From Lachnospiraceae bacterium MC2017 (GTDB lineage Bacteria; Bacillota; Clostridia; Lachnospirales; Lachnospiraceae): a stretch of DNA of 64,000 bases. Below the pieces are notes generated by a model. It had not been told where the DNA came from, ran no database searches, and saw nothing but the letters and a program-made list of their open reading frames with translations. A program made the position numbers and the translations under genes. The stretch's first letter is position 1, and each line of letters starts with the position of its first letter. The stretch covers positions 1 through 64,000 of the forward strand of contig JNJK01000005.1 in NCBI GenBank assembly GCA_000701625.1, in the 5' to 3' direction. Shown here in pieces: positions 1-64,000 of the stretch.

Positions 1-132
1 AAAATCCTTAAAACAAAGTTTGCGGTTACGCGTGAAATCTTTGCCGGGATGAACAGCAAATTTTTCTGGATTTTTTGCCAGTTTATCAATGGATGATAAA
101 AGCGTCGTTTTTACTACATCTGAGTATGCCAT
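1..132 (-). CDS. Transposase, N-terminal fragment cut by window edge
   Basis: The reverse strand reads 44 codons from an ATG at 132, preceded by a clear TAAGGAG ribosome binding site at 139-145, and runs off the left edge. The visible residues include the phrase HPGKDFTRNRKL, which resembles the start of IS4-type transposases common in Lachnospiraceae (GKDFTRxRKL followed by a domain beginning near this point). The catalytic domain lies outside the window, so neither completeness nor activity can be judged. The alternative is a remnant of a dead element. Family assignment is from recognition of this short stretch only. Confidence 0.6.
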   Translation of the reverse strand, partial: MAYSDVVKTTLLSSIDKLAKNPEKFAVHPGKDFTRNRKLCFKDF

Positions 133-142
133 AAGTGTCTCC

Positions 143-178
143 TTAATTAGGTTGTTAATAGGAACCAATCCTAATTAA
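143..178. repeat. Inverted repeat overlapping the transposase ribosome binding site
   Basis: TTAATTAGG at 143-151 is matched by its complement CCTAATTAA at 170-178. The left arm overlaps the AAGGAG signal of the transposase gene, so in a transcript entering from outside the arms could fold and hide the start region. It may alternatively be part of the element's end. Confidence 0.5.
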
Positions 179-180
179 TT

Positions 181-213
181 GGCATTTTTCTGATTAATAA
201 TCAGAAAAATGCC
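181..213. repeat. Perfect 33-bp palindrome
   Basis: Two 16-base arms (GGCATTTTTCTGATTA and its complement) flank a single central A. It lies upstream of the transposase gene and is most simply either the outer end of the insertion sequence or a hairpin in its leader. No second copy is visible in the window. Confidence 0.7.
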
Positions 214-274
214 GCACATTTACAGCGTATTGTCAAGAATATATTTATTTTTTGAGTTACTGGTAATAAAAAAG

Positions 275-301
275 GGAATCCTATATTTTTCATAGAATTC
301 C
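275..301 (-). terminator. Possible terminator facing the transposase
   Basis: GGAATCCTAT at 275-284 pairs with ATAGAATTCC at 292-301 with one mismatch. Read on the minus strand, the stem is followed by a run of six T (CCCTTTTTTA). It would stop transcripts entering the transposase from the right, a common arrangement at insertion sequence ends. Confidence 0.4.
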
Positions 302-404
302 GTTAAGTGAATGACATTGCGCGTGAACTGTAACTTCAAAACAACATCTGCGTTTACAACATAATTAACATCAGCTAAACTATTAATTAATGGAGAGGAT
401 TACT

Positions 405-2156
405 ATGCAAAAAATTGGAATTGGCTATGAAAACTATAAAGAATTTATAGATGACAATATGTACTATGTCGATAAGACCCTTCTGATCCGGGATATCATA
501 AAAAAAGGCGGAAAAGTCAATCTTTTCACACGCCCGCGGCGCTTTGGAAAAACACTAGCCCTTTCAATGATACGAACCTTTTTTGAACTGGAATACGATT
601 TTGACGGGAACGAGATTGACAAGAAATGCTATTTCACAGACAAAAAAATAATGACCTGTGATAATTCGATAACTACTAAGCTCGGACAATTCCCGGTTAT
701 AATGCTGTCTCTTAAACCCGGTAAAAAGGCTGATTTTCAAAACTCTTTCCTTAAACTCCGAGAGGCTATAATCAGAGAATATGACAGACATAGCTACCTT
801 GCTGAGTCCACAGAACTCGATGAGAAGGATAAAGTAGCATTTCAAAAAATCCTAAACGGTGAAATTATCTGGGATAACAAAATAAAGAATATTACTGACC
901 GCGAAGAATTGGATCAGGCATTTACAGCAGAATGCGGCAAATATTCAACTTCTTTGCAAACTCTATCCATTCTTCTGAAAAAGCACCACCATCAAAATGC
1001 CATAATTCTTCTTGATGAATATGATGTTCCTCTTGAAAATGCATATTACTCTGGATTTTATGAAAAAATGGTTGATTTCATCCGCTCTCTTTTTGAGTCG
1101 GCATTAAAAACAAATGATGCTCTGGAATTTGCGGTAGTGACCGGATGTCTTCGGATAAGCAGGGAAAGTATATTTACAGGACTTAATAATCTCGAAGTAA
1201 ACACCATTAGAAGTGGGGATTTTGAAGAATATTTTGGATTTACCCATGATGAAGTATCAAATATGCTTTGTGAATATGATCTTTCCGAAAAATACGAGAT
1301 AGTTAGATCCTGGTATGACGGATATCTCTTCGGAAATTCTGAAATTTATAATCCTTGGAGCGTGATAAAGTATGTTAAAAATCAGCTGGCCCTGCCCGGA
1401 AGCTTGGCGGAGCCCTACTGGTCCAATACTTCTTCTAATTCCATCATAAAAGATCTGATCGACAAATCCGATGAAAAGACAAAAGAAGAGCTGGATATTC
1501 TTGTTAATGGAGGAACTATAGAAAAACGAATACATGAGGATATCACATATGATGATATTCATTCCGAACCGGATAACCTTTGGAATTTCCTTTTCTTTAC
1601 AGGATATATGCGAAAGGTTTCTGAAAGAACTGAAGGCGATGATATATACATGACTATGTGTATACCAAACAGAGAAATTCGCAGTATATTCCGACATCAA
1701 GTATCACTTTGGTTTGAAGATATTGTAAAGCAAACAGACCTAAACAACTTCCATAACGCAGTACTTAATAAAGATACAGAGACTATGGAAAACTTTATTT
1801 CAGACCTTTTAGAAAAAAGTATAAGCACATTTGACTGTTCCGAAAGCTTTTATCATGGATTCCTCTTATCCTTACTTTATGGGATTCCTGGCTATTCTAC
1901 CCGATCAAATCGTGAAGAAGGCAATGGTCGGCCTGACATAGTACTCTACCCGAACAGGCCCAAAGATCCAGCTTTTATCTTTGAACTAAAGGCAAGAAAG
2001 AAATTCAATGAAATGGATGCCGGCTTAGACGAAGCACTGAGTCAGATCAGGGAAAAGAATTATGAACAGGGTATTCTGGACGACGGCTATTCAGGCTCCG
2101 TATCGTACGGCATATGCTTCTGTAAAAAAAGCTGTATTGTCAGATTGCTCCGGTAA
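405..2156 (+). CDS. AAA-ATPase-like protein with C-terminal PD-(D/E)XK nuclease-like domain
   Basis: This 583-residue protein belongs to a family widespread in Bacteroidetes and Clostridia (AAA-ATPase-like domain followed by a DUF1703-type nuclease fold). An N-terminal P-loop-like stretch RPRRFGKT lies near residues 43-50 and a Walker B-like IILLDEYD near 210. Near the C-terminus GRPDIVL and, about 17 residues later, FELKARK give the D...ExK signature of PD-(D/E)XK nucleases. I chose the ATG at 405 rather than 390 because GGAGAGG at 392-398 is a good ribosome binding site for it. The gene stands alone next to a transposase. The cellular role of this family is unknown; a mobile or defence role is speculation. 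Confidence 0.8.
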   Translation: MQKIGIGYENYKEFIDDNMYYVDKTLLIRDIIKKGGKVNLFTRPRRFGKTLALSMIRTFFELEYDFDGNEIDKKCYFTDKKIMTCDNSITTKLGQFPVIMLSLKPGKKADFQNSFLKLREAIIREYDRHSYLAESTELDEKDKVAFQKILNGEIIWDNKIKNITDREELDQAFTAECGKYSTSLQTLSILLKKHHHQNAIILLDEYDVPLENAYYSGFYEKMVDFIRSLFESALKTNDALEFAVVTGCLRISRESIFTGLNNLEVNTIRSGDFEEYFGFTHDEVSNMLCEYDLSEKYEIVRSWYDGYLFGNSEIYNPWSVIKYVKNQLALPGSLAEPYWSNTSSNSIIKDLIDKSDEKTKEELDILVNGGTIEKRIHEDITYDDIHSEPDNLWNFLFFTGYMRKVSERTEGDDIYMTMCIPNREIRSIFRHQVSLWFEDIVKQTDLNNFHNAVLNKDTETMENFISDLLEKSISTFDCSESFYHGFLLSLLYGIPGYSTRSNREEGNGRPDIVLYPNRPKDPAFIFELKARKKFNEMDAGLDEALSQIREKNYEQGILDDGYSGSVSYGICFCKKSCIVRLLR

Positions 2157-2437
2157 AAAGTATCTATAATATAATTTCTGCTAAGGTATTTTGTCGGTAT
2201 TTTTCCGAAGCTTATTGTATATGGATTTTTTTCTGCATATAACCTCCACATATAATTGGGTCACAGAATCTGCCTTTATCAAATACCCTTATAAATTTTC
2301 TTTTCATACACTATCCCCTATGCTCAGAATTTCTATAAACAAAAAAACTGTTACTTTTTTTCTATCGACAAAACCCCCGAAAAGCCAATGCTTTCCGGGG
2401 GTAACAAGTTTTATTTAAAGAGTGTAGAAAATCTAAG
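2157..2437. other. Intergenic region with one terminator
   Basis: Between the ATPase-like gene and rhaA I see only the terminator at 2374-2401. A 75-codon plus-strand reading frame (2191-2418) has no ribosome binding site and is not credible. Confidence 0.5.
2374..2401 (-). terminator. Rho-independent terminator of rhaA
   Basis: CCCCCGAAAAGC and GCTTTCCGGGGG form a 12-bp stem with one G-U type pair and a four-base loop. On the minus strand it is followed by TTTTGT, so it terminates the leftward rhaA transcript 37 bp after its stop codon. Confidence 0.8.
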
Positions 2438-3691
2438 TTATGCCCGTTTTGACATTACTTCTGTCTCGTACTTCTTGCAGTCTGCAAACCAGTCATGCTC
2501 TTTCAGAACCTTCTGCTGCTCGCAGTAGTAATCCCAAACATCGCCGAAAGGAAGAGTTCTTACTTCTTCGCGGAGAGACATTACGCCTGTGAAATCACGC
2601 TTATCCTGAAGCTCAGCGAGTTTATCATTAGGCTCCAGCTCAGCGTACAGAAGTGCCTTTTCCATATTGCGGATACCATTTGTCCATGCTGACACACGGT
2701 TAATGGATGCATCAAAATAATCAAGTCCGATAAAGAAGTGATCCGGACCGTTCTTAACGATTTCCTCTGCAAGTTCACGGAGCTCATCATTAAAGAGGAT
2801 TACGTGATCAGAATCCCAACGAACAGGACGTGAAACATGAAGTGCCATCTTGTCATTGAAAAGAAGCATGGAGCTAAGCTTATCTGCAACAACTTCTGTC
2901 GGGTGGAAATGTCCTGTATCAATGAGGCAAAGAAGGTTATTCTTTGCAGCATAATTCATGTAAAACTCATGTGAACCAACTGTGTAGGATTCCATACCGA
3001 TTCCAAATACCTTTGACTCAACAGAGATATAAACCTTTGACTTGTCATAAGGCTGTGAAATGATCTGATCCAGCGAATCCTTAAGTCTTGCTCTCGGACC
3101 TCTTCTGTCCGCCGGCAGATCCTTTAAGCCATCAGGGATCCAGATATTCATAAGGCAGGGCTCACCTGTCTCTGTAGCGAGATACTCCGAAATCTTAAGA
3201 GATGCAATGCAGTGCTCGATCCAGAACTTACGGATTTCTTCATTTTCAGATGAAAGTGTTGCATCAGCTGCAAGCGGATGTGAGAACATTGTCGGATTGA
3301 AGTCAAGACCTACATGATTCTTCTTTGCAAATTCAACCCACTTAGCAAAGTGCTTTGGCTCGAGCTTATTGCGGTCAACCCACTCACCCTCGTCAAAAAC
3401 AGCATAGGAAGCATGAAGATTGATCTTGTGATGCTTACCTGGTGTGTAGGAAAGAACCTTTTCGATATCTGCAAAAACTTCCTCTACGTTTCTTGCACGG
3501 TACGGATAATTACCTGTTGTCTGGATACCACCACTAAGTGCACCCTTCTGATCAAATCCAACTACATCATCGCCCTGCCAGCAATGAAGAGAGATTGGGA
3601 TCTCTGCTGTTCTCTTAAGTGCTGCATCTACATCAACACCAACTGCTGCATAGCGCATCTTTGCATCCTGATAACGTTCTTCTACTGTCAT
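2438..3691 (-). CDS. rhaA: L-rhamnose isomerase
   Basis: The enzyme interconverts L-rhamnose and L-rhamnulose (EC 5.3.1.14), the first step of rhamnose use. The 417-residue length is normal for the family. Hallmarks include SLHCWQGDDVVGF, GGIQTTGNYP, LDFNPTMFSHPLA, ESKVFGIGMESYTVGS, DTGHFHPTEV and HVSRPVRWDSDHV, the last three carrying metal- and substrate-binding residues, and FIGLDYFDASINR near the end. The ATG at 3691 follows GGAGAAGAG. No kinase (rhaB) or aldolase (rhaD) lies nearby, so the pathway must be completed elsewhere. The divergent AraC-type gene at 4015 is the obvious candidate regulator. Confidence 0.97.
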   Translation of the reverse strand: MTVEERYQDAKMRYAAVGVDVDAALKRTAEIPISLHCWQGDDVVGFDQKGALSGGIQTTGNYPYRARNVEEVFADIEKVLSYTPGKHHKINLHASYAVFDEGEWVDRNKLEPKHFAKWVEFAKKNHVGLDFNPTMFSHPLAADATLSSENEEIRKFWIEHCIASLKISEYLATETGEPCLMNIWIPDGLKDLPADRRGPRARLKDSLDQIISQPYDKSKVYISVESKVFGIGMESYTVGSHEFYMNYAAKNNLLCLIDTGHFHPTEVVADKLSSMLLFNDKMALHVSRPVRWDSDHVILFNDELRELAEEIVKNGPDHFFIGLDYFDASINRVSAWTNGIRNMEKALLYAELEPNDKLAELQDKRDFTGVMSLREEVRTLPFGDVWDYYCEQQKVLKEHDWFADCKKYETEVMSKRA

Positions 3692-3790
3692 GATTTACTC
3701 TTCTCCATTTCTTAAGCCTGCATTAATTATCAAACGGTATGCGGTGAAACACCGGCTTCCTGCGTTCCTGTCCGCTCTTGACTTGAGAAA

Positions 3791-3819
3791 AGTATAAATC
3801 GAAATACAATGTATTTTAA
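3791..3819 (-). promoter_or_regulatory. Putative rhaA promoter
   Basis: On the minus strand a TATACT -10 box (3791-3796) is separated by 17 bp from a weak TTAAAA -35 (3814-3819), about 100 bp upstream of the rhaA start. The poor -35 fits a promoter needing an activator. Confidence 0.45.
3802..3816. promoter_or_regulatory. 15-bp palindrome in the rhaA promoter spacer
   Basis: AAATACA and TGTATTT flank a central A, giving a perfect palindrome lying between the proposed -10 and -35 elements of rhaA. Its position suggests an operator for a dimeric repressor. The bound protein is unknown; AraC proteins more often bind direct repeats, so another factor is possible. Confidence 0.5.
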
Positions 3820-4014
3820 GGTCCGTAATTACTAAAAAAAGAGTCCATTTTTGCATTCACTATTTTTATGATAAAATAAAAATAAGCGTTGCAGTTTCGC
3901 CATAATTTCTTTTATATAGTTTCATAACATCCTCAATCCCAACCATCTTTACATCGATATTTTCAACAAAATGACCGTTATTCGCATGTACTATAGAAAT
4001 GGAGCTAATAAAAA

Positions 4015-4995
4015 ATGAATCGGGAAATACTGGATCGTCTCGACGTGATCACAGACGAAGAAAAAGAAATCTTAAGCGGACACCGCGATATCAACCGTAG
4101 TCTCTATTATCGTCCCGAAAAAACAAGATCCACAGATGTGATCGACTCTTCACTGGTACTTCAGGACGGAAAACTAATTGATATACGTCCAAATGTGCGC
4201 TTTGTCCATTTTCCTAAGCACACTCATAATTACGTAGAATTCGTATATATGTGTCAGGGACATACTACACATTTTGTAGACGATAATAAGATAGAATTAA
4301 AAGAAGGGGATTTGCTTTTTCTTAACCAACATGCAACACAGGAGATACTTCCTGCCGGTCGTGACGATATTGCGGTTAATTTTATGATACTGCCGGCATT
4401 CTTTGACACAGCATTTCGTATGCTTGGATCCGAAAACTCAGAGCTTCGCACTTTTTTGATATCATGCCTTACAGAAACAGATCGAGGTGGAAACTATCTG
4501 TACTTTAACGTTTCCGGCGTACTTCCTGTTCAAAATCTTATAGAAAATCTCATATGGGTAATGATGAGCGATCTCCCAAATAAAAGAACCCTGGCAGAAA
4601 ATACCCTGGGTCTACTTTTCATGCACCTCACTCAGAATGCAGATAAGATCATGATGTCAGGTACTTCCTATGATGAAAAGATAATGATCAGTCTCCTGTC
4701 TTACATAGAAACCGATTACAGAAATGCTGAACTTGGAGAATTCGCAAAGAAAAATGATATAGATATATATTCACTGTCACGACTAATAAAAAAGACAACA
4801 AATAAGACCTTTCGTGATCTGCTTGCAGAAAAAAGAATTTCTCAGGCATGTTTTTACCTGAGAAATTCTGATCTGTCCGTTGATGATATTGCTGCAGCAG
4901 TGGGTTACGAAAATACCAGTTTTTTTCACAGGCTTTTCCGTCGTGTGATGAATTGTACCCCGAGAGAATACAGGATTTCTTCAGCACAGCCATAA
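4015..4995 (+). CDS. AraC-family transcriptional regulator, candidate rhamnose regulator
   Basis: The 326-residue protein has an N-terminal cupin-type sensor region (roughly 55-150, with FPKHTHNYVEFVYMCQG and EGDLLFLNQ) and a C-terminal double helix-turn-helix domain (roughly 220-323). The second helix-turn-helix contains the AraC signature VDDIAAAVGYENTSFFHRLFRR and CTPREYR. The start is the ATG at 4015 with GGAG at 4001-4004. It is transcribed divergently from rhaA across a 323-bp gap, the usual layout for RhaR/RhaS-like sugar regulators, so control of rhaA is a reasonable inference. Other targets cannot be excluded. Confidence 0.9.
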   Translation: MNREILDRLDVITDEEKEILSGHRDINRSLYYRPEKTRSTDVIDSSLVLQDGKLIDIRPNVRFVHFPKHTHNYVEFVYMCQGHTTHFVDDNKIELKEGDLLFLNQHATQEILPAGRDDIAVNFMILPAFFDTAFRMLGSENSELRTFLISCLTETDRGGNYLYFNVSGVLPVQNLIENLIWVMMSDLPNKRTLAENTLGLLFMHLTQNADKIMMSGTSYDEKIMISLLSYIETDYRNAELGEFAKKNDIDIYSLSRLIKKTTNKTFRDLLAEKRISQACFYLRNSDLSVDDIAAAVGYENTSFFHRLFRRVMNCTPREYRISSAQP

Positions 4996-5012
4996 AATAA
5001 CCAAGAATCCCA

Positions 5013-5027
5013 ATGCACGCAGTGCAT
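5013..5027. repeat. Small hairpin after the AraC gene, related copy at 28987
   Basis: ATGCAC-GCA-GTGCAT sits 17 bp after the stop codon. A variant, ATGCACGTAGTACAT, overlaps the stop of the HD-domain gene at 28987-29001, also preceded by AATCC. Both sit at gene 3' ends; only the second is followed by a T run. Confidence 0.4.
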
Positions 5028-5033
5028 CTTTGA

Positions 5034-5915
5034 TCACTTCAAAACATCTTCACTCCACTTAAGTGCCAGGGAATTTGTCACAAAATATTTATAACCCTGT
5101 ACTGAACAGTACTTCCTGACCCTTTTTGCCATTCCTCTGCTGTTTGTATATTCCAGAAGATAAACGTCTAATCCGGAATCCTTACAGCTTTTAAGATATT
5201 TCTGATAAATCTTGAGTTGCGCTCTTTTTCTTCGACCAAATATGTTATCACTATAACTTTTAACCTTTGTAAATACAGATTCCTGATTTATACCTGTGAT
5301 CAAACCAGTTTTATTTTCTTCAATAAGACGTGACACAAAATCTTTTCCACCATTTATGATAACAGGCTTGCCATAGCTCTTTAAGCCGGTCATGATGTTC
5401 ACAAGCCCCTGATAGATTTCATCCGTCTGGAATTCATAATAAACATCCGTATTATCAACGAAAAAGCCATCTGCTCCGTTTTCAACTATTTTTTTAGCAA
5501 CAATTCCTGTCATTAAATCCTGCCAGGATTTATCAGCAACATTTACCCAGTCCTCATTTTCCCAGTTTTCATATTTTCCAAGGCTCAGATGAATATAATC
5601 ATCATAATAACTTCTCGAAGTTTCGATAGAACCTACGTTAATATATGAATAAACCTTGCATCCTTTATCATGGAGAATCTGTACATCCTCAGCTGATAAT
5701 TCCCACGCATCTATAACAACCATTGAAAAACCGTGTATATTTTTAATATTTGCAGAATTCGTACCTATAAAGACACCATATTCTCCCGTATTTACAGGCG
5801 TTCTTCCCCAAACACTTCTTCCAAAAACAAATAGCAAACATATAATCGAACATATAAAAATTGCAAAAACCCTAAATTTAGTTGAATTGATAGATGATTT
5901 TATCTTATTAGTCAT
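5034..5915 (-). CDS. Membrane-anchored GH114-like TIM-barrel glycosidase
   Basis: The 293-residue protein has an uncleaved signal anchor at about residues 14-32 followed by an extracellular domain. The domain matches the glycoside hydrolase-like GH114/DUF297 family (endo-alpha-1,4-polygalactosaminidase, TM1410-like): VVIDAWELSAEDVQ, VYSYINVGSIETSRSYY, ENWVN-like and GADGFFVDNTDVY, where the Asp residues at strand ends are the likely catalytic acids. Family members cut galactosaminogalactan-type polymers or process exopolysaccharide. The gene starts with a strong AGGAGG site 18 bp after dinB and probably shares its transcript. The substrate here is not known. Confidence 0.8.
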   Translation of the reverse strand: MTNKIKSSINSTKFRVFAIFICSIICLLFVFGRSVWGRTPVNTGEYGVFIGTNSANIKNIHGFSMVVIDAWELSAEDVQILHDKGCKVYSYINVGSIETSRSYYDDYIHLSLGKYENWENEDWVNVADKSWQDLMTGIVAKKIVENGADGFFVDNTDVYYEFQTDEIYQGLVNIMTGLKSYGKPVIINGGKDFVSRLIEENKTGLITGINQESVFTKVKSYSDNIFGRRKRAQLKIYQKYLKSCKDSGLDVYLLEYTNSRGMAKRVRKYCSVQGYKYFVTNSLALKWSEDVLK

Positions 5916-5933
5916 AATAATCCTCCTGTTATA

Positions 5934-7199
5934 TCAAAATCCTCTATGAACCGCATCTTTTCCATACTTTTGCTGAATAGCATGTGTCATACGATTCAGC
6001 TTTTCTTTTTTCTGTTTCTCTTTATCCTCTGCCTCTTTATTGCGTGCAAGATCAAAAAGCGTCATCTGTCTAAATTCGCCGTGATCTAACCCTGTTGCAC
6101 TGACACAAAAGAGACGAACCTTTGCTCCCTGTCGAAACAGACCCTTTTCCCCTATCAGAAGCTCATCCATGAGCTTTCTGGAAACCTGATAGATAGTATC
6201 TTCATCATTTATTGTATCATTAAGTTTTCTTTGTATCGACCTTCTTTTAAAATCGTCAGTTTTGACACCAAATCCGATGGTGCCTGCATAGAAATTTTTG
6301 GCCTTCAGTCTCTTGCTTACTTTTTCAGCAAGTAATCTAAGTATCTGCTCCCCGTCAGGACTCAGATTTTTTTCATCGATATCATAGGAGGTCGTTAACT
6401 CATTACTTATACTCTTTGCTTCTTCCCTCTCATCGGTAACAATACTTTCCGATCTGCCGTTAGCAGCTTCATGGATATACGTTCCGCCTGCATTTCCGAG
6501 AAGCGGGATCAATAATTCCGGCGAAAGCCTGGCAGCGTCTCCTATCGTAAAAACACCGATATGGCGTAATCTCTCCGCAGATTTACTACCGCACCCAAAT
6601 AGATCACCGATAGGCAACGGCCACATCTTTTCAGGAACCTCTTCCGGATACAGGGTATGTGTCCTGTCAGGTTTTTGAAAATCCGAGGCCATTTTTGCAA
6701 GGAGTTTGTTTTCAGAAATTCCGATATTTACAGTAAAACCAAGAGTATCTCTAATTTCATTTTTTATTAAAAGCGCAGCATTTACCGGAAAAGGCTCATT
6801 ATAGCGTCCGGCAACGGCTTTTTCTATCACATTTTCCTGACCGGTCATATCTACATAGGCCTCATCTATAGACGCCTGTTCTACAACAGCACCGTATTTT
6901 TTTAATATTTCTATAAATGCTGCTGAAAATTTACGGTAGGTTTCAAAGTCACTCTGTACCATTACCAGATTTGGACAAAGTTCCAAAGCCTTTGTTACCG
7001 GCATTGCTGTTTTTATACCAAATTTTTTTGCCGGTATGGATCTGGCTGTTATGATGCCATGGCGGGTTGACACATCTCCTCCAACAGCTGATGGTATTGT
7101 TCTAAGATCCACACTTCCCGGTTCTTCGCGGAGCTTCTTTACGGCAGACCAGCTTAAAAACGCAGAATTCACATCTACATGAAAAATTGTCCTCCGCAT
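5934..7199 (-). CDS. dinB: DNA polymerase IV (Y-family translesion polymerase)
   Basis: The 421-residue protein is an error-prone Y-family polymerase that extends past damaged or misaligned template. The palm carboxylates are seen in FHVDVNSAF (D9) and SIDEAYVDMTG (D112, E113). The segment GGDVSTRHGIITARSIPAK is the finger region, followed by a helix-hairpin-helix thumb (GDLFGCGSKSAERLRHIG) and the little-finger domain. Near the C-terminus QMTLFD is a beta-clamp binding motif. The ATG follows AAAGGAG. I see no LexA box in the short upstream region, but none was searched computationally. Confidence 0.96.
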   Translation of the reverse strand: MRRTIFHVDVNSAFLSWSAVKKLREEPGSVDLRTIPSAVGGDVSTRHGIITARSIPAKKFGIKTAMPVTKALELCPNLVMVQSDFETYRKFSAAFIEILKKYGAVVEQASIDEAYVDMTGQENVIEKAVAGRYNEPFPVNAALLIKNEIRDTLGFTVNIGISENKLLAKMASDFQKPDRTHTLYPEEVPEKMWPLPIGDLFGCGSKSAERLRHIGVFTIGDAARLSPELLIPLLGNAGGTYIHEAANGRSESIVTDEREEAKSISNELTTSYDIDEKNLSPDGEQILRLLAEKVSKRLKAKNFYAGTIGFGVKTDDFKRRSIQRKLNDTINDEDTIYQVSRKLMDELLIGEKGLFRQGAKVRLFCVSATGLDHGEFRQMTLFDLARNKEAEDKEKQKKEKLNRMTHAIQQKYGKDAVHRGF

Positions 7200-7289
7200 T
7201 ACAAGCTCCTTTCAATAAACAAACGTTCTCTGAGAATTATATCAGCTTTTCCACGATATGGCGATAGAAAACCCAAACAAATTTTCCGT

Positions 7290-7317
7290 TTGCTTTATTC
7301 CTATATTGATGTAAAAT
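7290..7317 (+). promoter_or_regulatory. Possible promoter of the NSS symporter
   Basis: TTGCTT (7290-7295), a 16-bp spacer and TAAAAT (7312-7317) lie about 55 bp upstream of the start codon. The match is moderate and other arrangements are possible. Confidence 0.35.
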
Positions 7318-7369
7318 AATATGGCGCGCTAAAGCGTTGATTAAATAAAGTCAATGGAGATGTATTGTT

Positions 7370-8743
7370 ATGGAGAAAAAACAAAAACGCAGCAGTTTCT
7401 CAGGTAAATTGGGATTTGTTCTTTCTGCTGCAGGTGCTTCCGTAGGTTTAGGTAATATCTGGAGATTTCCGTATCTCGCTGCAAAGTATGGCGGCGGAAT
7501 CTTCCTTCTCGTATATATTATTCTTGCACTTACATTTGGTTACACAATGATAATGGCTGAAACTGCTCTCGGACGTATGACACAGAAGAGCCCGGTTGGT
7601 GCATTCCGTTTCTTTGGCAAGACATGGCAGTCTGCTTACGGAGGATGGATCAATGCGATAATCCCTATCCTGATCGTTCCGTACTATTCCGTTATAGGCG
7701 GATGGGTTATGAAATACCTTTTCGGATATCTTACAGGTGCTTCAAAGGAGCTTGCCGGTGATGATTACTTTACTTCATTTATCACAAATGGCACACAGCC
7801 AGAGGTTTGGTTCCTGATATTTACTTTAGTAACCATGTTTATCATCTATCTTGGTGTTCAGAACGGTATTGAACGCGTTTCGCGTTTCATGATGCCCATA
7901 TTGGTAGTTTTGGCCTGCATCATTGCTGTTTATTCCATGACTCGTCCGGGTGCTGTTGCAGGTATCTACTACTTCCTGGTACCGAATGTTGATAATTTCT
8001 CATGGATGACAGTTGTATCCGCTATGGGTCAGATGTTCTACTCTCTGTCAATCGCAATGGGAATCCTTGTTACCTTTGGTTCATACATGAAAAAGGATGT
8101 TTCCATCGAAGGTACTACTAATCAGGTAGAGATCTTTGATACTGCTATAGCTATCATGGCAGGTCTCATGATCATCCCTGCTGTATTTGCTTTCTCAGGA
8201 AATGATGCCGCTTCCAAGCTTCAGGCAGGACCTTCACTTATGTTCATTACTATGCCAAAGATCTTTGCCAGCATGAATTTTGGTGCATTTTTCGGATGTC
8301 TCTTCTTCCTCCTGGTGCTTTTTGCAGCCCTGACTTCCGCTATCGCACTTGCAGAAAGTGCTGTTTCTACTTTTGAGGATGAGCTTCACTGGAGCAGAAG
8401 AAAGTGCACTGTCCTGCTTGGCATCATCATGATAGTTCTTGGTTCTCTGTCAGCCCTTGGTTATGGACCACTTGCAAACGTTACTATTTTCGGCATGCAG
8501 TTCCTGGATCTCTTTGATTTCCTTACAAACTCAGTAATGATGCCTCTTGCAGCTATGGCAACCTGCCTGCTTATCATCCGTGTCATCACTGTTGAAAAGA
8601 TCTGCGAGGAGATCGAACATGACGGCGCAAAGTTTGTTCGTAAGCCGGTATTTAACTTTATGATCCGTTATCTCTGCCCGTTCTTCGTAGCTATCATTCT
8701 TTTCAGCTCCGTTGCCAGCGTGCTTGGATTCATTAAAATGTAA
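7370..8743 (+). CDS. Sodium-dependent amino-acid or neurotransmitter symporter (NSS/SNF family)
   Basis: This 457-residue integral membrane protein couples substrate uptake, most often an amino acid, to sodium entry. The family signature GLGNIWRFPYLAAKYGGG occupies TM1, with the unwound substrate and sodium site, and is followed by about ten further hydrophobic segments. The SLSIAMGILVTFGSY stretch matches TM6 with its unwound centre. The length is at the short end for bacterial NSS proteins, consistent with 11 rather than 12 helices. GGAGAT precedes the ATG. The gene is monocistronic, ending at the hairpin at 8840-8896. The substrate cannot be deduced from sequence. Confidence 0.93.
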   Translation: MEKKQKRSSFSGKLGFVLSAAGASVGLGNIWRFPYLAAKYGGGIFLLVYIILALTFGYTMIMAETALGRMTQKSPVGAFRFFGKTWQSAYGGWINAIIPILIVPYYSVIGGWVMKYLFGYLTGASKELAGDDYFTSFITNGTQPEVWFLIFTLVTMFIIYLGVQNGIERVSRFMMPILVVLACIIAVYSMTRPGAVAGIYYFLVPNVDNFSWMTVVSAMGQMFYSLSIAMGILVTFGSYMKKDVSIEGTTNQVEIFDTAIAIMAGLMIIPAVFAFSGNDAASKLQAGPSLMFITMPKIFASMNFGAFFGCLFFLLVLFAALTSAIALAESAVSTFEDELHWSRRKCTVLLGIIMIVLGSLSALGYGPLANVTIFGMQFLDLFDFLTNSVMMPLAAMATCLLIIRVITVEKICEEIEHDGAKFVRKPVFNFMIRYLCPFFVAIILFSSVASVLGFIKM

Positions 8744-8839
8744 ATTATGCAGGATTTGTGTAAAATGTACGTTCCGTTCGGATAAGTATCTTCTGTCACG
8801 CTCGGACTGCACTAAGCTCACGCACTGTCCTCATATACG

Positions 8840-8896
8840 AGAAAAAATCTGCGAAACTCGACGCTTTGCGTCTCAAACAGTTCGCAGATTTTTTCT
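8840..8896. terminator. Large bidirectional terminator hairpin
   Basis: AGAAAAAATCTGCGAA (8840-8855) pairs perfectly with 8881-8896, enclosing a second small stem GACGC-TTT-GCGTC. The T-rich right arm ends the symporter transcript, and the symmetric A-rich left arm could also end one from the right. Confidence 0.75.
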
Positions 8897-9033
8897 ATTC
8901 GGCCAGTGTGTTCACTAAGTGCTGCCGGCTGATTGTTCCAGAAGATATTTATCCGACGTCACTTACGTTGTAATAAAAACGCCTTGTACTCCATACAATT
9001 TTAATCAAAAATATTCTAAGCATTAAAAGTACA

Positions 9034-9076
9034 AAAAAGACCAACATCCTCTTCTAAGAGTGACGCTGGTCTTTTT
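9034..9076. terminator. Bidirectional terminator between convergent genes
   Basis: AAAAAGACCA and TGGTCTTTTT enclose a further CTCTT/AAGAG stem. It lies 22 bp beyond the stop codon of the leftward HAD gene and would terminate it. Confidence 0.75.
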
Positions 9077-9097
9077 ATATAAGTCCCTATGACAAAA

Positions 9098-9811
9098 CTA
9101 CAACATTATATTCCCCAATTTTATCCCATCTTCCGTTATGCAATCGGCATAATTCTTAATAATGCCATTCTCCGGTATCGATGCAGGTTCATCAAGATAC
9201 GGCGGTGCATAGAGAACACCATGCATGCCGCACTTAGAAGATCCTATGGCATCCAATTCCAGATTATCACCGATAAAAATAATGTCATCCGGATTCTCAG
9301 AAGCCTTATTAATAACCAGCTTAAAGAATTCTTCGCTTGGCTTTTCACGATCAGCTTCTTCACTAGTGACGATAAAGTCGATGTACCCAGCAAGCTTCAG
9401 TTTATCAAGCTTTAGAAACTGTACGTAAGAGGTCATATTCGTACCGATACCAACTTTGCAGCCCTTTCCCCTGATCGCCTTCATCAAATCTTCGATACCG
9501 GGCTCGATCTCCATATTATCGAGAAGCGTCTGCCAGTAGTGAAGTGCCATATTGAGCGTATGGGGAAAAAGCGGCAGATCATTTTCCTCTAAAAAATACT
9601 GGTATCTAAGCACACGATTATGCATAGCAGGACGATCAGGAAGAGCATTAAATACGTGATCCTTTGCTTTCTTAAGTTCGCTCTTCGCTTTATCACGGTT
9701 CATTTGAAAGTGTTCTTCACAATAGTCATACATAGCTTCCATGGCAAGCCTGTCCGCTTTGTTAAAATTGTAAAGAGTATTATCAATATCGAAAAAAACA
9801 ACTTTTACCAT
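9098..9811 (-). CDS. HAD-superfamily hydrolase (YjjG-like)
   Basis: The 237-residue protein is a haloacid-dehalogenase-type phosphatase. Motif I is FFDIDNTLYNF (nucleophile D8, acid D10), motif II is GIGTNMTSY, the motif III Lys lies in EADREKPSEEFF and motif IV is IIFIGDNLELDAIGS. A helical cap of about 75 residues lies between motifs I and II, as in YjjG-type nucleotidases and similar phosphatases. I start it at 9811, with GGAAGG upstream; the longer frame to 9865 would overlap the preceding lipoprotein gene and lacks a binding site. The substrate is unknown. Confidence 0.9.
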   Translation of the reverse strand: MVKVVFFDIDNTLYNFNKADRLAMEAMYDYCEEHFQMNRDKAKSELKKAKDHVFNALPDRPAMHNRVLRYQYFLEENDLPLFPHTLNMALHYWQTLLDNMEIEPGIEDLMKAIRGKGCKVGIGTNMTSYVQFLKLDKLKLAGYIDFIVTSEEADREKPSEEFFKLVINKASENPDDIIFIGDNLELDAIGSSKCGMHGVLYAPPYLDEPASIPENGIIKNYADCITEDGIKLGNIML

Positions 9812-9833
9812 GTATGTATTTCCTTCCAAAAAA

Positions 9834-10952
9834 TCATGTGCTCTCCGGATTTTTATTGTCATCATCGGTTGTTTCCGTTGATTTTTCCTTTAATGACTGC
9901 TCCTCATAATCATAGTCATCAAGAGCATCCACCATAGATCCTGTAGGAGAGAAAAGCAAAACGGCAACGCGTCCGTTCTTATAAAGTCTGATATCATTAT
10001 CATTATTTTTGTATTCTTTTACAGCATCCTTGGCGAGTGTCGTTGCATCGTCCTCATCTTCACAGTAATAGATATTTGCATAACCATAAGGAGACGGTGC
10101 ATCCACCATGATTCGTTCAACTGCATCGATTCCGGTGGAGAAATCTTTATCTATATCATAATCCTTGGATATATTGAATGTATAGCTGCTATTGTCCTTC
10201 AACATACGATATGCAAGCTTCTCTGCCTTATTATCCTGAGAGATGGTAAGTCTTGAAACAGTATATTTATTTGTATTGTCTCCGACTTTATAAATATAAT
10301 TATGAGTCTCTCCATCCGCCGTGACGATCTTCACATGATCTTCACTCTGATAATCATAAATCGTGAAAAGAAGCGAACCGCTCTTATTATAAAATTTATA
10401 CTCAAGCGGTGTTCCATCCACTGAAAGATTTGATGCATGATCCTCATCGCCATAAGTATAGGTATTTACATACTTCACACATTCATCAATATCTTCTCCG
10501 GTGTAGAAATTAGTCTCCTTTGTATGGAACGGATCAGAGACAACTCCTTCTTTGTCCGCATTATTATCAGAAACCGACTCATCTTCGTCCGAAGCTTCGT
10601 TTTTACTAACAGATGTCTTATTTGATGATACCGAATTATGAGATATTCCTTTTGGTTTCTCTTCTTCGGGTTCTTCAGGCATTTCTTCCTGTGCTTCCTC
10701 TTCTGCAACCTCTGTCTCTGCCTCAGGAAGTATACTCTCCTCCGGAGCTTCCTCTTCTCCCTGTTCTTCCTGTTCTTCCTCTTCTTCCTCGTCATCCTCA
10801 TCTTCTGCATCGTCTTCAATTTCCGAAGCATCTTCAGCTTCTGCAGTTTCTTCTGTGATATGACCGAGTTCCGTAGAGTAAAGACCGCATCCTGACAGGG
10901 AACCAGCTATAAGCATTGACGATAGTGCTATTACTAAATACTTTCTGAACAT
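9834..10952 (-). CDS. Acidic-linker lipoprotein of unknown function
   Basis: The 372-residue protein begins with a lipoprotein signal peptide ending in LSGC, so it should be attached to the outer face of the membrane. A very Glu/Asp-rich low-complexity linker of about 60 residues follows, then a Ser/Asn/Lys stretch, and then a globular C-terminal domain of about 220 residues with alternating strands that I do not recognise. The ATG at 10952 is preferred over an upstream TTG because the hydrophobic signal starts there, although the binding site is weak. The HAD gene follows 22 bp downstream and is probably co-transcribed. Confidence 0.75.
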   Translation of the reverse strand: MFRKYLVIALSSMLIAGSLSGCGLYSTELGHITEETAEAEDASEIEDDAEDEDDEEEEEEQEEQGEEEAPEESILPEAETEVAEEEAQEEMPEEPEEEKPKGISHNSVSSNKTSVSKNEASDEDESVSDNNADKEGVVSDPFHTKETNFYTGEDIDECVKYVNTYTYGDEDHASNLSVDGTPLEYKFYNKSGSLLFTIYDYQSEDHVKIVTADGETHNYIYKVGDNTNKYTVSRLTISQDNKAEKLAYRMLKDNSSYTFNISKDYDIDKDFSTGIDAVERIMVDAPSPYGYANIYYCEDEDDATTLAKDAVKEYKNNDNDIRLYKNGRVAVLLFSPTGSMVDALDDYDYEEQSLKEKSTETTDDDNKNPEST

Positions 10953-11035
10953 AAAATAACCAACTTTCAATTTTGTTTTTTTCCTAAGTATTTGTTCTCT
11001 TTTTCTTAAGAAAAGATTTAAATTACAGAAAAAAA

Positions 11036-11056
11036 GAATCCGGCTTTGCCGGATTC
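11036..11056 (-). terminator. Terminator of the TPR-GGDEF gene
   Basis: GAATCCGGC-TTT-GCCGGATTC is a perfect 9-bp stem. On the minus strand it is followed by a run of seven T, 42 bp after the stop codon at 11098. Confidence 0.85.
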
Positions 11057-11097
11057 TCCTTTACTGTCAGAACCCAGAGGACTCTAAACAGCTATCA

Positions 11098-12660
11098 TTA
11101 TAGAAAATTCAGATTGATCGCGTCTCCTCCAAGGTTCTTTCCCTGATAAAGAGCATGATCTGCTCGTGTTGCCCAACTCTCCATATGATCAGAAGAATCG
11201 GGAACAGCACCAAATACTCCCTGTGAAATAGTGAAATCCGGAATATCTGTTTCCTTGATCTTTTCCTGTACATTCATTCGAATATGATGGCAGATGCGAT
11301 CCAGTTCATCCTGGCTCTGACCCGTGTACAAGATCATAAACTCATCTCCGCCATATCGTATCGGGAAACACTTCTCATCGGAAATATCCTTAAGCACCTC
11401 TGCAACCGCGGTAAGGCACTTATCTCCTGCAGCATGACCGTAAGTATCATTTATCTCCTTAAAATGATCTATATCCATCATCTCGATAGCAAACAGCATG
11501 GAATCAGACTCTGCTTTCTTATACATGGAGAAAAGCTTGTCGCGAAGTCTCCAACGGTTTGCGATACCTGTAAGTTCATCTGTACCGACTTTTTTCTGCA
11601 GCTCTCCATTTACCTTCCTGGAGCACTCCAGCGAACTCTGCAGATCCAGTACGAATCGTACTGTCTTACTATTCTGTTCCTGCTGTCTCCTAAAATACGT
11701 CCTGTACTTCCGGAGCTCGATCAGAAGTTCGTCCTCTCTATGCTGTTCTTCAAGAAGTTCCACCTTGAAATCAGATATCTTTAACTGAATTGCCGGAAAA
11801 TTTTCATTTCCAAGAGAATCTTCCATTTCTTCGAGAACACGTGAAAGAATATCATTCATACCCTTGTCACGCAGATACTTCATAAATAAGAGAATATACA
11901 TGAAATAATCTGAACGGTACGGATTATTGTCAAAATTCTGCATAACTCTCCGGACAGACTCCTCTTCATGCTCTATATCACCCTTTGCACTCTTGCAAAG
12001 AAGCTCGATTATAAGCATATCAAGCCCGGGTTCCTCATTATTCTCAGCATTAAAACGCCTGAGCTCAGCAATTATACGCTCTGCATGATCAAGCTTTCCC
12101 GCCTTCAGATCCAGTTTTGCGACCGTTGTCTGTATGATCGCATAGATACACCTAAATCTTGGATTTTCACGGCTTTTCAATATGCATCGTCTTGCAAGCA
12201 GCGCATACTGAAGTGCCTTATCTTCGTTCTCCGTCATGTCACAGATCTCACTGTAGTTTTCATAGATCAGTGCCATGTCAAAGATATCTTCATTTTCCTG
12301 CGCAAGCATCAAAGCTTCACGATAACTTGCAAAGGCATTACTGGTATCACCCTGATTGGAAAATACAACTCCGAGAAGAATATAGCAGCCTATTTCTTTA
12401 TACCAGTTTCCTACGCGCTCAAATCCTCGTATAGCACGCTTCATATGGTAAAGACAACTATCTACATTTCCGATACAGTACCATGCATCTCCGGCAAAAA
12501 AATCAGCATATCCCATCAATTCATCATTTCCTGCCTCAGATGCTTCTTTATAAAGTATTTCTGCAAGTGGAATTACTTTTTCAGGCTCACTAAATCTGAG
12601 TTCATCCATTTCCCTGAGCCTGACTTGTATATCTTCTGAGAAATCAGAATATTCTTTCAT
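11098..12660 (-). CDS. Cytoplasmic diguanylate cyclase with TPR-like sensor region
   Basis: The 520-residue protein has roughly 340 residues of helical TPR-like repeats (for example CYILLGVVFSNQGDTSNAFASYREAL) and a C-terminal GGDEF domain with an intact YGGDEF motif at residues 436-441. It should therefore make c-di-GMP from two GTP. The usual RxxD inhibitory site before the motif is missing (the equivalent positions read DEKC), so product inhibition through that site is not expected. No transmembrane segment is seen. TPR repeats suggest control by a protein or peptide partner. It lies 127 bp downstream of the signalling operon and has its own possible promoter and its own terminator. Confidence 0.92.
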   Translation of the reverse strand: MKEYSDFSEDIQVRLREMDELRFSEPEKVIPLAEILYKEASEAGNDELMGYADFFAGDAWYCIGNVDSCLYHMKRAIRGFERVGNWYKEIGCYILLGVVFSNQGDTSNAFASYREALMLAQENEDIFDMALIYENYSEICDMTENEDKALQYALLARRCILKSRENPRFRCIYAIIQTTVAKLDLKAGKLDHAERIIAELRRFNAENNEEPGLDMLIIELLCKSAKGDIEHEEESVRRVMQNFDNNPYRSDYFMYILLFMKYLRDKGMNDILSRVLEEMEDSLGNENFPAIQLKISDFKVELLEEQHREDELLIELRKYRTYFRRQQEQNSKTVRFVLDLQSSLECSRKVNGELQKKVGTDELTGIANRWRLRDKLFSMYKKAESDSMLFAIEMMDIDHFKEINDTYGHAAGDKCLTAVAEVLKDISDEKCFPIRYGGDEFMILYTGQSQDELDRICHHIRMNVQEKIKETDIPDFTISQGVFGAVPDSSDHMESWATRADHALYQGKNLGGDAINLNFL

Positions 12661-12701
12661 AGCTTAACCCCTATCAACTTAACTCCAAATCGTTGAAATA
12701 C

Positions 12702-12730
12702 ACGATAACATTATCATCGTATTTTGTAAA
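12702..12730 (-). promoter_or_regulatory. Possible promoter of the TPR-GGDEF gene
   Basis: On the minus strand TTTACA (12725-12730), a 17-bp spacer and TATCGT (12702-12707) lie about 42 bp upstream of the ATG. The -10 match is only four of six. Confidence 0.35.
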
Positions 12731-12787
12731 GTCTAACGGTTCCACTTGCGTTGTAGTTACGTGGGAGTCGATTCGGGATTTAAGGAA

Positions 12788-13549
12788 TTAACGCTCTGTT
12801 CCAAAATAACTATTAAGACGTTCAATTATTTGTTTCTCATCCGTCTTTAAGAGATACCCTTCCGGTTTTTCTCTCATAGCTTCCATAACGGCATTTTTTT
12901 CATTTCTGCCGGTCAGGAAAAATACAGGAATGTCCCTGCTCCTGAGATTTGCACGTATCTTTTTTAATACTTCAGGTCCCTTCATTATAGGCATCTCGTA
13001 ATCGAGCAGGATCAGATCCGGAAGATGATCATCCAGATAATTTAGCGCACTTACACCGGAATTAACGATAGTAACATCATAAAATCCTGTTTTTTTAAGC
13101 CAACGTGAGGCTGCCTGAAGGAATGTGGAATCATCATCTATAAGCAGGATCTTGTATCTCTTTTTCCTTCCCGCAGCATTGAGGATGGTATGTATCTCAT
13201 GAATGAGGTTACGTATATTTACCGGTCGTATCATCGGCAGATCAATTATATTTTTCGGTATGATCTCGCAAAGTTTTTCTGTTTCCATTTCAGACCCGAT
13301 GGTCGCAAGTATCTTATCATTTTCTTCAAATAATACCTGTATGTAAGTCAGGATTTCCCTTTTCCTGCTTAACTGTGCATCGAGATAAAGAATGATAACA
13401 TCAGAATCACTCGTTCCTTCAAGTATCGCTTCTCTGTCATATCCACAGGTTGTGATTCCAAAACCATCTTCTATCAAAGCATTTTTTAAGGCATCGGTCG
13501 TGAAATTAAACTTGCTGCTGACAAGCAGTATTCTGTCTTGATGTTTCAT
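12788..13549 (-). CDS. Tandem-receiver response regulator, first receiver degenerate
   Basis: The 253-residue protein contains two receiver-like domains and nothing else. The second (residues 132-250) has all key residues: DDD at 138-140, phospho-acceptor D183 in ILLDYEMP, T213 and K235. The first (residues 5-122) keeps the fold pattern, but its acidic pocket is replaced by LLVSSK and the phospho-acceptor strand reads VIILYLDA, so it is probably not phosphorylated. It lacks a DNA-binding or enzymatic output and most likely acts by protein contact. It is the last gene of the five-gene unit, 15 bp after the hybrid kinase gene, its likely partner. Confidence 0.88.
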   Translation of the reverse strand: MKHQDRILLVSSKFNFTTDALKNALIEDGFGITTCGYDREAILEGTSDSDVIILYLDAQLSRKREILTYIQVLFEENDKILATIGSEMETEKLCEIIPKNIIDLPMIRPVNIRNLIHEIHTILNAAGRKKRYKILLIDDDSTFLQAASRWLKKTGFYDVTIVNSGVSALNYLDDHLPDLILLDYEMPIMKGPEVLKKIRANLRSRDIPVFFLTGRNEKNAVMEAMREKPEGYLLKTDEKQIIERLNSYFGTER

Positions 13550-13564
13550 GTTTTTACCCCCGTT

Positions 13565-16500
13565 TTATACTTCTATATTCTTTAGAAGCATGGTAAGTTT
13601 TTGCCAGTCAGGTCCAACTGCAGCGCTTGATATCTGCTTATAAAGATCCCTGTCCTTTTCAGGAACTTTGTACTGTTTCAGCATGTCAAGTATCATTCCA
13701 AGATTGCTGTGATCATAATCAGCCACAAATCCCTGTAATGCCATCAGTGCTTCTACCCATTCTTCCTGTTCCATTTCCGGCCGCTCATCATTCGGATCAT
13801 CCTTTTCGCCAAGGCAATAATCCAGTCTGCTATACAGCTGATCCGCGAGCTGCATGAGTTCCGGTGTATCTTTCTTTATGATGTCCACACGGTTTTCATC
13901 ACCTGCTTTTTCCAGTGCCGCTGCCAGCGATGCCAGTTTCGTACATCCGATAATACGCGCCGAGCTCTTAAGCGCGTGAACCTTTATAGTATAATTCGGA
14001 ATATCTCCGTGTTGTAAAAAGGTGCGGATGGATCCAACCTGATCCTTAAACCCTTTATAAAAGGTATCAAGAGTCGCAAGAAAAGCTTCTATTGAACCGC
14101 AATTATGTATACCGTCACGAACCGAAAGATTCGGAATATCTTCCAGTCCCTCCGGAAGCGGCATCTCCGGCTCTTCATCTTCCTGAGAAGAAATTCCCAT
14201 CACCGCATCCATATTTATCTTTATCTTTTCCTGAGGCAGATAGAAAAGAAGTTTATCCTGCAGAAGTTCCGGGTCAACGGGCTTAGTTATCACATCATCA
14301 AACCCAGCTTTACGGTATTCTTCCATAGCACCTGTCACAGCATTTGCAGTAAGACAGATAAACGGGGTATTTTTGCATTCATTCTCATCCATGGCACGAA
14401 TCGCCTGCAATGTCTCTATACCTGTCATATTCGGCATTCTGAAATCGAGAAATACAATATCATAATGAATGTGTCTGACCCTGTCTATGGCTTCCTGTCC
14501 ACTTTCTGCAGTATCAACCTGAATCTTATTCTGCTTAAGCAAGGCCTTTATGACTGTAAGATTCATCGGTGTATCGTCCACCACGAGAACAATGGAATCC
14601 GGAGCAGTAAACTGAGGCAGTTTATTTCTCAGTTCTCCATTCTTGTGCTCAAATGAAGGCTTTCCCATAGGTGCGCCGGATTTAATCTTCTGCTTTAAGC
14701 TAAATGAAAATATAGATCCCTTTCCATATTCGCTCTCTATCTCCAGATCGGTATCCATGAGGTTTAACAGCTGTCTCGTGATACCCATTCCAAGACCTGT
14801 TCCTTCGATATTTCTGTTTCGCTTTTCATCAAGTCTCTGGAAAGAATCAAAGATTTTCGTTATATCTTCTTTCTTAATTCCGATTCCCTGGTCTTCAACT
14901 GAAATATGCAGGATCACTTCCGTCGCATGAAGCTCTTTTAATCCTACACGGAAAGTAACGGTTCCCTTTTCGGAATACTTTACGGCATTTGTAAGGATAT
15001 TCGTAATTGCCTGTTTGATCCTGACTTCATCTCCAAAAAGAGCTTCCGGTATATCCGGATCCGCCTCGACCACAAACTTCAAGCCCTTATCATCTGCGCG
15101 TTTCTTTATCATCTGATAAAGATCCCTTATCATTTCCGCAGGTTTATACTCAACCGGTATGATCGTGAGTCTGCCGGATTCTATCTTTGAAAAATCAAGA
15201 ATGTCATTTATGATGCCAAGAAGCTCCACGCCTGCATTTCTTAGATCATTCGCATAACCCAGGATACTTTCATCACTGCATTCACGTATGATCATCTCAT
15301 CCATGCCGAGGATTGCATTTATAGGCGTTCTGATCTCGTGAGACATATTGGACAAAAAATCAGACTTTGCCTTACTCGCATGTTCTGCGTTTTCCAATGC
15401 ATCATTCAGATCATCCGTGATCGCCAGCAAAAATGATGTATTCCTGTCTGCAAGAGGATGGATCAGATTTTTTTTCATAAAAGTCCGGACATTAAATACA
15501 TAATGTTCTTTTCTGCATGAAGGTGCGCCTTCCCTGAGACCTACAACGACCGCACAGGTATTATGAACTCCTCCTGTACCTTCCCTGTATAAAATCTGAC
15601 CTCTGGCCCTTAGATACTGGGAATTCGGACAAATATTCTGGAAACAGAGAAGTTCTCTTTCCTCGCTTCCGATAAAGTCTTTCCTCATGCCGCTGCCAAA
15701 GTAAAACATAACTTCCGGTGAAAAATCAGCCATATACCTGCTTAACTCAACTGATTCATCAAACATCATGTCAGGATCCGCCGATGAAAAGCAGATATTA
15801 TCCTCATCATGAATATCTCCGATAAAATACAGTTCTCCTGCGGCATCACAAAAGTAAGGAATACGACTCAGATATTCATCGTTCCTTTTTATAGCAAACG
15901 GAAACTGCCTGATATTTTCTATAAAAGCATCATCAGGTTCTACATGCAGATATTTCCTATAGATCTCCGTCGCAGGCTTACCGTCTATTTTCTTTATAAT
16001 AGCCTCGCCAAGCGAAAACCTTAGCATCTTTGTACGAGTAGCTATAGTGAATGACTTTCCAAGAGGCTTCCAGCCATTAAGGAGTTCTGTATGAACAGAA
16101 AGATCCTTTCCTGAAAAAATAATAAAAGAAATCCCACGGCGCCTGCAGCCATCCTGCCATAAGTAATGTTCTTCTTCATCATTAACATCAAAGTCCGCAG
16201 TCCAGGAACCAAATACCGGTATGTTATATTTCTTTTCAAAGCGGGATAAAGGTTCTGAAATCTTAATATTTCCACCTGCCGCAAGAGCCATGACCGCAAC
16301 CGGATCCTCGGTTTTCTCTATCTTTCTTCCGAGCTCGCGACAGATCTCATCCTCTGTCGTTCCGGTAAAATCATTTGAAAAAATGGATACTTCAGATGTA
16401 TCAAACTGACAGAAAGACAATCTTAAAAATCTTTCTCCCTTTAATGATTGTATCTTACAAATACCTGTCACAAACAAATACGGAAAAGCATCATTGATCT

Positions 16501-16657
16501 TCGAAAAGATCTTTGACAATTTTTCTTCCGTTATTCCGACAGAATAAGAGAGAAGAAACAAATTTTGGGTGTTCTTTCCCTTTAATATCTGTTCCAGCTT
16601 ATTGAACAAACTATGCAGATCAGATTCCCGCATAAGGGTAAATGTCGCCTGAATCAT
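13565..16657 (-). CDS. FIST-domain hybrid histidine kinase with receiver and HPt domains
   Basis: The 1030-residue cytoplasmic protein starts with a FIST sensor region (FIST_N about 25-195, FIST_C about 200-400, with WKPLGKSFTIATRT and KKIDGKPATEIYRKYL). FIST domains are thought to bind small ligands such as amino acids. Then come HisKA with H440 in SHEIRTPINAIL, an ATPase domain (NILTNAVKYSEKG, DQGIGI, GTGLGMGI), a receiver with D738 (VFLDFRMP) and an HPt domain with H894 (VHALKSSARI). All phosphorelay residues are present, so a complete His-Asp-His relay sits in one chain and could pass phosphate to the adjacent tandem-receiver protein. The start codon is coupled to the upstream EAL gene's stop. 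Confidence 0.93.
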   Translation of the reverse strand: MIQATFTLMRESDLHSLFNKLEQILKGKNTQNLFLLSYSVGITEEKLSKIFSKINDAFPYLFVTGICKIQSLKGERFLRLSFCQFDTSEVSIFSNDFTGTTEDEICRELGRKIEKTEDPVAVMALAAGGNIKISEPLSRFEKKYNIPVFGSWTADFDVNDEEEHYLWQDGCRRRGISFIIFSGKDLSVHTELLNGWKPLGKSFTIATRTKMLRFSLGEAIIKKIDGKPATEIYRKYLHVEPDDAFIENIRQFPFAIKRNDEYLSRIPYFCDAAGELYFIGDIHDEDNICFSSADPDMMFDESVELSRYMADFSPEVMFYFGSGMRKDFIGSEERELLCFQNICPNSQYLRARGQILYREGTGGVHNTCAVVVGLREGAPSCRKEHYVFNVRTFMKKNLIHPLADRNTSFLLAITDDLNDALENAEHASKAKSDFLSNMSHEIRTPINAILGMDEMIIRECSDESILGYANDLRNAGVELLGIINDILDFSKIESGRLTIIPVEYKPAEMIRDLYQMIKKRADDKGLKFVVEADPDIPEALFGDEVRIKQAITNILTNAVKYSEKGTVTFRVGLKELHATEVILHISVEDQGIGIKKEDITKIFDSFQRLDEKRNRNIEGTGLGMGITRQLLNLMDTDLEIESEYGKGSIFSFSLKQKIKSGAPMGKPSFEHKNGELRNKLPQFTAPDSIVLVVDDTPMNLTVIKALLKQNKIQVDTAESGQEAIDRVRHIHYDIVFLDFRMPNMTGIETLQAIRAMDENECKNTPFICLTANAVTGAMEEYRKAGFDDVITKPVDPELLQDKLLFYLPQEKIKINMDAVMGISSQEDEEPEMPLPEGLEDIPNLSVRDGIHNCGSIEAFLATLDTFYKGFKDQVGSIRTFLQHGDIPNYTIKVHALKSSARIIGCTKLASLAAALEKAGDENRVDIIKKDTPELMQLADQLYSRLDYCLGEKDDPNDERPEMEQEEWVEALMALQGFVADYDHSNLGMILDMLKQYKVPEKDRDLYKQISSAAVGPDWQKLTMLLKNIEV

Positions 16658-16660
16658 ATC

Positions 16661-18286
16661 TCATCCCTCTTTCCGAGACATCTTTTCACCTGTCGGACCT
16701 CCCTTTTCAGTCCTGATGATGGCAGACAGTATTATGTCATTATCATCACTCTGAATATTAATGAGAAGGTATCTCTTAGGGTAAACTTTTCCATCATCCA
16801 TGATCGTATTAAAAACATTTGTAAGATACATATAGTCCCCTGCATGCAGGCGATCCCAAAATGTATCCACGTTCATGAATTTCAAAAATTCTTCTCTTTC
16901 CGCCTTTACGATATACTGCTCGCTAAAATCACGAAGCACCTCTCTAATATTTGTCCCTGCATGTATCCCTCCGTATTCACAGGTATTTAAATATGTGTTT
17001 TCGATTATCCCCGAAGGCATATTTATAAGGTCAAAGCGGTCAAATACGGTATAAATTCCTTCCATAGCTTTATTGTAATCATGAATACGGCTTCTTGAGA
17101 TTTCTAGAGCCTGTGATGTATATAGAACAAATGCTATTGCTCCAGATCTTGTATTTCGGGCAATAAAGTTGCCCTTTAGATCAACGATCTTTTCCTGTAA
17201 GAGAAAGAAAAGTTGTGCACCGCTCATTCCCTGCGACAGCTGCTTTATAAAAGAATGCAGATTTTCCTGAAGCATACCGGAACGCTGGTTAAAAAGGTAC
17301 TCCATTGATTCGGCTGTGAGTCCAAGACTTCTTAAGTACATCCTGTAGGATTCATTAATGTACAAAAACTTATATGTATGATCAACATATTCCATTACTG
17401 CCAGAGACTCAGCAGTGCCTATCCTCTGATTCGCAGTATGCATATTAGAAGCCTCTATCTCTATCTGTCCGATAGCATTGTAATAGGGCGCTTCTTCAAG
17501 AGCCTCCATCTCCATGTCTGAATTAACCAGTTCCTCCTGACTTAATGGTTCAGAAAAATAAGAGCCCTGAGCCATTTCACATCCGAGCTTATAAAAGAAA
17601 TTATACTGATCCGCTGTTTCAATGCCGGCTATAGCCGTTCCTATCTTCATGCATTTAGCCATATTGATAGTATAGGCCAGCATGGTACGGGCACGTGCTT
17701 CACCTTCTGCTCCGTATACATCATCAAAAAAATCAATATTAAACTTTATAACGCTATATGGAAACTTTTTAAGTCCCTCAAGAGACGCATAGCTACGCCC
17801 GAAATCATCCAGCCATATCTTGCATCCGTAAGACATAAAATTCCTTATACATTCGCCCTTTTGAATTTCATATCTATTGTCTGTGTAATCAAGTATTTCA
17901 AAATTCAGATATTCTTCCGGAATACCATAGGCATGTATCACTTCGATCACAGAGTCCGCATAACTATCATCAGCAAAATCCGCAACTGAAATCTTTACTG
18001 AAACCGGTACGCACGGAAGTTTTTTTTCTACAGCTTCCTGAAGATCTTCGAGCACCTGTTTTAAGACATACATATCCAGTTTCTTTGTAAGATCATGTTT
18101 TGACAAAGCCTGCCAGACGTTTGTCATGGACAGTTCACCCTTTTCCGGATCGATCCACTTTGCAAACGCTTCCGTTCCACATATTTTTTTTGACACGATA
18201 CGGACAATTGGCTGATAATAGACCTTTATCCAATCCTCGCTAAGGGCTTTATCTAAATTGTCAATGATGTACTTCTCGTTCTCCAT
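16661..18286 (-). CDS. Degenerate EAL-domain protein with PAS-like C-terminus
   Basis: The 541-residue protein has an N-terminal EAL fold (residues about 5-255) in which catalytic positions have changed. The EAL motif reads EAF (39-41), the metal-binding Asn of VSxNxS is K98, and the Glu of the AEGVE motif is A220. The DD pair (160-161), K181 and Q240 remain. Loss of the Asn and a Glu should prevent two-metal hydrolysis, so it probably binds c-di-GMP or acts as a scaffold rather than degrading it. The remaining 285 residues resemble PAS-like sensor domains. Only 3 bp separate it from the kinase gene downstream and 9 bp from the next EAL gene upstream. Confidence 0.85.
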   Translation of the reverse strand: MENEKYIIDNLDKALSEDWIKVYYQPIVRIVSKKICGTEAFAKWIDPEKGELSMTNVWQALSKHDLTKKLDMYVLKQVLEDLQEAVEKKLPCVPVSVKISVADFADDSYADSVIEVIHAYGIPEEYLNFEILDYTDNRYEIQKGECIRNFMSYGCKIWLDDFGRSYASLEGLKKFPYSVIKFNIDFFDDVYGAEGEARARTMLAYTINMAKCMKIGTAIAGIETADQYNFFYKLGCEMAQGSYFSEPLSQEELVNSDMEMEALEEAPYYNAIGQIEIEASNMHTANQRIGTAESLAVMEYVDHTYKFLYINESYRMYLRSLGLTAESMEYLFNQRSGMLQENLHSFIKQLSQGMSGAQLFFLLQEKIVDLKGNFIARNTRSGAIAFVLYTSQALEISRSRIHDYNKAMEGIYTVFDRFDLINMPSGIIENTYLNTCEYGGIHAGTNIREVLRDFSEQYIVKAEREEFLKFMNVDTFWDRLHAGDYMYLTNVFNTIMDDGKVYPKRYLLINIQSDDNDIILSAIIRTEKGGPTGEKMSRKEG

Positions 18287-18295
18287 CTCTTACCC

Positions 18296-21200
18296 CTATT
18301 CTTCCAACAGCAGGACCAAATATACCTTTCCATAATACTCATTATGTATGAGCCGACCACGATTCTTCACATGCTTCACATTTCCATTCTTTGATATGAT
18401 CCTGAAATCTATATACTCTCTGGCTTTTAAGCCACCTGTCTTCACCTGTTCTCTGATATCACTTTCTGCCCTAAGGAGATCATCAGGATGTACAACATTC
18501 CTGAAACTGTGATCAGAATAATCAATAAATTCCTCCATGTTCCGGCAGTCAAAAATATCCAACAATTCCTGATTCGCATATAGTATCTTTTCTTCAGAAT
18601 CAGCTCTGTACGCAAGTATTGCTCCCGGCATATTAGCAGCTATTTCTCTTAGACCAAATCCCGGACTGGTTCTGTCCTGGAAATGCATATCTTTCGTATA
18701 CTGCCTGCATCCATGCTTTCCATTGAATTTTACTGAGTAAAGCGCTGCATCGGCGCATCGGAACAAAGTCTTAAATTTGTCTGCCTGCACAGGATACTCT
18801 GCATATCCGAGAGAAATATAGTACTCATATTCAACTCCCTCATGATGCAGGATATGTTTTTCTTCTGTAAAGCTCATAAACAAAGGTTCCGATTCCTTTG
18901 CATCCATATTTTTCATAATGATCAGGAACTCATCGCCTCCGTTTCTGCCGATTATCGCTAATTCACCGAAACGCTCATTTAACGATGACGCCAGATGCTT
19001 CAAAACTTCATCGCCTATGAGATGTCCATACCTGTCATTTACGAGCTTAAAGTCATCAATATCAAGCGCTGCTATAGTACACGGCGCATCCGGATGGGCT
19101 AACAGATATTTACTTGTCTCATGATCTATACCATGCCTGTTATACACCTCCGTAAGTGCATCGATATAGCACATCTGATCCAGCTTATTCATGAGACTGT
19201 TATTAGTTATCTTAAACGTAATGAAGAATGCAACCGTTTCTAACAGCTTCTTTGTGTCAAAGATCTCATTTATCTCATAATTTGATGCGCATAAGAATCC
19301 GATCACGCGCTCTTTGGTATATAGAGGAACTCCCATAAAGCGTCGTATACCGTTATCGTGATAAAACTTATAAAAATCAGGTTCAAGTTTCTTTACTTCA
19401 TCTACATCATCAATGAGAAGAATACCGTCATCGTTTTTATACTTTTTCCATAGTGCAGCAAGGTCATAGTCCGCTATCGTATAAAGATAGTTTTTTGTAC
19501 TGCTGACACCCTTTGCACACCACTCAAAATCATTTATTACTGTCTTTCCTTCTATCTCCAGTACACAGATACGATCAGGATGAATGACAAAGCTCAGTTC
19601 CTGTAAAACCTTATTTAGTATCTCTTCATAAGGCATTTCACTGTTAAGCAGCTTTATTATCTGGATTATAGTGTCATCTGTCCTTGAATTAACAATAAGC
19701 TGCTCTTTCTCTTTCTGTTCTTTATCAATATCTAAGAATACAAAAGCGCAGCATCCAGGGATAGAAATAGGACGTGACAGATAATAAACCCACTTTCCAA
19801 GTATATGACTAAAATGTACTCCCTCTTTTTCCTCGCCGTAGAATGCTGCTCTATAAGCAGCCGCAGGCCATTCCAGATCATCAACCCCGAAAAGTTCCAC
19901 GTAGGAGTGATCTCTTACTTCTTCAAACCTCTTCCCAACAAGATTACAGTAACGTTTATTTGCAAAAACATACTTCATATCCAGAGGTCCATGAGTCACA
20001 GGATCTTCCAGAACACGAACTACTATATAATTTACCGGAAGCTGCTCGTAAAGCGACAGAGTCTGCTTGATCTCATTACCATCCTTATCAAGATCTTCAC
20101 TGTACTTTGAGATTATTTCCTCATCTCTGTAAACCATTGACACTACTACAAGCAATGCGCTTGCACCGGTTACCGGATTTTTTGTTATCTCTCTTACACT
20201 AAAAGTAACGAGAATATCATTAACTTCCGTATAGCCAACTCTTTCCCAGTTTCCTGATCTGATGCATCGCTTTACGGAGTCCTGGAATCTTCCGCCAAAT
20301 TTTTCTCTGATATCTGAAAACTCGGTATATATGTCACCAACAATGACACCGAATTTTTCACGAAGGAGACGACGAAAACTATCATTTGACCGCAATATAT
20401 AATAACGGTCATCACGGTATTCTATTATTCCTACTGCATTTCCGGTTCCAAAATCTGTAGCGGCTGTATGGAAATCACCGTTTATCACGGGGTCATACAT
20501 ACTGGTCATGCTGATGACCCTGTAATATCTTGCTTCATCAATATTTTCGCGGCGCCTTTCTCCCTGTGTATCGATTATCCGGTCAAGAGTCATCGGCTTC
20601 GCATAGTAATACCCCTGCGCTTTATCACACCCGATCTCCCGTAAAAATTCCATCTGTTCATAGGTTTCTACGCCTTCTGCGATGACATCCGTACCAAGTG
20701 ACAGCGCCATATTGACGATATTTTGGACTATTAACGGGCTCCTGAAATTTTTCCCTACTCCTGTAAGGAAACGCATATCGAGCTTTACAAGATCAAAGTC
20801 AAATTCCTGAAGAATATTTAGCGATGAATATCCGCTGCCAAAGTCGTCCATCCACACCTGAAATCCCTCTTCATGCAAAAGGCGGATCTGTTCCTTCAGG
20901 AAATTTTCATCCATACCCATTACAGTTTCAGTGATCTCTATATTCAGATATTTAGGATCTATACCGGCTTCCCTTGTACGTATTACGATCTCCGAAACCA
21001 TGTCACAACATTCAAAGTCATAGCGGGACACATTTAATGATACAGGCACGATTCTCAGCCCTGCATCTTTTTTTACTTTCAGGTCTTCTAGTATCCGGTC
21101 TGCCATATACAGATCGACTTTATATAAAAGTTTTGCGTCTTCAAGTATCGGAAGGAATCTACCGGGCTGTATCACACCCAATGTCGGGTCGATCCATCTG

Positions 21201-22279
21201 GTCAATGCTTCCTCTTCGCAGATTTCACCTGTAAGGAGTCTCACGATAGGATGATAATAAACCTGTATCCATCTTTCCTTTAATGCTGTATTAATATGAT
21301 GAAGAACATATTCCTGATCATTAACCTTCTCCAGCATCTTTTCATCAAAGTACGAAAGATGCGATTCATAGTTATCCCTGTCACTATCACAGGCAATCTT
21401 TGCCCAGTCACAGGCGATACTGGATTCCGTATCCCCCTCTCTGTCTATGAACATTCCGGCTCGTACAGGCAGAGACCGACCGTTATTAGCGATCTCCATC
21501 TCATTAAAGACCGTGAGAACCTGTACTTCCGGATCCTTACTTATTTCAGTAAACGCATAAAAACTATCTTCACCAAATCTCGCAGAGCCTTCGTTTCCAA
21601 AGCACTTTCTCAAAATATCCGCAAAGACTGTAAGTAGGTGAGTACCCTCGTCAACTCCGTATCTATTATTGAAGGTCTTCATCCGGTTTAAATTAAAGCA
21701 GAGTGTCACTGAAATATCGTTATTTTTTACGACTTCACTCCTATGCTTTTCCGAAAGCTTAAGGAAATATGTCATATTGGGAAGTCTCGTCAAAATATCA
21801 TAGTAGTTCCAATAATCATAGGTATTATCAAAATTAAAATGTGATTCTCCGGAAACGTCTATTTTTTCACTTGGTACAAATTTTTCCCCAATCTTTGAGT
21901 AGTATACCGTGAGATAGCTCTTATTTTTCTTTATAACAGTAAATCCCCGTGCAACTACGTAAACCTTTTCCGAACTTTCGGGTAGTTCCAGTGTAAACAC
22001 CGCCATGTGCTCTTTTGCGTTATTTTCAGGATCTTTTACCATCCTTTCAAACTGCATCATGGTATCCGGATTTCCATAAGTGGAAAACGCATTTGTTAGA
22101 AAGATCTTTGCATCCTCTCTGTCTAGTCCCATACAAGCACAATAACCGTCAGAAATAATGACCGGTGTGATCTTCTCGTTAATGTACTGGTAAATGACCA
22201 GAGGAACGACCGACCTCTCAATTATTCTTTTTTCAGTTGAGCTGAATTTATATCTCCTCATCTGAATGTTCCCCATCAT
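18296..22279 (-). CDS. Bifunctional-type c-di-GMP protein: GGDEF(degenerate)-EAL-PAS-PAS-GAF-GGDEF-PAS
   Basis: The 1327-residue protein contains, in order, a PAS-like region (to about 150), a degenerate GGDEF domain with GEDSF at 236-240, an EAL domain with every catalytic position intact (E357, N416, E448, D478/D479, K499, E535, Q555), PAS-like segments (580-720 and 740-855), a GAF domain (865-1030), a canonical GGDEF domain (GGDEF at 1114-1118, no RxxD site before it) and a C-terminal PAS domain (1210-1327, with NVVHPDDLLRAES). It could therefore both cut and make c-di-GMP under separate sensory control. No membrane segment is seen. Start is one of the clustered ATGs at 22279-22261; the exact one is unclear. 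Confidence 0.9.
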   Translation of the reverse strand: MMGNIQMRRYKFSSTEKRIIERSVVPLVIYQYINEKITPVIISDGYCACMGLDREDAKIFLTNAFSTYGNPDTMMQFERMVKDPENNAKEHMAVFTLELPESSEKVYVVARGFTVIKKNKSYLTVYYSKIGEKFVPSEKIDVSGESHFNFDNTYDYWNYYDILTRLPNMTYFLKLSEKHRSEVVKNNDISVTLCFNLNRMKTFNNRYGVDEGTHLLTVFADILRKCFGNEGSARFGEDSFYAFTEISKDPEVQVLTVFNEMEIANNGRSLPVRAGMFIDREGDTESSIACDWAKIACDSDRDNYESHLSYFDEKMLEKVNDQEYVLHHINTALKERWIQVYYHPIVRLLTGEICEEEALTRWIDPTLGVIQPGRFLPILEDAKLLYKVDLYMADRILEDLKVKKDAGLRIVPVSLNVSRYDFECCDMVSEIVIRTREAGIDPKYLNIEITETVMGMDENFLKEQIRLLHEEGFQVWMDDFGSGYSSLNILQEFDFDLVKLDMRFLTGVGKNFRSPLIVQNIVNMALSLGTDVIAEGVETYEQMEFLREIGCDKAQGYYYAKPMTLDRIIDTQGERRRENIDEARYYRVISMTSMYDPVINGDFHTAATDFGTGNAVGIIEYRDDRYYILRSNDSFRRLLREKFGVIVGDIYTEFSDIREKFGGRFQDSVKRCIRSGNWERVGYTEVNDILVTFSVREITKNPVTGASALLVVVSMVYRDEEIISKYSEDLDKDGNEIKQTLSLYEQLPVNYIVVRVLEDPVTHGPLDMKYVFANKRYCNLVGKRFEEVRDHSYVELFGVDDLEWPAAAYRAAFYGEEKEGVHFSHILGKWVYYLSRPISIPGCCAFVFLDIDKEQKEKEQLIVNSRTDDTIIQIIKLLNSEMPYEEILNKVLQELSFVIHPDRICVLEIEGKTVINDFEWCAKGVSSTKNYLYTIADYDLAALWKKYKNDDGILLIDDVDEVKKLEPDFYKFYHDNGIRRFMGVPLYTKERVIGFLCASNYEINEIFDTKKLLETVAFFITFKITNNSLMNKLDQMCYIDALTEVYNRHGIDHETSKYLLAHPDAPCTIAALDIDDFKLVNDRYGHLIGDEVLKHLASSLNERFGELAIIGRNGGDEFLIIMKNMDAKESEPLFMSFTEEKHILHHEGVEYEYYISLGYAEYPVQADKFKTLFRCADAALYSVKFNGKHGCRQYTKDMHFQDRTSPGFGLREIAANMPGAILAYRADSEEKILYANQELLDIFDCRNMEEFIDYSDHSFRNVVHPDDLLRAESDIREQVKTGGLKAREYIDFRIISKNGNVKHVKNRGRLIHNEYYGKVYLVLLLEE

Positions 22280-22329
22280 CCTGTCTTACGAAAATCACGC
22301 AGACTATGAAACTCCTTCTGTTACCTGAA

Positions 22330-25300
22330 TTAATTGTGCAGCTCGTCGATATTTAGCAGCATTATCCAGCAATATCCTGCTCTCTCCGCCGGAGCCAGCA
22401 GGGAATAAACCCAATGACCGCTCGCTATGCTGAATCTCCTGTATCTGACATGGTCTCCAATGATCGCTGCCTTATACGCATCGGCTATCCATTGCGGATC
22501 CGGATTATGGAATACGTCTTTATACCGCTTTCCTACGATCTCATTCCGGTCTCGTTTAACAAAATCAGTGTATGCTTTATTTACAAATATGTATTCAAAA
22601 TCCTCTGCTCTGTCTCCGTCGGGTGAGCAGATAACTCTGACATATGCTCCCGGGATCGGAATATCTTTATAAACATCATTCCAGTTCATATCATGTTCAG
22701 TGAATTTCACTTTATTTGCATTATCAGTTCCGAACAGAACTTCATTCTTTCTCTTCTCTACACGCATCTTTTGGATGATAATGTGTAATCCCAGGAATTG
22801 TGCGGCTGTTTCCATCACCTTCTCGGCATCAAGTGACTTATCATACTCATAATTTTCAACACCGATAATGCCCGCAAGTTTTCCATTATCATAGAAAGGA
22901 GCCTCCATAAGTCTTTCTATGCCAACACCTTTCATGACACGGTACCGTTCCGGATTTTGATTTTTATATTTATCTATATTGTCTATTACAAGTGTTTTTC
23001 CGAGTTCCAGTTCATTGTTAAAGACTCCGAAATATCCATCTTTATTTACGCTATCCCACTTTGTGCTAACAGACTCGATGCCGAAATCACACCATTCATA
23101 AATGCAGTTCGACTTTTGTCCCTCAACTCCCAGGATAAATACACGGGTCGCCTTAAATACTTCACCAAGCTTAGCAAGAACGTCATTTATCACTTCCGGA
23201 TCGTCTTCATACTTTTCAAGCTTACGTACCAGCTCTATACAAAAATCATCCGTTCTGTACCTGACTCTTGACTTCTCATTTTCTTCAATAAGATACTTTT
23301 CGTTTTCGGACAATTCCCGTATCCGTATGATCGATCCCAAAAGATAGGCTGCTAATTGTAAGAACCTATGCAGATTTATCGAACCATCCATCCGGTAATT
23401 ATCCGCAATAAGATATCCTGTCCGTTCGTATCCATCATAAATAGGCACCATAAAGCTCCGTTCAACGCCCTTTGATTTCAAAAATTCGTAAACCTTCGGA
23501 TAATCTTCTTTTAAGAGCTCCACACTCTTGATATTTTGATTTTCCTCGGTGCTTATTATTTTTTCCAAAACAGCGGCACTTCGGACTAATTTTAATATGT
23601 TCGATTGCTTTTCTTCCAGTTCAAATCCATCTCTGGTCCAGGTATAAGTCTTTACGAAAGTCTTGCCTGCTTTTTTCAATATACCGACACTGCTAGATCC
23701 GGTATATTCTCCGATGATTGAAATCGCATTATATACAGCTGTATCAAAGTCTTCGCTATTTTCAAGCGCCTTTGATACTTCCTGTATTGCTTCATCTATT
23801 GTCATATTTAATAAATCTGTATATTCTGTTATACGCTCGTCATCCACGGCATCACAAATAACCGTACATGCTCCTACCATTCCCATAGGAGCCGCCGTAA
23901 ACTTAAGCCAGTGACTGGTTGCCCCGTCATAAAGCTGACTTCTGATATATTCACCTTTACATGCACGATACGTAAGTTCTATCCAGCGTTTATCTGTTCT
24001 CGGAAATGTCTCGAGATACCCCTTTCCAACAAGTTCATGACGCTTTCTTCCCGTCATATCGCAGTAGACATTATTCACAAACATAAATATCATGTCTTCT
24101 ACGTTTACATTTTTGCTGTCCATCCGAGGACGAACCACGACTATCGGCAGCGGGAAATCGCTGTACTGATTAGGAAGTACTTCACCCGATATAGCCATGA
24201 TTGATTCTTCTTTATGCGTTACCCTGTGCGCTAGCCTGGTCTTTGCGAGTTCCAAAGCTTTTCTGGCATTTCCGGTTTCCATACCGTTTGATGTGCCGTA
24301 AAAAGCTGACAACTCACAGGATGCACCATTTACATCCTTTATGTTATGGATCTCGGCTACACATTCTTCAATTGCCTGTAAAAACTCATCAGTAGAAAGC
24401 TTTCGGGAGCAAATTATAAAGTTGCATCCATCTAATCTCGCAACCATATCTGCGTCACCAAAAGCTTCGCGTATTCGTCCGGCTATGGTTCGGATAACTT
24501 CTCTCGACACTTCCGGGCCATAATCTTTCCTGATCGCCTCGTAACCTTCTACAGATATGACACCATAAATATAGTTTTCACCGTTTATCTGGTAATTATT
24601 GTCATACTCCATGACAGCGAGCATAAGTCCCTGAGCATTTGTAAGGCCTGTGATCGGATCTATCAGCCGTATATCCTGACCTTTAATATCCTTGATGATA
24701 TCCTGCTCAGCATCGATAAAATAACCAATGAGTCCCACTATCTGATTGTCATGGTAAAGTGGAAATTTAGTCACTATAATATTATGTATGACTCCGTCTA
24801 TTACATTGACATTATGTGCATACGGAACAGGCTCCCCTGTTTCAAGGAGCTTCTCTTCTGCCAATAAAGCATCATTTTTTTGCCACCCGAGTTCTTCCTC
24901 TGTCTTCCCTACAAACTCATCTTGGAAATCAAAACCGTAGTACTCACAAAAAGCCCTGCTTGCTCCGAGGAAACGCTGTTCCTTATCTTTCCAGAAAAAC
25001 TTTATATTTCCGTAATCAACAAATGAGTACAGTATGTCCTGAGAAATTTTGAACATATCATCAAGACTCAGATAATTGTATCTGATGATCCTTTTGACGA
25101 TATCAGTCTTGTCTTCGTGACTCTCTATCGAAGAAGGCTTTATGCATATAAGCAGCGACTCGTTTTTATTTTCCGAAAATATGATTACGAGAAATTCCAT
25201 CCATACATAATTTCCGTCAGGTTGGCGAACGCAGAAAATATCCGAAAAGAAACCTCTTCCCGATTCTTTAGCCTTATAAAACAGATAATCCCTGTTCGTA

Positions 25301-27153
25301 AATTTTTTCCAACGATCCATGTCGCCTTCAAATATTTCTCTGGTACTGTAATTCTTGTAAAAATCCACTATGCCATGGATCACATCTCCTTCATTCTCGC
25401 CGGGTATAGAAGAAAAAATAGTTTTTCTCGTGTCGGAAGTAAAATCAAGGATATAAATGGATTCATATACAGAAACCATGTTTCTTATAAGATTGTCTCT
25501 CTCAGAGAACTGCTTCTGTTCCTCATAAAAAGTTCCGTCAAGAGTCGCCTCCATCATATAGCCCTTCTGCGATCTGGCTATAGGCTTCAGTGAAAAATGG
25601 TAATATCTGTTGTTTACTACAAAGGTCATTATCTCTCGATGACCGCTCTTTATTACTTTTTTTGCAAATGCTCTGAACTGACGGCTTGCCGGATTTTCAT
25701 CCGAATTCATGTTGTAGTCGATAGTCGCATCCGGATCTTTTCCGGCCTCAGGCAAAACATTTGCATATTCTTCATTTCTAAATATCAGCTCAAATCGTCT
25801 TCCATCAAAGAAAAACAGCGCACGCGGTTTTGTCGATACAAGATCCGTAAGGCCTGTTTTTTCATATAGTGCAAAGTTTTCTCTGGTTTCAAAAGCTATA
25901 CCTTTTTCCCGTAAATGCTCAAGGAGATCACATAACGGCATGGGTTTTCCGTAATAATATCCCTGTATACGTTCACACCCGATACTTCGTAAAAATTGAA
26001 TGTGCTCCTCTGTTTCTACTCCCTCAGCAAGAGTATGGATTCCAAGTGACTTTGCCATACGCACTACCATGGTCACGATCTTTTTTGACCGCTCATTAAA
26101 GTCTCGAAGGAATATCATATCGAGCTTTATCTCATCAAAATCAAAGTCCTTAAGCATATTCAGCGAAGAATAACCGCTTCCAAAGTCGTCCATCCATACT
26201 TCAAAGCCAGCCTCATGAAATCTCGTAATTGCATCATGAATGCAGCCTTTGTCTGATACAAGGGCTGTCTCGGTAATCTCAACACATATGAGATTTCTCT
26301 GTACTCCGTGCTTATCACAAGTATTAGATATGACTTCTATAGGATCGCAATAGGCAAAGTCAGACCGTGAGATATTTACCGATACCGGAACTACCGGAAG
26401 GCCTTCCTTCAGGCGTTTCTGAAGCATGCTGACAGTGCGTTCTATCATATACATATCAAGTTTATATGACAGACCGTGTTCTTCCAGTACGGCTACGAAA
26501 TCATTCGGGACGATGATACCTCTTTCCGGATCTCTCCATCGCGCCAATGCTTCTACACCGCACAGTCTCTTTGTATATGTGCGCACGACAGGCTGATAAA
26601 AGGGTTCGATCCACCCTTCTGATATCGCCTTATCTATATGATTTAAGATATACTCACGTTTTGCTATCTCTTCAGCTATGGAGTTGTTGTACCATACAAA
26701 AGCAGTCTCCGTAACGTTCCTTATAGTATCAGATGCCGCCTTTGCGAGATTACATACCACTTCTATTTCTATATTTTTTTCAAACTTTGCTATACCTATC
26801 CTTACAGGCAAAGTTTTTCCGCCGTTCAGATATTTTATACTTTCTACGATCCTTTCGATCTTTTCTTCTATCTCATTGACGGTTGAAAGGGCATAAAAAT
26901 GATCCTCTCCAAACCGTGACGCATTTTCCTCAGCAAAATGCTCCACAAGTAGTTCAGAGAAGCTGATAAGCAGACGATCCCCTTCGTCTGTTCCATGTTT
27001 AGAATTGAACCCCTTCATATCGACAAAATTAAAGGCAATGACGACCGGCATGTCGCCGCGTTCGACGATATTTTTCTTACTTAGATTCGCAAGCTGGCAA
27101 AAATAACGTCTTTTTGGAAGCCCTGTAAGATCATCGAGATCTCTTTTGTCCAT
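22330..27153 (-). CDS. Giant EAL phosphodiesterase with two dead GGDEF domains and PAS/GAF array
   Basis: This 1607-residue protein is the first gene of the leftward signalling unit. A degenerate GGDEF (GEDHF at 82-86) precedes an EAL domain with all catalytic residues (E201, N250, E292, D322/D323, K343, E377, Q397). PAS-like regions follow (about 425-540, 555-670, 705-825), then a second degenerate GGDEF in which the motif reads LDGCNF (907-912), a PAS (1000-1105), two GAF domains (1120-1275, 1300-1465) and a final PAS (1490-1607). The only predicted activity is c-di-GMP hydrolysis; the dead GGDEF domains may sense GTP. The ATG follows GAGGGGATATT. Confidence 0.9.
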   Translation of the reverse strand: MDKRDLDDLTGLPKRRYFCQLANLSKKNIVERGDMPVVIAFNFVDMKGFNSKHGTDEGDRLLISFSELLVEHFAEENASRFGEDHFYALSTVNEIEEKIERIVESIKYLNGGKTLPVRIGIAKFEKNIEIEVVCNLAKAASDTIRNVTETAFVWYNNSIAEEIAKREYILNHIDKAISEGWIEPFYQPVVRTYTKRLCGVEALARWRDPERGIIVPNDFVAVLEEHGLSYKLDMYMIERTVSMLQKRLKEGLPVVPVSVNISRSDFAYCDPIEVISNTCDKHGVQRNLICVEITETALVSDKGCIHDAITRFHEAGFEVWMDDFGSGYSSLNMLKDFDFDEIKLDMIFLRDFNERSKKIVTMVVRMAKSLGIHTLAEGVETEEHIQFLRSIGCERIQGYYYGKPMPLCDLLEHLREKGIAFETRENFALYEKTGLTDLVSTKPRALFFFDGRRFELIFRNEEYANVLPEAGKDPDATIDYNMNSDENPASRQFRAFAKKVIKSGHREIMTFVVNNRYYHFSLKPIARSQKGYMMEATLDGTFYEEQKQFSERDNLIRNMVSVYESIYILDFTSDTRKTIFSSIPGENEGDVIHGIVDFYKNYSTREIFEGDMDRWKKFTNRDYLFYKAKESGRGFFSDIFCVRQPDGNYVWMEFLVIIFSENKNESLLICIKPSSIESHEDKTDIVKRIIRYNYLSLDDMFKISQDILYSFVDYGNIKFFWKDKEQRFLGASRAFCEYYGFDFQDEFVGKTEEELGWQKNDALLAEEKLLETGEPVPYAHNVNVIDGVIHNIIVTKFPLYHDNQIVGLIGYFIDAEQDIIKDIKGQDIRLIDPITGLTNAQGLMLAVMEYDNNYQINGENYIYGVISVEGYEAIRKDYGPEVSREVIRTIAGRIREAFGDADMVARLDGCNFIICSRKLSTDEFLQAIEECVAEIHNIKDVNGASCELSAFYGTSNGMETGNARKALELAKTRLAHRVTHKEESIMAISGEVLPNQYSDFPLPIVVVRPRMDSKNVNVEDMIFMFVNNVYCDMTGRKRHELVGKGYLETFPRTDKRWIELTYRACKGEYIRSQLYDGATSHWLKFTAAPMGMVGACTVICDAVDDERITEYTDLLNMTIDEAIQEVSKALENSEDFDTAVYNAISIIGEYTGSSSVGILKKAGKTFVKTYTWTRDGFELEEKQSNILKLVRSAAVLEKIISTEENQNIKSVELLKEDYPKVYEFLKSKGVERSFMVPIYDGYERTGYLIADNYRMDGSINLHRFLQLAAYLLGSIIRIRELSENEKYLIEENEKSRVRYRTDDFCIELVRKLEKYEDDPEVINDVLAKLGEVFKATRVFILGVEGQKSNCIYEWCDFGIESVSTKWDSVNKDGYFGVFNNELELGKTLVIDNIDKYKNQNPERYRVMKGVGIERLMEAPFYDNGKLAGIIGVENYEYDKSLDAEKVMETAAQFLGLHIIIQKMRVEKRKNEVLFGTDNANKVKFTEHDMNWNDVYKDIPIPGAYVRVICSPDGDRAEDFEYIFVNKAYTDFVKRDRNEIVGKRYKDVFHNPDPQWIADAYKAAIIGDHVRYRRFSIASGHWVYSLLAPAERAGYCWIMLLNIDELHN

Positions 27154-27189
27154 AATATCCCCTCAACTCCGTTTGAATTCGTATGGTAT

Positions 27190-27215
27190 GTAACTGTTAA
27201 CGTATAAACAGTTAC
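27190..27215. promoter_or_regulatory. Inverted repeat upstream of the c-di-GMP operon
   Basis: GTAACTGTT and AACAGTTAC, each 9 bp, flank an 8-bp spacer and lie 37-62 bp upstream of the 1607-residue protein's start. The position suits an operator or leader hairpin. A possible -10 (TATACG on the minus strand) falls within the repeat. Confidence 0.5.
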
Positions 27216-27321
27216 TATAACAATACAACATAACTACGATACATATTTCGGCATTATTTATGGACTTTATTAGAAAAACTTGTCTTAATTTTTACACCTT
27301 CACCATAATGATGTTTTTTTC

Positions 27322-27350
27322 TTGACATATTTTTGTCGCTCATATAGGAT
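27322..27350 (+). promoter_or_regulatory. Promoter of the TPP riboswitch/thiT transcript
   Basis: A consensus TTGACA at 27322-27327 is followed after 17 bp by TAGGAT at 27345-27350. It lies about 40 bp ahead of the aptamer. Confidence 0.7.
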
Positions 27351-27370
27351 AAGCATGTACTTAAATAAAT

Positions 27371-27387
27371 GCACGTCTTCGACGTGC
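27371..27387 (+). repeat. Leader hairpin before the TPP aptamer
   Basis: GCACGTC-TTC-GACGTGC is a perfect 7-bp stem close to the presumed transcript start. It may protect the 5' end. Confidence 0.5.
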
Positions 27388-27388
27388 C

Positions 27389-27520
27389 AATGCCAGGGGA
27401 GCTTTCGCTGAGACATCAGTTTTTCTGATGACCCTCAACACCTGAACCGGATAATACCGGCGGAGGGAGGCAATATGTCGTGTATTTTCACGCTCCCCTC
27501 CTATGCTTATACAAGGAGGT
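27389..27520 (+). ncRNA. TPP riboswitch with ribosome-binding-site sequestering platform
   Basis: The thi-box core is visible: CAGGGGAGC, then GCTGAGA (about 27406-27413), ACCCT, CACCTGAACCGGATAAT and the closing CCGGCGGAGGGA. TGCC/GGCA (27391-27394 and 27469-27472) close stem P1. Downstream, CTCCCCTCC (27493-27501) can pair either back to GGAGGGAGG (27462-27470), which is needed for the ligand-bound fold, or forward through CCTCCT (27497-27502) to the thiT ribosome binding site AGGAGG (27514-27519). This predicts that TPP binding frees the pyrimidine strand to mask the site and shut off translation. No T-run terminator is seen in this region. Confidence 0.9.
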
Positions 27521-27525
27521 TTTTT

Positions 27526-28227
27526 ATGTCACTTTTTTTCAACTGGTCTGAGGAAGAATATTCCTATCTGCCAACTACAGCAGGTTATGTACTTATGGTC
27601 ATCCTGCTTCTCGTTGTTTTCGCAGTGATCTTTTTGCTCCGAAAGGATAACCGTCAAAAGATGTCTGCTAAAGAGCTCTCTTTCTGCGCTATGGCTATGG
27701 CTCTTGCAATGGTTACATCTTTTATCAAGTTCGCATCACTTCCCTTTGGCGGCTCAATAACCCTGTTTTCCATGTTTTTCATCGCTCTTATCGGTTACAT
27801 TTACGGTCTCAGAGTCGGTATCGTGACAGGTATGGCTTACGGCCTGCTTCAGCTCGTTACAGGACCGTACATTTATCACCCGATACAGGTTCTGCTTGAT
27901 TATCCGCTGGCTTTCGGCATGCTTGGTCTTGCAGGTCTTTTTACCGCAAAGCGCCACGGTCTCATCGCAGGCTACGCACTCGGGGCTTTAGGACGTTTCC
28001 TTATGCATGTGATCTCCGGATATGTGTTCTTTGCATCCAGTGCACCTGAGGGCATGAATCCGATCATCTATTCTCTAGGTTACAACGCCACATATATTTT
28101 CCCGGAAATGGTCGCAACTGTGGCTATTCTTTCTATTCCCGCAGTTTCTAACAGCATCCGTCAGATACGTAAAATGGCCGAGCCTGAAGACACACCCGTT
28201 GCTTCCGGTAACGTTGCTCATACCTAA
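27526..28227 (+). CDS. thiT: Thiamine transporter S component (ECF type)
   Basis: The 233-residue membrane protein is the substrate-binding subunit of the energy-coupling-factor thiamine importer. It has about six hydrophobic helices, the ThiT-like stretch AMALAMVTSFIKFASLPFGGSITLFSMFFIAL, and the aromatic-rich GVVTG/GLLQ and YHPIQVLLDYPLAF segments that line the thiamine pocket. It needs the shared EcfAA'T module encoded elsewhere. The start is the ATG at 27526 because AGGAGG lies six bases before it; a longer frame from 27475 starts inside the riboswitch platform. It ends at a terminator at 28246-28283. Confidence 0.92.
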   Translation: MSLFFNWSEEEYSYLPTTAGYVLMVILLLVVFAVIFLLRKDNRQKMSAKELSFCAMAMALAMVTSFIKFASLPFGGSITLFSMFFIALIGYIYGLRVGIVTGMAYGLLQLVTGPYIYHPIQVLLDYPLAFGMLGLAGLFTAKRHGLIAGYALGALGRFLMHVISGYVFFASSAPEGMNPIIYSLGYNATYIFPEMVATVAILSIPAVSNSIRQIRKMAEPEDTPVASGNVAHT

Positions 28228-28245
28228 ATAAATAAGTCAAAGAAA

Positions 28246-28283
28246 AACAGCACCCTCATTCATATTTGATGAGCGGTGCTGTT
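28246..28283 (+). terminator. Terminator after thiT
   Basis: AACAGCACC and GGTGCTGTT enclose a second CTCAT/ATGAG stem, followed by TTTGGGTTTCTTT. It lies about 20 bp after the thiT stop codon. Confidence 0.8.
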
Positions 28284-28369
28284 TTGGGTTTCTTTGTTCT
28301 TAAACATATTTACTTCCGAGTATTTTCAGTCGATAAATAATACAGAACACCGGCATTAGTCTTTTTGTC

Positions 28370-28383
28370 GGTAAACGTTTACA
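28370..28383. promoter_or_regulatory. cre-like palindrome upstream of the HD-domain gene
   Basis: GTAAACGTTTAC (28371-28382) is a perfect 12-bp palindrome. With its flanks, GGTAAACGTTTACA matches the catabolite response element consensus TGWAANCGNTNWCA except for the first base. It is about 60 bp upstream of the HD gene. A LacI-family repressor other than CcpA could equally use it. Confidence 0.5.
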
Positions 28384-28441
28384 CGCCTGCACTACAGGGA
28401 CGCCAGGCAGGTTTGTTTCACATTACAGGGAAGTATATGTT

Positions 28442-28987
28442 ATGAATGCAGCAGTTATACATAAAAGATCACTCGTTTATAAAAAAATCGCTAAGGATCT
28501 TCGTTCTGATATTGCCCGTCGGATATATGATTGTGACGCCTTTAAGAAGGCAATGAAACAGGCTCATCACGGGCACACTTCTGTTGCTGTGCACACGATC
28601 TGTGTCGCCGTTATTTCATTACGAATTTACTATTTTCTGCTTGAACACCACATCCAACTGAACAAAGACAGTCTGATAAAGGGTGCTCTGCTCCATGATC
28701 TGGGGATCGTTGGGCGATACTCAAAATATGCCAATGACGTGGTATGCTGTTATCGTCATCCTATTGATTCTGTTTCCATTGCAGAATCTATTTTTTACCA
28801 CATAAATGAGACCGTCATCGACTCCATCCTGCATCACATGTTTCCGATGACTCCAATACCGCCGCATCATCTTGAGGGCTTTGTCCTGATCGCAGCTGAT
28901 AAGTACTGCGCCTCAGTAGAAAAAGCCTATGGGAAAGATCGCAGTCCTGCGGCAGTATTTCTAAACTTTATGAACAAACAATCCTAA
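28442..28987 (+). CDS. HD-domain phosphohydrolase-like protein
   Basis: The 181-residue protein has the metal-binding pattern of the HD superfamily: an early His in HTSVAVHTICVA, the paired HD in KGALLHDLGIVGR, and further His residues in SILHHMFPMT and PPHHLEGF. These proteins hydrolyse phosphate esters, often of nucleotides, or deaminated products. The start at 28442 has AGGGAAG nearby. It stands alone between thiT and a convergent thioesterase gene, with a cre-like palindrome upstream. The substrate is unknown. Confidence 0.85.
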   Translation: MNAAVIHKRSLVYKKIAKDLRSDIARRIYDCDAFKKAMKQAHHGHTSVAVHTICVAVISLRIYYFLLEHHIQLNKDSLIKGALLHDLGIVGRYSKYANDVVCCYRHPIDSVSIAESIFYHINETVIDSILHHMFPMTPIPPHHLEGFVLIAADKYCASVEKAYGKDRSPAAVFLNFMNKQS

Positions 28988-29039
28988 TGCACGTAGTACA
29001 TTTTTTTGACTTATAGGAGTTCCAACGGGATTTCCTATA
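28987..29039. repeat. Hairpins between convergent HD and thioesterase genes
   Basis: ATGCACGTAGTACAT followed by seven T (28987-29008) may be a weak terminator for the HD gene. Next to it a perfect 14-bp stem, TTTGACTTATAGGA with its complement TCCTATAAGTCAAA (about 29007-29046), lies before the thioesterase stop. It has no T run in the thioesterase direction. Confidence 0.5.
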
Positions 29040-29055
29040 AGTCAAAGTAGGATGT

Positions 29056-29472
29056 TCACGCCATCATCATGGCATCCATCTCGGGGAGTGCCCGCTTTAG
29101 TGATACAAGTTTTCCGTCCTTCATGAAAGCATGTGTTGATTCACCGATAGTGGTAACTTCCCCGGTCTCGATGTTTGTCATTTCGTAAGCAAGTGCCAGC
29201 TTTACGCCATTATACTTTTTTACAAAGACTTCAATATCAACTGTTTCTCCGTAAAGCACAGGCTTCTTATATTTAACATTTATGGAAACGACCGGTGAGA
29301 TCACACCAAGTCGTTCCATCTCCGCATAATCAACGCCGAGAGATGCCATCCACGCCATCCGGGCTTCTTCCATCCACCTCACATAATTTGAATGGTGAAT
29401 GATCGCCATCTGATCTGTTTCATAATAATTAGCAGCTCTTCTGTAGACAAAATTTTTCTTTTCCTCTTCCAT
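29056..29472 (-). CDS. Acyl-CoA thioesterase, 4-hydroxybenzoyl-CoA thioesterase/YbgC type
   Basis: The 138-residue protein has a single hot-dog fold domain. The active-site region YYETDQMAIIHHSNYVRWME carries the catalytic Asp and the His/Asn positions of the YbgC/4HBT group, and PVVSINVKYKKPVLYGE and ESTHAFMKDGK match the later strands. It hydrolyses acyl-CoA thioesters; the chain length preference is unknown. I start it at 29472 because AAAGGA lies upstream, which removes nine lysine-rich residues from the longer frame. Confidence 0.88.
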   Translation of the reverse strand: MEEEKKNFVYRRAANYYETDQMAIIHHSNYVRWMEEARMAWMASLGVDYAEMERLGVISPVVSINVKYKKPVLYGETVDIEVFVKKYNGVKLALAYEMTNIETGEVTTIGESTHAFMKDGKLVSLKRALPEMDAMMMA

Positions 29473-29565
29473 CTTTTTTCCTTTTTTTCTACAATACATT
29501 TAGAAATCATCTGATTTTCAAGCGACATCACTCAAAATAATACCACAAACTCAAGGAGGATATAG

Positions 29566-31260
29566 ATGCATTACAAGGAAAAGTATGAAGAATGGCTCAA
29601 ATGCCTGCCGGACGAAGATCCGCTTAAAGACGAACTCCTCACAATAAAAGACAACGAAACCGAGAAGGAAGACCGCTTCTATCAGGACTTGTCTTTCGGA
29701 ACTGCGGGACTCCGCGGTAAAGTCGGTGCAGGTACAAACAGGATGAATTTCTATACTGTAGGAAAAGCCAGTCAGGGAATCGCTGATTTCATTGTATCCC
29801 ACGGTAAGGAAGCAATGGATCGCGGTGTTATTATTGCTCATGATCCAAGACACTTTTCAAAAGAGTTTTCCGAGCTTGCGGCAGGAATCTTTGCAGCAAA
29901 CGGCATAAAAGTGTACACCTTCCCTGCTCTTCGTCCTACACCGGAGCTGGCATTTATGATCAGAAAACTGCACACTATCTCCGGAATAAATATCACTGCC
30001 TCCCATAATCCACGTGAATACAATGGCTACAAAGCATATTGGGATGACGGATGTCAGGTTTCATCGGATATAGCTGATGGCATGACAGAAAAGATCAATG
30101 CTGTGGATATCTGGAACGGTATTAAAAAGACCACATACGAAGACGGGATAAATAAAGGTATGATCACGGTTCTCGGTGAAGAATATGACCGTGCCTATCT
30201 TGACCGTATCGAATCCCTTGCTATACACGAAGGTGATGAGCTTGATCTCACGATTCCATTTGTGTATACCCCGTTAAACGGATGCGGCTCCATTCCCTTC
30301 CGTGAGATGCTGAAAGACCGTGGTTTTACAAACTTTAAGATTGTTCCGGAACAGGCAGATCCTGATCCCGATTTTACAACAGTAGGTTATCCTAATCCCG
30401 AAGATCCGAAAGCTTTCAGACTCAGCGAAAAGTACGGCAGGGAATTCAATGCAGAACTCCTGATGGCAACAGATCCCGATGCAGATCGTTTTGCGATAGA
30501 GATCCGTGATAATGAAGGAAACTACATACCTCTTAATGGAAATCAGACAGGATACATTCTTGTAAAATACGTGCTTGAAGGACATAAGACAGCGGGTACT
30601 CTTCCTGAAAAGGGTGCTATTGTGAGGTCCATTGTTACATCTACGCTGTCAGACATTATCGCAAAAGACTACGGCGTAGCTATGTTTGAGTCTCTCACAG
30701 GATTTAAGAACATTTGCGGTCAGATTCCTATGCTGCATGAAAACGGTTACGCTTATCTTTTTGGTTATGAAGAATCTGTAGGTTACGCTGCATGTGAGGA
30801 TATACGTGATAAAGACGGTATTTCTGCAGGTATGCTTGTTGCCGAAGCAGCTGCTTACTACAGAAAACAGGGAAAGACCCTGTGGGATGTTTTACAGGAT
30901 ATCTATACCAGGTACGGATTTTTTGCAGAAGATGAGCCGAATATCGTTTTGGAAGGAATCCCCGGTGCAGAACGTATACAGCGCATGATGAAATGGTTCC
31001 GTGAAAATCTTCCTGACACTGTTGCAGGTTCAAAAGTCGCAAAAGTAATCGATTACATAAACGGATATGAATCTATACCGCCGCAAAATGCCCTGCGCTT
31101 ATTCCTGGATAACGGTTCCTGGTTCGCCATCCGTCCCAGCGGTACAGAGCCCAAGATCAAATTTTATTTCTATTCAAACCAGGACTCAAGAGAAAATGCG
31201 CTCTCTGTAAATAAGGCTATTAAAGATGAAATACTTGGCATTATCAATTCTGTAGAGTAA
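29566..31260 (+). CDS. Alpha-phosphoglucomutase / phosphomannomutase
   Basis: The 564-residue enzyme interconverts glucose 1-phosphate and glucose 6-phosphate (and possibly the mannose equivalents), linking glycolysis to glycogen and cell envelope sugars. All four family motifs are present: SFGTAGLRG at the N-terminus, the phospho-serine loop TASHNPREYNG, the metal loop ATDPDADR, the sugar-binding GYEESVG and the phosphate-binding RPSGTEPKIK. The length matches the PgcA/YhxB group of Firmicutes. AAGGAGG precedes the ATG. Confidence 0.95.
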   Translation: MHYKEKYEEWLKCLPDEDPLKDELLTIKDNETEKEDRFYQDLSFGTAGLRGKVGAGTNRMNFYTVGKASQGIADFIVSHGKEAMDRGVIIAHDPRHFSKEFSELAAGIFAANGIKVYTFPALRPTPELAFMIRKLHTISGINITASHNPREYNGYKAYWDDGCQVSSDIADGMTEKINAVDIWNGIKKTTYEDGINKGMITVLGEEYDRAYLDRIESLAIHEGDELDLTIPFVYTPLNGCGSIPFREMLKDRGFTNFKIVPEQADPDPDFTTVGYPNPEDPKAFRLSEKYGREFNAELLMATDPDADRFAIEIRDNEGNYIPLNGNQTGYILVKYVLEGHKTAGTLPEKGAIVRSIVTSTLSDIIAKDYGVAMFESLTGFKNICGQIPMLHENGYAYLFGYEESVGYAACEDIRDKDGISAGMLVAEAAAYYRKQGKTLWDVLQDIYTRYGFFAEDEPNIVLEGIPGAERIQRMMKWFRENLPDTVAGSKVAKVIDYINGYESIPPQNALRLFLDNGSWFAIRPSGTEPKIKFYFYSNQDSRENALSVNKAIKDEILGIINSVE

Positions 31261-31292
31261 AGTCCTGTTCAACGGAATATACTATAAGTTAA

Positions 31293-31335
31293 AAAAGAGT
31301 CGACCGAAAAAATTCCATTTTCGGCCGACTCTTTT
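31293..31335. terminator. Bidirectional terminator between phosphoglucomutase and ABC-F genes
   Basis: AAAAGAGTCG and CGACTCTTTT plus CCGAAAA/TTTTCGG form a long stem with one mismatch. It sits five bases from the ABC-F stop and serves both convergent genes. Confidence 0.88.
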
Positions 31336-31340
31336 ACTCT

Positions 31341-32897
31341 TTATACGATCTTTGTTGTCCACTTGGAAGCATCCCAAATATCATCTGCAAGACCCTCATA
31401 GAAGTCAGGTTCATGACAAACCATGAGAATTGCCCCCTTGAATTCTTTTAACGCTCTCTTAAGTTCATCTTTTGCATCCACATCAAGGTGGTTAGTAGGC
31501 TCGTCGAGGATCAATAAATTTGACTCACGATTAATAAGCTTACAGAGCCTTACCTTTGCCTGTTCTCCACCTGACAGTACCTTTACCTTACTCTCGATAT
31601 GATTTGTGGTAAGCCCACACTTTGCAAGAGCGCTTCTAACCTCATACTGATTAAACGAAGGAAACTCCTGCCAGATCTCCTCGAGACAGGTTGTATTAAT
31701 GTCCGGAGACATCTCCTGCTCAAAGTATCCGATTTCTAAAAACTGATCCTTTTCTACTGAACCGGAGATTGGCTTAATAATGCCCAAAAGACTCTTTAGC
31801 AGCGTAGTTTTACCGATACCGTTAGCACCCGTAATGACGATTTTTTGATTTCTCTCCATTATGAGATTCAGAGGCGATGAAAGCGGCTCGTCATAACCGA
31901 TCACCAGCTCCTTTGTCTCAAAAAGAACTCTTCCCGGTGTTCTGGCAGTACGGAAATTAAACTCCGGCTTGGGCTTCTCCGTACTCTTCTGCAGAAGTTC
32001 CATATTATCAAGCTTTTTCTGACGTGACATAGCCATATTTCTCGTAGCAACACGTGCTTTATTTCTCGCAACAAAGTCCTTGAGATCAGCGATTTCTCTC
32101 TGCTGACGCTCATATGCTGCGTCCTGCTGGGCTTTCTGCACAGCATAAACTTCCTGAAAGTGATCATAGTCACCCGGGTATCGATTAAGATGACACTGAT
32201 CCATATGATAGATAATGTTTATAACACTGTTCAGGAACGGGATATCATGAGAAATAAGTATAAACGCATTTTCATATTCTTCAAGATATCTCTGAAGCCA
32301 TGCGATATGCTCTGCATCGAGATAGTTAGTAGGCTCGTCGAGTAGAAGTATATCCGGTTTTGCCAGCAGCAGCTTTCCAAGGAGTATCTTTGTCCTCTGT
32401 CCGCCGGATAATTCCGTAACATCCTTATCAAGACCAAGATCTAAAAGCCCCAAAGCTCTTGCCACTTCCTCGACTTTTGCATCTATCATATAAAAATCAT
32501 GCATTGTGAGAAGATCCTGGATAGTTCCGAGTTCATCAAGTAAAACCGTTTGCTCTTCTTCATCTGCTGTTCCGAGCTTATCACAGATCGCATTCATCTT
32601 TTCTTCCATAACAAAAAGATCATCAAATGCGCTTCTTAAAACAGTTCCTATAGACATACCCTTTTCAAGCACGGCATGCTGATCAAGGTATCCAACCTTT
32701 ACATTTTTTGACCACTCAACCTTACCTTCTTCGGGATTGATCTTTCCGGTTATCAGGTTCATAAAGGTGGACTTTCCTTCACCATTTGCACCTACGAGAC
32801 CGATATGCTCACCCTTTGACAGTTTGAAGCTCACTGAATCCAGAATCTGACGCTCGCCAAAACCCAGACTCACATTACTTACATTTAAAATGCTCAT
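31341..32897 (-). CDS. ABC-F family ATPase
   Basis: The 518-residue soluble protein has two ABC ATPase domains and no membrane segments, as in ABC-F proteins that act on the ribosome. The domains show GANGEGKST, LSGGQRTKI and LLLDEPTNYLDAEH, then GANGIGKTT, LSGGEQAKV and LLILDEPTNHLDVD. Between them is a lysine/arginine-rich linker (about 245-310), the P-site tRNA interaction motif. The architecture is closest to the YbiT-like housekeeping group. A role in antibiotic resistance cannot be excluded but has no specific support. GTAAGGA precedes the ATG. Confidence 0.93.
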   Translation of the reverse strand: MSILNVSNVSLGFGERQILDSVSFKLSKGEHIGLVGANGEGKSTFMNLITGKINPEEGKVEWSKNVKVGYLDQHAVLEKGMSIGTVLRSAFDDLFVMEEKMNAICDKLGTADEEEQTVLLDELGTIQDLLTMHDFYMIDAKVEEVARALGLLDLGLDKDVTELSGGQRTKILLGKLLLAKPDILLLDEPTNYLDAEHIAWLQRYLEEYENAFILISHDIPFLNSVINIIYHMDQCHLNRYPGDYDHFQEVYAVQKAQQDAAYERQQREIADLKDFVARNKARVATRNMAMSRQKKLDNMELLQKSTEKPKPEFNFRTARTPGRVLFETKELVIGYDEPLSSPLNLIMERNQKIVITGANGIGKTTLLKSLLGIIKPISGSVEKDQFLEIGYFEQEMSPDINTTCLEEIWQEFPSFNQYEVRSALAKCGLTTNHIESKVKVLSGGEQAKVRLCKLINRESNLLILDEPTNHLDVDAKDELKRALKEFKGAILMVCHEPDFYEGLADDIWDASKWTTKIV

Positions 32898-33246
32898 TGA
32901 TTTTTCCTTACTTTATAAGACTTTTTAGACCGCCTACAAGAGTACAATAGCAGCGTTGTTTTTTCAATATTTTTTTAACTTTTCATTCTGCTGATTTTTA
33001 AATCAAAAATATTATGCTGCAACTTTCATATGCATTTTTTTGTACATGCCCGTTAGTTTCCTTAAACGTTTTCATTGTTTAAAATTCAATTCAGAGCAAC
33101 ATTTTTGCTTATAGTGTCTATTTATATCATTTATTTCCTTGCCATTATGAGAATCATTTTTTATTATAGGTGATGTACCGACAGATAAGGGGTTACATTC
33201 TGAAACGGTTTCTAACACAAATTCTATTTTGGGGAGCATTATAGTT
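32898..33246. other. AT-rich intergenic region upstream of the HPr-like gene
   Basis: The 349-bp region holds the promoter at 33139-33167. CTTAAACGTTTTCA at 33061-33074 resembles a catabolite response element on its minus strand with two mismatches. I see no gene. Confidence 0.5.
33139..33167 (+). promoter_or_regulatory. Promoter of the HPr-like gene
   Basis: TTGCCA (33139-33144), a 17-bp spacer and TATTAT (33162-33167) each match the consensus in five of six bases. The start codon is about 80 bp downstream. Confidence 0.6.
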
Positions 33247-33492
33247 ATGACAACAATTCCGGTTATTTTACGCGACAAAAAACAGATCGAACAGTTCTTA
33301 AAGATTAATTCAAATTCTGATTGTCAGATTGATGTTAATAATGGCAGAACCTATGCTGATGGTAAATCTATGATCGGCATTCTTTCGCTTGGTCTTTTCC
33401 GCCCGCTTCAGGTATCACTGATCGGTGAAGACGAAAAGGTCAATAAAATTTTTGATGCCTATAAACAGCATGATCTTATTGCAGGAAACTAA
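33247..33492 (+). CDS. HPr-like (Crh-like) protein lacking the catalytic histidine
   Basis: This 81-residue protein has the HPr fold signature CQIDVNNGRTYADGKSMIGILSLGL, which aligns with the second half of HPr. S41 corresponds to regulatory Ser46, the site used by HPr kinase. The N-terminal loop that should read GIHARPA instead reads RDKKQIEQF, with no His, so it cannot carry phosphate from enzyme I. This is the pattern of Bacillus Crh, a cofactor of CcpA. The ATG at 33247 has GGGGAG ten bases upstream. It is monocistronic, with a clear promoter and terminator. Confidence 0.85.
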   Translation: MTTIPVILRDKKQIEQFLKINSNSDCQIDVNNGRTYADGKSMIGILSLGLFRPLQVSLIGEDEKVNKIFDAYKQHDLIAGN

Positions 33493-33543
33493 GATTTACG
33501 CTGTTCCAAAATCAATTATATATAGGATTTCCTATACAGCAGC

Positions 33544-33571
33544 AAAAGCGGTGCCAACGGGCACCGCTTTT
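33544..33571 (+). terminator. Terminator after the HPr-like gene
   Basis: AAAAGCGGTGCC and GGCACCGCTTTT form a perfect 12-bp stem. It can serve the rightward gene and, by symmetry, the leftward gene ending at 33625. Confidence 0.88.
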
Positions 33572-33624
33572 ATGGTCTTAGAACAAAGAATCTTATACGG
33601 AGCATTTGCGAGGATTAAGCGAAC

Positions 33625-34443
33625 CTACAACTGATAGCTTCCTACTGTCATCTTCCGGAATGCGATCAGTTCCTCAAGGTCTTCACGCAACGGTTCACCA
33701 AGGTCTTCCGGTTTCTCATACTCAAGAACCCACTCTGCCCCCGGAGCTGTCTCAGCAAGGAAGTTAAGCATCTCATCATAATCAAGTGTACCGTCCTGCA
33801 ATCTGTTATGAGTATCATGACGCCCATCATTATTATGCAGATGAAATGCCCATATCTGATCTTTTAGATCAGAAACAAGTTTCTGGATATCCCAGCCATT
33901 CGCATGAGCATGCCCCAGATCTACAAGCACATCAAAATCATACTCTTTAACGATCAGCGTAAACTCATCCTGATCAAGAAGCATAGTTCCCTCATCGATC
34001 GTACCGGAGTTCTCTACATAAATGCGACATCCGATCTGCCCAAAAAGATCTTCAACCTTACAATAATTCTCCAAAGCATTAAACAACATATCATCTTTCG
34101 TTTCCGGTGTAACGACACAATTATTAAATCTCATCACATAATGATCACTATGTGTCATCTTTGCAAAACGAAAAATCGTCTTTATCTGAGCCATCGTTTG
34201 CTCATACTCCGGAGTTCCCTTTGGTGCGGAATACTCGCAGCCTTTCACGGGACAATGCCAGCTTATCTGATGTTTCATGAGTTCCGGCAGTACATCCACC
34301 AGATTTTTTTCAAAATCTTTTTCTTCAAATGAAGCCATGATCTCAAACCCGACATCATGTCCAAATCTTTTTCCAAATTCTGCCAGATCTTTCAGGTGAT
34401 CAACCCCAAAGGGACATGTATTAACTGCTACTGTTGAATTCAT
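33625..34443 (-). CDS. Sugar phosphate isomerase/epimerase-like TIM-barrel protein
   Basis: The 272-residue protein belongs to the xylose isomerase-like/AP endonuclease family 2 barrel group. Metal-ligand candidates are the Glu of GFEIMASFEE, the Glu of CRIYVENSGT, D and H of VLVDLGHAHANG, the His of AFHLHNNDGRHDTH and the Glu of EWVLEYEKPED. These enzymes isomerise or epimerise sugars, inositols or hydroxy-acids; the substrate cannot be named. It is the second gene of a pair, 17 bp after the membrane GGDEF gene. Confidence 0.85.
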   Translation of the reverse strand: MNSTVAVNTCPFGVDHLKDLAEFGKRFGHDVGFEIMASFEEKDFEKNLVDVLPELMKHQISWHCPVKGCEYSAPKGTPEYEQTMAQIKTIFRFAKMTHSDHYVMRFNNCVVTPETKDDMLFNALENYCKVEDLFGQIGCRIYVENSGTIDEGTMLLDQDEFTLIVKEYDFDVLVDLGHAHANGWDIQKLVSDLKDQIWAFHLHNNDGRHDTHNRLQDGTLDYDEMLNFLAETAPGAEWVLEYEKPEDLGEPLREDLEELIAFRKMTVGSYQL

Positions 34444-34460
34444 ATGCCTTTTCCTCCGGA

Positions 34461-36041
34461 TCAGTTTCTTGAAATGCTGTCGCTCCTTTTATCCTTATCT
34501 ATGACAGCGTTTTTACTTGCGATATGATACTGATTTCGCCCACCAAGTTTTGATTCGTAGAGCATATTATCTGCTCTCTTAAGACCATCTCCGTATTCAT
34601 CATCACTATCAGCAAATTCCGCAAAACCAACAGATGATGTAACCTTTATTTCTATACCGTCCTCTGTTACGACTCTGACGAGTCGAACGGACTCCATAAC
34701 CTTTTCGGCTACTATCTCAATATTTTCATGTGTAACACCCAGGTATACGCCTATAAACTCATCTCCGCCCCAGCGTATCAGATAATCGGATTGACGAATT
34801 GTACGATAAAGGCCGGTAACAACTCTTTTCAGAACCACATCACCAACATCATGTCCATATGTATCATTTATCTGCTTAAAATAGTCCACATCCAATATCA
34901 TGATCACAGGACTCGGTTTTCCATCTTTAAATGCCTGGAAAAATTCCTTAAGCTTTTCTTCTCCGAACTGTCTGCTGGTTGCGCCTGTAAGTGCGTCATT
35001 CTGCACTTTTCTCCGTAGAATACGTGTTTCATGCTTTGTGAACGCTCTCTCAGTCCTAACAGTAGTATAAGCCACAACAATGATCAAACCCAGGAAAGCA
35101 ATGATCAATCCTGTTTCAAGTAAATATAGATATCTGTTAACAGTTTTTTTCGTTTCTTCTACTGTCAGATAGACATCTTTCATATCAGACTGCATCCCGA
35201 TCACCCAGTTATAGTCTTTTAAAAGCTTTGCATACACAAGTGTCGGGAAAATCTCATCTGCCCCGTCTTTTTTCGTCTGATATGTATAAAAGGCTTCACC
35301 TGTTTCTTTGATCATCTCAAGTTCAGTACTGAGATATTCATTTCCGACAGCATCAGTGACATCAGTTGTCAAAAGCCGTCCGCTCTTTATCAATCCACCT
35401 GAATCGGAGATATGAAGCGCATAATTATGTCCACCCTCAAAGTTTCTGATCTCATTTATCCATATCGTTGTATCACCGTCAAATTCATCATACTCAACTT
35501 TCCTCGATATATCAGATTCAACAAACCTTTTTAGAAATTCATTTGTAACACCGTAAAGCACTACCGTATTTTCAAATTCGATCTTTTCAGAAACAGCAAA
35601 ACATGACTCGATCTCTTTGATATTTCCATCAAAAGAATCCCCAAGAAGGCCATCCGAATCCATTATTATCTCATTCGTTTCTTTGTCGTACGCAAGATAT
35701 GTCCAGTTAGACGCATCTGCTCTTTCTCTCAGATATTCCCTTATGACTATCTCCGGTTTTTTATCCGTATATGTCATTAGATTGCTAACATACGCTTTAC
35801 TGTTTTCCAATCTGACGGAAAACTCTTCTTTTTGACCTTCTCTTTCAGCTGCTATATCTGTTATCAGATTTCGAACCGTGTTTTGAATAAATTCAGTTCT
35901 TAGTTCCAAAGCATTTGAGTATAATTGCTCTGAGTAAAAGCTTCGTATCCAGCTGAAGGCATTATGTAATATGGTCATAGCCAGTATTGCCATCAAAGTC
36001 ACGATGGCAACCGTCTTTTTCTGGACTTTTCGTTTTATCAT
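34461..36041 (-). CDS. Membrane diguanylate cyclase with extracytoplasmic sensor
   Basis: The 526-residue protein has a TM helix near residues 9-30, an extracellular sensor of about 270 residues (CACHE-like, containing WTYLAYDKETNEIIMDSDG and YNWVIGMQSDM), a second TM (about 305-325) and a cytoplasmic GGDEF domain with WGGDEF. An RQSD inhibitory site sits at the standard distance before it, so it should be an active cyclase subject to product inhibition. I prefer the ATG at 36041 over 36062 because GGGGAG lies between them. Confidence 0.92.
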   Translation of the reverse strand: MIKRKVQKKTVAIVTLMAILAMTILHNAFSWIRSFYSEQLYSNALELRTEFIQNTVRNLITDIAAEREGQKEEFSVRLENSKAYVSNLMTYTDKKPEIVIREYLRERADASNWTYLAYDKETNEIIMDSDGLLGDSFDGNIKEIESCFAVSEKIEFENTVVLYGVTNEFLKRFVESDISRKVEYDEFDGDTTIWINEIRNFEGGHNYALHISDSGGLIKSGRLLTTDVTDAVGNEYLSTELEMIKETGEAFYTYQTKKDGADEIFPTLVYAKLLKDYNWVIGMQSDMKDVYLTVEETKKTVNRYLYLLETGLIIAFLGLIIVVAYTTVRTERAFTKHETRILRRKVQNDALTGATSRQFGEEKLKEFFQAFKDGKPSPVIMILDVDYFKQINDTYGHDVGDVVLKRVVTGLYRTIRQSDYLIRWGGDEFIGVYLGVTHENIEIVAEKVMESVRLVRVVTEDGIEIKVTSSVGFAEFADSDDEYGDGLKRADNMLYESKLGGRNQYHIASKNAVIDKDKRSDSISRN

Positions 36042-36113
36042 TTGTCGCCGGGCTCCCCACAAAATGCTACATTTGAATGACTACTCTCGCTTATATTTCG
36101 GCATTTTAAAACA

Positions 36114-36159
36114 AAAAATACAGTCCTTAGGCAATTTATGCCGTCCGAACTGTATTTTT
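36114..36159 (-). terminator. Terminator of the clpS-clpA-aat operon
   Basis: AAAAATACAGT and ACTGTATTTTT enclose an inner GGCA/TGCC stem. It lies ten bases beyond the aat stop; the T run is present in both directions. Confidence 0.82.
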
Positions 36160-36168
36160 ATATTCTGT

Positions 36169-36822
36169 TCATCTGCTATGAGCAAAATTTTTCTCAAGAA
36201 TTTCGTTATAGTCTTTATAACTAATGGTTTCTCCACCCATGCTTTCCAGGTGATCCGTATGAAACTGACAGTCTATCATAAGACCTCCAATATTCTGCAT
36301 TTTTTGAGAAAGACCGATAAGTGCAAGTTTTGAACCATTTTCGAGATTACTGTACATACTTTCTCCAAAAAAACATCGTCCGAGGGAAACACCATATAGA
36401 CCTCCCGCAAGTTCTCCGTCAATATATGATTCAACACATTCCGCATATCCTTCTTTATGCAGGGCAAAATACGCTTTTTCCATATCATCCCCGATCCAGG
36501 TACCCTCTTTTTCTCTTTTCATCCGGCACCTGTGCATCGTATCTCTAAAATCCCTGTTCCACACTATGGAAATTTCATGCTTTTTCATAAATTTCTTCAT
36601 TGAATGGGATATATGAATTTTTTCAGGCCGGATGATATATCTCTCATGCGGGCACCACCACATTATCTGCTCACCGGGATTGTACCACGGAAAGATACCA
36701 TGCATATAGGCGAGAAGAAGCCTGTCACAGCTCAGGTCTCCTCCGACGGCCAGAAGACCGTCATCTTCTGCCAGTTCCGGTTTAGGAAACCATATTTCAT
36801 CATCTAAGAGATAAATCCCCAT
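36169..36822 (-). CDS. aat: Leucyl/phenylalanyl-tRNA-protein transferase
   Basis: The enzyme attaches Leu or Phe from aminoacyl-tRNA to the N-terminal Lys or Arg of proteins, making primary N-degrons. The 217 residues cover the whole family length. Signature stretches are FPKPELAEDDGLLAVGGDLS, LAYMHGIFPWYNPGEQIMWWCP, GYAECVESYIDGELAGGLYG, LGRCFFGESMYS and IDCQFHTDHLESMGG. The ATG directly follows the clpA stop codon, indicating translational coupling. With ClpS and ClpA next door, the full bacterial N-end rule adaptor set is in one operon. Confidence 0.96.
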   Translation of the reverse strand: MGIYLLDDEIWFPKPELAEDDGLLAVGGDLSCDRLLLAYMHGIFPWYNPGEQIMWWCPHERYIIRPEKIHISHSMKKFMKKHEISIVWNRDFRDTMHRCRMKREKEGTWIGDDMEKAYFALHKEGYAECVESYIDGELAGGLYGVSLGRCFFGESMYSNLENGSKLALIGLSQKMQNIGGLMIDCQFHTDHLESMGGETISYKDYNEILEKNFAHSR

Positions 36823-39045
36823 TTATTTTTTCCTCGAGATCTTAACCGCAAAGGTACCTTTTGTTGCGATAAGTTCGCATTTGCCGCCCTTTTTCAGTTT
36901 TCCGAAAAGCAGTTCATCTACAAACAGAGGTTTAATATCATTCCGGATCACACGATCTATCTCACGGGCACCATATTCTTCACTAACACCTTTTTTCTTG
37001 ATCAGATCAACTGCTTCATCCTCTATGATAAGTTCAACCTTTTTGCTGAGAAGCATTCCGGAAAGTTCTCTAAGCTTTTTATCAACGATCATACCTGCCA
37101 TGGCGTCATTCATTCTGTTAAACACTACTATGCCGCTCAGGCGGTTTCTGAATTCCGGCTGAAATACGTGCTTTACAGCATCGAGAAGTGTATCTGCGGA
37201 CACATCCTTTGACTGAAATCCTATACCTGATTTTCCCATACGGCTTGCTCCGGCATTGGAAGTCATTATGATGATAACATTTCTGAAATCTGCCTTTCTC
37301 CCCTGATTGTCAGTGAGTGTAGCATAATCCATGACCTGCAGCAGCATGCTGTATATATCGGGATGCGCTTTCTCTATTTCATCAAGGAGAAGTACGCATG
37401 ACGGTGTCTTTCTGATTGCTTCTGTAAGGAGTCCTCCCTCTTCGTATCCGACATAGCCTGCAGGAGCACCTATAAGCTTTGCTACGGAATGTTTCTCTCC
37501 GTACTCACTCATATCAAATCTAACAAGGCTTATACCCAGTTCTTCTGCCAGAGTCTTTGCGATTTCCGTTTTTCCGACACCGGTCGGGCCGACAAAAAGT
37601 AGACTCGCCAGAGGTTTAGTTTCTTCTCCGAGCCCTGCCCTGGAAAATTTCACGGCATTCACAACCTGAGTCACTGCCACATCCTGTCCGTAGACCTTTG
37701 AAAGGATACGTTTTTCCAACGTTGCGAGGCCTGCCAGTTCGTCTGATTCAACTGACTGCTTAGGAACTCTGCAGATTTTTGTGAGTATCTCATCGATAAT
37801 ATCTTTTCCCACAGACTGCTTTTTCTGCGGAAGCGGGTGGATCTTTCGATACGCACCTGCTTCGTCCATGAGATCGATCGCCTTATCGGGAAGATATCTC
37901 TCATTTATATATTTTGCGCTCATCTCCACAGCATATTCGAGCACATTTCTACCATAAGTCACACCATGAAAAGCTTCGTATTTCTTTTTTAAGCCCTGAA
38001 GGATCTTTATGCTTTCATCAATAGACGGCTCTTTTATTTCTATATTTTGGAAACGTCGGACAAGGCTCTTACTTTTTTCAAAGTGCTTTTTGTATTCTTC
38101 AAAAGTCGTTGCACCGATAAAACGGATATTTCCGTCTGCAAGGTATGGTTTCAGGATATTTGCAGCATCGAAAGTACCTTCTCCTGTCGCACCTGCTCCG
38201 AGAAGATTATGTATTTCGTCGATATAAATAATAGGGTTATCTTCCTCTGAAATAACGTTCAGGATGGTTTTTAACCGCTTTTCAAACTCACCTCTGTAAC
38301 GGGTTCCGGCAATGACACTTCCGAGATCCAGTGAATAGATTTTTGCCCCCTTAAGCACATCGGGAACATCGCCACTGTTTACCTTTCGTGCAAGTCCATA
38401 AGTAAGTGCTGTCTTTCCTACACCAGGTTCGCCGATATGCAGGGGATTATTCTTATCTTTTCTGCAAAGAACCTGTATCGTACGCTCCAGCTCTTCCTCT
38501 CGCCCGATAAGCGGGTTCATTCCGTCTACCACTTCATTCAGGCAGAGCGCATATCCTTCAAGCGGATCAGCTTCACTTTCTTCTTCATCATCAACACCGT
38601 GGCCTGTTGGGATTTGGTGGCTGATCAACGGTTCACTTATTATCTCCTGTATAAGAGACACTTCATCCACGCCCTGTTCCTGCATATAGTAAACTGCATA
38701 GCTATCTTTAAGTCCAAACATTGCATGAACCAGATGGGACAGCTCTACCGCAGGTTTACTGCTATTGATCGCAGAATTTTGAGCGATGGAAAAAACCATA
38801 TTAAGTCCGGTAGAAATACCGGGTTCTGTATCTGTTACGGTATCCACATATTCTTTAAGATATTCCTCGAGTTTTGAGGACAATACCGGAACACTTCCAC
38901 CGCAGTCAGAAAAAGCTCGTATAAACCCTGTGCTCTCACACATTACGAGGAGCATGAGTTCCGGTGTCGCATATTCATAATGCCTGTCTGCTGCCAGAGC
39001 AAGCGTATTATTAATTATTCCCGCAACTTCTTTTGTAACATTCAT
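36823..39045 (-). CDS. clpA: ClpA-type AAA+ unfoldase
   Basis: The 740-residue protein has an N-domain (about 1-140, the ClpS docking site), an acidic linker, a first AAA+ module (GEPGVGKTA, IIYIDEIHNLLGAGA) and a second (GPTGVGKTEIAK, VLLLDEIEKAHPDI), and it lacks the coiled-coil middle domain of ClpB/ClpC, which marks ClpA. The GIGFQ loop in the second module is the expected ClpP-contact tripeptide. The ATG at 39045 has GAGGAGG overlapping the end of clpS; the start at 39060 lies inside clpS and is less likely. It unfolds proteins delivered by ClpS for a ClpP encoded elsewhere. Confidence 0.95.
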   Translation of the reverse strand: MNVTKEVAGIINNTLALAADRHYEYATPELMLLVMCESTGFIRAFSDCGGSVPVLSSKLEEYLKEYVDTVTDTEPGISTGLNMVFSIAQNSAINSSKPAVELSHLVHAMFGLKDSYAVYYMQEQGVDEVSLIQEIISEPLISHQIPTGHGVDDEEESEADPLEGYALCLNEVVDGMNPLIGREEELERTIQVLCRKDKNNPLHIGEPGVGKTALTYGLARKVNSGDVPDVLKGAKIYSLDLGSVIAGTRYRGEFEKRLKTILNVISEEDNPIIYIDEIHNLLGAGATGEGTFDAANILKPYLADGNIRFIGATTFEEYKKHFEKSKSLVRRFQNIEIKEPSIDESIKILQGLKKKYEAFHGVTYGRNVLEYAVEMSAKYINERYLPDKAIDLMDEAGAYRKIHPLPQKKQSVGKDIIDEILTKICRVPKQSVESDELAGLATLEKRILSKVYGQDVAVTQVVNAVKFSRAGLGEETKPLASLLFVGPTGVGKTEIAKTLAEELGISLVRFDMSEYGEKHSVAKLIGAPAGYVGYEEGGLLTEAIRKTPSCVLLLDEIEKAHPDIYSMLLQVMDYATLTDNQGRKADFRNVIIIMTSNAGASRMGKSGIGFQSKDVSADTLLDAVKHVFQPEFRNRLSGIVVFNRMNDAMAGMIVDKKLRELSGMLLSKKVELIIEDEAVDLIKKKGVSEEYGAREIDRVIRNDIKPLFVDELLFGKLKKGGKCELIATKGTFAVKISRKK

Positions 39046-39046
39046 A

Positions 39047-39346
39047 TCATGCCTCCTCAACTGTCATCCTGAAAGGAAATCCGGCTGACTTTGCACGTGA
39101 TATCGCTGTATTAACCTTTGAAACCGCGATGTCATACGGATAACTTCCTATCACAGCCTTACCGCTTTTATGTACAGTGAGCATCAGTATCTCAGCTTCC
39201 ATGCTGTTTTTATGAAATATATCTTCAAGAACCTCAACAACAAATTCCATCGTGGTAAAGTCATCATTATGCATGACCACGTTGTATTTCCCCGGTTCCT
39301 TTATCTTAGTAAATGTCTTTTCCTGAACTGCACCTTTAGTGGGCAT
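39047..39346 (-). CDS. clpS: ATP-dependent protease adaptor ClpS
   Basis: The 99-residue protein has an unstructured N-terminus followed by the ClpS core: NVVMHNDDFTTMEFVVEVLEDIF, with the Asn-Asp-Asp loop that grips the N-degron alpha-amino group and the Met/Val hydrophobic pocket, and TVHKSGKAVIGSYPYDIA, with the His contacting substrate. It hands proteins with N-terminal Leu, Phe, Tyr or Trp to ClpA. The stop codon lies one base before the clpA ATG. GGAAAGGAA precedes the start. Confidence 0.96.
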   Translation of the reverse strand: MPTKGAVQEKTFTKIKEPGKYNVVMHNDDFTTMEFVVEVLEDIFHKNSMEAEILMLTVHKSGKAVIGSYPYDIAVSKVNTAISRAKSAGFPFRMTVEEA

Positions 39347-39420
39347 CTCTATTTCCTTTCTTGATCATGTGAAACAGATGACATATTTGCCTCTTCATTG
39401 TAACGTGTTCTATCAATAAA

Positions 39421-39465
39421 AACCATCATAAAGAATCCAACTTTGACAGATTCTTTATGATGGTT
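39421..39465. terminator. Bidirectional terminator after the glycyl-radical operon
   Basis: AACCATCATAAAGAATC and its perfect 17-bp complement flank an 11-base loop, with A-rich and T-rich tails. It ends the leftward operon six bases after the aldehyde dehydrogenase stop and insulates clpS. Confidence 0.9.
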
Positions 39466-39470
39466 TTATT

Positions 39471-40856
39471 TCAAAGTATACCCTTCAAGACTACACACTT
39501 ACGCCTGGTTACTTCATCAAAGGTCGAGTAAACACCCTCAGCACCTATACCTGACATTTTTGCACCACCGAAAGGCATCTCAAAACTTCTGAAATAACTG
39601 GAACCATTGATCACTACACTTCCGGATTCAAATGCTTCCGTAAAACGCATCGCGGTTTTCATATCCTTAGTAAATACACTTGCTCCGAGTCCATATATGC
39701 TGTCATTTGCAAGCTGAAGTGCCTCTTCCTCTGTCTCAAAAGAAGTAATGGGCATTACCGGTCCAAAAACTTCCATGTCATGCATGATAGCTGCATTATG
39801 CGGAACATCACGTATTATTGTAGGTTCTACAAAAGCTCCATCTCTGTTTCCGCCGAGGACAACTTTTCCACCCTCTGAAACAGTTTTGTTTATCTGCTCT
39901 TCTACGGTCTTTGCAGCATTCTCCGAGATCAATGTACCGATTTTTGTATCAGGATCACTCAATTCACCGCGCTTTATCTTTGAAACCCGTTCTGTGACTC
40001 CGGTTATAAAATCCTCATATAGCGAACTATGCACAAGGAAGCGCTTAGGAGCACAACAGATCTGACCGGCATTAAAGAATCTTCCTCCGGCCGCCTCAGA
40101 AACTGCAAGATCCAGATCTGCATCCTTAAGGACCACAAATGCATCGTTACCGCCAAGTTCCAGCGCTGTTTCTTTTAATCCTTCCGCAGCCATCTTTGCG
40201 ACCTGAACACCAACTTCGGTAGATCCCGTAAGTGAGATCAGTGCAACCTTTTCATTTGTACAAAGCGCCTTACCGATCTTAGAACCGCTTCCGGTAACAA
40301 CACTAATAACATCCTCAGGAAAACCTGCTTCGTGCAGGAGTTCAACTAGTCTGATAACTGTGAGCGGATTTGCGGATGCAGGCTTTACGATCACTGTATT
40401 ACCAGCCAGGAGTGCCGGAGCAACTTTTTGATTAAAGAGATTTGTAGGAAAATTGAATGGAATGATCGCAGCGACAACACCAACGGGTTCCCTTTTTGTG
40501 ATCACCACATTTCTATCATGTCCGGCTTCCAGTCCCGCAGGTATCACTTCGTCGTAAAGGTGTTTCGCTTTTTCTCCAAAAGCTCTCCAGGAAGTAAAGA
40601 TATTATTCATTTCAATCTCTACTTCTGAATAATTCTTTCCGGATTCAGAAGACAGAAGTGCCTTCAGTTCTTCTCTGTTCTCCTTCACGAGTTCCAGAAA
40701 TCTCAAAGAAAAATCGACTCTTTTATATACCGGCACCTTTTTCCAATCTTTTTGTGCCGCAAACGCACGATCTACGACTTCTCCTATCATGCTGTCCGTA
40801 TATTCTTCTACTTCACCAACTATTTCACCATTATAGGGATTAGTTACCTTTATCAT
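39471..40856 (-). CDS. NAD(P)-dependent aldehyde dehydrogenase of the glycyl-radical operon
   Basis: The 461-residue enzyme is a non-acylating aldehyde dehydrogenase of the succinate-semialdehyde/lactaldehyde group. It has the nucleotide-binding PFNFPTN and ISLTGSTEVG, the general base E233 in ALELGGND and the nucleophile C267 in FFNAGQICCA. It oxidises an aldehyde to a carboxylic acid with reduction of NAD(P)+. It ends an operon whose preceding gene makes an aldehyde by glycyl-radical chemistry, so its substrate is probably that aldehyde; 3-sulfopropionaldehyde is one candidate. It lacks the CoA-binding features expected of acylating enzymes such as PduP. Confidence 0.9.
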   Translation of the reverse strand: MIKVTNPYNGEIVGEVEEYTDSMIGEVVDRAFAAQKDWKKVPVYKRVDFSLRFLELVKENREELKALLSSESGKNYSEVEIEMNNIFTSWRAFGEKAKHLYDEVIPAGLEAGHDRNVVITKREPVGVVAAIIPFNFPTNLFNQKVAPALLAGNTVIVKPASANPLTVIRLVELLHEAGFPEDVISVVTGSGSKIGKALCTNEKVALISLTGSTEVGVQVAKMAAEGLKETALELGGNDAFVVLKDADLDLAVSEAAGGRFFNAGQICCAPKRFLVHSSLYEDFITGVTERVSKIKRGELSDPDTKIGTLISENAAKTVEEQINKTVSEGGKVVLGGNRDGAFVEPTIIRDVPHNAAIMHDMEVFGPVMPITSFETEEEALQLANDSIYGLGASVFTKDMKTAMRFTEAFESGSVVINGSSYFRSFEMPFGGAKMSGIGAEGVYSTFDEVTRRKCVVLKGIL

Positions 40857-40872
40857 ATCTGCTTAACACTCC

Positions 40873-43350
40873 TTAAAAATGAAGTTCTGTTCTTTGTATC
40901 AGGTCTGTCTGCAACCTCGTTCCAAGTTCAACAAAATATGCACTGTAACCTGCCACACGTACTAACATATCCTTATAGTCTTCAGGATGCTTCTGCGCCT
41001 GTCTCATGGTCTCTGCACTCATAATATTAAACTGTATATGCATAGGTCCCTTTGCCATGTACTCACGAATAAAGTACATAAGGTTATCCCTGCCTCTTTG
41101 TCCAGAAACAGCATCCTGCGGAAATCTCATGTTCATAAGTGTTCCGTTTGTAGCCAGTGAATGGTCTGCCTTTGCGACAGAATTTGCAAGTGCTGTAGGT
41201 CCGGCAATATCGTGAGAGCCTGTAGAATTATGCACCGGTCCCATATTTTCGGAAATTGCTTCTCCCTTTTTCCTTCCGTCAGGTGTCGCATTTGTATTTA
41301 CGCCCATTGCGACATTAGCATTTACAGAATACACGCCAGGATGGTAATGACCACCCTTTCTCACTGTCTCTCTGCCTTCCAGGCTCTTGCAGTAGGTTTC
41401 AAATACGAAGCGGAACAGATCATCCGCATAATCATCATCATTTCCGTAATGATGAACTTTCGTGCTGTTCGTCAGAGCATAGAGCCATTCATAACCTTCA
41501 TAGTTATTCTTTAATGCCTTAAGGAACTCTGCACCCGTACAGACCTTTTCTTCAAACACAAGCTGCTTTATGGCAGAAAGCGAGTCTGCACAGGTTGCGA
41601 TACCACTCGCCTGCGGTCCGATACCATTATATCGCGCACCGCCGGCATTTAGATCGATTCCTTTTTCCATGCAATCAGGGAAAAAGGCTGATACAAACGG
41701 CAGCGGCTTCAGGCTTTGATGCCCCTTTTCAATGACACTGAGTGAAGCACACATCCTGTCAGCCCAGTAATTTACCTGTGCCTTAAAGGACTCAAGAACC
41801 TCATCAAAGGAATTGAAACTGTCAAGTGAACCTGTATCCGGACCTATCCTATCATCTGAATCAAGACATTTTCCACCATTTATAACGAGTTCCATCATTT
41901 TAGCGGTATTAACATATGCTGCATCATGCCAGCCATATTCACGTCCGGGCAGGTCGATTTCCACACATCCGACCACACAGTAGTCTCTTGCTTCCTCAAG
42001 CGACATTCCTTTTCTGAGCATAGCCTTTACAGCAGGTCCATCGTTAAAGAGCTTAGGATGGCCGTAACCCGCTCTTATACACTCAACAGCCTTGCATAAC
42101 AGCTCATGCGGTGTATTTTCGTGGATACGTACACAAACCCACGGATTCATCATTCTCGTATGGGCAGAAGCCTCCAGCATCAGCATGGTAAGGTCATTTG
42201 TTGCGTCCTTCCCTTCTGTATCGGTTCCACCGATAGTAAGACTCTCACCACCAAATCCACGGCCGTTTCTAAGTGCCATACTTCCACGGTCTTTGAGCTT
42301 TGTAGGATTATTAAGCTTTACGTAGATCACTTCAAGCAGTTCCAGCGCAAACTCTTTTGTGATCGCCCCATTCTTAATATCATTCTCATAAAAAGGATAG
42401 AGCCATTGATCCATTCTTCCGTAAGAAATGGAATGACCATTTCCCTCTACCACGATCAGACTGGTCGCTATCTGAAAGAGCTGTAGTGCTTCACAGAAGC
42501 CCTTCGGTGCATCTTCGGCGATAGCGCGGCAAACCTCTGATAAACGTGTAAGTTCCGCCTTACGCCCAGGATTTTTCTCAACTGCCGCCTTTTCCTCCGC
42601 AAGATCTGCATAACGGATCACATACTTTGAAACAGCCTCATACATTATGATGACTGCCTTGTAAAATTCACGTTTTGCCGGATCTTTCTCTGTCGAAAAC
42701 TTTTCCTCGGCTTCTTTACGTATACCGCCAAATCCAAGTGTCATAAGCCTTGGATAATCTATTGCAAGATGGCCGACACCTGCGTAGTGATACAGATTTG
42801 TCTGAAATACTCTCGCCCCGTCCTCAGAACCTTTTGTTTCCTCACGAGTCAGATTGTCATCCACATAATCTTCAACGGTCTTTCCTCTCCACCACTCGCA
42901 AAGCTCAAGTATTTCCTGTCTCTCCTGATCATTTCTTACATAAAACTGATCATGTTCTCTTTCTTCAAACGGAAAATTTTTAATCTCATTTATTATCCAT
43001 TTTACAGAAAACTCAGGATATATAGGTGACGCCTTTGCCGGTGCGCAGATCTCACCAACGATCAGATCCTCATCGTAAATATAAAGATCCGTATTAAGAA
43101 GTACATTCTGAAAAGCATAGGCACATTTCATGATCTGACTCTCATTCTCATGCGCCTTATAACTCTCTGTCACAAGACGGAGTCTCTGCACATCAATATA
43201 ATATTCTCTATCAAGAAAAGTCTTCCTTAAATGATTTACTCTTGGAAACGGAGACCAGTCACCATGATGCACCTGATATCCAAGTCCATAGCTCTTATCA
43301 TAAGGTTCTGTTCCTATTGCTTTTGTATGCGCTTCTTTATTCATTATCAT
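40873..43350 (-). CDS. Glycyl-radical enzyme, dehydratase-like, probable organosulfonate or diol substrate
   Basis: The 825-residue protein is a pyruvate-formate-lyase superfamily member. The glycyl-radical loop is RVAGYSAYFVEL (G801) and the thiyl motif is GCVE (C462, E464). As in glycerol and propanediol dehydratases, an Asp (D476, in GWHDAAYVN) lies 12 residues after the motif Glu and a His (H194) lies in GVGHLAIDYP; choline and isethionate lyases usually differ there. This favours elimination of water over C-N or C-S cleavage. The start is at 43350 (ATG; 43344 also possible) and overlaps the activase stop. Transporter context suggests a sulfonate such as dihydroxypropanesulfonate. The substrate is inference. 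Confidence 0.88.
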   Translation of the reverse strand: MIMNKEAHTKAIGTEPYDKSYGLGYQVHHGDWSPFPRVNHLRKTFLDREYYIDVQRLRLVTESYKAHENESQIMKCAYAFQNVLLNTDLYIYDEDLIVGEICAPAKASPIYPEFSVKWIINEIKNFPFEEREHDQFYVRNDQERQEILELCEWWRGKTVEDYVDDNLTREETKGSEDGARVFQTNLYHYAGVGHLAIDYPRLMTLGFGGIRKEAEEKFSTEKDPAKREFYKAVIIMYEAVSKYVIRYADLAEEKAAVEKNPGRKAELTRLSEVCRAIAEDAPKGFCEALQLFQIATSLIVVEGNGHSISYGRMDQWLYPFYENDIKNGAITKEFALELLEVIYVKLNNPTKLKDRGSMALRNGRGFGGESLTIGGTDTEGKDATNDLTMLMLEASAHTRMMNPWVCVRIHENTPHELLCKAVECIRAGYGHPKLFNDGPAVKAMLRKGMSLEEARDYCVVGCVEIDLPGREYGWHDAAYVNTAKMMELVINGGKCLDSDDRIGPDTGSLDSFNSFDEVLESFKAQVNYWADRMCASLSVIEKGHQSLKPLPFVSAFFPDCMEKGIDLNAGGARYNGIGPQASGIATCADSLSAIKQLVFEEKVCTGAEFLKALKNNYEGYEWLYALTNSTKVHHYGNDDDYADDLFRFVFETYCKSLEGRETVRKGGHYHPGVYSVNANVAMGVNTNATPDGRKKGEAISENMGPVHNSTGSHDIAGPTALANSVAKADHSLATNGTLMNMRFPQDAVSGQRGRDNLMYFIREYMAKGPMHIQFNIMSAETMRQAQKHPEDYKDMLVRVAGYSAYFVELGTRLQTDLIQRTELHF

Positions 43351-44296
43351 TTGTACCAATCCTGCAGGGTATTCCCTGACTTATAAAGAAATCTCTGATA
43401 GTTCTTACTCTTTTTTGAAATGAATCCCTGTCGACCAAAAAATCGCCCATAGGATAATCGAGGCATAACGAAGAATATTTTTCCTCACCAAGACGCATGT
43501 AGCTAAGTAGCTGCAGCTCTTCTATTTTACCATTCATCTTAAATTTGATAAAATCCGCAGTCTCCTGCATGTTCTTATCATCATCATTAATACCGGGGAT
43601 CAATGGGACACGTAATATTATCCGTATGTTTTCGGAAGACAATTTTTCCAAATTAGATAATATCAGCTTATTAGTTGCTCCGGTATATTTTTTATGAATT
43701 TCATCATTCATGTGCTTAATGTCAGAGATAAAAATATCTGTAAACGGAAGTAACTTTTCAACCGCTTCATATTCCACATGAAGACATGATTCCACACATG
43801 TACTGATATCCTCGTCTTTACACGCAGAAAGAATTTCTTTTACGAAATTAGTTTGCAAAAGGGGCTCGCCACCTGAAATGGTAACGCCGCCCCCTGATCG
43901 TTCATAATATCCTTTATCCTTACGTATTATATCCATACATTCCGAAACAGATCTTTTTATGCCCCAAACTTTAATTGCATCAGCAGGACATTTTTCCGCA
44001 CATTTCAGTGCTTCGTTGCTTTGCTGCCTGTCATAACCGCTGATCACATTCCCATTAAATCTCAAGGCTTCGTGACCGTCAGACACACAACATCTGCCGC
44101 ACTTATCGGTTCCTATGCATTTTGTTGGATAAATACCCGGTTCAGGATGATCCATCCAGCTCTCGGGATTAGAACACCAGCGGCATCTTAAGGGGCATCC
44201 CTTAAGAAAAAGCTCAGTTCTAAGTCCCGGACCGTCACTGATGGTGAACCTCTGTATGTTAAAGACAAGGCCAGAAGCCTTATTTTCCATAAACAT
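43337..44296 (-). CDS. Glycyl-radical enzyme activating protein (radical SAM)
   Basis: The 319-residue protein installs the glycyl radical on its partner encoded immediately downstream. The radical SAM cluster motif is CPLRCRWC (Cx3CxxC), followed by SNPESW, typical of activases. A ferredoxin-like insert with two four-cysteine groups (CIGTDKCGRCC and CAEKCPADAI) should carry extra [4Fe-4S] clusters, as in activases of dehydratase-type enzymes. SGGGVTISGGEPLLQ is the SAM-binding GGE region. Both ends overlap neighbouring genes, so the operon is translationally coupled. Confidence 0.95.
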   Translation of the reverse strand: MFMENKASGLVFNIQRFTISDGPGLRTELFLKGCPLRCRWCSNPESWMDHPEPGIYPTKCIGTDKCGRCCVSDGHEALRFNGNVISGYDRQQSNEALKCAEKCPADAIKVWGIKRSVSECMDIIRKDKGYYERSGGGVTISGGEPLLQTNFVKEILSACKDEDISTCVESCLHVEYEAVEKLLPFTDIFISDIKHMNDEIHKKYTGATNKLILSNLEKLSSENIRIILRVPLIPGINDDDKNMQETADFIKFKMNGKIEELQLLSYMRLGEEKYSSLCLDYPMGDFLVDRDSFQKRVRTIRDFFISQGIPCRIGTNDNE

Positions 44297-45323
44297 GCTC
44301 TGAGAAATCGTAGCTGTCTGTCAGATTACCGATCTTTACAAGGAAATCAATAGTATCATTAAGACCGGCAATATCCTTATCTGTAATATCAACTGTGTAA
44401 TCCCAGTTTCCGGCAACAGTTGCTACCTGAGCTTCATCAAGTGAGAGATACTCAGCGATCGCCTTAAGAGTGTCGCCGCTAAGATTCGGTAACTCCTCAA
44501 CACCTCTCTTATATGCATCTACGATAGCATTGATGATAACCGGATTTGACTCGGCAAATTCTCTGTTTGCCATGATAGGATTAACTCCGAGGAGATCTGT
44601 ATCACGAGCATATGCAAGAGGCTTTGCTGTACCGTTCTCAATAAGACGGGTTACATTTGGTTCCCAAATAGTAACTGCCGCAGCCTGACCTGTTGAAAGA
44701 ACTGTTCCGGCATCACCAGCATTGATATTTACAAAGTTTACATCAGTATTGATATCAAGACCTGCATCTGAAAGAAGTTTTTCCATAAGGTTATGACCTG
44801 TTGAACCGATAACAGTGGATACTGTCTGACCTTTGAGATCAGCGACAGACTTCACATCTGAATCAGCAGGAACAAGAAGTGCATACGCATTTGTTCCCTC
44901 AGCTGCAATAGCGATAGCCACATTATCCTGACCTGCTGCTATGGCAGATACAGCCGGAACATCTCCAAGGAAACCAATATCAGAACTTCCTGCTGCCATT
45001 GATTCATTCATTGGCGGGCCTGACTCAAAATCATTCCAATTTACAGTAACGCCATACTCTGAAAGAGACTCCTCAAGCCATCCCTCTTCTCTGGCGATCA
45101 TAAACGGGATAAATGCTCCTGAAGGCTGCATAGCGATATTTACTTCGGTATCTGTTACACCCTCTGCACTCGATGCAGCAACTGTTTCTGCACTTTCCTC
45201 TGTTGCAGGCTGCGCCTCAGTGTTTGCCTCACTGCCTGCTGCCGCGCTTTTGCTGCCGCATGCAGAAAGCATAGTCATCGCCATGATGCCGGCAAGCATC
45301 ACTGATACTACTCTCTTTTTCAT
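44280..45323 (-). CDS. Substrate-binding lipoprotein of a sulfonate-type ABC importer
   Basis: The 347-residue protein has a lipoprotein signal ending in LSAC, a Ser/Ala/Glu-rich tether and a periplasmic-binding fold of the SsuA/TauA/NMT1 type. Typical stretches are VNIAMQPSGAFIPFMIAREEGWLEE, GSSDIGFLGDVPAVSAIAAGQ and TVSTVIGSTGHNLMEKLL. The family mostly binds alkanesulfonates, taurine or nitrate, though thiamine precursors also occur. The start is at 45323 because GGAGGAG lies just upstream. Its place before a glycyl-radical enzyme suggests that it captures that enzyme's substrate. Confidence 0.9.
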   Translation of the reverse strand: MKKRVVSVMLAGIMAMTMLSACGSKSAAAGSEANTEAQPATEESAETVAASSAEGVTDTEVNIAMQPSGAFIPFMIAREEGWLEESLSEYGVTVNWNDFESGPPMNESMAAGSSDIGFLGDVPAVSAIAAGQDNVAIAIAAEGTNAYALLVPADSDVKSVADLKGQTVSTVIGSTGHNLMEKLLSDAGLDINTDVNFVNINAGDAGTVLSTGQAAAVTIWEPNVTRLIENGTAKPLAYARDTDLLGVNPIMANREFAESNPVIINAIVDAYKRGVEELPNLSGDTLKAIAEYLSLDEAQVATVAGNWDYTVDITDKDIAGLNDTIDFLVKIGNLTDSYDFSEHVYGK

Positions 45324-45381
45324 AATCTCCTCCATAATGAAAATTGTTTATATCTGACCTGAAATAGCCTTTTTTTCATGA

Positions 45382-46125
45382 TCATGCACTGATGGTGATC
45401 GCATCAAATACTTTCTTTCTGACATTTACAAATTCCAGACTGTTTCTGTCTCTGTCCTCCGGCAGATCTACATTGATGATCTTACGGATGGACCCCGGTC
45501 TGTTTGTAAATATAACGATCTTGTCAGCAAGATATACTGCTTCTTCTATATCATGAGTGACCATGATAGTGGTCTGATGACTTTCATTGTGAATACGTCT
45601 GACTGTCTGCTGAAGCTGGATCTTTGTAAGCGCATCGAGTGCTCCGAATGGTTCATCCATAAGCAGGACTTCCGGTTCATTAGCAAGTGCACGGGCTATG
45701 CCTGCTCTCTGAGCCATTCCTCCGGACAATTCCTTAGGAAGAGCAGTCTCAAATCCTCTGAGGCCGACCATATTTATAAACTCTGAAACCTTACGATTTT
45801 TTTCTTCCTTATCCTTTGTATCAAGGACATAACTAATATTCTGGCTAACATTCATCCAAGGGAAAAGGCGAGGTTCCTGAAATACCATTCCGCGCTGTTT
45901 TTCCGGTTTCTTTATTTCTTTTCCATCAACGGTTATCGAGCCCTCGTATTTTACTTCAAGGCCTGCGATAGATCTTAGAAGAGTGCTCTTTCCGCATCCG
46001 CTTGCACCTACAAAACAAATGAACTCACCCTTATTTATATCAAGATCGATATTTTTAAGAACCTGAAACTCTTCACCATTATTCTCAAAATATTTATTTA
46101 CATTCTTAAGCTCTATATATGCCAT
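45382..46125 (-). CDS. ABC importer ATPase, SsuB/TauB type
   Basis: The 247-residue ATPase has Walker A GASGCGKST, Q-loop VFQEPRLFPWMNV, signature LSGGMAQRAGIARAL, Walker B VLLMDEPFGALDALT and the switch His in TTIMVTHDIEEAV. The QEPRLFPW and GALDALT stretches are typical of nitrate/sulfonate/taurine importers. It energises uptake by the permease and binding protein encoded on either side. Its start codon overlaps the permease stop by one base. Confidence 0.94.
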   Translation of the reverse strand: MAYIELKNVNKYFENNGEEFQVLKNIDLDINKGEFICFVGASGCGKSTLLRSIAGLEVKYEGSITVDGKEIKKPEKQRGMVFQEPRLFPWMNVSQNISYVLDTKDKEEKNRKVSEFINMVGLRGFETALPKELSGGMAQRAGIARALANEPEVLLMDEPFGALDALTKIQLQQTVRRIHNESHQTTIMVTHDIEEAVYLADKIVIFTNRPGSIRKIINVDLPEDRDRNSLEFVNVRKKVFDAITISA

Positions 46126-46883
46126 TACCAGTAAATCACCTTTTTCTCAACTGCTCTGATAATTGAATCCATAACCTTGCCGATCACACCGATAGTGATC
46201 ATGCCTACTATAACAGTGTCTGTCTGACCGAACTGTCTCGCATTCATTATCATAAATCCAAGACCTGTATTTGATGATACGAGCTCGGCTGCAACTACAC
46301 ACATCCAGCAGGATGAAAGACCAACTCTGAGTCCTGTAAAGATATTAGGAGCTGCTCCCGGAATTATCACCTTAAAGACATGGGTAAAAAACGGTGTTTC
46401 TGCAACCTTTGATACTTCAAGGAGCTTAACATCTGCCTGTCTGATACCATCATATACATTTATAAGGATAGTGAAAAAGCCGCCAAGAAAGATCAGGAAT
46501 ACCTTTCCTGTCTCACCGATACCAAACCAAAGGATCACAAGAGGAATCCAGGCGATCGGTGGGATCGGCTTAATGATCTGAATAAGAAGATCTGTAAATC
46601 TTCTTGCATGCTCAAAGAGACCTATTACGATACCGAGCACTATTCCTGCAACAGATGCAAGGATGTATCCCTTAAGGACACGTGCAAGGCTTACTGACAT
46701 ATGTTGGATAAGTGTCTGCTTTGTAAGAAGTGAAACAAAAGTCTCAAACACTTTATCCGGCGCCGGAAGGATGACAGGATTAAGTGTTCCCTGCTTTTCA
46801 AGCATCATCCATACAGCAAGTATCATTATAACTAACGCAACATATTCAACAAAATAGCCTGTTTTCTTTGTCAGATGTCTCAT
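46125..46883 (-). CDS. ABC importer permease, SsuC/TauC type
   Basis: The 252-residue membrane protein has about six helices and the binding-protein-dependent transport EAA loop variant (EVSKVAETPFFTHVFKVIIPGAAPNIFTGLRVGLSSCW). The core RFTDLLIQIIKPIPPIAWIPLVILWFGIGETGKVFLIFLGGFFTI is characteristic of sulfonate, taurine and nitrate permeases. It is the first gene of the glycyl-radical operon, with GAGGTAGAG before the ATG, and is preceded by two operator-like palindromes. Confidence 0.94.
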   Translation of the reverse strand: MRHLTKKTGYFVEYVALVIMILAVWMMLEKQGTLNPVILPAPDKVFETFVSLLTKQTLIQHMSVSLARVLKGYILASVAGIVLGIVIGLFEHARRFTDLLIQIIKPIPPIAWIPLVILWFGIGETGKVFLIFLGGFFTILINVYDGIRQADVKLLEVSKVAETPFFTHVFKVIIPGAAPNIFTGLRVGLSSCWMCVVAAELVSSNTGLGFMIMNARQFGQTDTVIVGMITIGVIGKVMDSIIRAVEKKVIYW

Positions 46884-46914
46884 CTCTACCTCAAATTAAT
46901 ACGGAATCTGATTA

Positions 46915-46927
46915 CCATTGTTAATGG
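46915..46927 (-). repeat. Small hairpin in the operon leader
   Basis: CCATT-GTT-AATGG, extended by flanking TT/AA, lies 32 bp upstream of the permease ATG. It may fold in the leader of the operon mRNA. Confidence 0.4.
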
Positions 46928-46985
46928 CAAATTATTAGTTACTCTCCGTTTTTCCTTTGATAGATTAACATCGTAAATTGCTATT

Positions 46986-47006
46986 TTAATTCTAATTCAG
47001 AATTAA
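46986..47006. promoter_or_regulatory. Operator palindrome 1 upstream of the sulfonate/glycyl-radical operon
   Basis: TTAATTCT and AGAATTAA flank AATTC; the match extends two more bases on each side (TTTTAATTCT/AGAATTAAAA, 46984-47008). It lies about 100 bp upstream of the permease start. A related copy is centred 50 bp away at 47036-47056. Confidence 0.7.
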
Positions 47007-47035
47007 AATGTGAATTCGGCGCATTTTGTGCAGTT

Positions 47036-47056
47036 TTAATTCCAATTAAGAATTAA
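47036..47056. promoter_or_regulatory. Operator palindrome 2 upstream of the sulfonate/glycyl-radical operon
   Basis: TTAATTCC-AATTA-AGAATTAA has the same arms and five-base spacer as palindrome 1, with one mismatch. The 50-bp centre-to-centre distance is close to five helical turns, which would place two dimers on the same DNA face. The XRE gene at 47109 is the nearest candidate regulator. Confidence 0.7.
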
Positions 47057-47077
47057 GTTTACACATGATAACACAAA

Positions 47078-47107
47078 TTGCGCGAGCTTCTTACGAAGCT
47101 CACGCAA
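47078..47107 (-). terminator. Hairpin terminator after the XRE gene
   Basis: TTGCG-GAGCTTC and GAAGCTC-CGCAA pair with one internal mismatch, immediately after the XRE stop codon. The following TTTGTGTT is only a weak T run. A related sequence recurs near 49505-49537. Confidence 0.55.
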
Positions 47108-47108
47108 C

Positions 47109-47354
47109 TCATATTTTCTTAAATAACTCATCTACAGGTACGTTCAGTATCCTGGCGATCGCGTAGACTTCACGGTCTGTTGCTATCCTTGTCTGACCTT
47201 CCAGTTTTGAAAGTGATGACAGATTCATATCAACCCCCATCAGCTGCATGTTCATTGCCAGGTCTTTCTGACTCATATAATTTAACTTTCGGAGCTTTGT
47301 CACCCTCGCTCCGATCATATTTTTATCTCCCAGAGGAGCTGATCTTGGTTTCAT
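47109..47354 (-). CDS. XRE-family helix-turn-helix regulator
   Basis: The 81-residue protein consists essentially of one XRE/Cro-type DNA-binding domain: VTKLRKLNYMSQKDLAMNM with the first helices, and NLSSLSKLEGQTRIATDREVYAIARILNVPVDELF with the recognition helix and closing helix. It starts one base after the stop codon of the adenylating enzyme gene, so the two are coupled. The paired palindromes between it and the importer operon make it the best candidate for controlling that operon. It has no ligand domain, so the signal is unclear. Confidence 0.85.
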   Translation of the reverse strand: MKPRSAPLGDKNMIGARVTKLRKLNYMSQKDLAMNMQLMGVDMNLSSLSKLEGQTRIATDREVYAIARILNVPVDELFKKI

Positions 47355-47355
47355 A

Positions 47356-48783
47356 TTATATTCCCAGTATATGTCTCATGACTTTTCCGGTTGCTGTTCT
47401 AGGGATCTTTCCGATCTCATAAATTTCCTTCGGTACTCTGTAGGTTTCCAGATTTTTGGAGAGGATCTTTTGCAATTCCGTGAGATCAAACTTTTCATTC
47501 CTAACTACATAAAGAACAGGAACTTCTCCAAGTTTTAAATCCCTAACCTTTGTGCAGGCACAGTCATCTATTCCTTCATATTTTAATGCTGCTTCCTCAA
47601 CCTCAAGAGGCGTGATCTTCTGTCCCGCTACATTAATTATGTCTCCAACCCGGCTCACGAAATGATAATATCCACTTTGATCAAAATATGCTATGTCATT
47701 TATTATGATCAGATCACCTTTCATCACTTTCTCAGTCAGAGATTTCTTTTTATAATAGGCTTTCATGTTCATGGAACCACTTACAGCTACATGTCCATAA
47801 CTTCCGGGCTCAGTGATCTTTTTCCCGTTTTCATCCAGAAGCATAACTTCTGCATTTACAGCTGGTTTTCCTATACAGTCAGCCTCATAGTTTTCTGCTG
47901 TATCATGTATCAGTATGCATCCGGCCTCTGTTGTCCCATAGACGTTATAAAGTGTCACTTCAGGAAACAATCTATGAAAAGCAAGCGAAATATTTCCGGG
48001 CAAAACCGATGCTACCGACTCTGCCTGTTTGATCGACAAAGGAAATTTATCACTTTTATCCATAAACTCATCTATAATTGCCGATAATGAAGTAGACACC
48101 ATAGAAAGACGGTTTACTTTATATAGATCAGAATACTTCGTGATCAGAGCTCCGTCATACGCTTCATTTGTAACTATAACTGTCCCACCGGAGATCAGCA
48201 CAGCCATTACCCTCAAAAACCCCGTAGACAGGTATACCGGCATATTTGTCAGCATAACCGTATCTTTGTTTATTTTTGTGCCATCAACGAGGTTTTCCGC
48301 AGCTGCAAGGAGACTTGCATTAGTATGCAGGATGAGCGACGGTCTCCCTGTGGTTCCCGTAGTAGAAATGATAGCTGCATCGTTTTTTTCTTCAGGAAAT
48401 GACCGGCTGTTTAATTCCGTGTCAGCCGGTTCTGTTAAATAATTACTATATTTTTCTCCGTTATTTTGTAAAAAAATAAGTGAAGGCCTTGTCGTATTTA
48501 TTATCTCATTCAGTCTGTAAATAGACATTCCGGCTTCAACAGGAACTACTACAGCTCCAAAAAGCATGCTGCCTAAAAATGCTGTAAAGTAACCGGCTAT
48601 GTCTGATGTTTCCAGGAGAATACGGTTTTTCTTTTTGATCTTTGCCTTTTTTAGTTTTTCAGAAAATGACACAGCTCCGGAAATAAGCTCCTTATATGTT
48701 AATTCTTTCTCTCCTGTAATAAGCGCTGTTTTGTCCGGATTTCCAGCATATCTCGTATATATTTCTTCAATATAACTACTCAC
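47356..48783 (-). CDS. AMP-forming acyl-CoA synthetase/adenylating enzyme (ANL superfamily)
   Basis: The 475-residue enzyme has the adenylation signatures ISTTGTTGRPSLILHTN (P-loop), YNVYGTTEAG, DIAYFDQSGYYHFVSR-GD and the C-terminal catalytic lysine in PRTATGKVMRH. It activates a carboxylic acid as the acyl-AMP, usually before transfer to CoA. It starts at GTG 48783 with GGAAG upstream. Its substrate is unknown. The link to the XRE gene and the neighbouring operon raises the possibility that it activates the acid made by the aldehyde dehydrogenase, but it may serve an unrelated acid. Confidence 0.85.
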   Translation of the reverse strand: MSSYIEEIYTRYAGNPDKTALITGEKELTYKELISGAVSFSEKLKKAKIKKKNRILLETSDIAGYFTAFLGSMLFGAVVVPVEAGMSIYRLNEIINTTRPSLIFLQNNGEKYSNYLTEPADTELNSRSFPEEKNDAAIISTTGTTGRPSLILHTNASLLAAAENLVDGTKINKDTVMLTNMPVYLSTGFLRVMAVLISGGTVIVTNEAYDGALITKYSDLYKVNRLSMVSTSLSAIIDEFMDKSDKFPLSIKQAESVASVLPGNISLAFHRLFPEVTLYNVYGTTEAGCILIHDTAENYEADCIGKPAVNAEVMLLDENGKKITEPGSYGHVAVSGSMNMKAYYKKKSLTEKVMKGDLIIINDIAYFDQSGYYHFVSRVGDIINVAGQKITPLEVEEAALKYEGIDDCACTKVRDLKLGEVPVLYVVRNEKFDLTELQKILSKNLETYRVPKEIYEIGKIPRTATGKVMRHILGI

Positions 48784-48870
48784 GTTTCTGTCTTCCTGCT
48801 CTTAAATTTTAATGTTCAGAACCCCTTTTTTCTGACAATTCTGAATAGTTCAATAACTAACGACACTAAA

Positions 48871-49467
48871 TCATTCATACCACACACATCTAACAGCAAA
48901 TATTTTTTTACCGTATTCTTCAAGTGTGGTAAAACTTCCCTTTAACGGATCCATACAAATATATTCTCCGTTTTCCGCACCTACTATCAATACATAATGA
49001 TTTGCGCCCGTGCCATGCATGGTCCGCACTTTTACTATAGGATAGCGTCCTTTTTCCAAACATTCATCTACGATATCCTGTGATACTTCGCTGTACACTT
49101 CCGTGTGAAATCCATCTATCTCATCAAGGATTCCCCATTGAAGGTTTCCATTTTCATCGTAAACACCCTTTTCACTAAAGATCTTATTTAATTCCTTAGG
49201 TGTGGTTTTTTCCTCCGTGTCAGATATCGCAGATGTTATGCAAGTAAGAAGACAACCGGATGAACCAATGGTATAGGAAGAATTTCCTAATCTTTCGTCT
49301 TTCCACTCCGAATCTCTCTGATCATAGGAAGTTATCCGATCATTTACAGCGTATTCCTTTTCCGCCATCAGCCTCACAGAACCGCGACTTCTGTAAAATA
49401 ACAAAAATACAACTGCTGCCACCATCATGATAAATGCTATAAGTCCCGCAACAATAAGCTTTTTCAA
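48871..49467 (-). CDS. Membrane-anchored C39-like cysteine peptidase
   Basis: The 198-residue protein has an N-terminal TM anchor (about 3-25) and an extracellular papain-like domain of the peptidase C39-like 2 type. The catalytic Cys is in IGSSGCLLTC and the His in GTGANHYVLIVGA, with an Asp in YICMDPL. YDQRDSEWKDERLG is the usual entry to this domain. It begins at a TTG at 49467 with a strong GGAGG eight bases upstream. It probably acts on cell-surface proteins or peptides; the substrate is unknown. Confidence 0.82.
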   Translation of the reverse strand: MKKLIVAGLIAFIMMVAAVVFLLFYRSRGSVRLMAEKEYAVNDRITSYDQRDSEWKDERLGNSSYTIGSSGCLLTCITSAISDTEEKTTPKELNKIFSEKGVYDENGNLQWGILDEIDGFHTEVYSEVSQDIVDECLEKGRYPIVKVRTMHGTGANHYVLIVGAENGEYICMDPLKGSFTTLEEYGKKIFAVRCVWYE

Positions 49468-49502
49468 CTTTTTGCCTCCATTTAATTACTTTTTGATGAC
49501 AC

Positions 49503-49647
49503 GAATTGCTTCGCTTCATACGAAGCTCACGCAATTCTAAAACACTCGCATTCCGCGTAATTACGCTACATGCTCGTGTTTTGCGGGTTCCAAATAAAAA
49601 ATCCTTTTTGTGCAAGCACAATCGGATTTTTTACTTTGAACCCTGTC
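49503..49647. repeat. Cluster of nested inverted repeats
   Basis: Three hairpins follow one another: GAATTGC...GCAATTC with an inner GAAGC/GCTTC stem (about 49503-49538), AAAACAC...GTGTTTT (about 49540-49583), and GGGTTC...GAACCC enclosing AAAAAATCC/GGATTTTTT and TTGTGC/GCACAA (about 49585-49647). The last is a strong bidirectional terminator. The first resembles the hairpin at 47078-47107. Confidence 0.6.
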
Positions 49648-49685
49648 ATCATAATATTATACTCACATACTTTTCTACGGTCAAA

Positions 49686-49726
49686 AAAACACCGGAGACC
49701 GATATTGTACCGATCCCCGGTGTTTT
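49686..49726 (-). terminator. Terminator of the chemoreceptor gene
   Basis: AAAACACCGG and CCGGTGTTTT enclose a second CGAT/ATCG-rich stem. On the minus strand a run of seven T follows, 38 bp after the stop codon. Confidence 0.88.
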
Positions 49727-49763
49727 ATAGCACTTTTTAATTGATACAGAAGTGCTGCTGCGA

Positions 49764-51569
49764 TCAAAGTGTGAACTTTGTAACTTCTGCCTGCAGATGT
49801 TCTGCTGTCTGAGCGAGCTTATTACTTGCAGTAGCGATCTCAGACATAGATGCCGACTGTTCTTCCGATGCAGCCGATACATTCTGTGTTTCCTCAGAAA
49901 TTGATTCACTCTGGGTTCTGATAGATGCAAATGCACTCTTGATCGTATCAGTCTCATTATTTAGCTCATCAAGGATACCACCCATTTCGGATGAAGCATC
50001 CGCAATGATCTGAACCATTCCTGCGATCTCTCCAAAGAGTTCACCGGATTTTTCAACGACACCGGTACCACTCTTAACATTTTCAAGACCGGTCTTCATG
50101 GACTCAACAGCGCCTGCTGACTGCTTCTGGATATCAGCGATCAGATCACCGATTTCCTTTGCGGAATCATTTGACTGGCTTGCAAGCTTGGAAATCTCAT
50201 CAGCAACAACTGCAAATCCACGTCCTGCCGCACCTGCTCTCGCTGCCTCGATAGAAGCATTGAGTGACAGGAGGTTCGTTTGGCTGGCAATTTCAGAGAT
50301 AGTATCAACAATGGAACCAATCTGGTTAACCTTTGCACCAAGGCTCTCAACTTCTCTTGATGTTCCGCTTACAGCCTCTTCGATCTTCTGCATCTGGTGA
50401 ACTGCAGTGCCGATTTCCTGCTTACCGTTAAGGGCTGCAGTATTTGCGTTATCAACCTTTTCAGCGGTATCGTTGATCTTATGCGAGAAGATATCCATCT
50501 TTTCAACAAATACAACTGTTGATGCATCTGCATTTTCTACTGCGCCATTCTGATCTGTGCAGGAAGATGCAACATTGGTGATGGATTCTGCAACAAGCTC
50601 TGATGCCTCCGCACACTGTGATGCATTAGCATTAAGCTCCTCTGCTGCAGCTGCTACATAGGATGTAGTATCCGTTATAGTCATCATGAGTTCGCGGAGG
50701 CTGTCATGCAGATCCCTCATTCCACGAGCCAATGTACCTATCTCATCATTACGTGTCATAAGAGTCTTTTCAAAGAATGCAGCATCCTCAAATTCACTAA
50801 GGTCGCCGCCTGCGATCTTCTTCATCTTTTCTGTAACATTGATAATAGGCTTAGAGATCTTTTTGCTGATATTGAAAGCTACAAATGCCATGATGATGAA
50901 TAACAGGATAACCGCTACTATCTCATTCATGATACTGTAAGTAACAGACCTTCTGGAAGCTTTTCTATAATCTGCTTCCATCTCATCGATCTGGTCGATC
51001 CATACACCGGTTCCGAGAACCCATTTATACGGCTTATAGGAAACTGTATAGTTTACTTTCGGCAATTCAACAGTCTCACCGGGTTTTGGGAACTGCAGAT
51101 AAGTATATCCGCCGCCATCCTGCAGACCATTCTTGATCATATCCTGAATATAATGATTTCCATAATTATCAACTGCATCCCATCTGGACTGTCCCTCTGT
51201 ATCACGTCCCAAAAGGACTACATTTACACCATCTTCGGTATCTATCCAGAAGTAGCCGTTTCCGTCATCATATTTCATCTCTCTGACAGCATCAGCCGCG
51301 GCTTTCATGGCTTCCTCTTCTGTCATTACACCGCTTTCCTGCAGCTGATGATATTTATCTATTATAGAGACTGCCAACTGTGTTTCATTCTTTAGTTCTC
51401 GAAGCACATCTTGCTCAAGCTGATCTCTGTAAAGCTTAGCGCTTGATTCATTGTTCTTTACCGTACTGAAGATTGCAAAGCAACTTACGCCAACTCCGGT
51501 AATGAGCACGATCAATAAGATCACGCAAATAAGCATTAAACTTATTGATTTAAATCCCTTACGCTTCAT
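49764..51569 (-). CDS. Methyl-accepting chemotaxis protein with single Cache sensor
   Basis: The 601-residue receptor has a TM at about 10-33, a single-Cache-type extracellular sensor (YDDGNGYFWIDTEDGVNVVLLG, YTVSYKPYKWVLGTGVWIDQ), a second TM (about 205-228), HAMP and a long cytoplasmic coiled coil. The signalling tip is intact: IASQTNLLSLNASIEAARAGAAGRGFAVVADEISKLASQS, the CheA/CheW contact hairpin. Single-Cache receptors often bind carboxylates or amino acids. It implies a chemotaxis machinery elsewhere. GGGGG precedes the ATG. Confidence 0.95.
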   Translation of the reverse strand: MKRKGFKSISLMLICVILLIVLITGVGVSCFAIFSTVKNNESSAKLYRDQLEQDVLRELKNETQLAVSIIDKYHQLQESGVMTEEEAMKAAADAVREMKYDDGNGYFWIDTEDGVNVVLLGRDTEGQSRWDAVDNYGNHYIQDMIKNGLQDGGGYTYLQFPKPGETVELPKVNYTVSYKPYKWVLGTGVWIDQIDEMEADYRKASRRSVTYSIMNEIVAVILLFIIMAFVAFNISKKISKPIINVTEKMKKIAGGDLSEFEDAAFFEKTLMTRNDEIGTLARGMRDLHDSLRELMMTITDTTSYVAAAAEELNANASQCAEASELVAESITNVASSCTDQNGAVENADASTVVFVEKMDIFSHKINDTAEKVDNANTAALNGKQEIGTAVHQMQKIEEAVSGTSREVESLGAKVNQIGSIVDTISEIASQTNLLSLNASIEAARAGAAGRGFAVVADEISKLASQSNDSAKEIGDLIADIQKQSAGAVESMKTGLENVKSGTGVVEKSGELFGEIAGMVQIIADASSEMGGILDELNNETDTIKSAFASIRTQSESISEETQNVSAASEEQSASMSEIATASNKLAQTAEHLQAEVTKFTL

Positions 51570-51712
51570 AATTTAGTTACCCCCTTGTTCTTTGCTGAGA
51601 TATTTGTTTCTAACTGTCGTACCCCAGTATGCATTTCTTCATCCGATTTCTATGAGAATATACGATTAAACCATCACCCTCTCCACGTTTTTTATCGAAA
51701 AATGTATACATA

Positions 51713-52693
51713 CTATGTATTTTTCATTCTCTCCATTATCATCCTAAACGCTATACTATATGAAACATCTATAAGAAGCCTCCTGCACATAGGTACTTCT
51801 CTCTTGTCTATATTAAAAACACCTAAGAATCCTATGGTTTCATCCACATTGTATATCGGCACCTGCAGGATATTTCTCGCACCTACTCTTTGAAGAAAAT
51901 GATATAGGTAATGGCTTTGTTCCTTTACTTCATCCACATTTTCAAAAATGTAATCATTTTCTCTTCTTAAATGCGAATCGCCCCGATATACCATATACAT
52001 GTCATCTTCTTTTTCTGATCTGACCTTATTCCTTATCCTTGAGGAACCGATATCAAAGGCTGTCGTAAATTTATTTGTTTCAGGATCTACTGCAAGAATA
52101 TATACAAAATCGCCATGAATATATGATTTTAATTCTTTTAGTACATTATTCATTGCAAAGTCATAATTTCTTTCCCGATTCAGAATACTGGCTATCCGTA
52201 TAGCTCGATCGAGCGCATCAGTTGTCCGCTCATTATCTGCGGCAAACTCTTTTACTTCAATATTTTCCGGATTTTCTTTTGGCTTTTTGTTTTGCGATGA
52301 AGATACAAATACATAAAACAGTGGTCCTTCCCATGGATCTTCTATGTACCTGCCATAATCCTCTATCTCAACTACTCTTCCTGTCTTTGTAAGAATCCGG
52401 TAATGAACCTTGTCAAAATGATCATCTGATGAACTGATCTGATATCTTATCTCCGATTCTATCCGCTCATAGTCATCCGGATGAACTATGCCACGGAAGG
52501 TGCCTCCGGTGACTTCCAGAAACTCTTTTGTATCACTACACTCAAACATATCCAGCAGTGATTGATTAGCATACAGAATTTCTTCTTTCTTCCAGTCTGC
52601 TCTGTATATGAAGAACCCTCCGGGCATTGAGGAGAGTCCATTCAATATGTATTCCCTGCCGTAGTCAGGCTTTGTAAATTCATACATACTCAT
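51713..52693 (-). CDS. PAS-GAF sensor protein without output domain
   Basis: The 326-residue protein has a PAS domain (about residues 15-130, with GGTFRGIVHPDDYERIESEI and FYVFVSS) and a GAF domain (about 150-322, with RNILQVPIYNVDETIGFLGVFNI). Both resemble the sensor modules of the large GGDEF/EAL proteins upstream in the window, and the PAS resembles the C-terminal PAS of the 1327-residue protein. No GGDEF, EAL, kinase or DNA-binding domain follows. It may be a truncated relative or a stand-alone ligand-binding partner. I start it at 52693, with GGGGG upstream. Confidence 0.8.
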   Translation of the reverse strand: MSMYEFTKPDYGREYILNGLSSMPGGFFIYRADWKKEEILYANQSLLDMFECSDTKEFLEVTGGTFRGIVHPDDYERIESEIRYQISSSDDHFDKVHYRILTKTGRVVEIEDYGRYIEDPWEGPLFYVFVSSSQNKKPKENPENIEVKEFAADNERTTDALDRAIRIASILNRERNYDFAMNNVLKELKSYIHGDFVYILAVDPETNKFTTAFDIGSSRIRNKVRSEKEDDMYMVYRGDSHLRRENDYIFENVDEVKEQSHYLYHFLQRVGARNILQVPIYNVDETIGFLGVFNIDKREVPMCRRLLIDVSYSIAFRMIMERMKNT

Positions 52694-52761
52694 TCCAAAA
52701 CCCCCATTTGTAGTATTTATCGGCAGTTCATTGGTAAAAGACACCCTTTTTTGACAAAAAA

Positions 52762-52794
52762 GTGCAGCAGAAAATTGTTTCTTTTCTGCTGCAC
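52762..52794 (-). terminator. Terminator after the small unknown gene
   Basis: GTGCAGCAGAAAA and TTTTCTGCTGCAC form a perfect 13-bp stem; on the minus strand TTTTTTG follows. Confidence 0.85.
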
Positions 52795-52869
52795 CTTACA
52801 CTATTTTATGTTTTGATTAAGTCACGTTGCTCATATTTAATATTCCAACGAGGGACGCTCTCGCTGAAA

Positions 52870-52926
52870 GATAAAACGTAGCGGTGCTAACGTCGCAAAA
52901 AACGCGACGTAAGAACCGACGTTTTA
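52870..52926 (-). other. Structured 3' element overlapping a stop codon
   Basis: TAAAACGT...ACGTTTTA outer arms with GCGGT/ACCG enclose a perfect ACGTCGC/GCGACGT stem. The outer arm includes the stop codon of the small gene at 52924. No T run follows, and a separate terminator lies 80 bp on. Confidence 0.5.
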
Positions 52927-53175
52927 CATTAACTCCGCATCTTCGTCTGAGAAGTCTGCGAAGCCGTTTTGATATAGATTTTTTACAAATTCAACAGCCA
53001 GCATTCCTGCTACTTCTATGCCTACTCTTTCGCTGTAAACATAGGTGTTTTTATCTCCGTTTGCCAGAATGAAATCGATCTGTGTTCCGGCGATCGTGCC
53101 GTTTCCAAGATCCATCGGTTTTACTTCTGCTGAAATTACTTCCTTAACTACTCCACTTCTAAAAAGTACCCTCAT
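52924..53175 (-). CDS. Small conserved-looking protein of unknown function
   Basis: The 83-residue protein is predicted to be soluble and beta-rich at its N-terminus (RVLFRSGVVKEVISAEVKP, TQIDFILANGDKNTYVYSERVG), with a helix and an acidic tail (FADFSDEDAELM). I do not recognise a family. It has an excellent AGAGGAGG ribosome binding site and follows the phosphoribosyltransferase-like gene by 25 bp, so it is real and co-transcribed. A binding partner or regulator of that protein is possible. Confidence 0.7.
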   Translation of the reverse strand: MRVLFRSGVVKEVISAEVKPMDLGNGTIAGTQIDFILANGDKNTYVYSERVGIEVAGMLAVEFVKNLYQNGFADFSDEDAELM

Positions 53176-53200
53176 TTATTAACCTCCTCTATAAACACGA

Positions 53201-53845
53201 TTACTTCTGAATCTCTGAGTAACCGAAACCATTACAGATTGCATCGACTTTTATCCCGGACTGACAGAGTTTGCAGCTGTCATGGTTATAGGACACATAC
53301 TCAGGAATATCTGACGTAGTAAAAAGACTGTGGATCGGAAGTCCTGCCACTTTTGTTCCTGCGGAGAAGATCGCAGATACTCCTGTAACTTCCGCGCCGT
53401 AGTATTTGAGGCCTTCTACTGCTCTGGATACAGTTTTACCTGTTGTCAGAGACGCCAGAAGGATCAGGACCTTTTTGTTTTTTACCATCATCATCATATT
53501 GTCACGGAAGATCATCTGACCTAACTGGTCATATTCCGGAGTTACGATGTACATGGTCTTATGCTGGTTCATTGAGATTACACCGGATTTGGTGAGTTCA
53601 TCCGCAAGAAACGCACCTATTACTTCTGTTCCGTCCATGCATATTATCGTGTCTACTACAGTCGTGGATGCGTATGCCTGTGCCAGAGCCTGTGCAACTT
53701 CCCGTGCTTCACTCTGACGTGTTTTCATGGTCGCCATATCAATGTATCTGTTGATATGAGAGTTTGGAGTTACGAAATGTCCTTCGATCACTTTTAGCGG
53801 AATGTCCGGGTACCTCTTTGAATAGATCTTCTTGTATTCCAGCAT
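53201..53845 (-). CDS. Phosphoribosyltransferase-like protein with altered PRPP motif
   Basis: The 214-residue protein has the type I PRTase fold resembling orotate phosphoribosyltransferase. The PRPP-loop strand reads VLILLASLTTGKT (126-138); the two acidic residues normally found at positions 130-131 are Leu and Ala. TTG at 134-136 is retained. A C-terminal pair of Cys (CKLCQSG) may bind metal. The missing acids suggest loss or change of catalysis, perhaps a regulatory PRPP or nucleotide binder. AGGAGG precedes the ATG. It forms a two-gene unit with the small protein downstream. Confidence 0.8.
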   Translation of the reverse strand: MLEYKKIYSKRYPDIPLKVIEGHFVTPNSHINRYIDMATMKTRQSEAREVAQALAQAYASTTVVDTIICMDGTEVIGAFLADELTKSGVISMNQHKTMYIVTPEYDQLGQMIFRDNMMMMVKNKKVLILLASLTTGKTVSRAVEGLKYYGAEVTGVSAIFSAGTKVAGLPIHSLFTTSDIPEYVSYNHDSCKLCQSGIKVDAICNGFGYSEIQK

Positions 53846-53894
53846 TCTGGATTCCTCCTGTTATACTTTTCCCTCTTTTGAAATTGATAAAGTA

Positions 53895-53935
53895 ACAAAA
53901 AATCCTGTCTTGTCGGATTCTCCGCGCAAGCGCGG
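53895..53935 (-). terminator. Terminator of the exporter/two-component operon
   Basis: AATCC/GGATT (53901-53919) with a six-T run on the minus strand, preceded by a GC-rich CCGCGC/GCGCGG stem (53922-53935). It lies about 100 bp beyond the kinase stop. Confidence 0.55.
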
Positions 53936-54033
53936 GAACCACAGGCTCTTCCTATCATTCACAATCAGTATAACATACACCGCACAAACATTTGTGTATT
54001 ACATATAAAACAAAGCACATATTTTTCTGACAA

Positions 54034-55644
54034 TTATGAAATTTTGCCATAAATTCCAAATACAGCTCCATCTGTTTCCGGCAGGAGCCGTATTTTCCAT
54101 CCGTGTGCTTCTACAATTTTTTGTGCAATGGATAGACCGAGACCTGTACCACGGCCACTTACTCTGGCTTCTTCTCCTACTACAAAGGGATCAAAGATCT
54201 TGTCCCTGAGTTCCTCAGGTATCCCGCTGCCGTTGTCTCCGAGCGTAAGCGTAAAGTCTTTTCCATCTACCATCATGGATGCCATGATAGTACAGCCGCT
54301 GTTATTGTGCTTCATCGCATTATTAATGATGTTTTCAAATACCCGCTTTAATTGGAAAGCATCAAAATCCGCTTTTATGACTTTCTCCGGAATGTCTATA
54401 TCTACGTCAAAGCCGCTTAATTCCAGCTCTTCATATTTTTCAGCAAGGTAAGCCCTGAAGTACTCCGCAAGGTCAGCTTGTCTTTTATCCAGCTTAAATC
54501 CCGGATGATCGAGCCTGCTATAGTCATAGAAAGAATTTACGAGTTCCGAAAGTATCTCTGACTTCTTCTTTATCTCCCGGAGATACTTATTTACATCTTT
54601 TTCCGGCACCAGTCCGGATTCGAGAGCCTGTGCATAGCCATCGATGACCGTGACCGGTGTCTTGATATCATGGGAAATATCCGCAAGCATCTTTTGACGA
54701 TCCTTTTCGAGCTTCTCACGCCTCTCTTCGCTTTCCCTAAGATCATCTGCCATATCATTAAAGGAATCGCAGATAGCAGTGAGTTCTCTCGGCCCGTTAT
54801 AAGTGATCTTTTCGATGCCCCCGTATTTTTCCCTCTCCTGTGTCAGATTCTCCATCGCATTTTTAAGGAGATTCAGTGGGCGCAGTACAGTATGACTAAT
54901 ACGAGCCACAGCAAAAAGGATCAATATCAGAAGTCCTGCAAGGAAAAGCAGTACAAAGAGTAATGCCGTCCTGTCCTGCCGCCTTGTATACTCGATAGAA
55001 TGATCGATGGTATGTATTATGAGATACCGTGTACGTCCTTCACGATTCTTAAATGCAAATTTTTGTATAAAGGTACGGTCTCCCGCCTGTCCGGAAATAT
55101 AATTCATCTCCCGGTCAGTAACGAACTCATCACGATTATTATTGGTCGTATATAAAACTTCTCCATCCGCATCAACGATCATAACTTCATCGAGATAAAA
55201 CTCCTCCGCATCCGAATTTGCTCTCTCTATAACCGAATAACTGCAGCCATCTTTAGTTTTTAATACGTTTACTGTATAAAATGTTCCGGAATCAATATCC
55301 GGTATAAATTCCAAAAGACTCTTAGAATATGCCGAAACCGGTCCGCTTTTTCCCGAATAAAGTATGTGGGCATTTTCATCCAGTACCTCGATATAACCGC
55401 CGCTTCCCAATTCTCTTTTTACCGGTAGCTTTTCGTACTGCTCATTCTTTAGCAGCTCAGTATGCTCAGTTATTTTTACAGGATTATCCCACAAAACATT
55501 AAACGATAAATACTGAAACAATAATATCAGCACGATCGCCATAAAAAGGACCAGCATAAAAAAGATGGAATACGTTCTAAGTATCAGGAAAGAAAGGCTG
55601 CCATTCTGCTTCTTTTTTTCACATTTTCGCAATTTTATAGCCAA
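54034..55644 (-). CDS. Sensor histidine kinase of the exporter operon
   Basis: The 536-residue kinase has a TM near 25-48, an extracellular sensor of about 180 residues, a second TM (about 228-250), HAMP, a HisKA domain with the phospho-His in ADISHDIKTPVTVIDG and an ATPase domain (NIINNAMKHNNSG, DNGSGIP, GRGTGLGLSIAQKI). Its gene overlaps the response regulator stop and starts at a TTG, though a nearby in-frame TTG is also possible. Together with the regulator it probably senses a drug, peptide or envelope stress and controls the exporter genes ahead of it. Confidence 0.93.
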   Translation of the reverse strand: MAIKLRKCEKKKQNGSLSFLILRTYSIFFMLVLFMAIVLILLFQYLSFNVLWDNPVKITEHTELLKNEQYEKLPVKRELGSGGYIEVLDENAHILYSGKSGPVSAYSKSLLEFIPDIDSGTFYTVNVLKTKDGCSYSVIERANSDAEEFYLDEVMIVDADGEVLYTTNNNRDEFVTDREMNYISGQAGDRTFIQKFAFKNREGRTRYLIIHTIDHSIEYTRRQDRTALLFVLLFLAGLLILILFAVARISHTVLRPLNLLKNAMENLTQEREKYGGIEKITYNGPRELTAICDSFNDMADDLRESEERREKLEKDRQKMLADISHDIKTPVTVIDGYAQALESGLVPEKDVNKYLREIKKKSEILSELVNSFYDYSRLDHPGFKLDKRQADLAEYFRAYLAEKYEELELSGFDVDIDIPEKVIKADFDAFQLKRVFENIINNAMKHNNSGCTIMASMMVDGKDFTLTLGDNGSGIPEELRDKIFDPFVVGEEARVSGRGTGLGLSIAQKIVEAHGWKIRLLPETDGAVFGIYGKIS

Positions 55645-56326
55645 GCCCCCTTACGGTAAGAAGATACTCAGGTTTCTTACTGTCTTTCTCTATCTTTTCA
55701 CGGATCTTCGAGATGTGTACCATTATGGTATTGTCATCACTTTCATAGTATTCACCCATGACGCTCTCATATATCTGTGTTCTGGTAAAGACACGTCCGG
55801 GATTTTGCATAAGAAGAGACAAAATTTTGAACTCTGTAGGTGTGAGCTGTATCTCTTCACCATTTTTATACGCTGACATGGATACCATATTGAGAGTCAC
55901 TTCACCAACCCTGATGATCCCACTGTTCTGATCCTGCGTATTATCATTTAACTGATAAAATCGGCGCAGTGCCGACTTTACACGCGCAACAATCTCCAGC
56001 GGATTAAATGGTTTTGTCAGATAATCGTCTGCGCCAAGATCAAGTCCCAGTATCTTATCAGAATCCTGATTTTTGGCCGACAGTACCATTATGGGGAAGT
56101 TGTGGTTTTCCCTGACCTTTCTGATCAGTTGATACCCGTCAAGTCTCGGCATCATTATGTCAAAGATCGCAAGGTCGATGTGCTCCGACTCTATTATATT
56201 TAACGCTTCTATTCCATCAGCCGCACCTATAACTATAAATCCTGCATTTTCGAGATACAGACGTAAAAGCTCGATAATGTCTGATTCATCTTCTGCGATC
56301 AATATTTTGTACATTTTATCATTCAT
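55619..56326 (-). CDS. OmpR/PhoB-type response regulator
   Basis: The 235-residue protein has a receiver (acidic pair in ILIAEDESD, phospho-Asp in LAIFDIMMPRLDG, Ser in VLSAKN, Lys in LTKPFNP) and a winged-helix DNA-binding domain (LTPTEFKILSLLMQNPGRVFTR, NTIMVHISKIREKI, LLTVRGLGYKI). It overlaps the permease stop by eight bases. The cognate kinase is the next gene. Its likely targets include this operon's own promoter upstream of the adaptor gene. Confidence 0.95.
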   Translation of the reverse strand: MNDKMYKILIAEDESDIIELLRLYLENAGFIVIGAADGIEALNIIESEHIDLAIFDIMMPRLDGYQLIRKVRENHNFPIMVLSAKNQDSDKILGLDLGADDYLTKPFNPLEIVARVKSALRRFYQLNDNTQDQNSGIIRVGEVTLNMVSMSAYKNGEEIQLTPTEFKILSLLMQNPGRVFTRTQIYESVMGEYYESDDNTIMVHISKIREKIEKDSKKPEYLLTVRGLGYKIAKM

Positions 56327-57590
56327 ATCTCAAAGCCTCTATCGGGTTCATCTTTGCCGCCCTGTCTGCCGGATAGAACCCGAAAAATACACCGAACGCG
56401 ACAGAAAACAGTACACAGGCGATAATTCCCGGCACGGATGGAACTCCCTTGTAATTCATGATATTTGAAATGACCATTCCAAGGATCAGTCCCGATACTA
56501 TGCCGGCGATACCACCGATCATACATACTATAATCGATTCTGTGATAAACTGAAACCTTATATCGCCATTTGTTGCACCGAGTGCTTTTCTGGTTCCGAT
56601 CTCGCGGGTTCTCTCTGTGATCGATACGATCATTATGTTCATGACACCGATACCGCCTACAAGAAGCGACAGCGCGCCAATTCCGACAAATGCAAGTTTT
56701 TGCGTATTCATCATGGAATTCATGCTCTCAAGCTCAGCTTTCATGCTATAGCCGTCTATCTCATAGGTGTCATTATTTTTATAATATCGGTCGTTGATAT
56801 ATTCTTTTATAGTATACGACAGCATTTCCGGATCTTCATCCTTTGCTGCCAGGACCGAAAATGATGTGTACTCACCAAGGCTTTTATTCTGTGCAGATGC
56901 AGTACGGAGCGGGATATAGGCATCTGTAGTGATATCGTTTGGATTACCCATATTCTGGCTGCTTCCGCCTGCCTGCTGATATTCATATACACCGACTATC
57001 GTGTACTTATAGTATTTATTATCAAGCTGCACTTCCATGGTTTTTCCAAGTGCCGCTTCCATATCACCGTCAAACAGATTGTTTATATATCTGTCCGATA
57101 CGATAGCTGTTTTTCCCGAGTTCAAAAATTCAGATTTTTCAAAAGTCCTTCCGGCAAGCATTTTCAGATGCTTCTTTGTTATCGCAGTGCTGTTCATCCC
57201 GATAAGAGAAATATTGGCATACTTCTTTTGATCCATGACCTTCACACTGCCGATCTCTTCAGTAAGTGAGATACCTTCGATCTTTCCCTTAAACTGCTTT
57301 AAGATCTCAGTCATTTTTTCATCAGTGATATAGTCATCATTTTTCATCTTACGAGGCTCCTCAGGATACTCTCCTGTGTCAGGATTCATCTTTGCTGTAA
57401 GGTAATACTCAATATTATTTGCGCCCATGTCTCCCATGGAGCTTTTCAGTGAATTATTCATGGCGTCACTCACTGTCATTATGGCTATTATGGACGCTAT
57501 ACCAATGATGATGCCAAGCATCGTGAGAAAGGAACGGAGCTTATTAGCTGCGAGACCTGACAAGGCAAGCTTTATATTTTCATGCAGCAT
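56319..57590 (-). CDS. MacB-like ABC transporter permease
   Basis: The 423-residue protein has the FtsX/MacB architecture: an N-terminal TM (ALSGLAANKLRSFLTMLGIIIGIASIIAIM), a large extracellular MacB-type domain and three C-terminal TMs with VGGIGVMNIMIVSITERTREIGTRKALGAT, the classic coupling segment. Such proteins drive export of peptides or lipids by mechanotransmission. I start at the ATG at 57590, with GGAAAGGAAG upstream; a GTG at 57611 is less likely. The ATPase stop overlaps the start. Confidence 0.94.
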   Translation of the reverse strand: MLHENIKLALSGLAANKLRSFLTMLGIIIGIASIIAIMTVSDAMNNSLKSSMGDMGANNIEYYLTAKMNPDTGEYPEEPRKMKNDDYITDEKMTEILKQFKGKIEGISLTEEIGSVKVMDQKKYANISLIGMNSTAITKKHLKMLAGRTFEKSEFLNSGKTAIVSDRYINNLFDGDMEAALGKTMEVQLDNKYYKYTIVGVYEYQQAGGSSQNMGNPNDITTDAYIPLRTASAQNKSLGEYTSFSVLAAKDEDPEMLSYTIKEYINDRYYKNNDTYEIDGYSMKAELESMNSMMNTQKLAFVGIGALSLLVGGIGVMNIMIVSITERTREIGTRKALGATNGDIRFQFITESIIVCMIGGIAGIVSGLILGMVISNIMNYKGVPSVPGIIACVLFSVAFGVFFGFYPADRAAKMNPIEALRYE

Positions 57591-58299
57591 AAATACTTCC
57601 TTTCCTCTCACCTATGATCATTCCGTCAGAGATCGTAACTATGCGGGGTGTTTCTTCCGCAAGTTCATTTGAGTGAGTAATGAGGACTATTGTGATACCA
57701 TGCCTTTCATTTAACTCATGAAAAAGATTCATAATAACTCTGCCTGTATTACTGTCAAGTGCTCCCGTCGGCTCGTCTGCAAGGAGGATCGACGGATGGT
57801 TTACAAGAGATCTCGCTATGGCAACTCTCTGTTTCTGTCCGCCGGATAATTCATCCGGTGTATGAAGCATTCTTTCCTGCATTCCGACCATTTCAAGCAG
57901 CATCTCAGCCCTTTCTCTCCGTTCCTTCTCAGGAACACGCGCATACATCATTGGAAGCTCAACATTTGATCTCGCAGATGTTCGCGGTATCAGATTATAG
58001 GTCTGAAACACAAAGCCTATTTTTTTATTTCTGATCCGTGACAGCTCATCATCTTTTAAATCGCTCACATCTTTGCCATCTAATAAATAATCCCCGGATG
58101 TGGCATGATCCAGAAGTCCTATGATATTCATAAGCGTTGATTTACCGGAGCCCGACTGACCGACTATGGACACAAACTCACCCTTTCTGACAGTCAGATC
58201 TATTCCATGCAGGATCTCAAGTTCATTTTCCGAGCCTTCGTTATATCTTTTTACTATGCCATGGGCATCTATTATCTTTGTTTCATCAATAAAACTCAT
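57580..58299 (-). CDS. MacB/LolD-type ABC ATPase
   Basis: The 239-residue ATPase has Walker A GQSGSGKST, Q-loop VFQTYNLIPRTSARSNVELP, signature LSGGQKQRVAIARSL, Walker B ILLADEPTGALDS and the switch His in IVLITHSNELAE. NLIPRTSARSNVELPMMYARV is typical of the MacB/LolD/YknY group. It powers the adjacent permease. The start is at the ATG with GGAGG upstream, overlapping the adaptor gene's end. Confidence 0.95.
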   Translation of the reverse strand: MSFIDETKIIDAHGIVKRYNEGSENELEILHGIDLTVRKGEFVSIVGQSGSGKSTLMNIIGLLDHATSGDYLLDGKDVSDLKDDELSRIRNKKIGFVFQTYNLIPRTSARSNVELPMMYARVPEKERRERAEMLLEMVGMQERMLHTPDELSGGQKQRVAIARSLVNHPSILLADEPTGALDSNTGRVIMNLFHELNERHGITIVLITHSNELAEETPRIVTISDGMIIGERKGSIYAA

Positions 58300-60109
58300 C
58301 TGTCACACCTCCGGCTGTCTCTGTATCACCATACGCATCAGGCATGACGATCTGTGTTCCTTCTGAAATCCCGTTTCCACTGATCTCAGTGTAATAGTCA
58401 GTTACAAGTCCTTTTTTCACAGGCACATTCTCTGTTATATCGCCATTCTGCACCGTCACATAATCATTACCGTTCTCATCCGCCTGTATGCAGTTACCGG
58501 GTACTGCCAAAGTTCCCTTTGATTCATTTTCGATGAGAGTGATCTTTGCTGTCATTCCCATTCTGAGGCGTTCACTTGGATTTTTGATAGTTATCTCTAT
58601 CGGATAATCTCCACCGGATGAAGTCGATGACGACTGAGTGGATGAGCTGTTATCAGCTTTTACCGTATCGGCAGCAGTTATGGGAGATACAAAGGTCAGT
58701 TCACCTTCCATTTCCTCGTCACCGGTAGTGTTTGTCTTTATGATTGCTTTCATGCCGGGAGCAACATCACTGATATCATACTGATCTACAGATGCGCTCA
58801 CCTTAAAACCGCTGTCATCCTGTACAACTGCGATCTCGCCGCCGGTATAGTTATCTCCTTCCTTTACGCTTACAGAAGTAATTATTCCGGCCGAGGGGGC
58901 TGATACTGTGAGATAAGTCATCTGTTTCTTATATTTTTCAACTTCGGTTTCAGCAGAGATAAGTGATGTTCTGCTGTTTAACTCAGCATTTCTAAGTCCA
59001 TCCTTTGAATCAAGAACAGCTTTTTCATTTGTCCTGTTTGTGTCCTGCTCCGCCTGAGCAGCTTTTATCGCGCTTTCCTTTGTGCTCTCGACACTATCCT
59101 TTGTACTCTTAACACTACTTTCTGCTTCAGACTGCTTTGACTTTGCTTCAGAGAGTTTTGATTCTTCATTCGAAAGGTCAGACTGCTTATCCTCGAGTTT
59201 ATACTTTGCTTTGTTATTTTTTTCCGTAGCTTCCTCCAGCTCTGATTCAGCAGTCGATGCTTCGGCTTTCGCACTGTTATATTCTCGCTCAGCCTGTTCT
59301 CTTGCTGCTCTTTTTGATACCAGATCAGCTTCTGCCTTTTTCTTTTCTTCCTCGTTCTTAGCCTCGTTCACAGCTTCTTCTGCTGCCTTTTCTGCATCCT
59401 TTGCAATACTTAATGCAGATTCTTTTTCTGAAAGACTTGTTTTTGCCTGGTCTGCATAATTTTGTGCATCACTAAGTGCTTTCTCTGTCTTTCGTGACTT
59501 CTTCGTAGCTTCATCAACATCAGCCTTTGCACTGTTATAAGCATCGTTTTCGTTACTCACTGCAGAATTTGATCCTGCAAGAGAACTCTGCCAAGAACCG
59601 TTTTCATTAACAGCATCGTTATACTGCTTCATGGCATTTGCTGTATCCGCTGCTGCTCTCGCTGCCTGAAGCGCTGCTGTCTCCTGTGCTTCATTTAAAG
59701 CTCTTTGTGCCTGTTTCAGCTCCAGCTGCTGCTTTTCCTTTTCGACTGAAAGTGACTCTTCCGCACCTTTTAGTGATGCTTCTATGGATGATCCGTCAAG
59801 AACTGCGATCACATCTCCTTTATTTACACGATCTCCGACCTTAACATTTACATTTTTTACTATCACATCAGAAAGCGGAGCTGACACCGGGTAGGTCGCC
59901 GCGCTGACTATCTTTCCCGATAAAGTAATGCTCTTTGTGAGATCCTGTACCGTAACGTTCTCCGTCTGAACTGTAGGTGTATCATCTGTCTTTGCACTGG
60001 CGCTTTTAACACTTACCACGATACCTACAGACAAGACCACTGCCGCTATCACGATCACCGGTACTGCTTTTTTCCGATTAATTTTGATCTTAAATTTCTT
60101 TAGATGCAT
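58286..60109 (-). CDS. HlyD/MacA-type adaptor with an unusually long coiled coil
   Basis: The 607-residue protein has a TM anchor at about 15-35, an N-terminal lipoyl-like half (VKNVNVKVGDRVNKGDVIAVLDGS), roughly 280 residues of Ala/Glu/Lys/Ser-rich coiled coil (about 115-395), a second lipoyl half (LTVSAPSAGIITSVSVKEGDNYTGGE) and beta-barrel domains ending in the membrane-proximal domain. MacA-type adaptors are about 370 residues, so the helical hairpin is several times longer than usual. It is the first gene of the operon, with AGGAG before the ATG. It probably lines or supports the export path through the cell wall. Confidence 0.9.
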   Translation of the reverse strand: MHLKKFKIKINRKKAVPVIVIAAVVLSVGIVVSVKSASAKTDDTPTVQTENVTVQDLTKSITLSGKIVSAATYPVSAPLSDVIVKNVNVKVGDRVNKGDVIAVLDGSSIEASLKGAEESLSVEKEKQQLELKQAQRALNEAQETAALQAARAAADTANAMKQYNDAVNENGSWQSSLAGSNSAVSNENDAYNSAKADVDEATKKSRKTEKALSDAQNYADQAKTSLSEKESALSIAKDAEKAAEEAVNEAKNEEEKKKAEADLVSKRAAREQAEREYNSAKAEASTAESELEEATEKNNKAKYKLEDKQSDLSNEESKLSEAKSKQSEAESSVKSTKDSVESTKESAIKAAQAEQDTNRTNEKAVLDSKDGLRNAELNSRTSLISAETEVEKYKKQMTYLTVSAPSAGIITSVSVKEGDNYTGGEIAVVQDDSGFKVSASVDQYDISDVAPGMKAIIKTNTTGDEEMEGELTFVSPITAADTVKADNSSSTQSSSTSSGGDYPIEITIKNPSERLRMGMTAKITLIENESKGTLAVPGNCIQADENGNDYVTVQNGDITENVPVKKGLVTDYYTEISGNGISEGTQIVMPDAYGDTETAGGVTDEFY

Positions 60110-60223
60110 ATCTAACTCCTAAAACACTTATTTCAAAAACTCAGATGAGTTTAATGCATATGACTTTATATAGGCTTTACGCAAACTAAAGATTTGTTAA
60201 GAGTGTAGATGCTGAACAAAAAA

Positions 60224-60260
60224 GAACCGCAAAGCCTTTTTGTTTCAGACTTTACGGTTC
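60224..60260 (-). terminator. Terminator of the SpoIIE-like phosphatase gene
   Basis: GAACCG-AAAG and CTTT-CGGTTC form a stem with one mismatch; on the minus strand a run of six T follows. It overlaps the region just after the stop codon at 60266. Confidence 0.82.
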
Positions 60261-60265
60261 CTTTT

Positions 60266-62296
60266 TTACGATTTCTTTTTATCTTTACTTATTATCGTGT
60301 ATTTCTTTACTGCAACTGCCGTTATACGATTTTCAGCAGTAGTGAGTTCAAAACTGTCCATATTGTTTCGTATGAACTCGATAGCATTGTTCTCCTGAGA
60401 CGTGAACTCAACAGCCTCGTCTCCGCCCTTGAAAGTCACTACCATTTCAAAAGCAAATTCTTTTTCCTCTTCCTTGCACTTACATACTGTCCGGATCCTG
60501 CCGCCTCTGGAATATCTGCAAAGGAGCGAGAACAATTCCTCCGATACTACCAGTATCTTTGCATAATCCTTGCCTTCAACATGATTTTGTTTCATCTGCA
60601 GCTTAAGGAAATTCTGCAGCTGCGAATAATTGTTCATCACAGGAGGAAGGATTATCTCCGCAAGTTCCTTATTAGGTCTCGTAAACTTCACTGCAACCAG
60701 CAGTACATCATGTTCGATTTCGTTTCCGCCAAGGAAGTTTGTAATATCACTTTCTATCCGAAGCAGATTTTCGGAAGCATTTTCGTTTCTGCTCTCAAAC
60801 TGCTCCAAGAGACGCATGACATTTTCTGTTGTATAGTTTTCTCCGCTGCTTCCCGAAATACCTTTATCGAGGTACCTGTCAATGAGATAGATACGGTCTT
60901 CGTAGTGCAATTCGATTTTTTCCGGCATGTAACTTACGTTTTCGTTTAAGCCAAGTGACTCATAAACTCTTCCGGACAGTGCTACTGCGCGTGAGCCTTT
61001 CCTTATGATAAATGGTGGCGTACTGCCGCAGTTCAAGTAGTAGAGTATTCCTTCTGCAGGATCGATCATTCCGAGGAAAAGCCGTACAGGATGTTCTTTA
61101 CCTACGTTTCTAAATATCTGTTCATTTATCTTTGACATACTCTCTTTTAAGTTATTCTCAGAAAGAAGATAACTCCTGAGTATGGCATGCGTGATCATGA
61201 GATATGTCGCAGCGACCATACCTGTATCATCAACAGACGCCGTTATAAAGAAGATCCTGCCATCTGCGTCTTCAAACCAGTCATAGAAATCACCGGATGG
61301 AGTGCCTGACTTTATTATTTTTCCTCCTATATCAAGGAACAGTTCTTCCTTCTTGTCAAACAGTCCCGGAAGGATAGACTCCCTCATCTCGGTAACCATC
61401 CTGTACTCTGTTGCACGTCTTTCTTCTTCCGCAGCTTTCTCAACCTGTTCTATAGTATGCCTCTTAATATTATCAGATAGATTTCTAAAAGATTCATAGA
61501 GAGTCTGAAGCTCATCATGCGTCCTGATATCTTTAGTAAACGCTTCTTCCGAATAGTCCTCAGAATACTTCATAACCTGTTTTGTCATAGTAACTATCGG
61601 ACTTACTATCATCAGTCCTGATATAACGAGCAGTACTATCACGAGTCCGAGAACTAATCCAAGAATTTCTATGATTCCAAAACTTATAGACTCTTTTACA
61701 TCATCACTTATCAAAACATCTCTATCCAAAGGCGACGATACGTATGCAATACCACGTACCTCATCATCAATTATTATAGGATATACTACAGAAAGCCATA
61801 TGCCTTCATCAACATGGTTATTGTTATCTTCATATCGCAGAGGTTTTCGGGATTCAATGATAGTTTTCGCAACCTTGTAATCTATTTCATCCAGATCCAG
61901 AGGAGCTAAAAAACTCGCCCCCTCTAACATTTCACCCGCGCCGGCAATGTAATAAGCATCCATTCCGTCTTCATTCATTTCATACTTTACGACGATCACC
62001 TGTTTCATCTTGACAGAGCTTGTAATCGCCTTGATGCTTTCCTGAAGATTCTCATACTCATCCTGATTTAATATCTCATCGGATTTCATATAGTCAGGAT
62101 ATTTTTCTACCACCAGACTGGATATATATGACGCTATCCCTTCCTGAAATCCGAGACTTTGATAGATTGCCGCTCCGCGAAAGATCTTAAACCCCGAATC
62201 TACAGAAACCAGCAGAAGTCCCACTGAGAATAAGAAAAACAATGCAAAAAGTTTAAGGCTGAGTCTTCCTATTCTTTTTTTCATTTTCTTTTGCAT
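60266..62296 (-). CDS. Membrane SpoIIE/PP2C-type phosphatase with HATPase-like tail
   Basis: The 676-residue protein has TM helices at about 13-32 and 206-232 around an extracellular sensor, a HAMP region, a SpoIIE/RsbU-type PP2C domain (about 310-540, with SGDFYDWF at 334-341) and a C-terminal region of about 120 residues resembling an RsbW-like ATPase fold. Some PP2C positions look altered: the DVSGKG motif reads VDDTGM and the final DD pair reads EHD. Such proteins usually control anti-sigma-factor antagonists. Without an STAS protein nearby, its partner is unknown. The ATG at 62284 is an alternative start. Confidence 0.85.
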   Translation of the reverse strand: MQKKMKKRIGRLSLKLFALFFLFSVGLLLVSVDSGFKIFRGAAIYQSLGFQEGIASYISSLVVEKYPDYMKSDEILNQDEYENLQESIKAITSSVKMKQVIVVKYEMNEDGMDAYYIAGAGEMLEGASFLAPLDLDEIDYKVAKTIIESRKPLRYEDNNNHVDEGIWLSVVYPIIIDDEVRGIAYVSSPLDRDVLISDDVKESISFGIIEILGLVLGLVIVLLVISGLMIVSPIVTMTKQVMKYSEDYSEEAFTKDIRTHDELQTLYESFRNLSDNIKRHTIEQVEKAAEEERRATEYRMVTEMRESILPGLFDKKEELFLDIGGKIIKSGTPSGDFYDWFEDADGRIFFITASVDDTGMVAATYLMITHAILRSYLLSENNLKESMSKINEQIFRNVGKEHPVRLFLGMIDPAEGILYYLNCGSTPPFIIRKGSRAVALSGRVYESLGLNENVSYMPEKIELHYEDRIYLIDRYLDKGISGSSGENYTTENVMRLLEQFESRNENASENLLRIESDITNFLGGNEIEHDVLLVAVKFTRPNKELAEIILPPVMNNYSQLQNFLKLQMKQNHVEGKDYAKILVVSEELFSLLCRYSRGGRIRTVCKCKEEEKEFAFEMVVTFKGGDEAVEFTSQENNAIEFIRNNMDSFELTTAENRITAVAVKKYTIISKDKKKS

Positions 62297-62349
62297 ATTT
62301 TTTCACATCCATCATTGCGCGTTATTCATCATGCTTATTAAAGAACTTC

Positions 62350-64000
62350 TCAATTAGAACTTGATCTCTTTTGTAATTTGTCTACCTCGGCCTCCATTGA
62401 TCGGGCTTGTGCCAACAATCGATCCAACCAGGCTGATACGTCTTCCTCTGCAGGCTGTTCTTCTCCTGACCCACTTCCAGAGTTCACTGATGTTTCTGCA
62501 TGTGCTTCAGGCTGCGTTTCCCGGCTCTCTAATTTGTCTACCTCGGCCTCCATTGATCGGGCTTGTGCCAACAATCGATCCAACCTGGCTGATATGTCTT
62601 CCTCTGCAGGCTGTTCTTCTCCTGACCCACTTCCAGAGTTCACTGATGTTTCTGCGTGTGCTTCAGGCTGCGTTTCCGAGGCTTCGTTAGGTGCATTCAC
62701 AGGTTCTGTTTTTTCAGGTTCGCTTGCAGGTGCTGTTTTTTCAGGATCGGCAGGTGCTATTTTTTCAGGATCGGCAGGTGCTATTTTTTCAGGATCGGCA
62801 GGTGCTATTTTTTCAGGATCGGCAGGTGCTATTTTTTCAGATGCCTCAGGTTTTGCTTCGCTTTCCGGGTTAAAGGCCTTTTTACTTGGCTTCTTTTTCT
62901 TAACGACAGGAATGTCATTAACACCGCCTTCATTAGGGGCTTTTGCTCCCTCTTTACGCGCTTTAGCCTCTTCCGGACTTATTCCGAATAAATTCTTAAA
63001 TGTCTTAGGATCTACTTCACCATTATTTCCTTTTCCTGCATCTTCCGGCTGCTTTTGTTCTCCTTCAGCGTTGGCATCGACAGGTTTTCCATTTTTCTTT
63101 GCCTCTCTTGCGGCCTTCCTTGCAGCTCTCCTTTCTTCTCTTCCCTTTGCTCTTTCGGCTCGTTTCCGTTCTCTTTCAGCTTCTCTCTCGCCCTTCCTTT
63201 CTTTCTTCTCAGCCTCTTTCTCTTCCTTTTCTTCTGTTTCTATTTCCTTTGCTTCCTGCATTTCATCCCATTTATCTTCACCGTAGATCTTCTCACCGAT
63301 CGAGTTGTAAACTGCACTTGCGCCTTTCTTGATGCCGCTTCCTATTGCCATTGCACCCTTTTTGATGCCGCTTCCTACTGCTTTTACGCCCTTCCATGCG
63401 TATTGTCCGGCTGTCTTTAATGCACCGCCAACCTTTTTAGCATCCGCTTTGAGCTTGTCCGGATCCTTCATGTATTCATCTACTTTCTTCGATGCCATAT
63501 CCATGAGTTTCGGACCGACCTTAGCCAGGCCTCCGGTCACTGCATCACCGATCTTGCCCCAGAAGCTCTTCTTTTCATCCTTTTCTTCCTTTTTCTCTTC
63601 TCCCTCATCTTTTTCTGCAGCATCTTCTTCTGCCTTCTTGTCTTCTTCACTCTTTGTATTGCCTCCGCCATTAAAGAGTGATGCCAGTCCCTCGAAACTG
63701 AACTTATTAGAAAAGACCTGGATCAGTGGCTTTGCTTTCTCTTCGCTCTTAGGTTTTGCATCCTTGTCTTCACCGGATGCTTCTTTAGCGGCTTCCTCCT
63801 TTGATTCCTTTATCTCTTTCTCAAGAACATCCGAAGCTTTCATTACATCTTCAGGCGGCTTCGCTTTCTCAGCCTCCTCTGTAGTCTCTTCGGTCTTTGT
63901 ACCTGTAGCTTCTGCTATAGTGGATGTTTCTGTAGCTTCTGTTGTAGTGGGTGTTTCCGTCTGCGTTTCTGCAGATTCTGTTGCAGTGGGTGTTTCCGTC
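62350..64000 (-). CDS. Repetitive Lys/Glu-rich protein, incomplete at its N-terminus
   Basis: The reading frame is open from the right window edge, so the true start lies beyond 64000; an internal ATG at 63843 has no convincing binding site. The visible 549 residues include a Thr/Glu-rich ETPT repeat region at the edge, a charged segment, a glycine-rich amphipathic stretch with GSGIKKGA repeats, a long Lys/Arg/Glu coiled-coil-like block, four EKIAPADP repeats and two 52-residue C-terminal repeats containing LDRLLAQARSMEAEVDKL. I do not recognise a family. No signal peptide or membrane segment can be judged without the N-terminus. Confidence 0.75.
   Translation of the reverse strand, partial: TETPTATESAETQTETPTTTEATETSTIAEATGTKTEETTEEAEKAKPPEDVMKASDVLEKEIKESKEEAAKEASGEDKDAKPKSEEKAKPLIQVFSNKFSFEGLASLFNGGGNTKSEEDKKAEEDAAEKDEGEEKKEEKDEKKSFWGKIGDAVTGGLAKVGPKLMDMASKKVDEYMKDPDKLKADAKKVGGALKTAGQYAWKGVKAVGSGIKKGAMAIGSGIKKGASAVYNSIGEKIYGEDKWDEMQEAKEIETEEKEEKEAEKKERKGEREAERERKRAERAKGREERRAARKAAREAKKNGKPVDANAEGEQKQPEDAGKGNNGEVDPKTFKNLFGISPEEAKARKEGAKAPNEGGVNDIPVVKKKKPSKKAFNPESEAKPEASEKIAPADPEKIAPADPEKIAPADPEKIAPADPEKTAPASEPEKTEPVNAPNEASETQPEAHAETSVNSGSGSGEEQPAEEDISARLDRLLAQARSMEAEVDKLESRETQPEAHAETSVNSGSGSGEEQPAEEDVSAWLDRLLAQARSMEAEVDKLQKRSSSN
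62375..62686. repeat. Two 156-bp tandem repeats
   Basis: Units 62375-62530 and 62531-62686 are in frame (52 codons each) and differ at about three bases over the first 146, then diverge at the end. This suggests a recent duplication. Confidence 0.9.
62742..62837. repeat. Four identical 24-bp tandem repeats
   Basis: The unit CAGGATCGGCAGGTGCTATT plus TTTT is repeated four times without change, with degenerate copies on the 5' side. Each unit encodes EKIAPADP in the charged protein. Confidence 0.92.

Follow-up and report, generated by a model that had tools for sequence, protein, structure and literature searches.

Does an operon of Lachnospiraceae bacterium MC2017 that joins a sulfonate-type ABC importer to a glycyl-radical enzyme serve the use of (S)-2,3-dihydroxypropane-1-sulfonate (DHPS), and if so, what becomes of the product? 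DHPS arises when plant sulfolipid is broken down, and its handling by bacteria influences the amount of hydrogen sulfide that can form afterwards. According to PMC11489063, Bilophila wadsworthia uses 3-sulfopropionate, and not 3-hydroxypropanesulfonate, as an electron acceptor. The operon lies in a window of 64,000 nucleotides, meaning the whole stretch of DNA that was analyzed. The original prediction, made from this sequence, was that DHPS is imported, dehydrated to 3-sulfopropionaldehyde and oxidized to 3-sulfopropionate.

Organization of the operon

All six ORFs of the hpfGH-SsuABC-AldN operon were found on the minus strand at the positions originally predicted. They are co-directional, and three of the five junctions overlap (ssuC/ssuB, ssuA/hpfH and hpfH/hpfG), the remaining two being gaps of 46 and 16 bases; the start codon of hpfG is TTG. 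The single closing terminator that had been predicted is an intrinsic terminator with a 20-pair stem and a T-rich tail, located 3' of the aldehyde dehydrogenase gene (39420..39466, minus strand). The region scanned holds 12 terminator-like sites where 6.9 are expected from shuffling; this one has the longest stem, and the runner-up has 10 pairs. Two further genomes, L001 (Lachnospiraceae bacterium NK4A144) and L002, have the same operon with every gene conserved.

The glycyl-radical enzyme and its activase

The protein encoded by hpfG (40873..43359, minus strand) matched NF048009 with 1491 bits (cut-off 1000). Three paralogues that are 46-47% identical to it and lack His191 and Arg367 likewise exceed this cut-off, so identity as HpfG does not follow from the score by itself. 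In the tree, the operon enzyme grouped with the HpfG sequences of Enterococcus, Hungatella and Klebsiella, apart from the C-S lyases and glycerol dehydratase. Asn188, His191, His197, His309, Ser310, Arg367, Glu372, Thr375, Cys465, Glu467, Asp479 and Tyr677 are identical in all 20 canonical rows picked and in all 14 rows of a second alignment set, which comprised 11 importer-type rows and three rows whose fetched surroundings contained no importer (L003, L047 and L050). Ser373 is kept in 13 of the 14 rows of the second set, and Gly804 of the glycine loop is invariant across 31 rows. Judged from its sequence, the enzyme is a member of the known HpfG family and a predicted DHPS dehydratase.

In the alignment, Cys465, Glu467, Asp479, His197, His309 and Ser310 match glycerol dehydratase, and we take them to play the catalytic roles of the dehydratase residues. 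The Asp located 12 residues past the Glu of GCVE and the His of GVGH, on which the original prediction of dehydration was based, correspond to Asp479 (relative to Glu467) and His197, respectively. The C-S-cleaving enzymes HpsG and IslA (PDB 6lon, 7kq3; PMC8473560) share the glycyl-radical fold and sulfonate substrates with HpfG, but HpsG carries Gln, Ser, Ala and Gly in place of His197, His309, Ser310 and Asp479. The preference for dehydration is upheld by the placement inside the HpfG family, by the dehydratase residues and by these differences from HpsG.

Cationic residues had been sought at the sulfonate site, and at the sequence level His191 and Arg367 are present. Both are absent from glycerol dehydratase, propanediol dehydratase, HpsG and all six of the 43-47% paralogues, and these HpfG-specific residues near the substrate may bind the sulfonate. 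A structure model confirmed the fold (best match 1r8w, TM 0.89); its pLDDT is below 50 at residues 358-368, the stretch holding Arg367, and it did not confirm the sulfonate site; a gap also falls near Arg367 in the alignment with glycerol dehydratase. The product of hpfH (43337..44296, minus strand), the probable radical-SAM activase of HpfG, matched NF048008 best of 19 families with 468.5 bits, 32 below the cut-off of 500.

AldN and the search for HpfD

The last gene of the operon, aldN (39471..40856, minus strand; Pfam Aldedh, 503 bits), encodes a proposed 3-sulfopropionaldehyde dehydrogenase. Glu233 and Cys268, presumably the catalytic residues of a non-acylating dehydrogenase, are invariant in the 14 aligned homologues. 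AldN stays under the cut-off of every NCBIfam model among the matches listed (25 of 45), the top one being lactaldehyde dehydrogenase (442 of 650), with SafD at 345 of 700. All 12 distinct genomes chosen for an HpfG of the importer type or a nearby one had an AldN homologue, ten of them at 60% identity or more; one genome without HpfG (G103) was negative, and the set contained no canonical HpfG genome. Among 391 family genomes, AldN at or above 60% occurred only in MC2017 itself, G176 and G204, the very three in the family sample whose HpfG is of the importer type. The non-acylating dehydrogenase and the oxidative branch of the original prediction agree with the two conserved residues and with this recurrence.

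A CoA-acylating role of the HpfX type is ruled out for AldN by Glu233 and by its best models, which are non-acylating, whereas an HpfX homologue matches acylating ones. A role as a generic dehydrogenase was also rejected: the 54-57% homologues in six family genomes stand in a different setting, beside an IclR-like regulator and an upstream protein of similar length (a FIST-domain protein in the one tested). In three genomes (L044, L158 and L159), one control region is common to aldN and a different type of ABC importer, and a divergent Fe-alcohol dehydrogenase comes after aldN; L160 likewise has the alcohol dehydrogenase. The substrates of AldN may therefore come from more than one sulfonate, and reduction of the aldehyde may persist in some members.

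No HpfD was found in the operon, and no orthologue in the genome at the threshold used. An HpfD hidden elsewhere is contradicted by the best three Fe-alcohol dehydrogenases, which are just 30-38% identical to an HpfD, while full-length HpfDs are about 70-92% identical to that of Hungatella. HpfXYZ did not occur within nine ORFs of hpfG.

The importer and its pairing with HpfG

The importer comprises a permease (ssuC, 46125..46883), an ATPase (ssuB, 45382..46125) and a substrate-binding protein (ssuA, 44280..45335), all on the minus strand. SsuA matched TIGR01728 with 165.3 bits (cut-off 163.5), and its best PDB match is the aliphatic sulfonate-binding protein 2x26. Its partners are under the equivalog cut-offs: the top NCBIfam match of the permease is SsuC (182.8 bits, cut-off 347), and SsuB was assigned by family profiles (NCBIfam, Pfam). 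With SsuA over the family cut-off and SsuB- and SsuC-like partners, the SsuABC/TauABC-like importer of the original prediction is recovered; it belongs by homology to the SsuABC sulfonate family and is predicted to bind a sulfonate.

SsuABC homologues adjoin hpfGH at 11 of the 73 HpfG loci, and none of these 11 has HpfD, TauE, DASS, LuxR or HpfXYZ within nine ORFs, the flanks of L052, L054 and L002 being short on one or both sides. Of the 46 loci that lack such an importer and have flanks of 2.5 kb or more on each side, 42 carry at least one of these genes. Sixteen of the 46 also have no linked HpfD, including Vibrio loci with a TauE-like gene, so a missing linked HpfD is not peculiar to the importer type. 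This count excluded L057 (no labelled HpfG ORF), L070-L072 (34% outgroup), L073 (a fragment) and the loci of the 43-47% paralogues (L106-L108 and L110-L112). An ABC system of 32-42% identity was found near the canonical bifurcated locus L102 as well. L049 combines HpfGH with a different importer (SsuC 29%), an AldN at 49% identity and an alcohol dehydrogenase at 41%, and no XRE, AmpB or dyad pair (see below) was found there.

When ten importer-type HpfGs were held in one HpfG clade, the constraint was rejected (p-AU 7.8e-9) in a quick tree of 63 of the 84 rows, 21 long, partial, near-duplicate or distant rows having been dropped beforehand and L049 lying outside the held group. Thus, a single origin is rejected, and the pairing of importer and HpfG arose more than once. 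Among 391 genomes of the class, SsuA relatives at E<=1e-75 were found only in MC2017 itself. The closest importer relative found, in G103 (72, 64 and 61% in ssuC, ssuB and ssuA), precedes genes for a C-S-lyase-type radical enzyme and an activase. At a distance of 9-15 kb are cysK, a second cysteine-synthase-like gene, and genes for a trans-sulfuration enzyme and an Rrf2 regulator.

A regulator, paired dyads and a CoA ligase upstream of ssuC

The region upstream of ssuC holds an XRE gene, a CoA ligase gene and paired dyads, which the original prediction had overlooked. The xre gene (47109..47354, minus strand) encodes an 81-aa helix-turn-helix regulator (Pfam HTH_3 27.7 bits, cut-off 23) and lies one base downstream of ampB (47356..48783, minus strand; Pfam AMP-binding), which encodes an AMP-forming acyl-CoA ligase. 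XRE is 99-100% identical in L001 and L002, and in seven further genomes with importer-type HpfG, the neighbour of ampB is a homologue of 69-73% identity; altogether, XRE adjoins ampB in 10 genomes.

Two 21-bp dyads of one sequence class (TTAATTC-N7-GAATTAA), putative operators 50 bp apart with no strand assigned, lie between xre and ssuC at 46986..47006 and 47036..47056. They are the only exact copies in the 4.26 Mb genome. Global cysteine-type (CymR) control via these dyads is unlikely, because the genome has only these two exact sites and two one-mismatch sites, both of the latter within genes. Paired dyads were found in 14 of the 18 upstream regions tested, and for each of the 14, none of 500 shuffles was as good; only one dyad is present in each of the aldN regions L161 and L162, and in the aldN region of the L003 genome no pair is convincing (15/500 shuffles as good). 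Related genomes have similar paired dyads 5' of aldN on a separate contig, next to this XRE and this ligase, which points toward a conserved regulon. The adjacency suggests that XRE binds the two dyads.

In AmpB, the TTGTTG loop and Lys467, which we take to be its adenylation motifs, are invariant in 8/8, leaving these motifs intact. AmpB matches at E<=1e-100 were found in two of 397 family genomes, both with importer-type HpfG, and two same-genus genomes that lack the operon gave no match at E<=1e-60. AmpB is under the cut-off of every NCBIfam model among the matches listed (25 of 86). We propose it, as the weakest part of the model, to be a 3-sulfopropionate-CoA ligase.

Proposed pathway and alternatives

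We consider it probable that the operon serves DHPS use through import, dehydration by HpfG and oxidation by AldN within an XRE/AmpB regulon. SsuABC would bring in external DHPS, HpfH would install the glycyl radical on HpfG, and HpfG would dehydrate DHPS to 3-sulfopropionaldehyde, from which AldN would form 3-sulfopropionate and NADH with no acylation. With HpfG membership and AldN behind it, the originally predicted route remains the best-supported model, DHPS being the predicted substrate. The operon would stand in a small conserved regulon with XRE at the two dyads and AmpB, the latter converting 3-sulfopropionate to 3-sulfopropionyl-CoA. The weakest parts are which acid AmpB activates and what then becomes of the CoA ester.

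The same steps could instead supply sulfur rather than carbon or redox balance: the CoA ester made by AmpB would release sulfite and acryloyl-CoA by beta-elimination, unaided or through a general crotonase-like enzyme, and a sulfite reductase would feed cysteine synthesis. The ATP spent by an ABC importer and an AMP-forming ligase probably exceeds what one NADH returns, the 11 importer-type loci have no linked TauE or DASS exporter (flanks short in three), and in the genome AsrB and AsrC score above their cut-offs and a second sulfite-reductase-like gene below its own. The importer relative of G103, beside a C-S-lyase-type radical enzyme and near cysteine-synthesis genes, raises this purpose and makes it plausible, and PMC11423573 offers a precedent in Rhodobacter capsulatus, where ssuCAB together with isrBHDK allows isethionate to serve as an anaerobic sulfur source. 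On the other hand, no desulfonating enzyme was recognized in the operon or regulon and no sulfur gene beside the operon, HpfG leaves the C-S bond intact, and the acid of AmpB is itself a proposal, so that we hold sulfur supply to be possible but doubtful. Rather unlikely is its fuller form, an undescribed anaerobic sulfur-scavenging regulon in which HpfG, AldN and AmpB lead to sulfite loss, XRE switches at the paired dyads, and the importer is exchangeable between dehydrating and C-S-cleaving radical enzymes.

DHPS might also be oxidized to 3-sulfopropionate just for fermentation NADH, the acid leaving via an unlinked exporter and AmpB being an unrelated housekeeping enzyme. The non-acylating kind of AldN and the lack of an HpfD orthologue in the genome fit this account, and 3-sulfopropionate is an end product of Enterococcus gilvus (PMC11489063). 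It is nevertheless unlikely, given that AmpB and XRE recur with importer-type HpfG, that AmpB is unmatched (E<=1e-60) in the two operon-free relatives, and that active import probably costs more than the gain. A different sulfonate or an unsulfonated diol as the substrate of the radical enzyme and operon is improbable: both sequence and fold place glycerol dehydratase first among the PDB matches, and residues near the site vary in the second set (Trp477 to Tyr or Phe in 9/14, Ala193 to Gly in 8/14), but the importer belongs to a sulfonate family, and His191 and Arg367 are kept in 14/14 rows of that set and lost in 6/6 of the 43-47% paralogues.

Comparison with known systems

Novelty lies not in the enzyme, a member of the known HpfG family, but in the surrounding assembly, of which the original prediction had recognized only a part. 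What is new is the setting, in which an SsuABC-type importer and a non-acylating AldN replace HpfD, exporters and sometimes the CoA-acylating HpfXYZ. No description of an SsuABC importer paired with HpfG was found among the matches listed in the literature, preprints and most subscription journals being outside the scope; the partners and control of this HpfG differ from the versions in the literature searched. As for annotation, the end product is not told by HpfG alone.

The HpfGH-HpfD-HpfE pathway is known from Klebsiella oxytoca and Hungatella hathewayi (Liu et al. 2020, cited after PMC11489063 and PMC12330013). MC2017 shares with it HpfH and an HpfG that is 69% identical to the Klebsiella spallanzanii and Hungatella homologues, including the active-site residues. 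In contrast, it has no HpfD orthologue in the genome and no linked TauE-type exporter or LuxR-type gene, and the operon has the ABC importer and the non-acylating dehydrogenase instead. With the bifurcated HpfGHD-HpfXYZ system of E. gilvus it shares the predicted product, 3-sulfopropionate formed from DHPS via 3-sulfopropionaldehyde. According to PMC11489063, the HpfXYZ route makes ATP with a CoA-acylating dehydrogenase and an ADP-forming ligase, and HpfXYZ invariably clusters with HpfD; the MC2017 dehydrogenase, however, is non-acylating, and its linked ligase is of the AMP-forming kind, spending ATP. The same paper suggests that 3-sulfopropionate is not made in isolation, but the MC2017 operon may make it alone. 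Its anaerobic fate was named as needing study in a 2022 review (PMC9594981), and AmpB and the regulon are candidates for that fate.

The importer family and its pairing with an anaerobic sulfonate enzyme are shared with ssuCAB/isrBHDK of R. capsulatus (PMC11423573). Unlike that system and the SsuABC/TauABC systems, the MC2017 operon has a dehydrating glycyl-radical enzyme instead of a monooxygenase or a nitrogenase-like reductase. In the homotaurine use of Cupriavidus necator, a non-acylating 3-sulfopropionaldehyde dehydrogenase operates (PMC11489063); the reaction proposed for AldN is the same, within a different pathway.

Operon and flanking genes

Six co-directional genes, ssuC, ssuB, ssuA, hpfH, hpfG and aldN, occupy positions 39471-46883 on the minus strand in the order originally predicted, and the terminator scan placed a strong terminator-like site at their 3' end (39466-39420, minus strand), as had also been proposed. 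Overlap, described as the rule among these genes, was found at three junctions. Directly upstream lie xre (47109-47354), encoding an 81-residue XRE-type regulator over the HTH_3 cut-off, and ampB (47356-48783), encoding an AMP-forming acyl-CoA ligase. Lachnospiraceae bacterium NK4A144 (L001) and an uncultured Lachnospiraceae genome (L002) share the gene order, with proteins 94-99% identical. As HpfG, SsuA, AmpB and AldN all lacked a match at the thresholds used in the two genomes placed in the same genus, the operon is apparently accessory in this 4.26-Mb genome. Elsewhere in the window, positions 22330-27153 encode a 1607-residue protein with GGDEF, EAL, several PAS and one GAF domain.

Identity of the radical enzyme

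With the HpfG equivalog the glycyl-radical enzyme reached 1491 bits, and with the HpsG model 511 bits (cut-off 1000 for both). In the 84-sequence tree, it was placed inside the part containing the HpfGs of Klebsiella, Hungatella and Enterococcus, not with a non-sulfonate family. The Cys, Glu, Asp, two His and Ser of glycerol dehydratase, which we take to be catalytic in HpfG, are all kept. The predicted dehydratase-like character holds. By score, tree and residues, the enzyme is HpfG, the known dihydroxypropanesulfonate (DHPS) dehydratase, so that no new category of enzyme is involved. The structure model of HpfG (31 sequences; mean pLDDT 83) has the fold of glycerol dehydratase (1r8w, TM 0.89); with residues 358-368 and the glycine loop unreliable, it bears on the fold and not on the sulfonate pocket.

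His191 and Arg367 are Tyr in glycerol dehydratase (the alignment being gapped near Arg367). Neither varies across the 20 selected canonical rows or across 14 further rows, made up of L003, L047, L050 and 11 importer-type HpfGs (those with SsuABC homologues beside hpfGH). Six paralogues 43-47% identical to HpfG (L106-L108, L110, L111; genomes G229, G154, G309) keep the compared dehydratase residues and have lost both His191 and Arg367. Since three of them narrowly exceed the HpfG cut-off of NCBIfam (1014-1057 bits) without these two residues, such paralogues may be misnamed as HpfG. The NCBIfam HpsG model, NF048011, carries the name sulfopropanediol dehydratase, contrary to the description of HpsG as a DHPS sulfite-lyase (PMC12890257, PMC13219744).

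Gene setting and importer history

In published clusters, HpfGH is accompanied by the reductase HpfD and the exporter HpfE, or additionally by CoA-acylating HpfX and ADP-forming HpfYZ, which are reported to occur invariably with HpfD (PMC11489063). In contrast, the window operon has an SsuABC-type importer and a non-acylating dehydrogenase, with no linked canonical partner (HpfD, TauE, DASS, LuxR or HpfXYZ). We counted 73 HpfG loci in 74 fetched loci and stretches of further genomes, taking nine ORFs as the neighbourhood. Ssu-like importer genes were found in 12, and 11 of these had no canonical partner within nine ORFs (flanks are short in L052, L054 and L002); the remaining locus, L102, has a remote ABC system (32-42%) beside a canonical bifurcated cluster. 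At least one canonical partner was present in 52 of the 61 loci without Ssu; among the 46 of these loci whose flanks reach 2.5 kb or more on each side, 42 had one. Taken by itself, HpfD marks the canonical setting less well: 30 of these 46 loci carry it and 16 lack it, Vibrio loci with a TauE-like gene being among the latter. The genome-wide search for HpfD in the window's genome retrieved, at best, Fe-alcohol dehydrogenases 30-38% identical to an HpfD, against approximately 70-92% identity of full-length HpfDs to that of Hungatella. The set of importer, HpfGH, AldN, AmpB and XRE recurs in ten genomes. What is new is this importer-coupled, XRE-linked assembly around a known enzyme, with its non-acylating dehydrogenase and CoA ligase, of which no description was found in the literature searched.

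Importer-type HpfGs occupied three places in the HpfG tree, and a single clade of ten of them was rejected (p-AU of 7.8e-9; quick tree, 63 rows). Thus, the phylogeny indicates that importer and HpfG came together on more than one occasion. The window SsuA grouped with that of G103, a comparison genome without HpfG, with support of 97/97; the G103 relatives of ssuC, ssuB and ssuA are 72, 64 and 61% identical. They are followed directly by a glycyl-radical enzyme of a different, C-S-cleaving kind and then its activase (L128:7749-13760, with L137:10467-16657). This enzyme scored 1412 bits against the HpsG model, had IseG, IslA and HpsG as its strongest three PDB matches, and bears Gln at the position of IslA Phe682. 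By these assignments, importers of a single type accompany both a dehydrating and a C-S-cleaving sulfonate radical enzyme, and the G103-type set is a candidate operon for the assimilation of sulfonate sulfur.

Paired dyads and the predicted regulon

Two dyads, TTAATTC-N7-GAATTAA, lie 50 bp apart in the gap that separates ssuC from its upstream neighbour and are the only exact sites in the genome; one mismatch added two sites, both inside genes. With two mismatches in the window alone, 19 of 100 shuffles gave at least two matches, a count that is not remarkable, and the weight of the dyads rests on exact matches and conservation. Of 133 loci, 13 contained the core TAATTC-N7-GAATTA, every one an importer-type HpfG locus or a copy thereof. 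A dyad pair (at least 21 of 24 matches; 0 of 500 shuffles as good) was detected in 14 of the 18 upstream regions tested, namely five aldN regions and, L049 apart, every ssuC or ssuC-hpfH region (nine of nine). The aldN regions L161 and L162 had a single dyad each, and no convincing pair was found in L049 or the aldN region of the L003 genome. The spacings, 39-42 or 49-50 bp, differ by approximately one helical turn, which suggests that the putative operators are bound on one face of the helix.

XRE adjoins AmpB in ten genomes, those of the window, L001, L002, L043, L044, L051-L054 and L062; in six of the last seven (not L044), the pair lies at or near aldN on a contig other than that of hpfG. 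XRE is the likely switch of the predicted regulon. AmpB retains, in the alignment, what we take to be its adenylation motifs. Of the 397 family genomes, two gave a match to it at E<=1e-100, namely that of the window and G176, which both have importer-type HpfG. The AmpB of G204 (37% identical) falls under this threshold. AldN has Glu233 and Cys268, presumably the catalytic residues of a non-acylating dehydrogenase, in place. A homologue was found in all 12 distinct HpfG genomes picked (importer-type, L003 and L050, a set comprising no canonical HpfG genome), at 60% identity or more in ten. In the family sample of 391 genomes, AldN at this level was confined to the three that carry importer-type HpfG. 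Six further Lachnospiraceae genomes (L164-L169) have homologues of 54-57% beside an IclR-like regulator; an upstream protein, with a FIST domain in the one tested (L164), recurs in this set. The AldNs of the window (39471-40856), L001 and the L003 genome start about 16 residues later than the homologues in other genomes.

A divergent Fe-alcohol dehydrogenase gene follows aldN in the genomes of L043, L044, L052 and L062, and in those of L044, L052 and L062 one control region is common to aldN and a different kind of ABC importer. In L158:8483-12660 and L159:2250-6430, where the shared region bears dyads, this importer comprises one binding protein, two permeases and two ATPases; these two stretches belong to the genomes of L052 and L062, which carry the first importer too. 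Because of these additions at aldN, the regulon may handle more than one sulfonate.

Proposed route and its purpose

SsuABC would take up DHPS from outside, HpfG activated by HpfH would dehydrate it to 3-sulfopropionaldehyde, and AldN would oxidize the latter to 3-sulfopropionate. We regard these three steps jointly, as deduced from sequence, as quite probable. The chances are even that AmpB, a predicted 3-sulfopropionate-CoA ligase, would then form the CoA ester.

Simple fermentation of DHPS by this route looks costly, since import and the AMP-forming ligase would spend ATP and no exporter gene is linked in the locus neighbourhood. A sulfur-scavenging route supplying sulfonate sulfur to the cell would fit. 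Cysteine-synthesis genes lie near the G103 importer relative: 9-15 kb upstream of its ssuC are cysK (over cut-off) and an Rrf2-family regulator, together with two genes scoring slightly under their cut-offs, one for a trans-sulfuration enzyme and one for a second cysteine-synthase-like protein. The window's genome has sulfite reductase genes, with AsrB and AsrC over cut-offs, and the pairing of ssuCAB with isrBHDK in Rhodobacter is a precedent (PMC11423573). Against scavenging, no desulfonating step was recognised in the operon or regulon. By chemical analogy, elimination of sulfite from 3-sulfopropionyl-CoA might in principle give acryloyl-CoA. The anaerobic fate of 3-sulfopropionate has been named as needing study (PMC9594981). 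A 2026 rumen study, with no mention of HpfG by that name in its main text, measured DHPS and 3-sulfopropionate and saw isethionate as the sulfonate product (PMC13219744).

In the window's own genome (L117 and L118), AsrB and AsrC lie beside a formate-dehydrogenase-like gene, and a second sulfite-reductase-like gene sits in a cluster with neighbours that, judged by eye, resemble genes for ThiF, a JAB protease, a sulfur carrier and a cysteine desulfurase.
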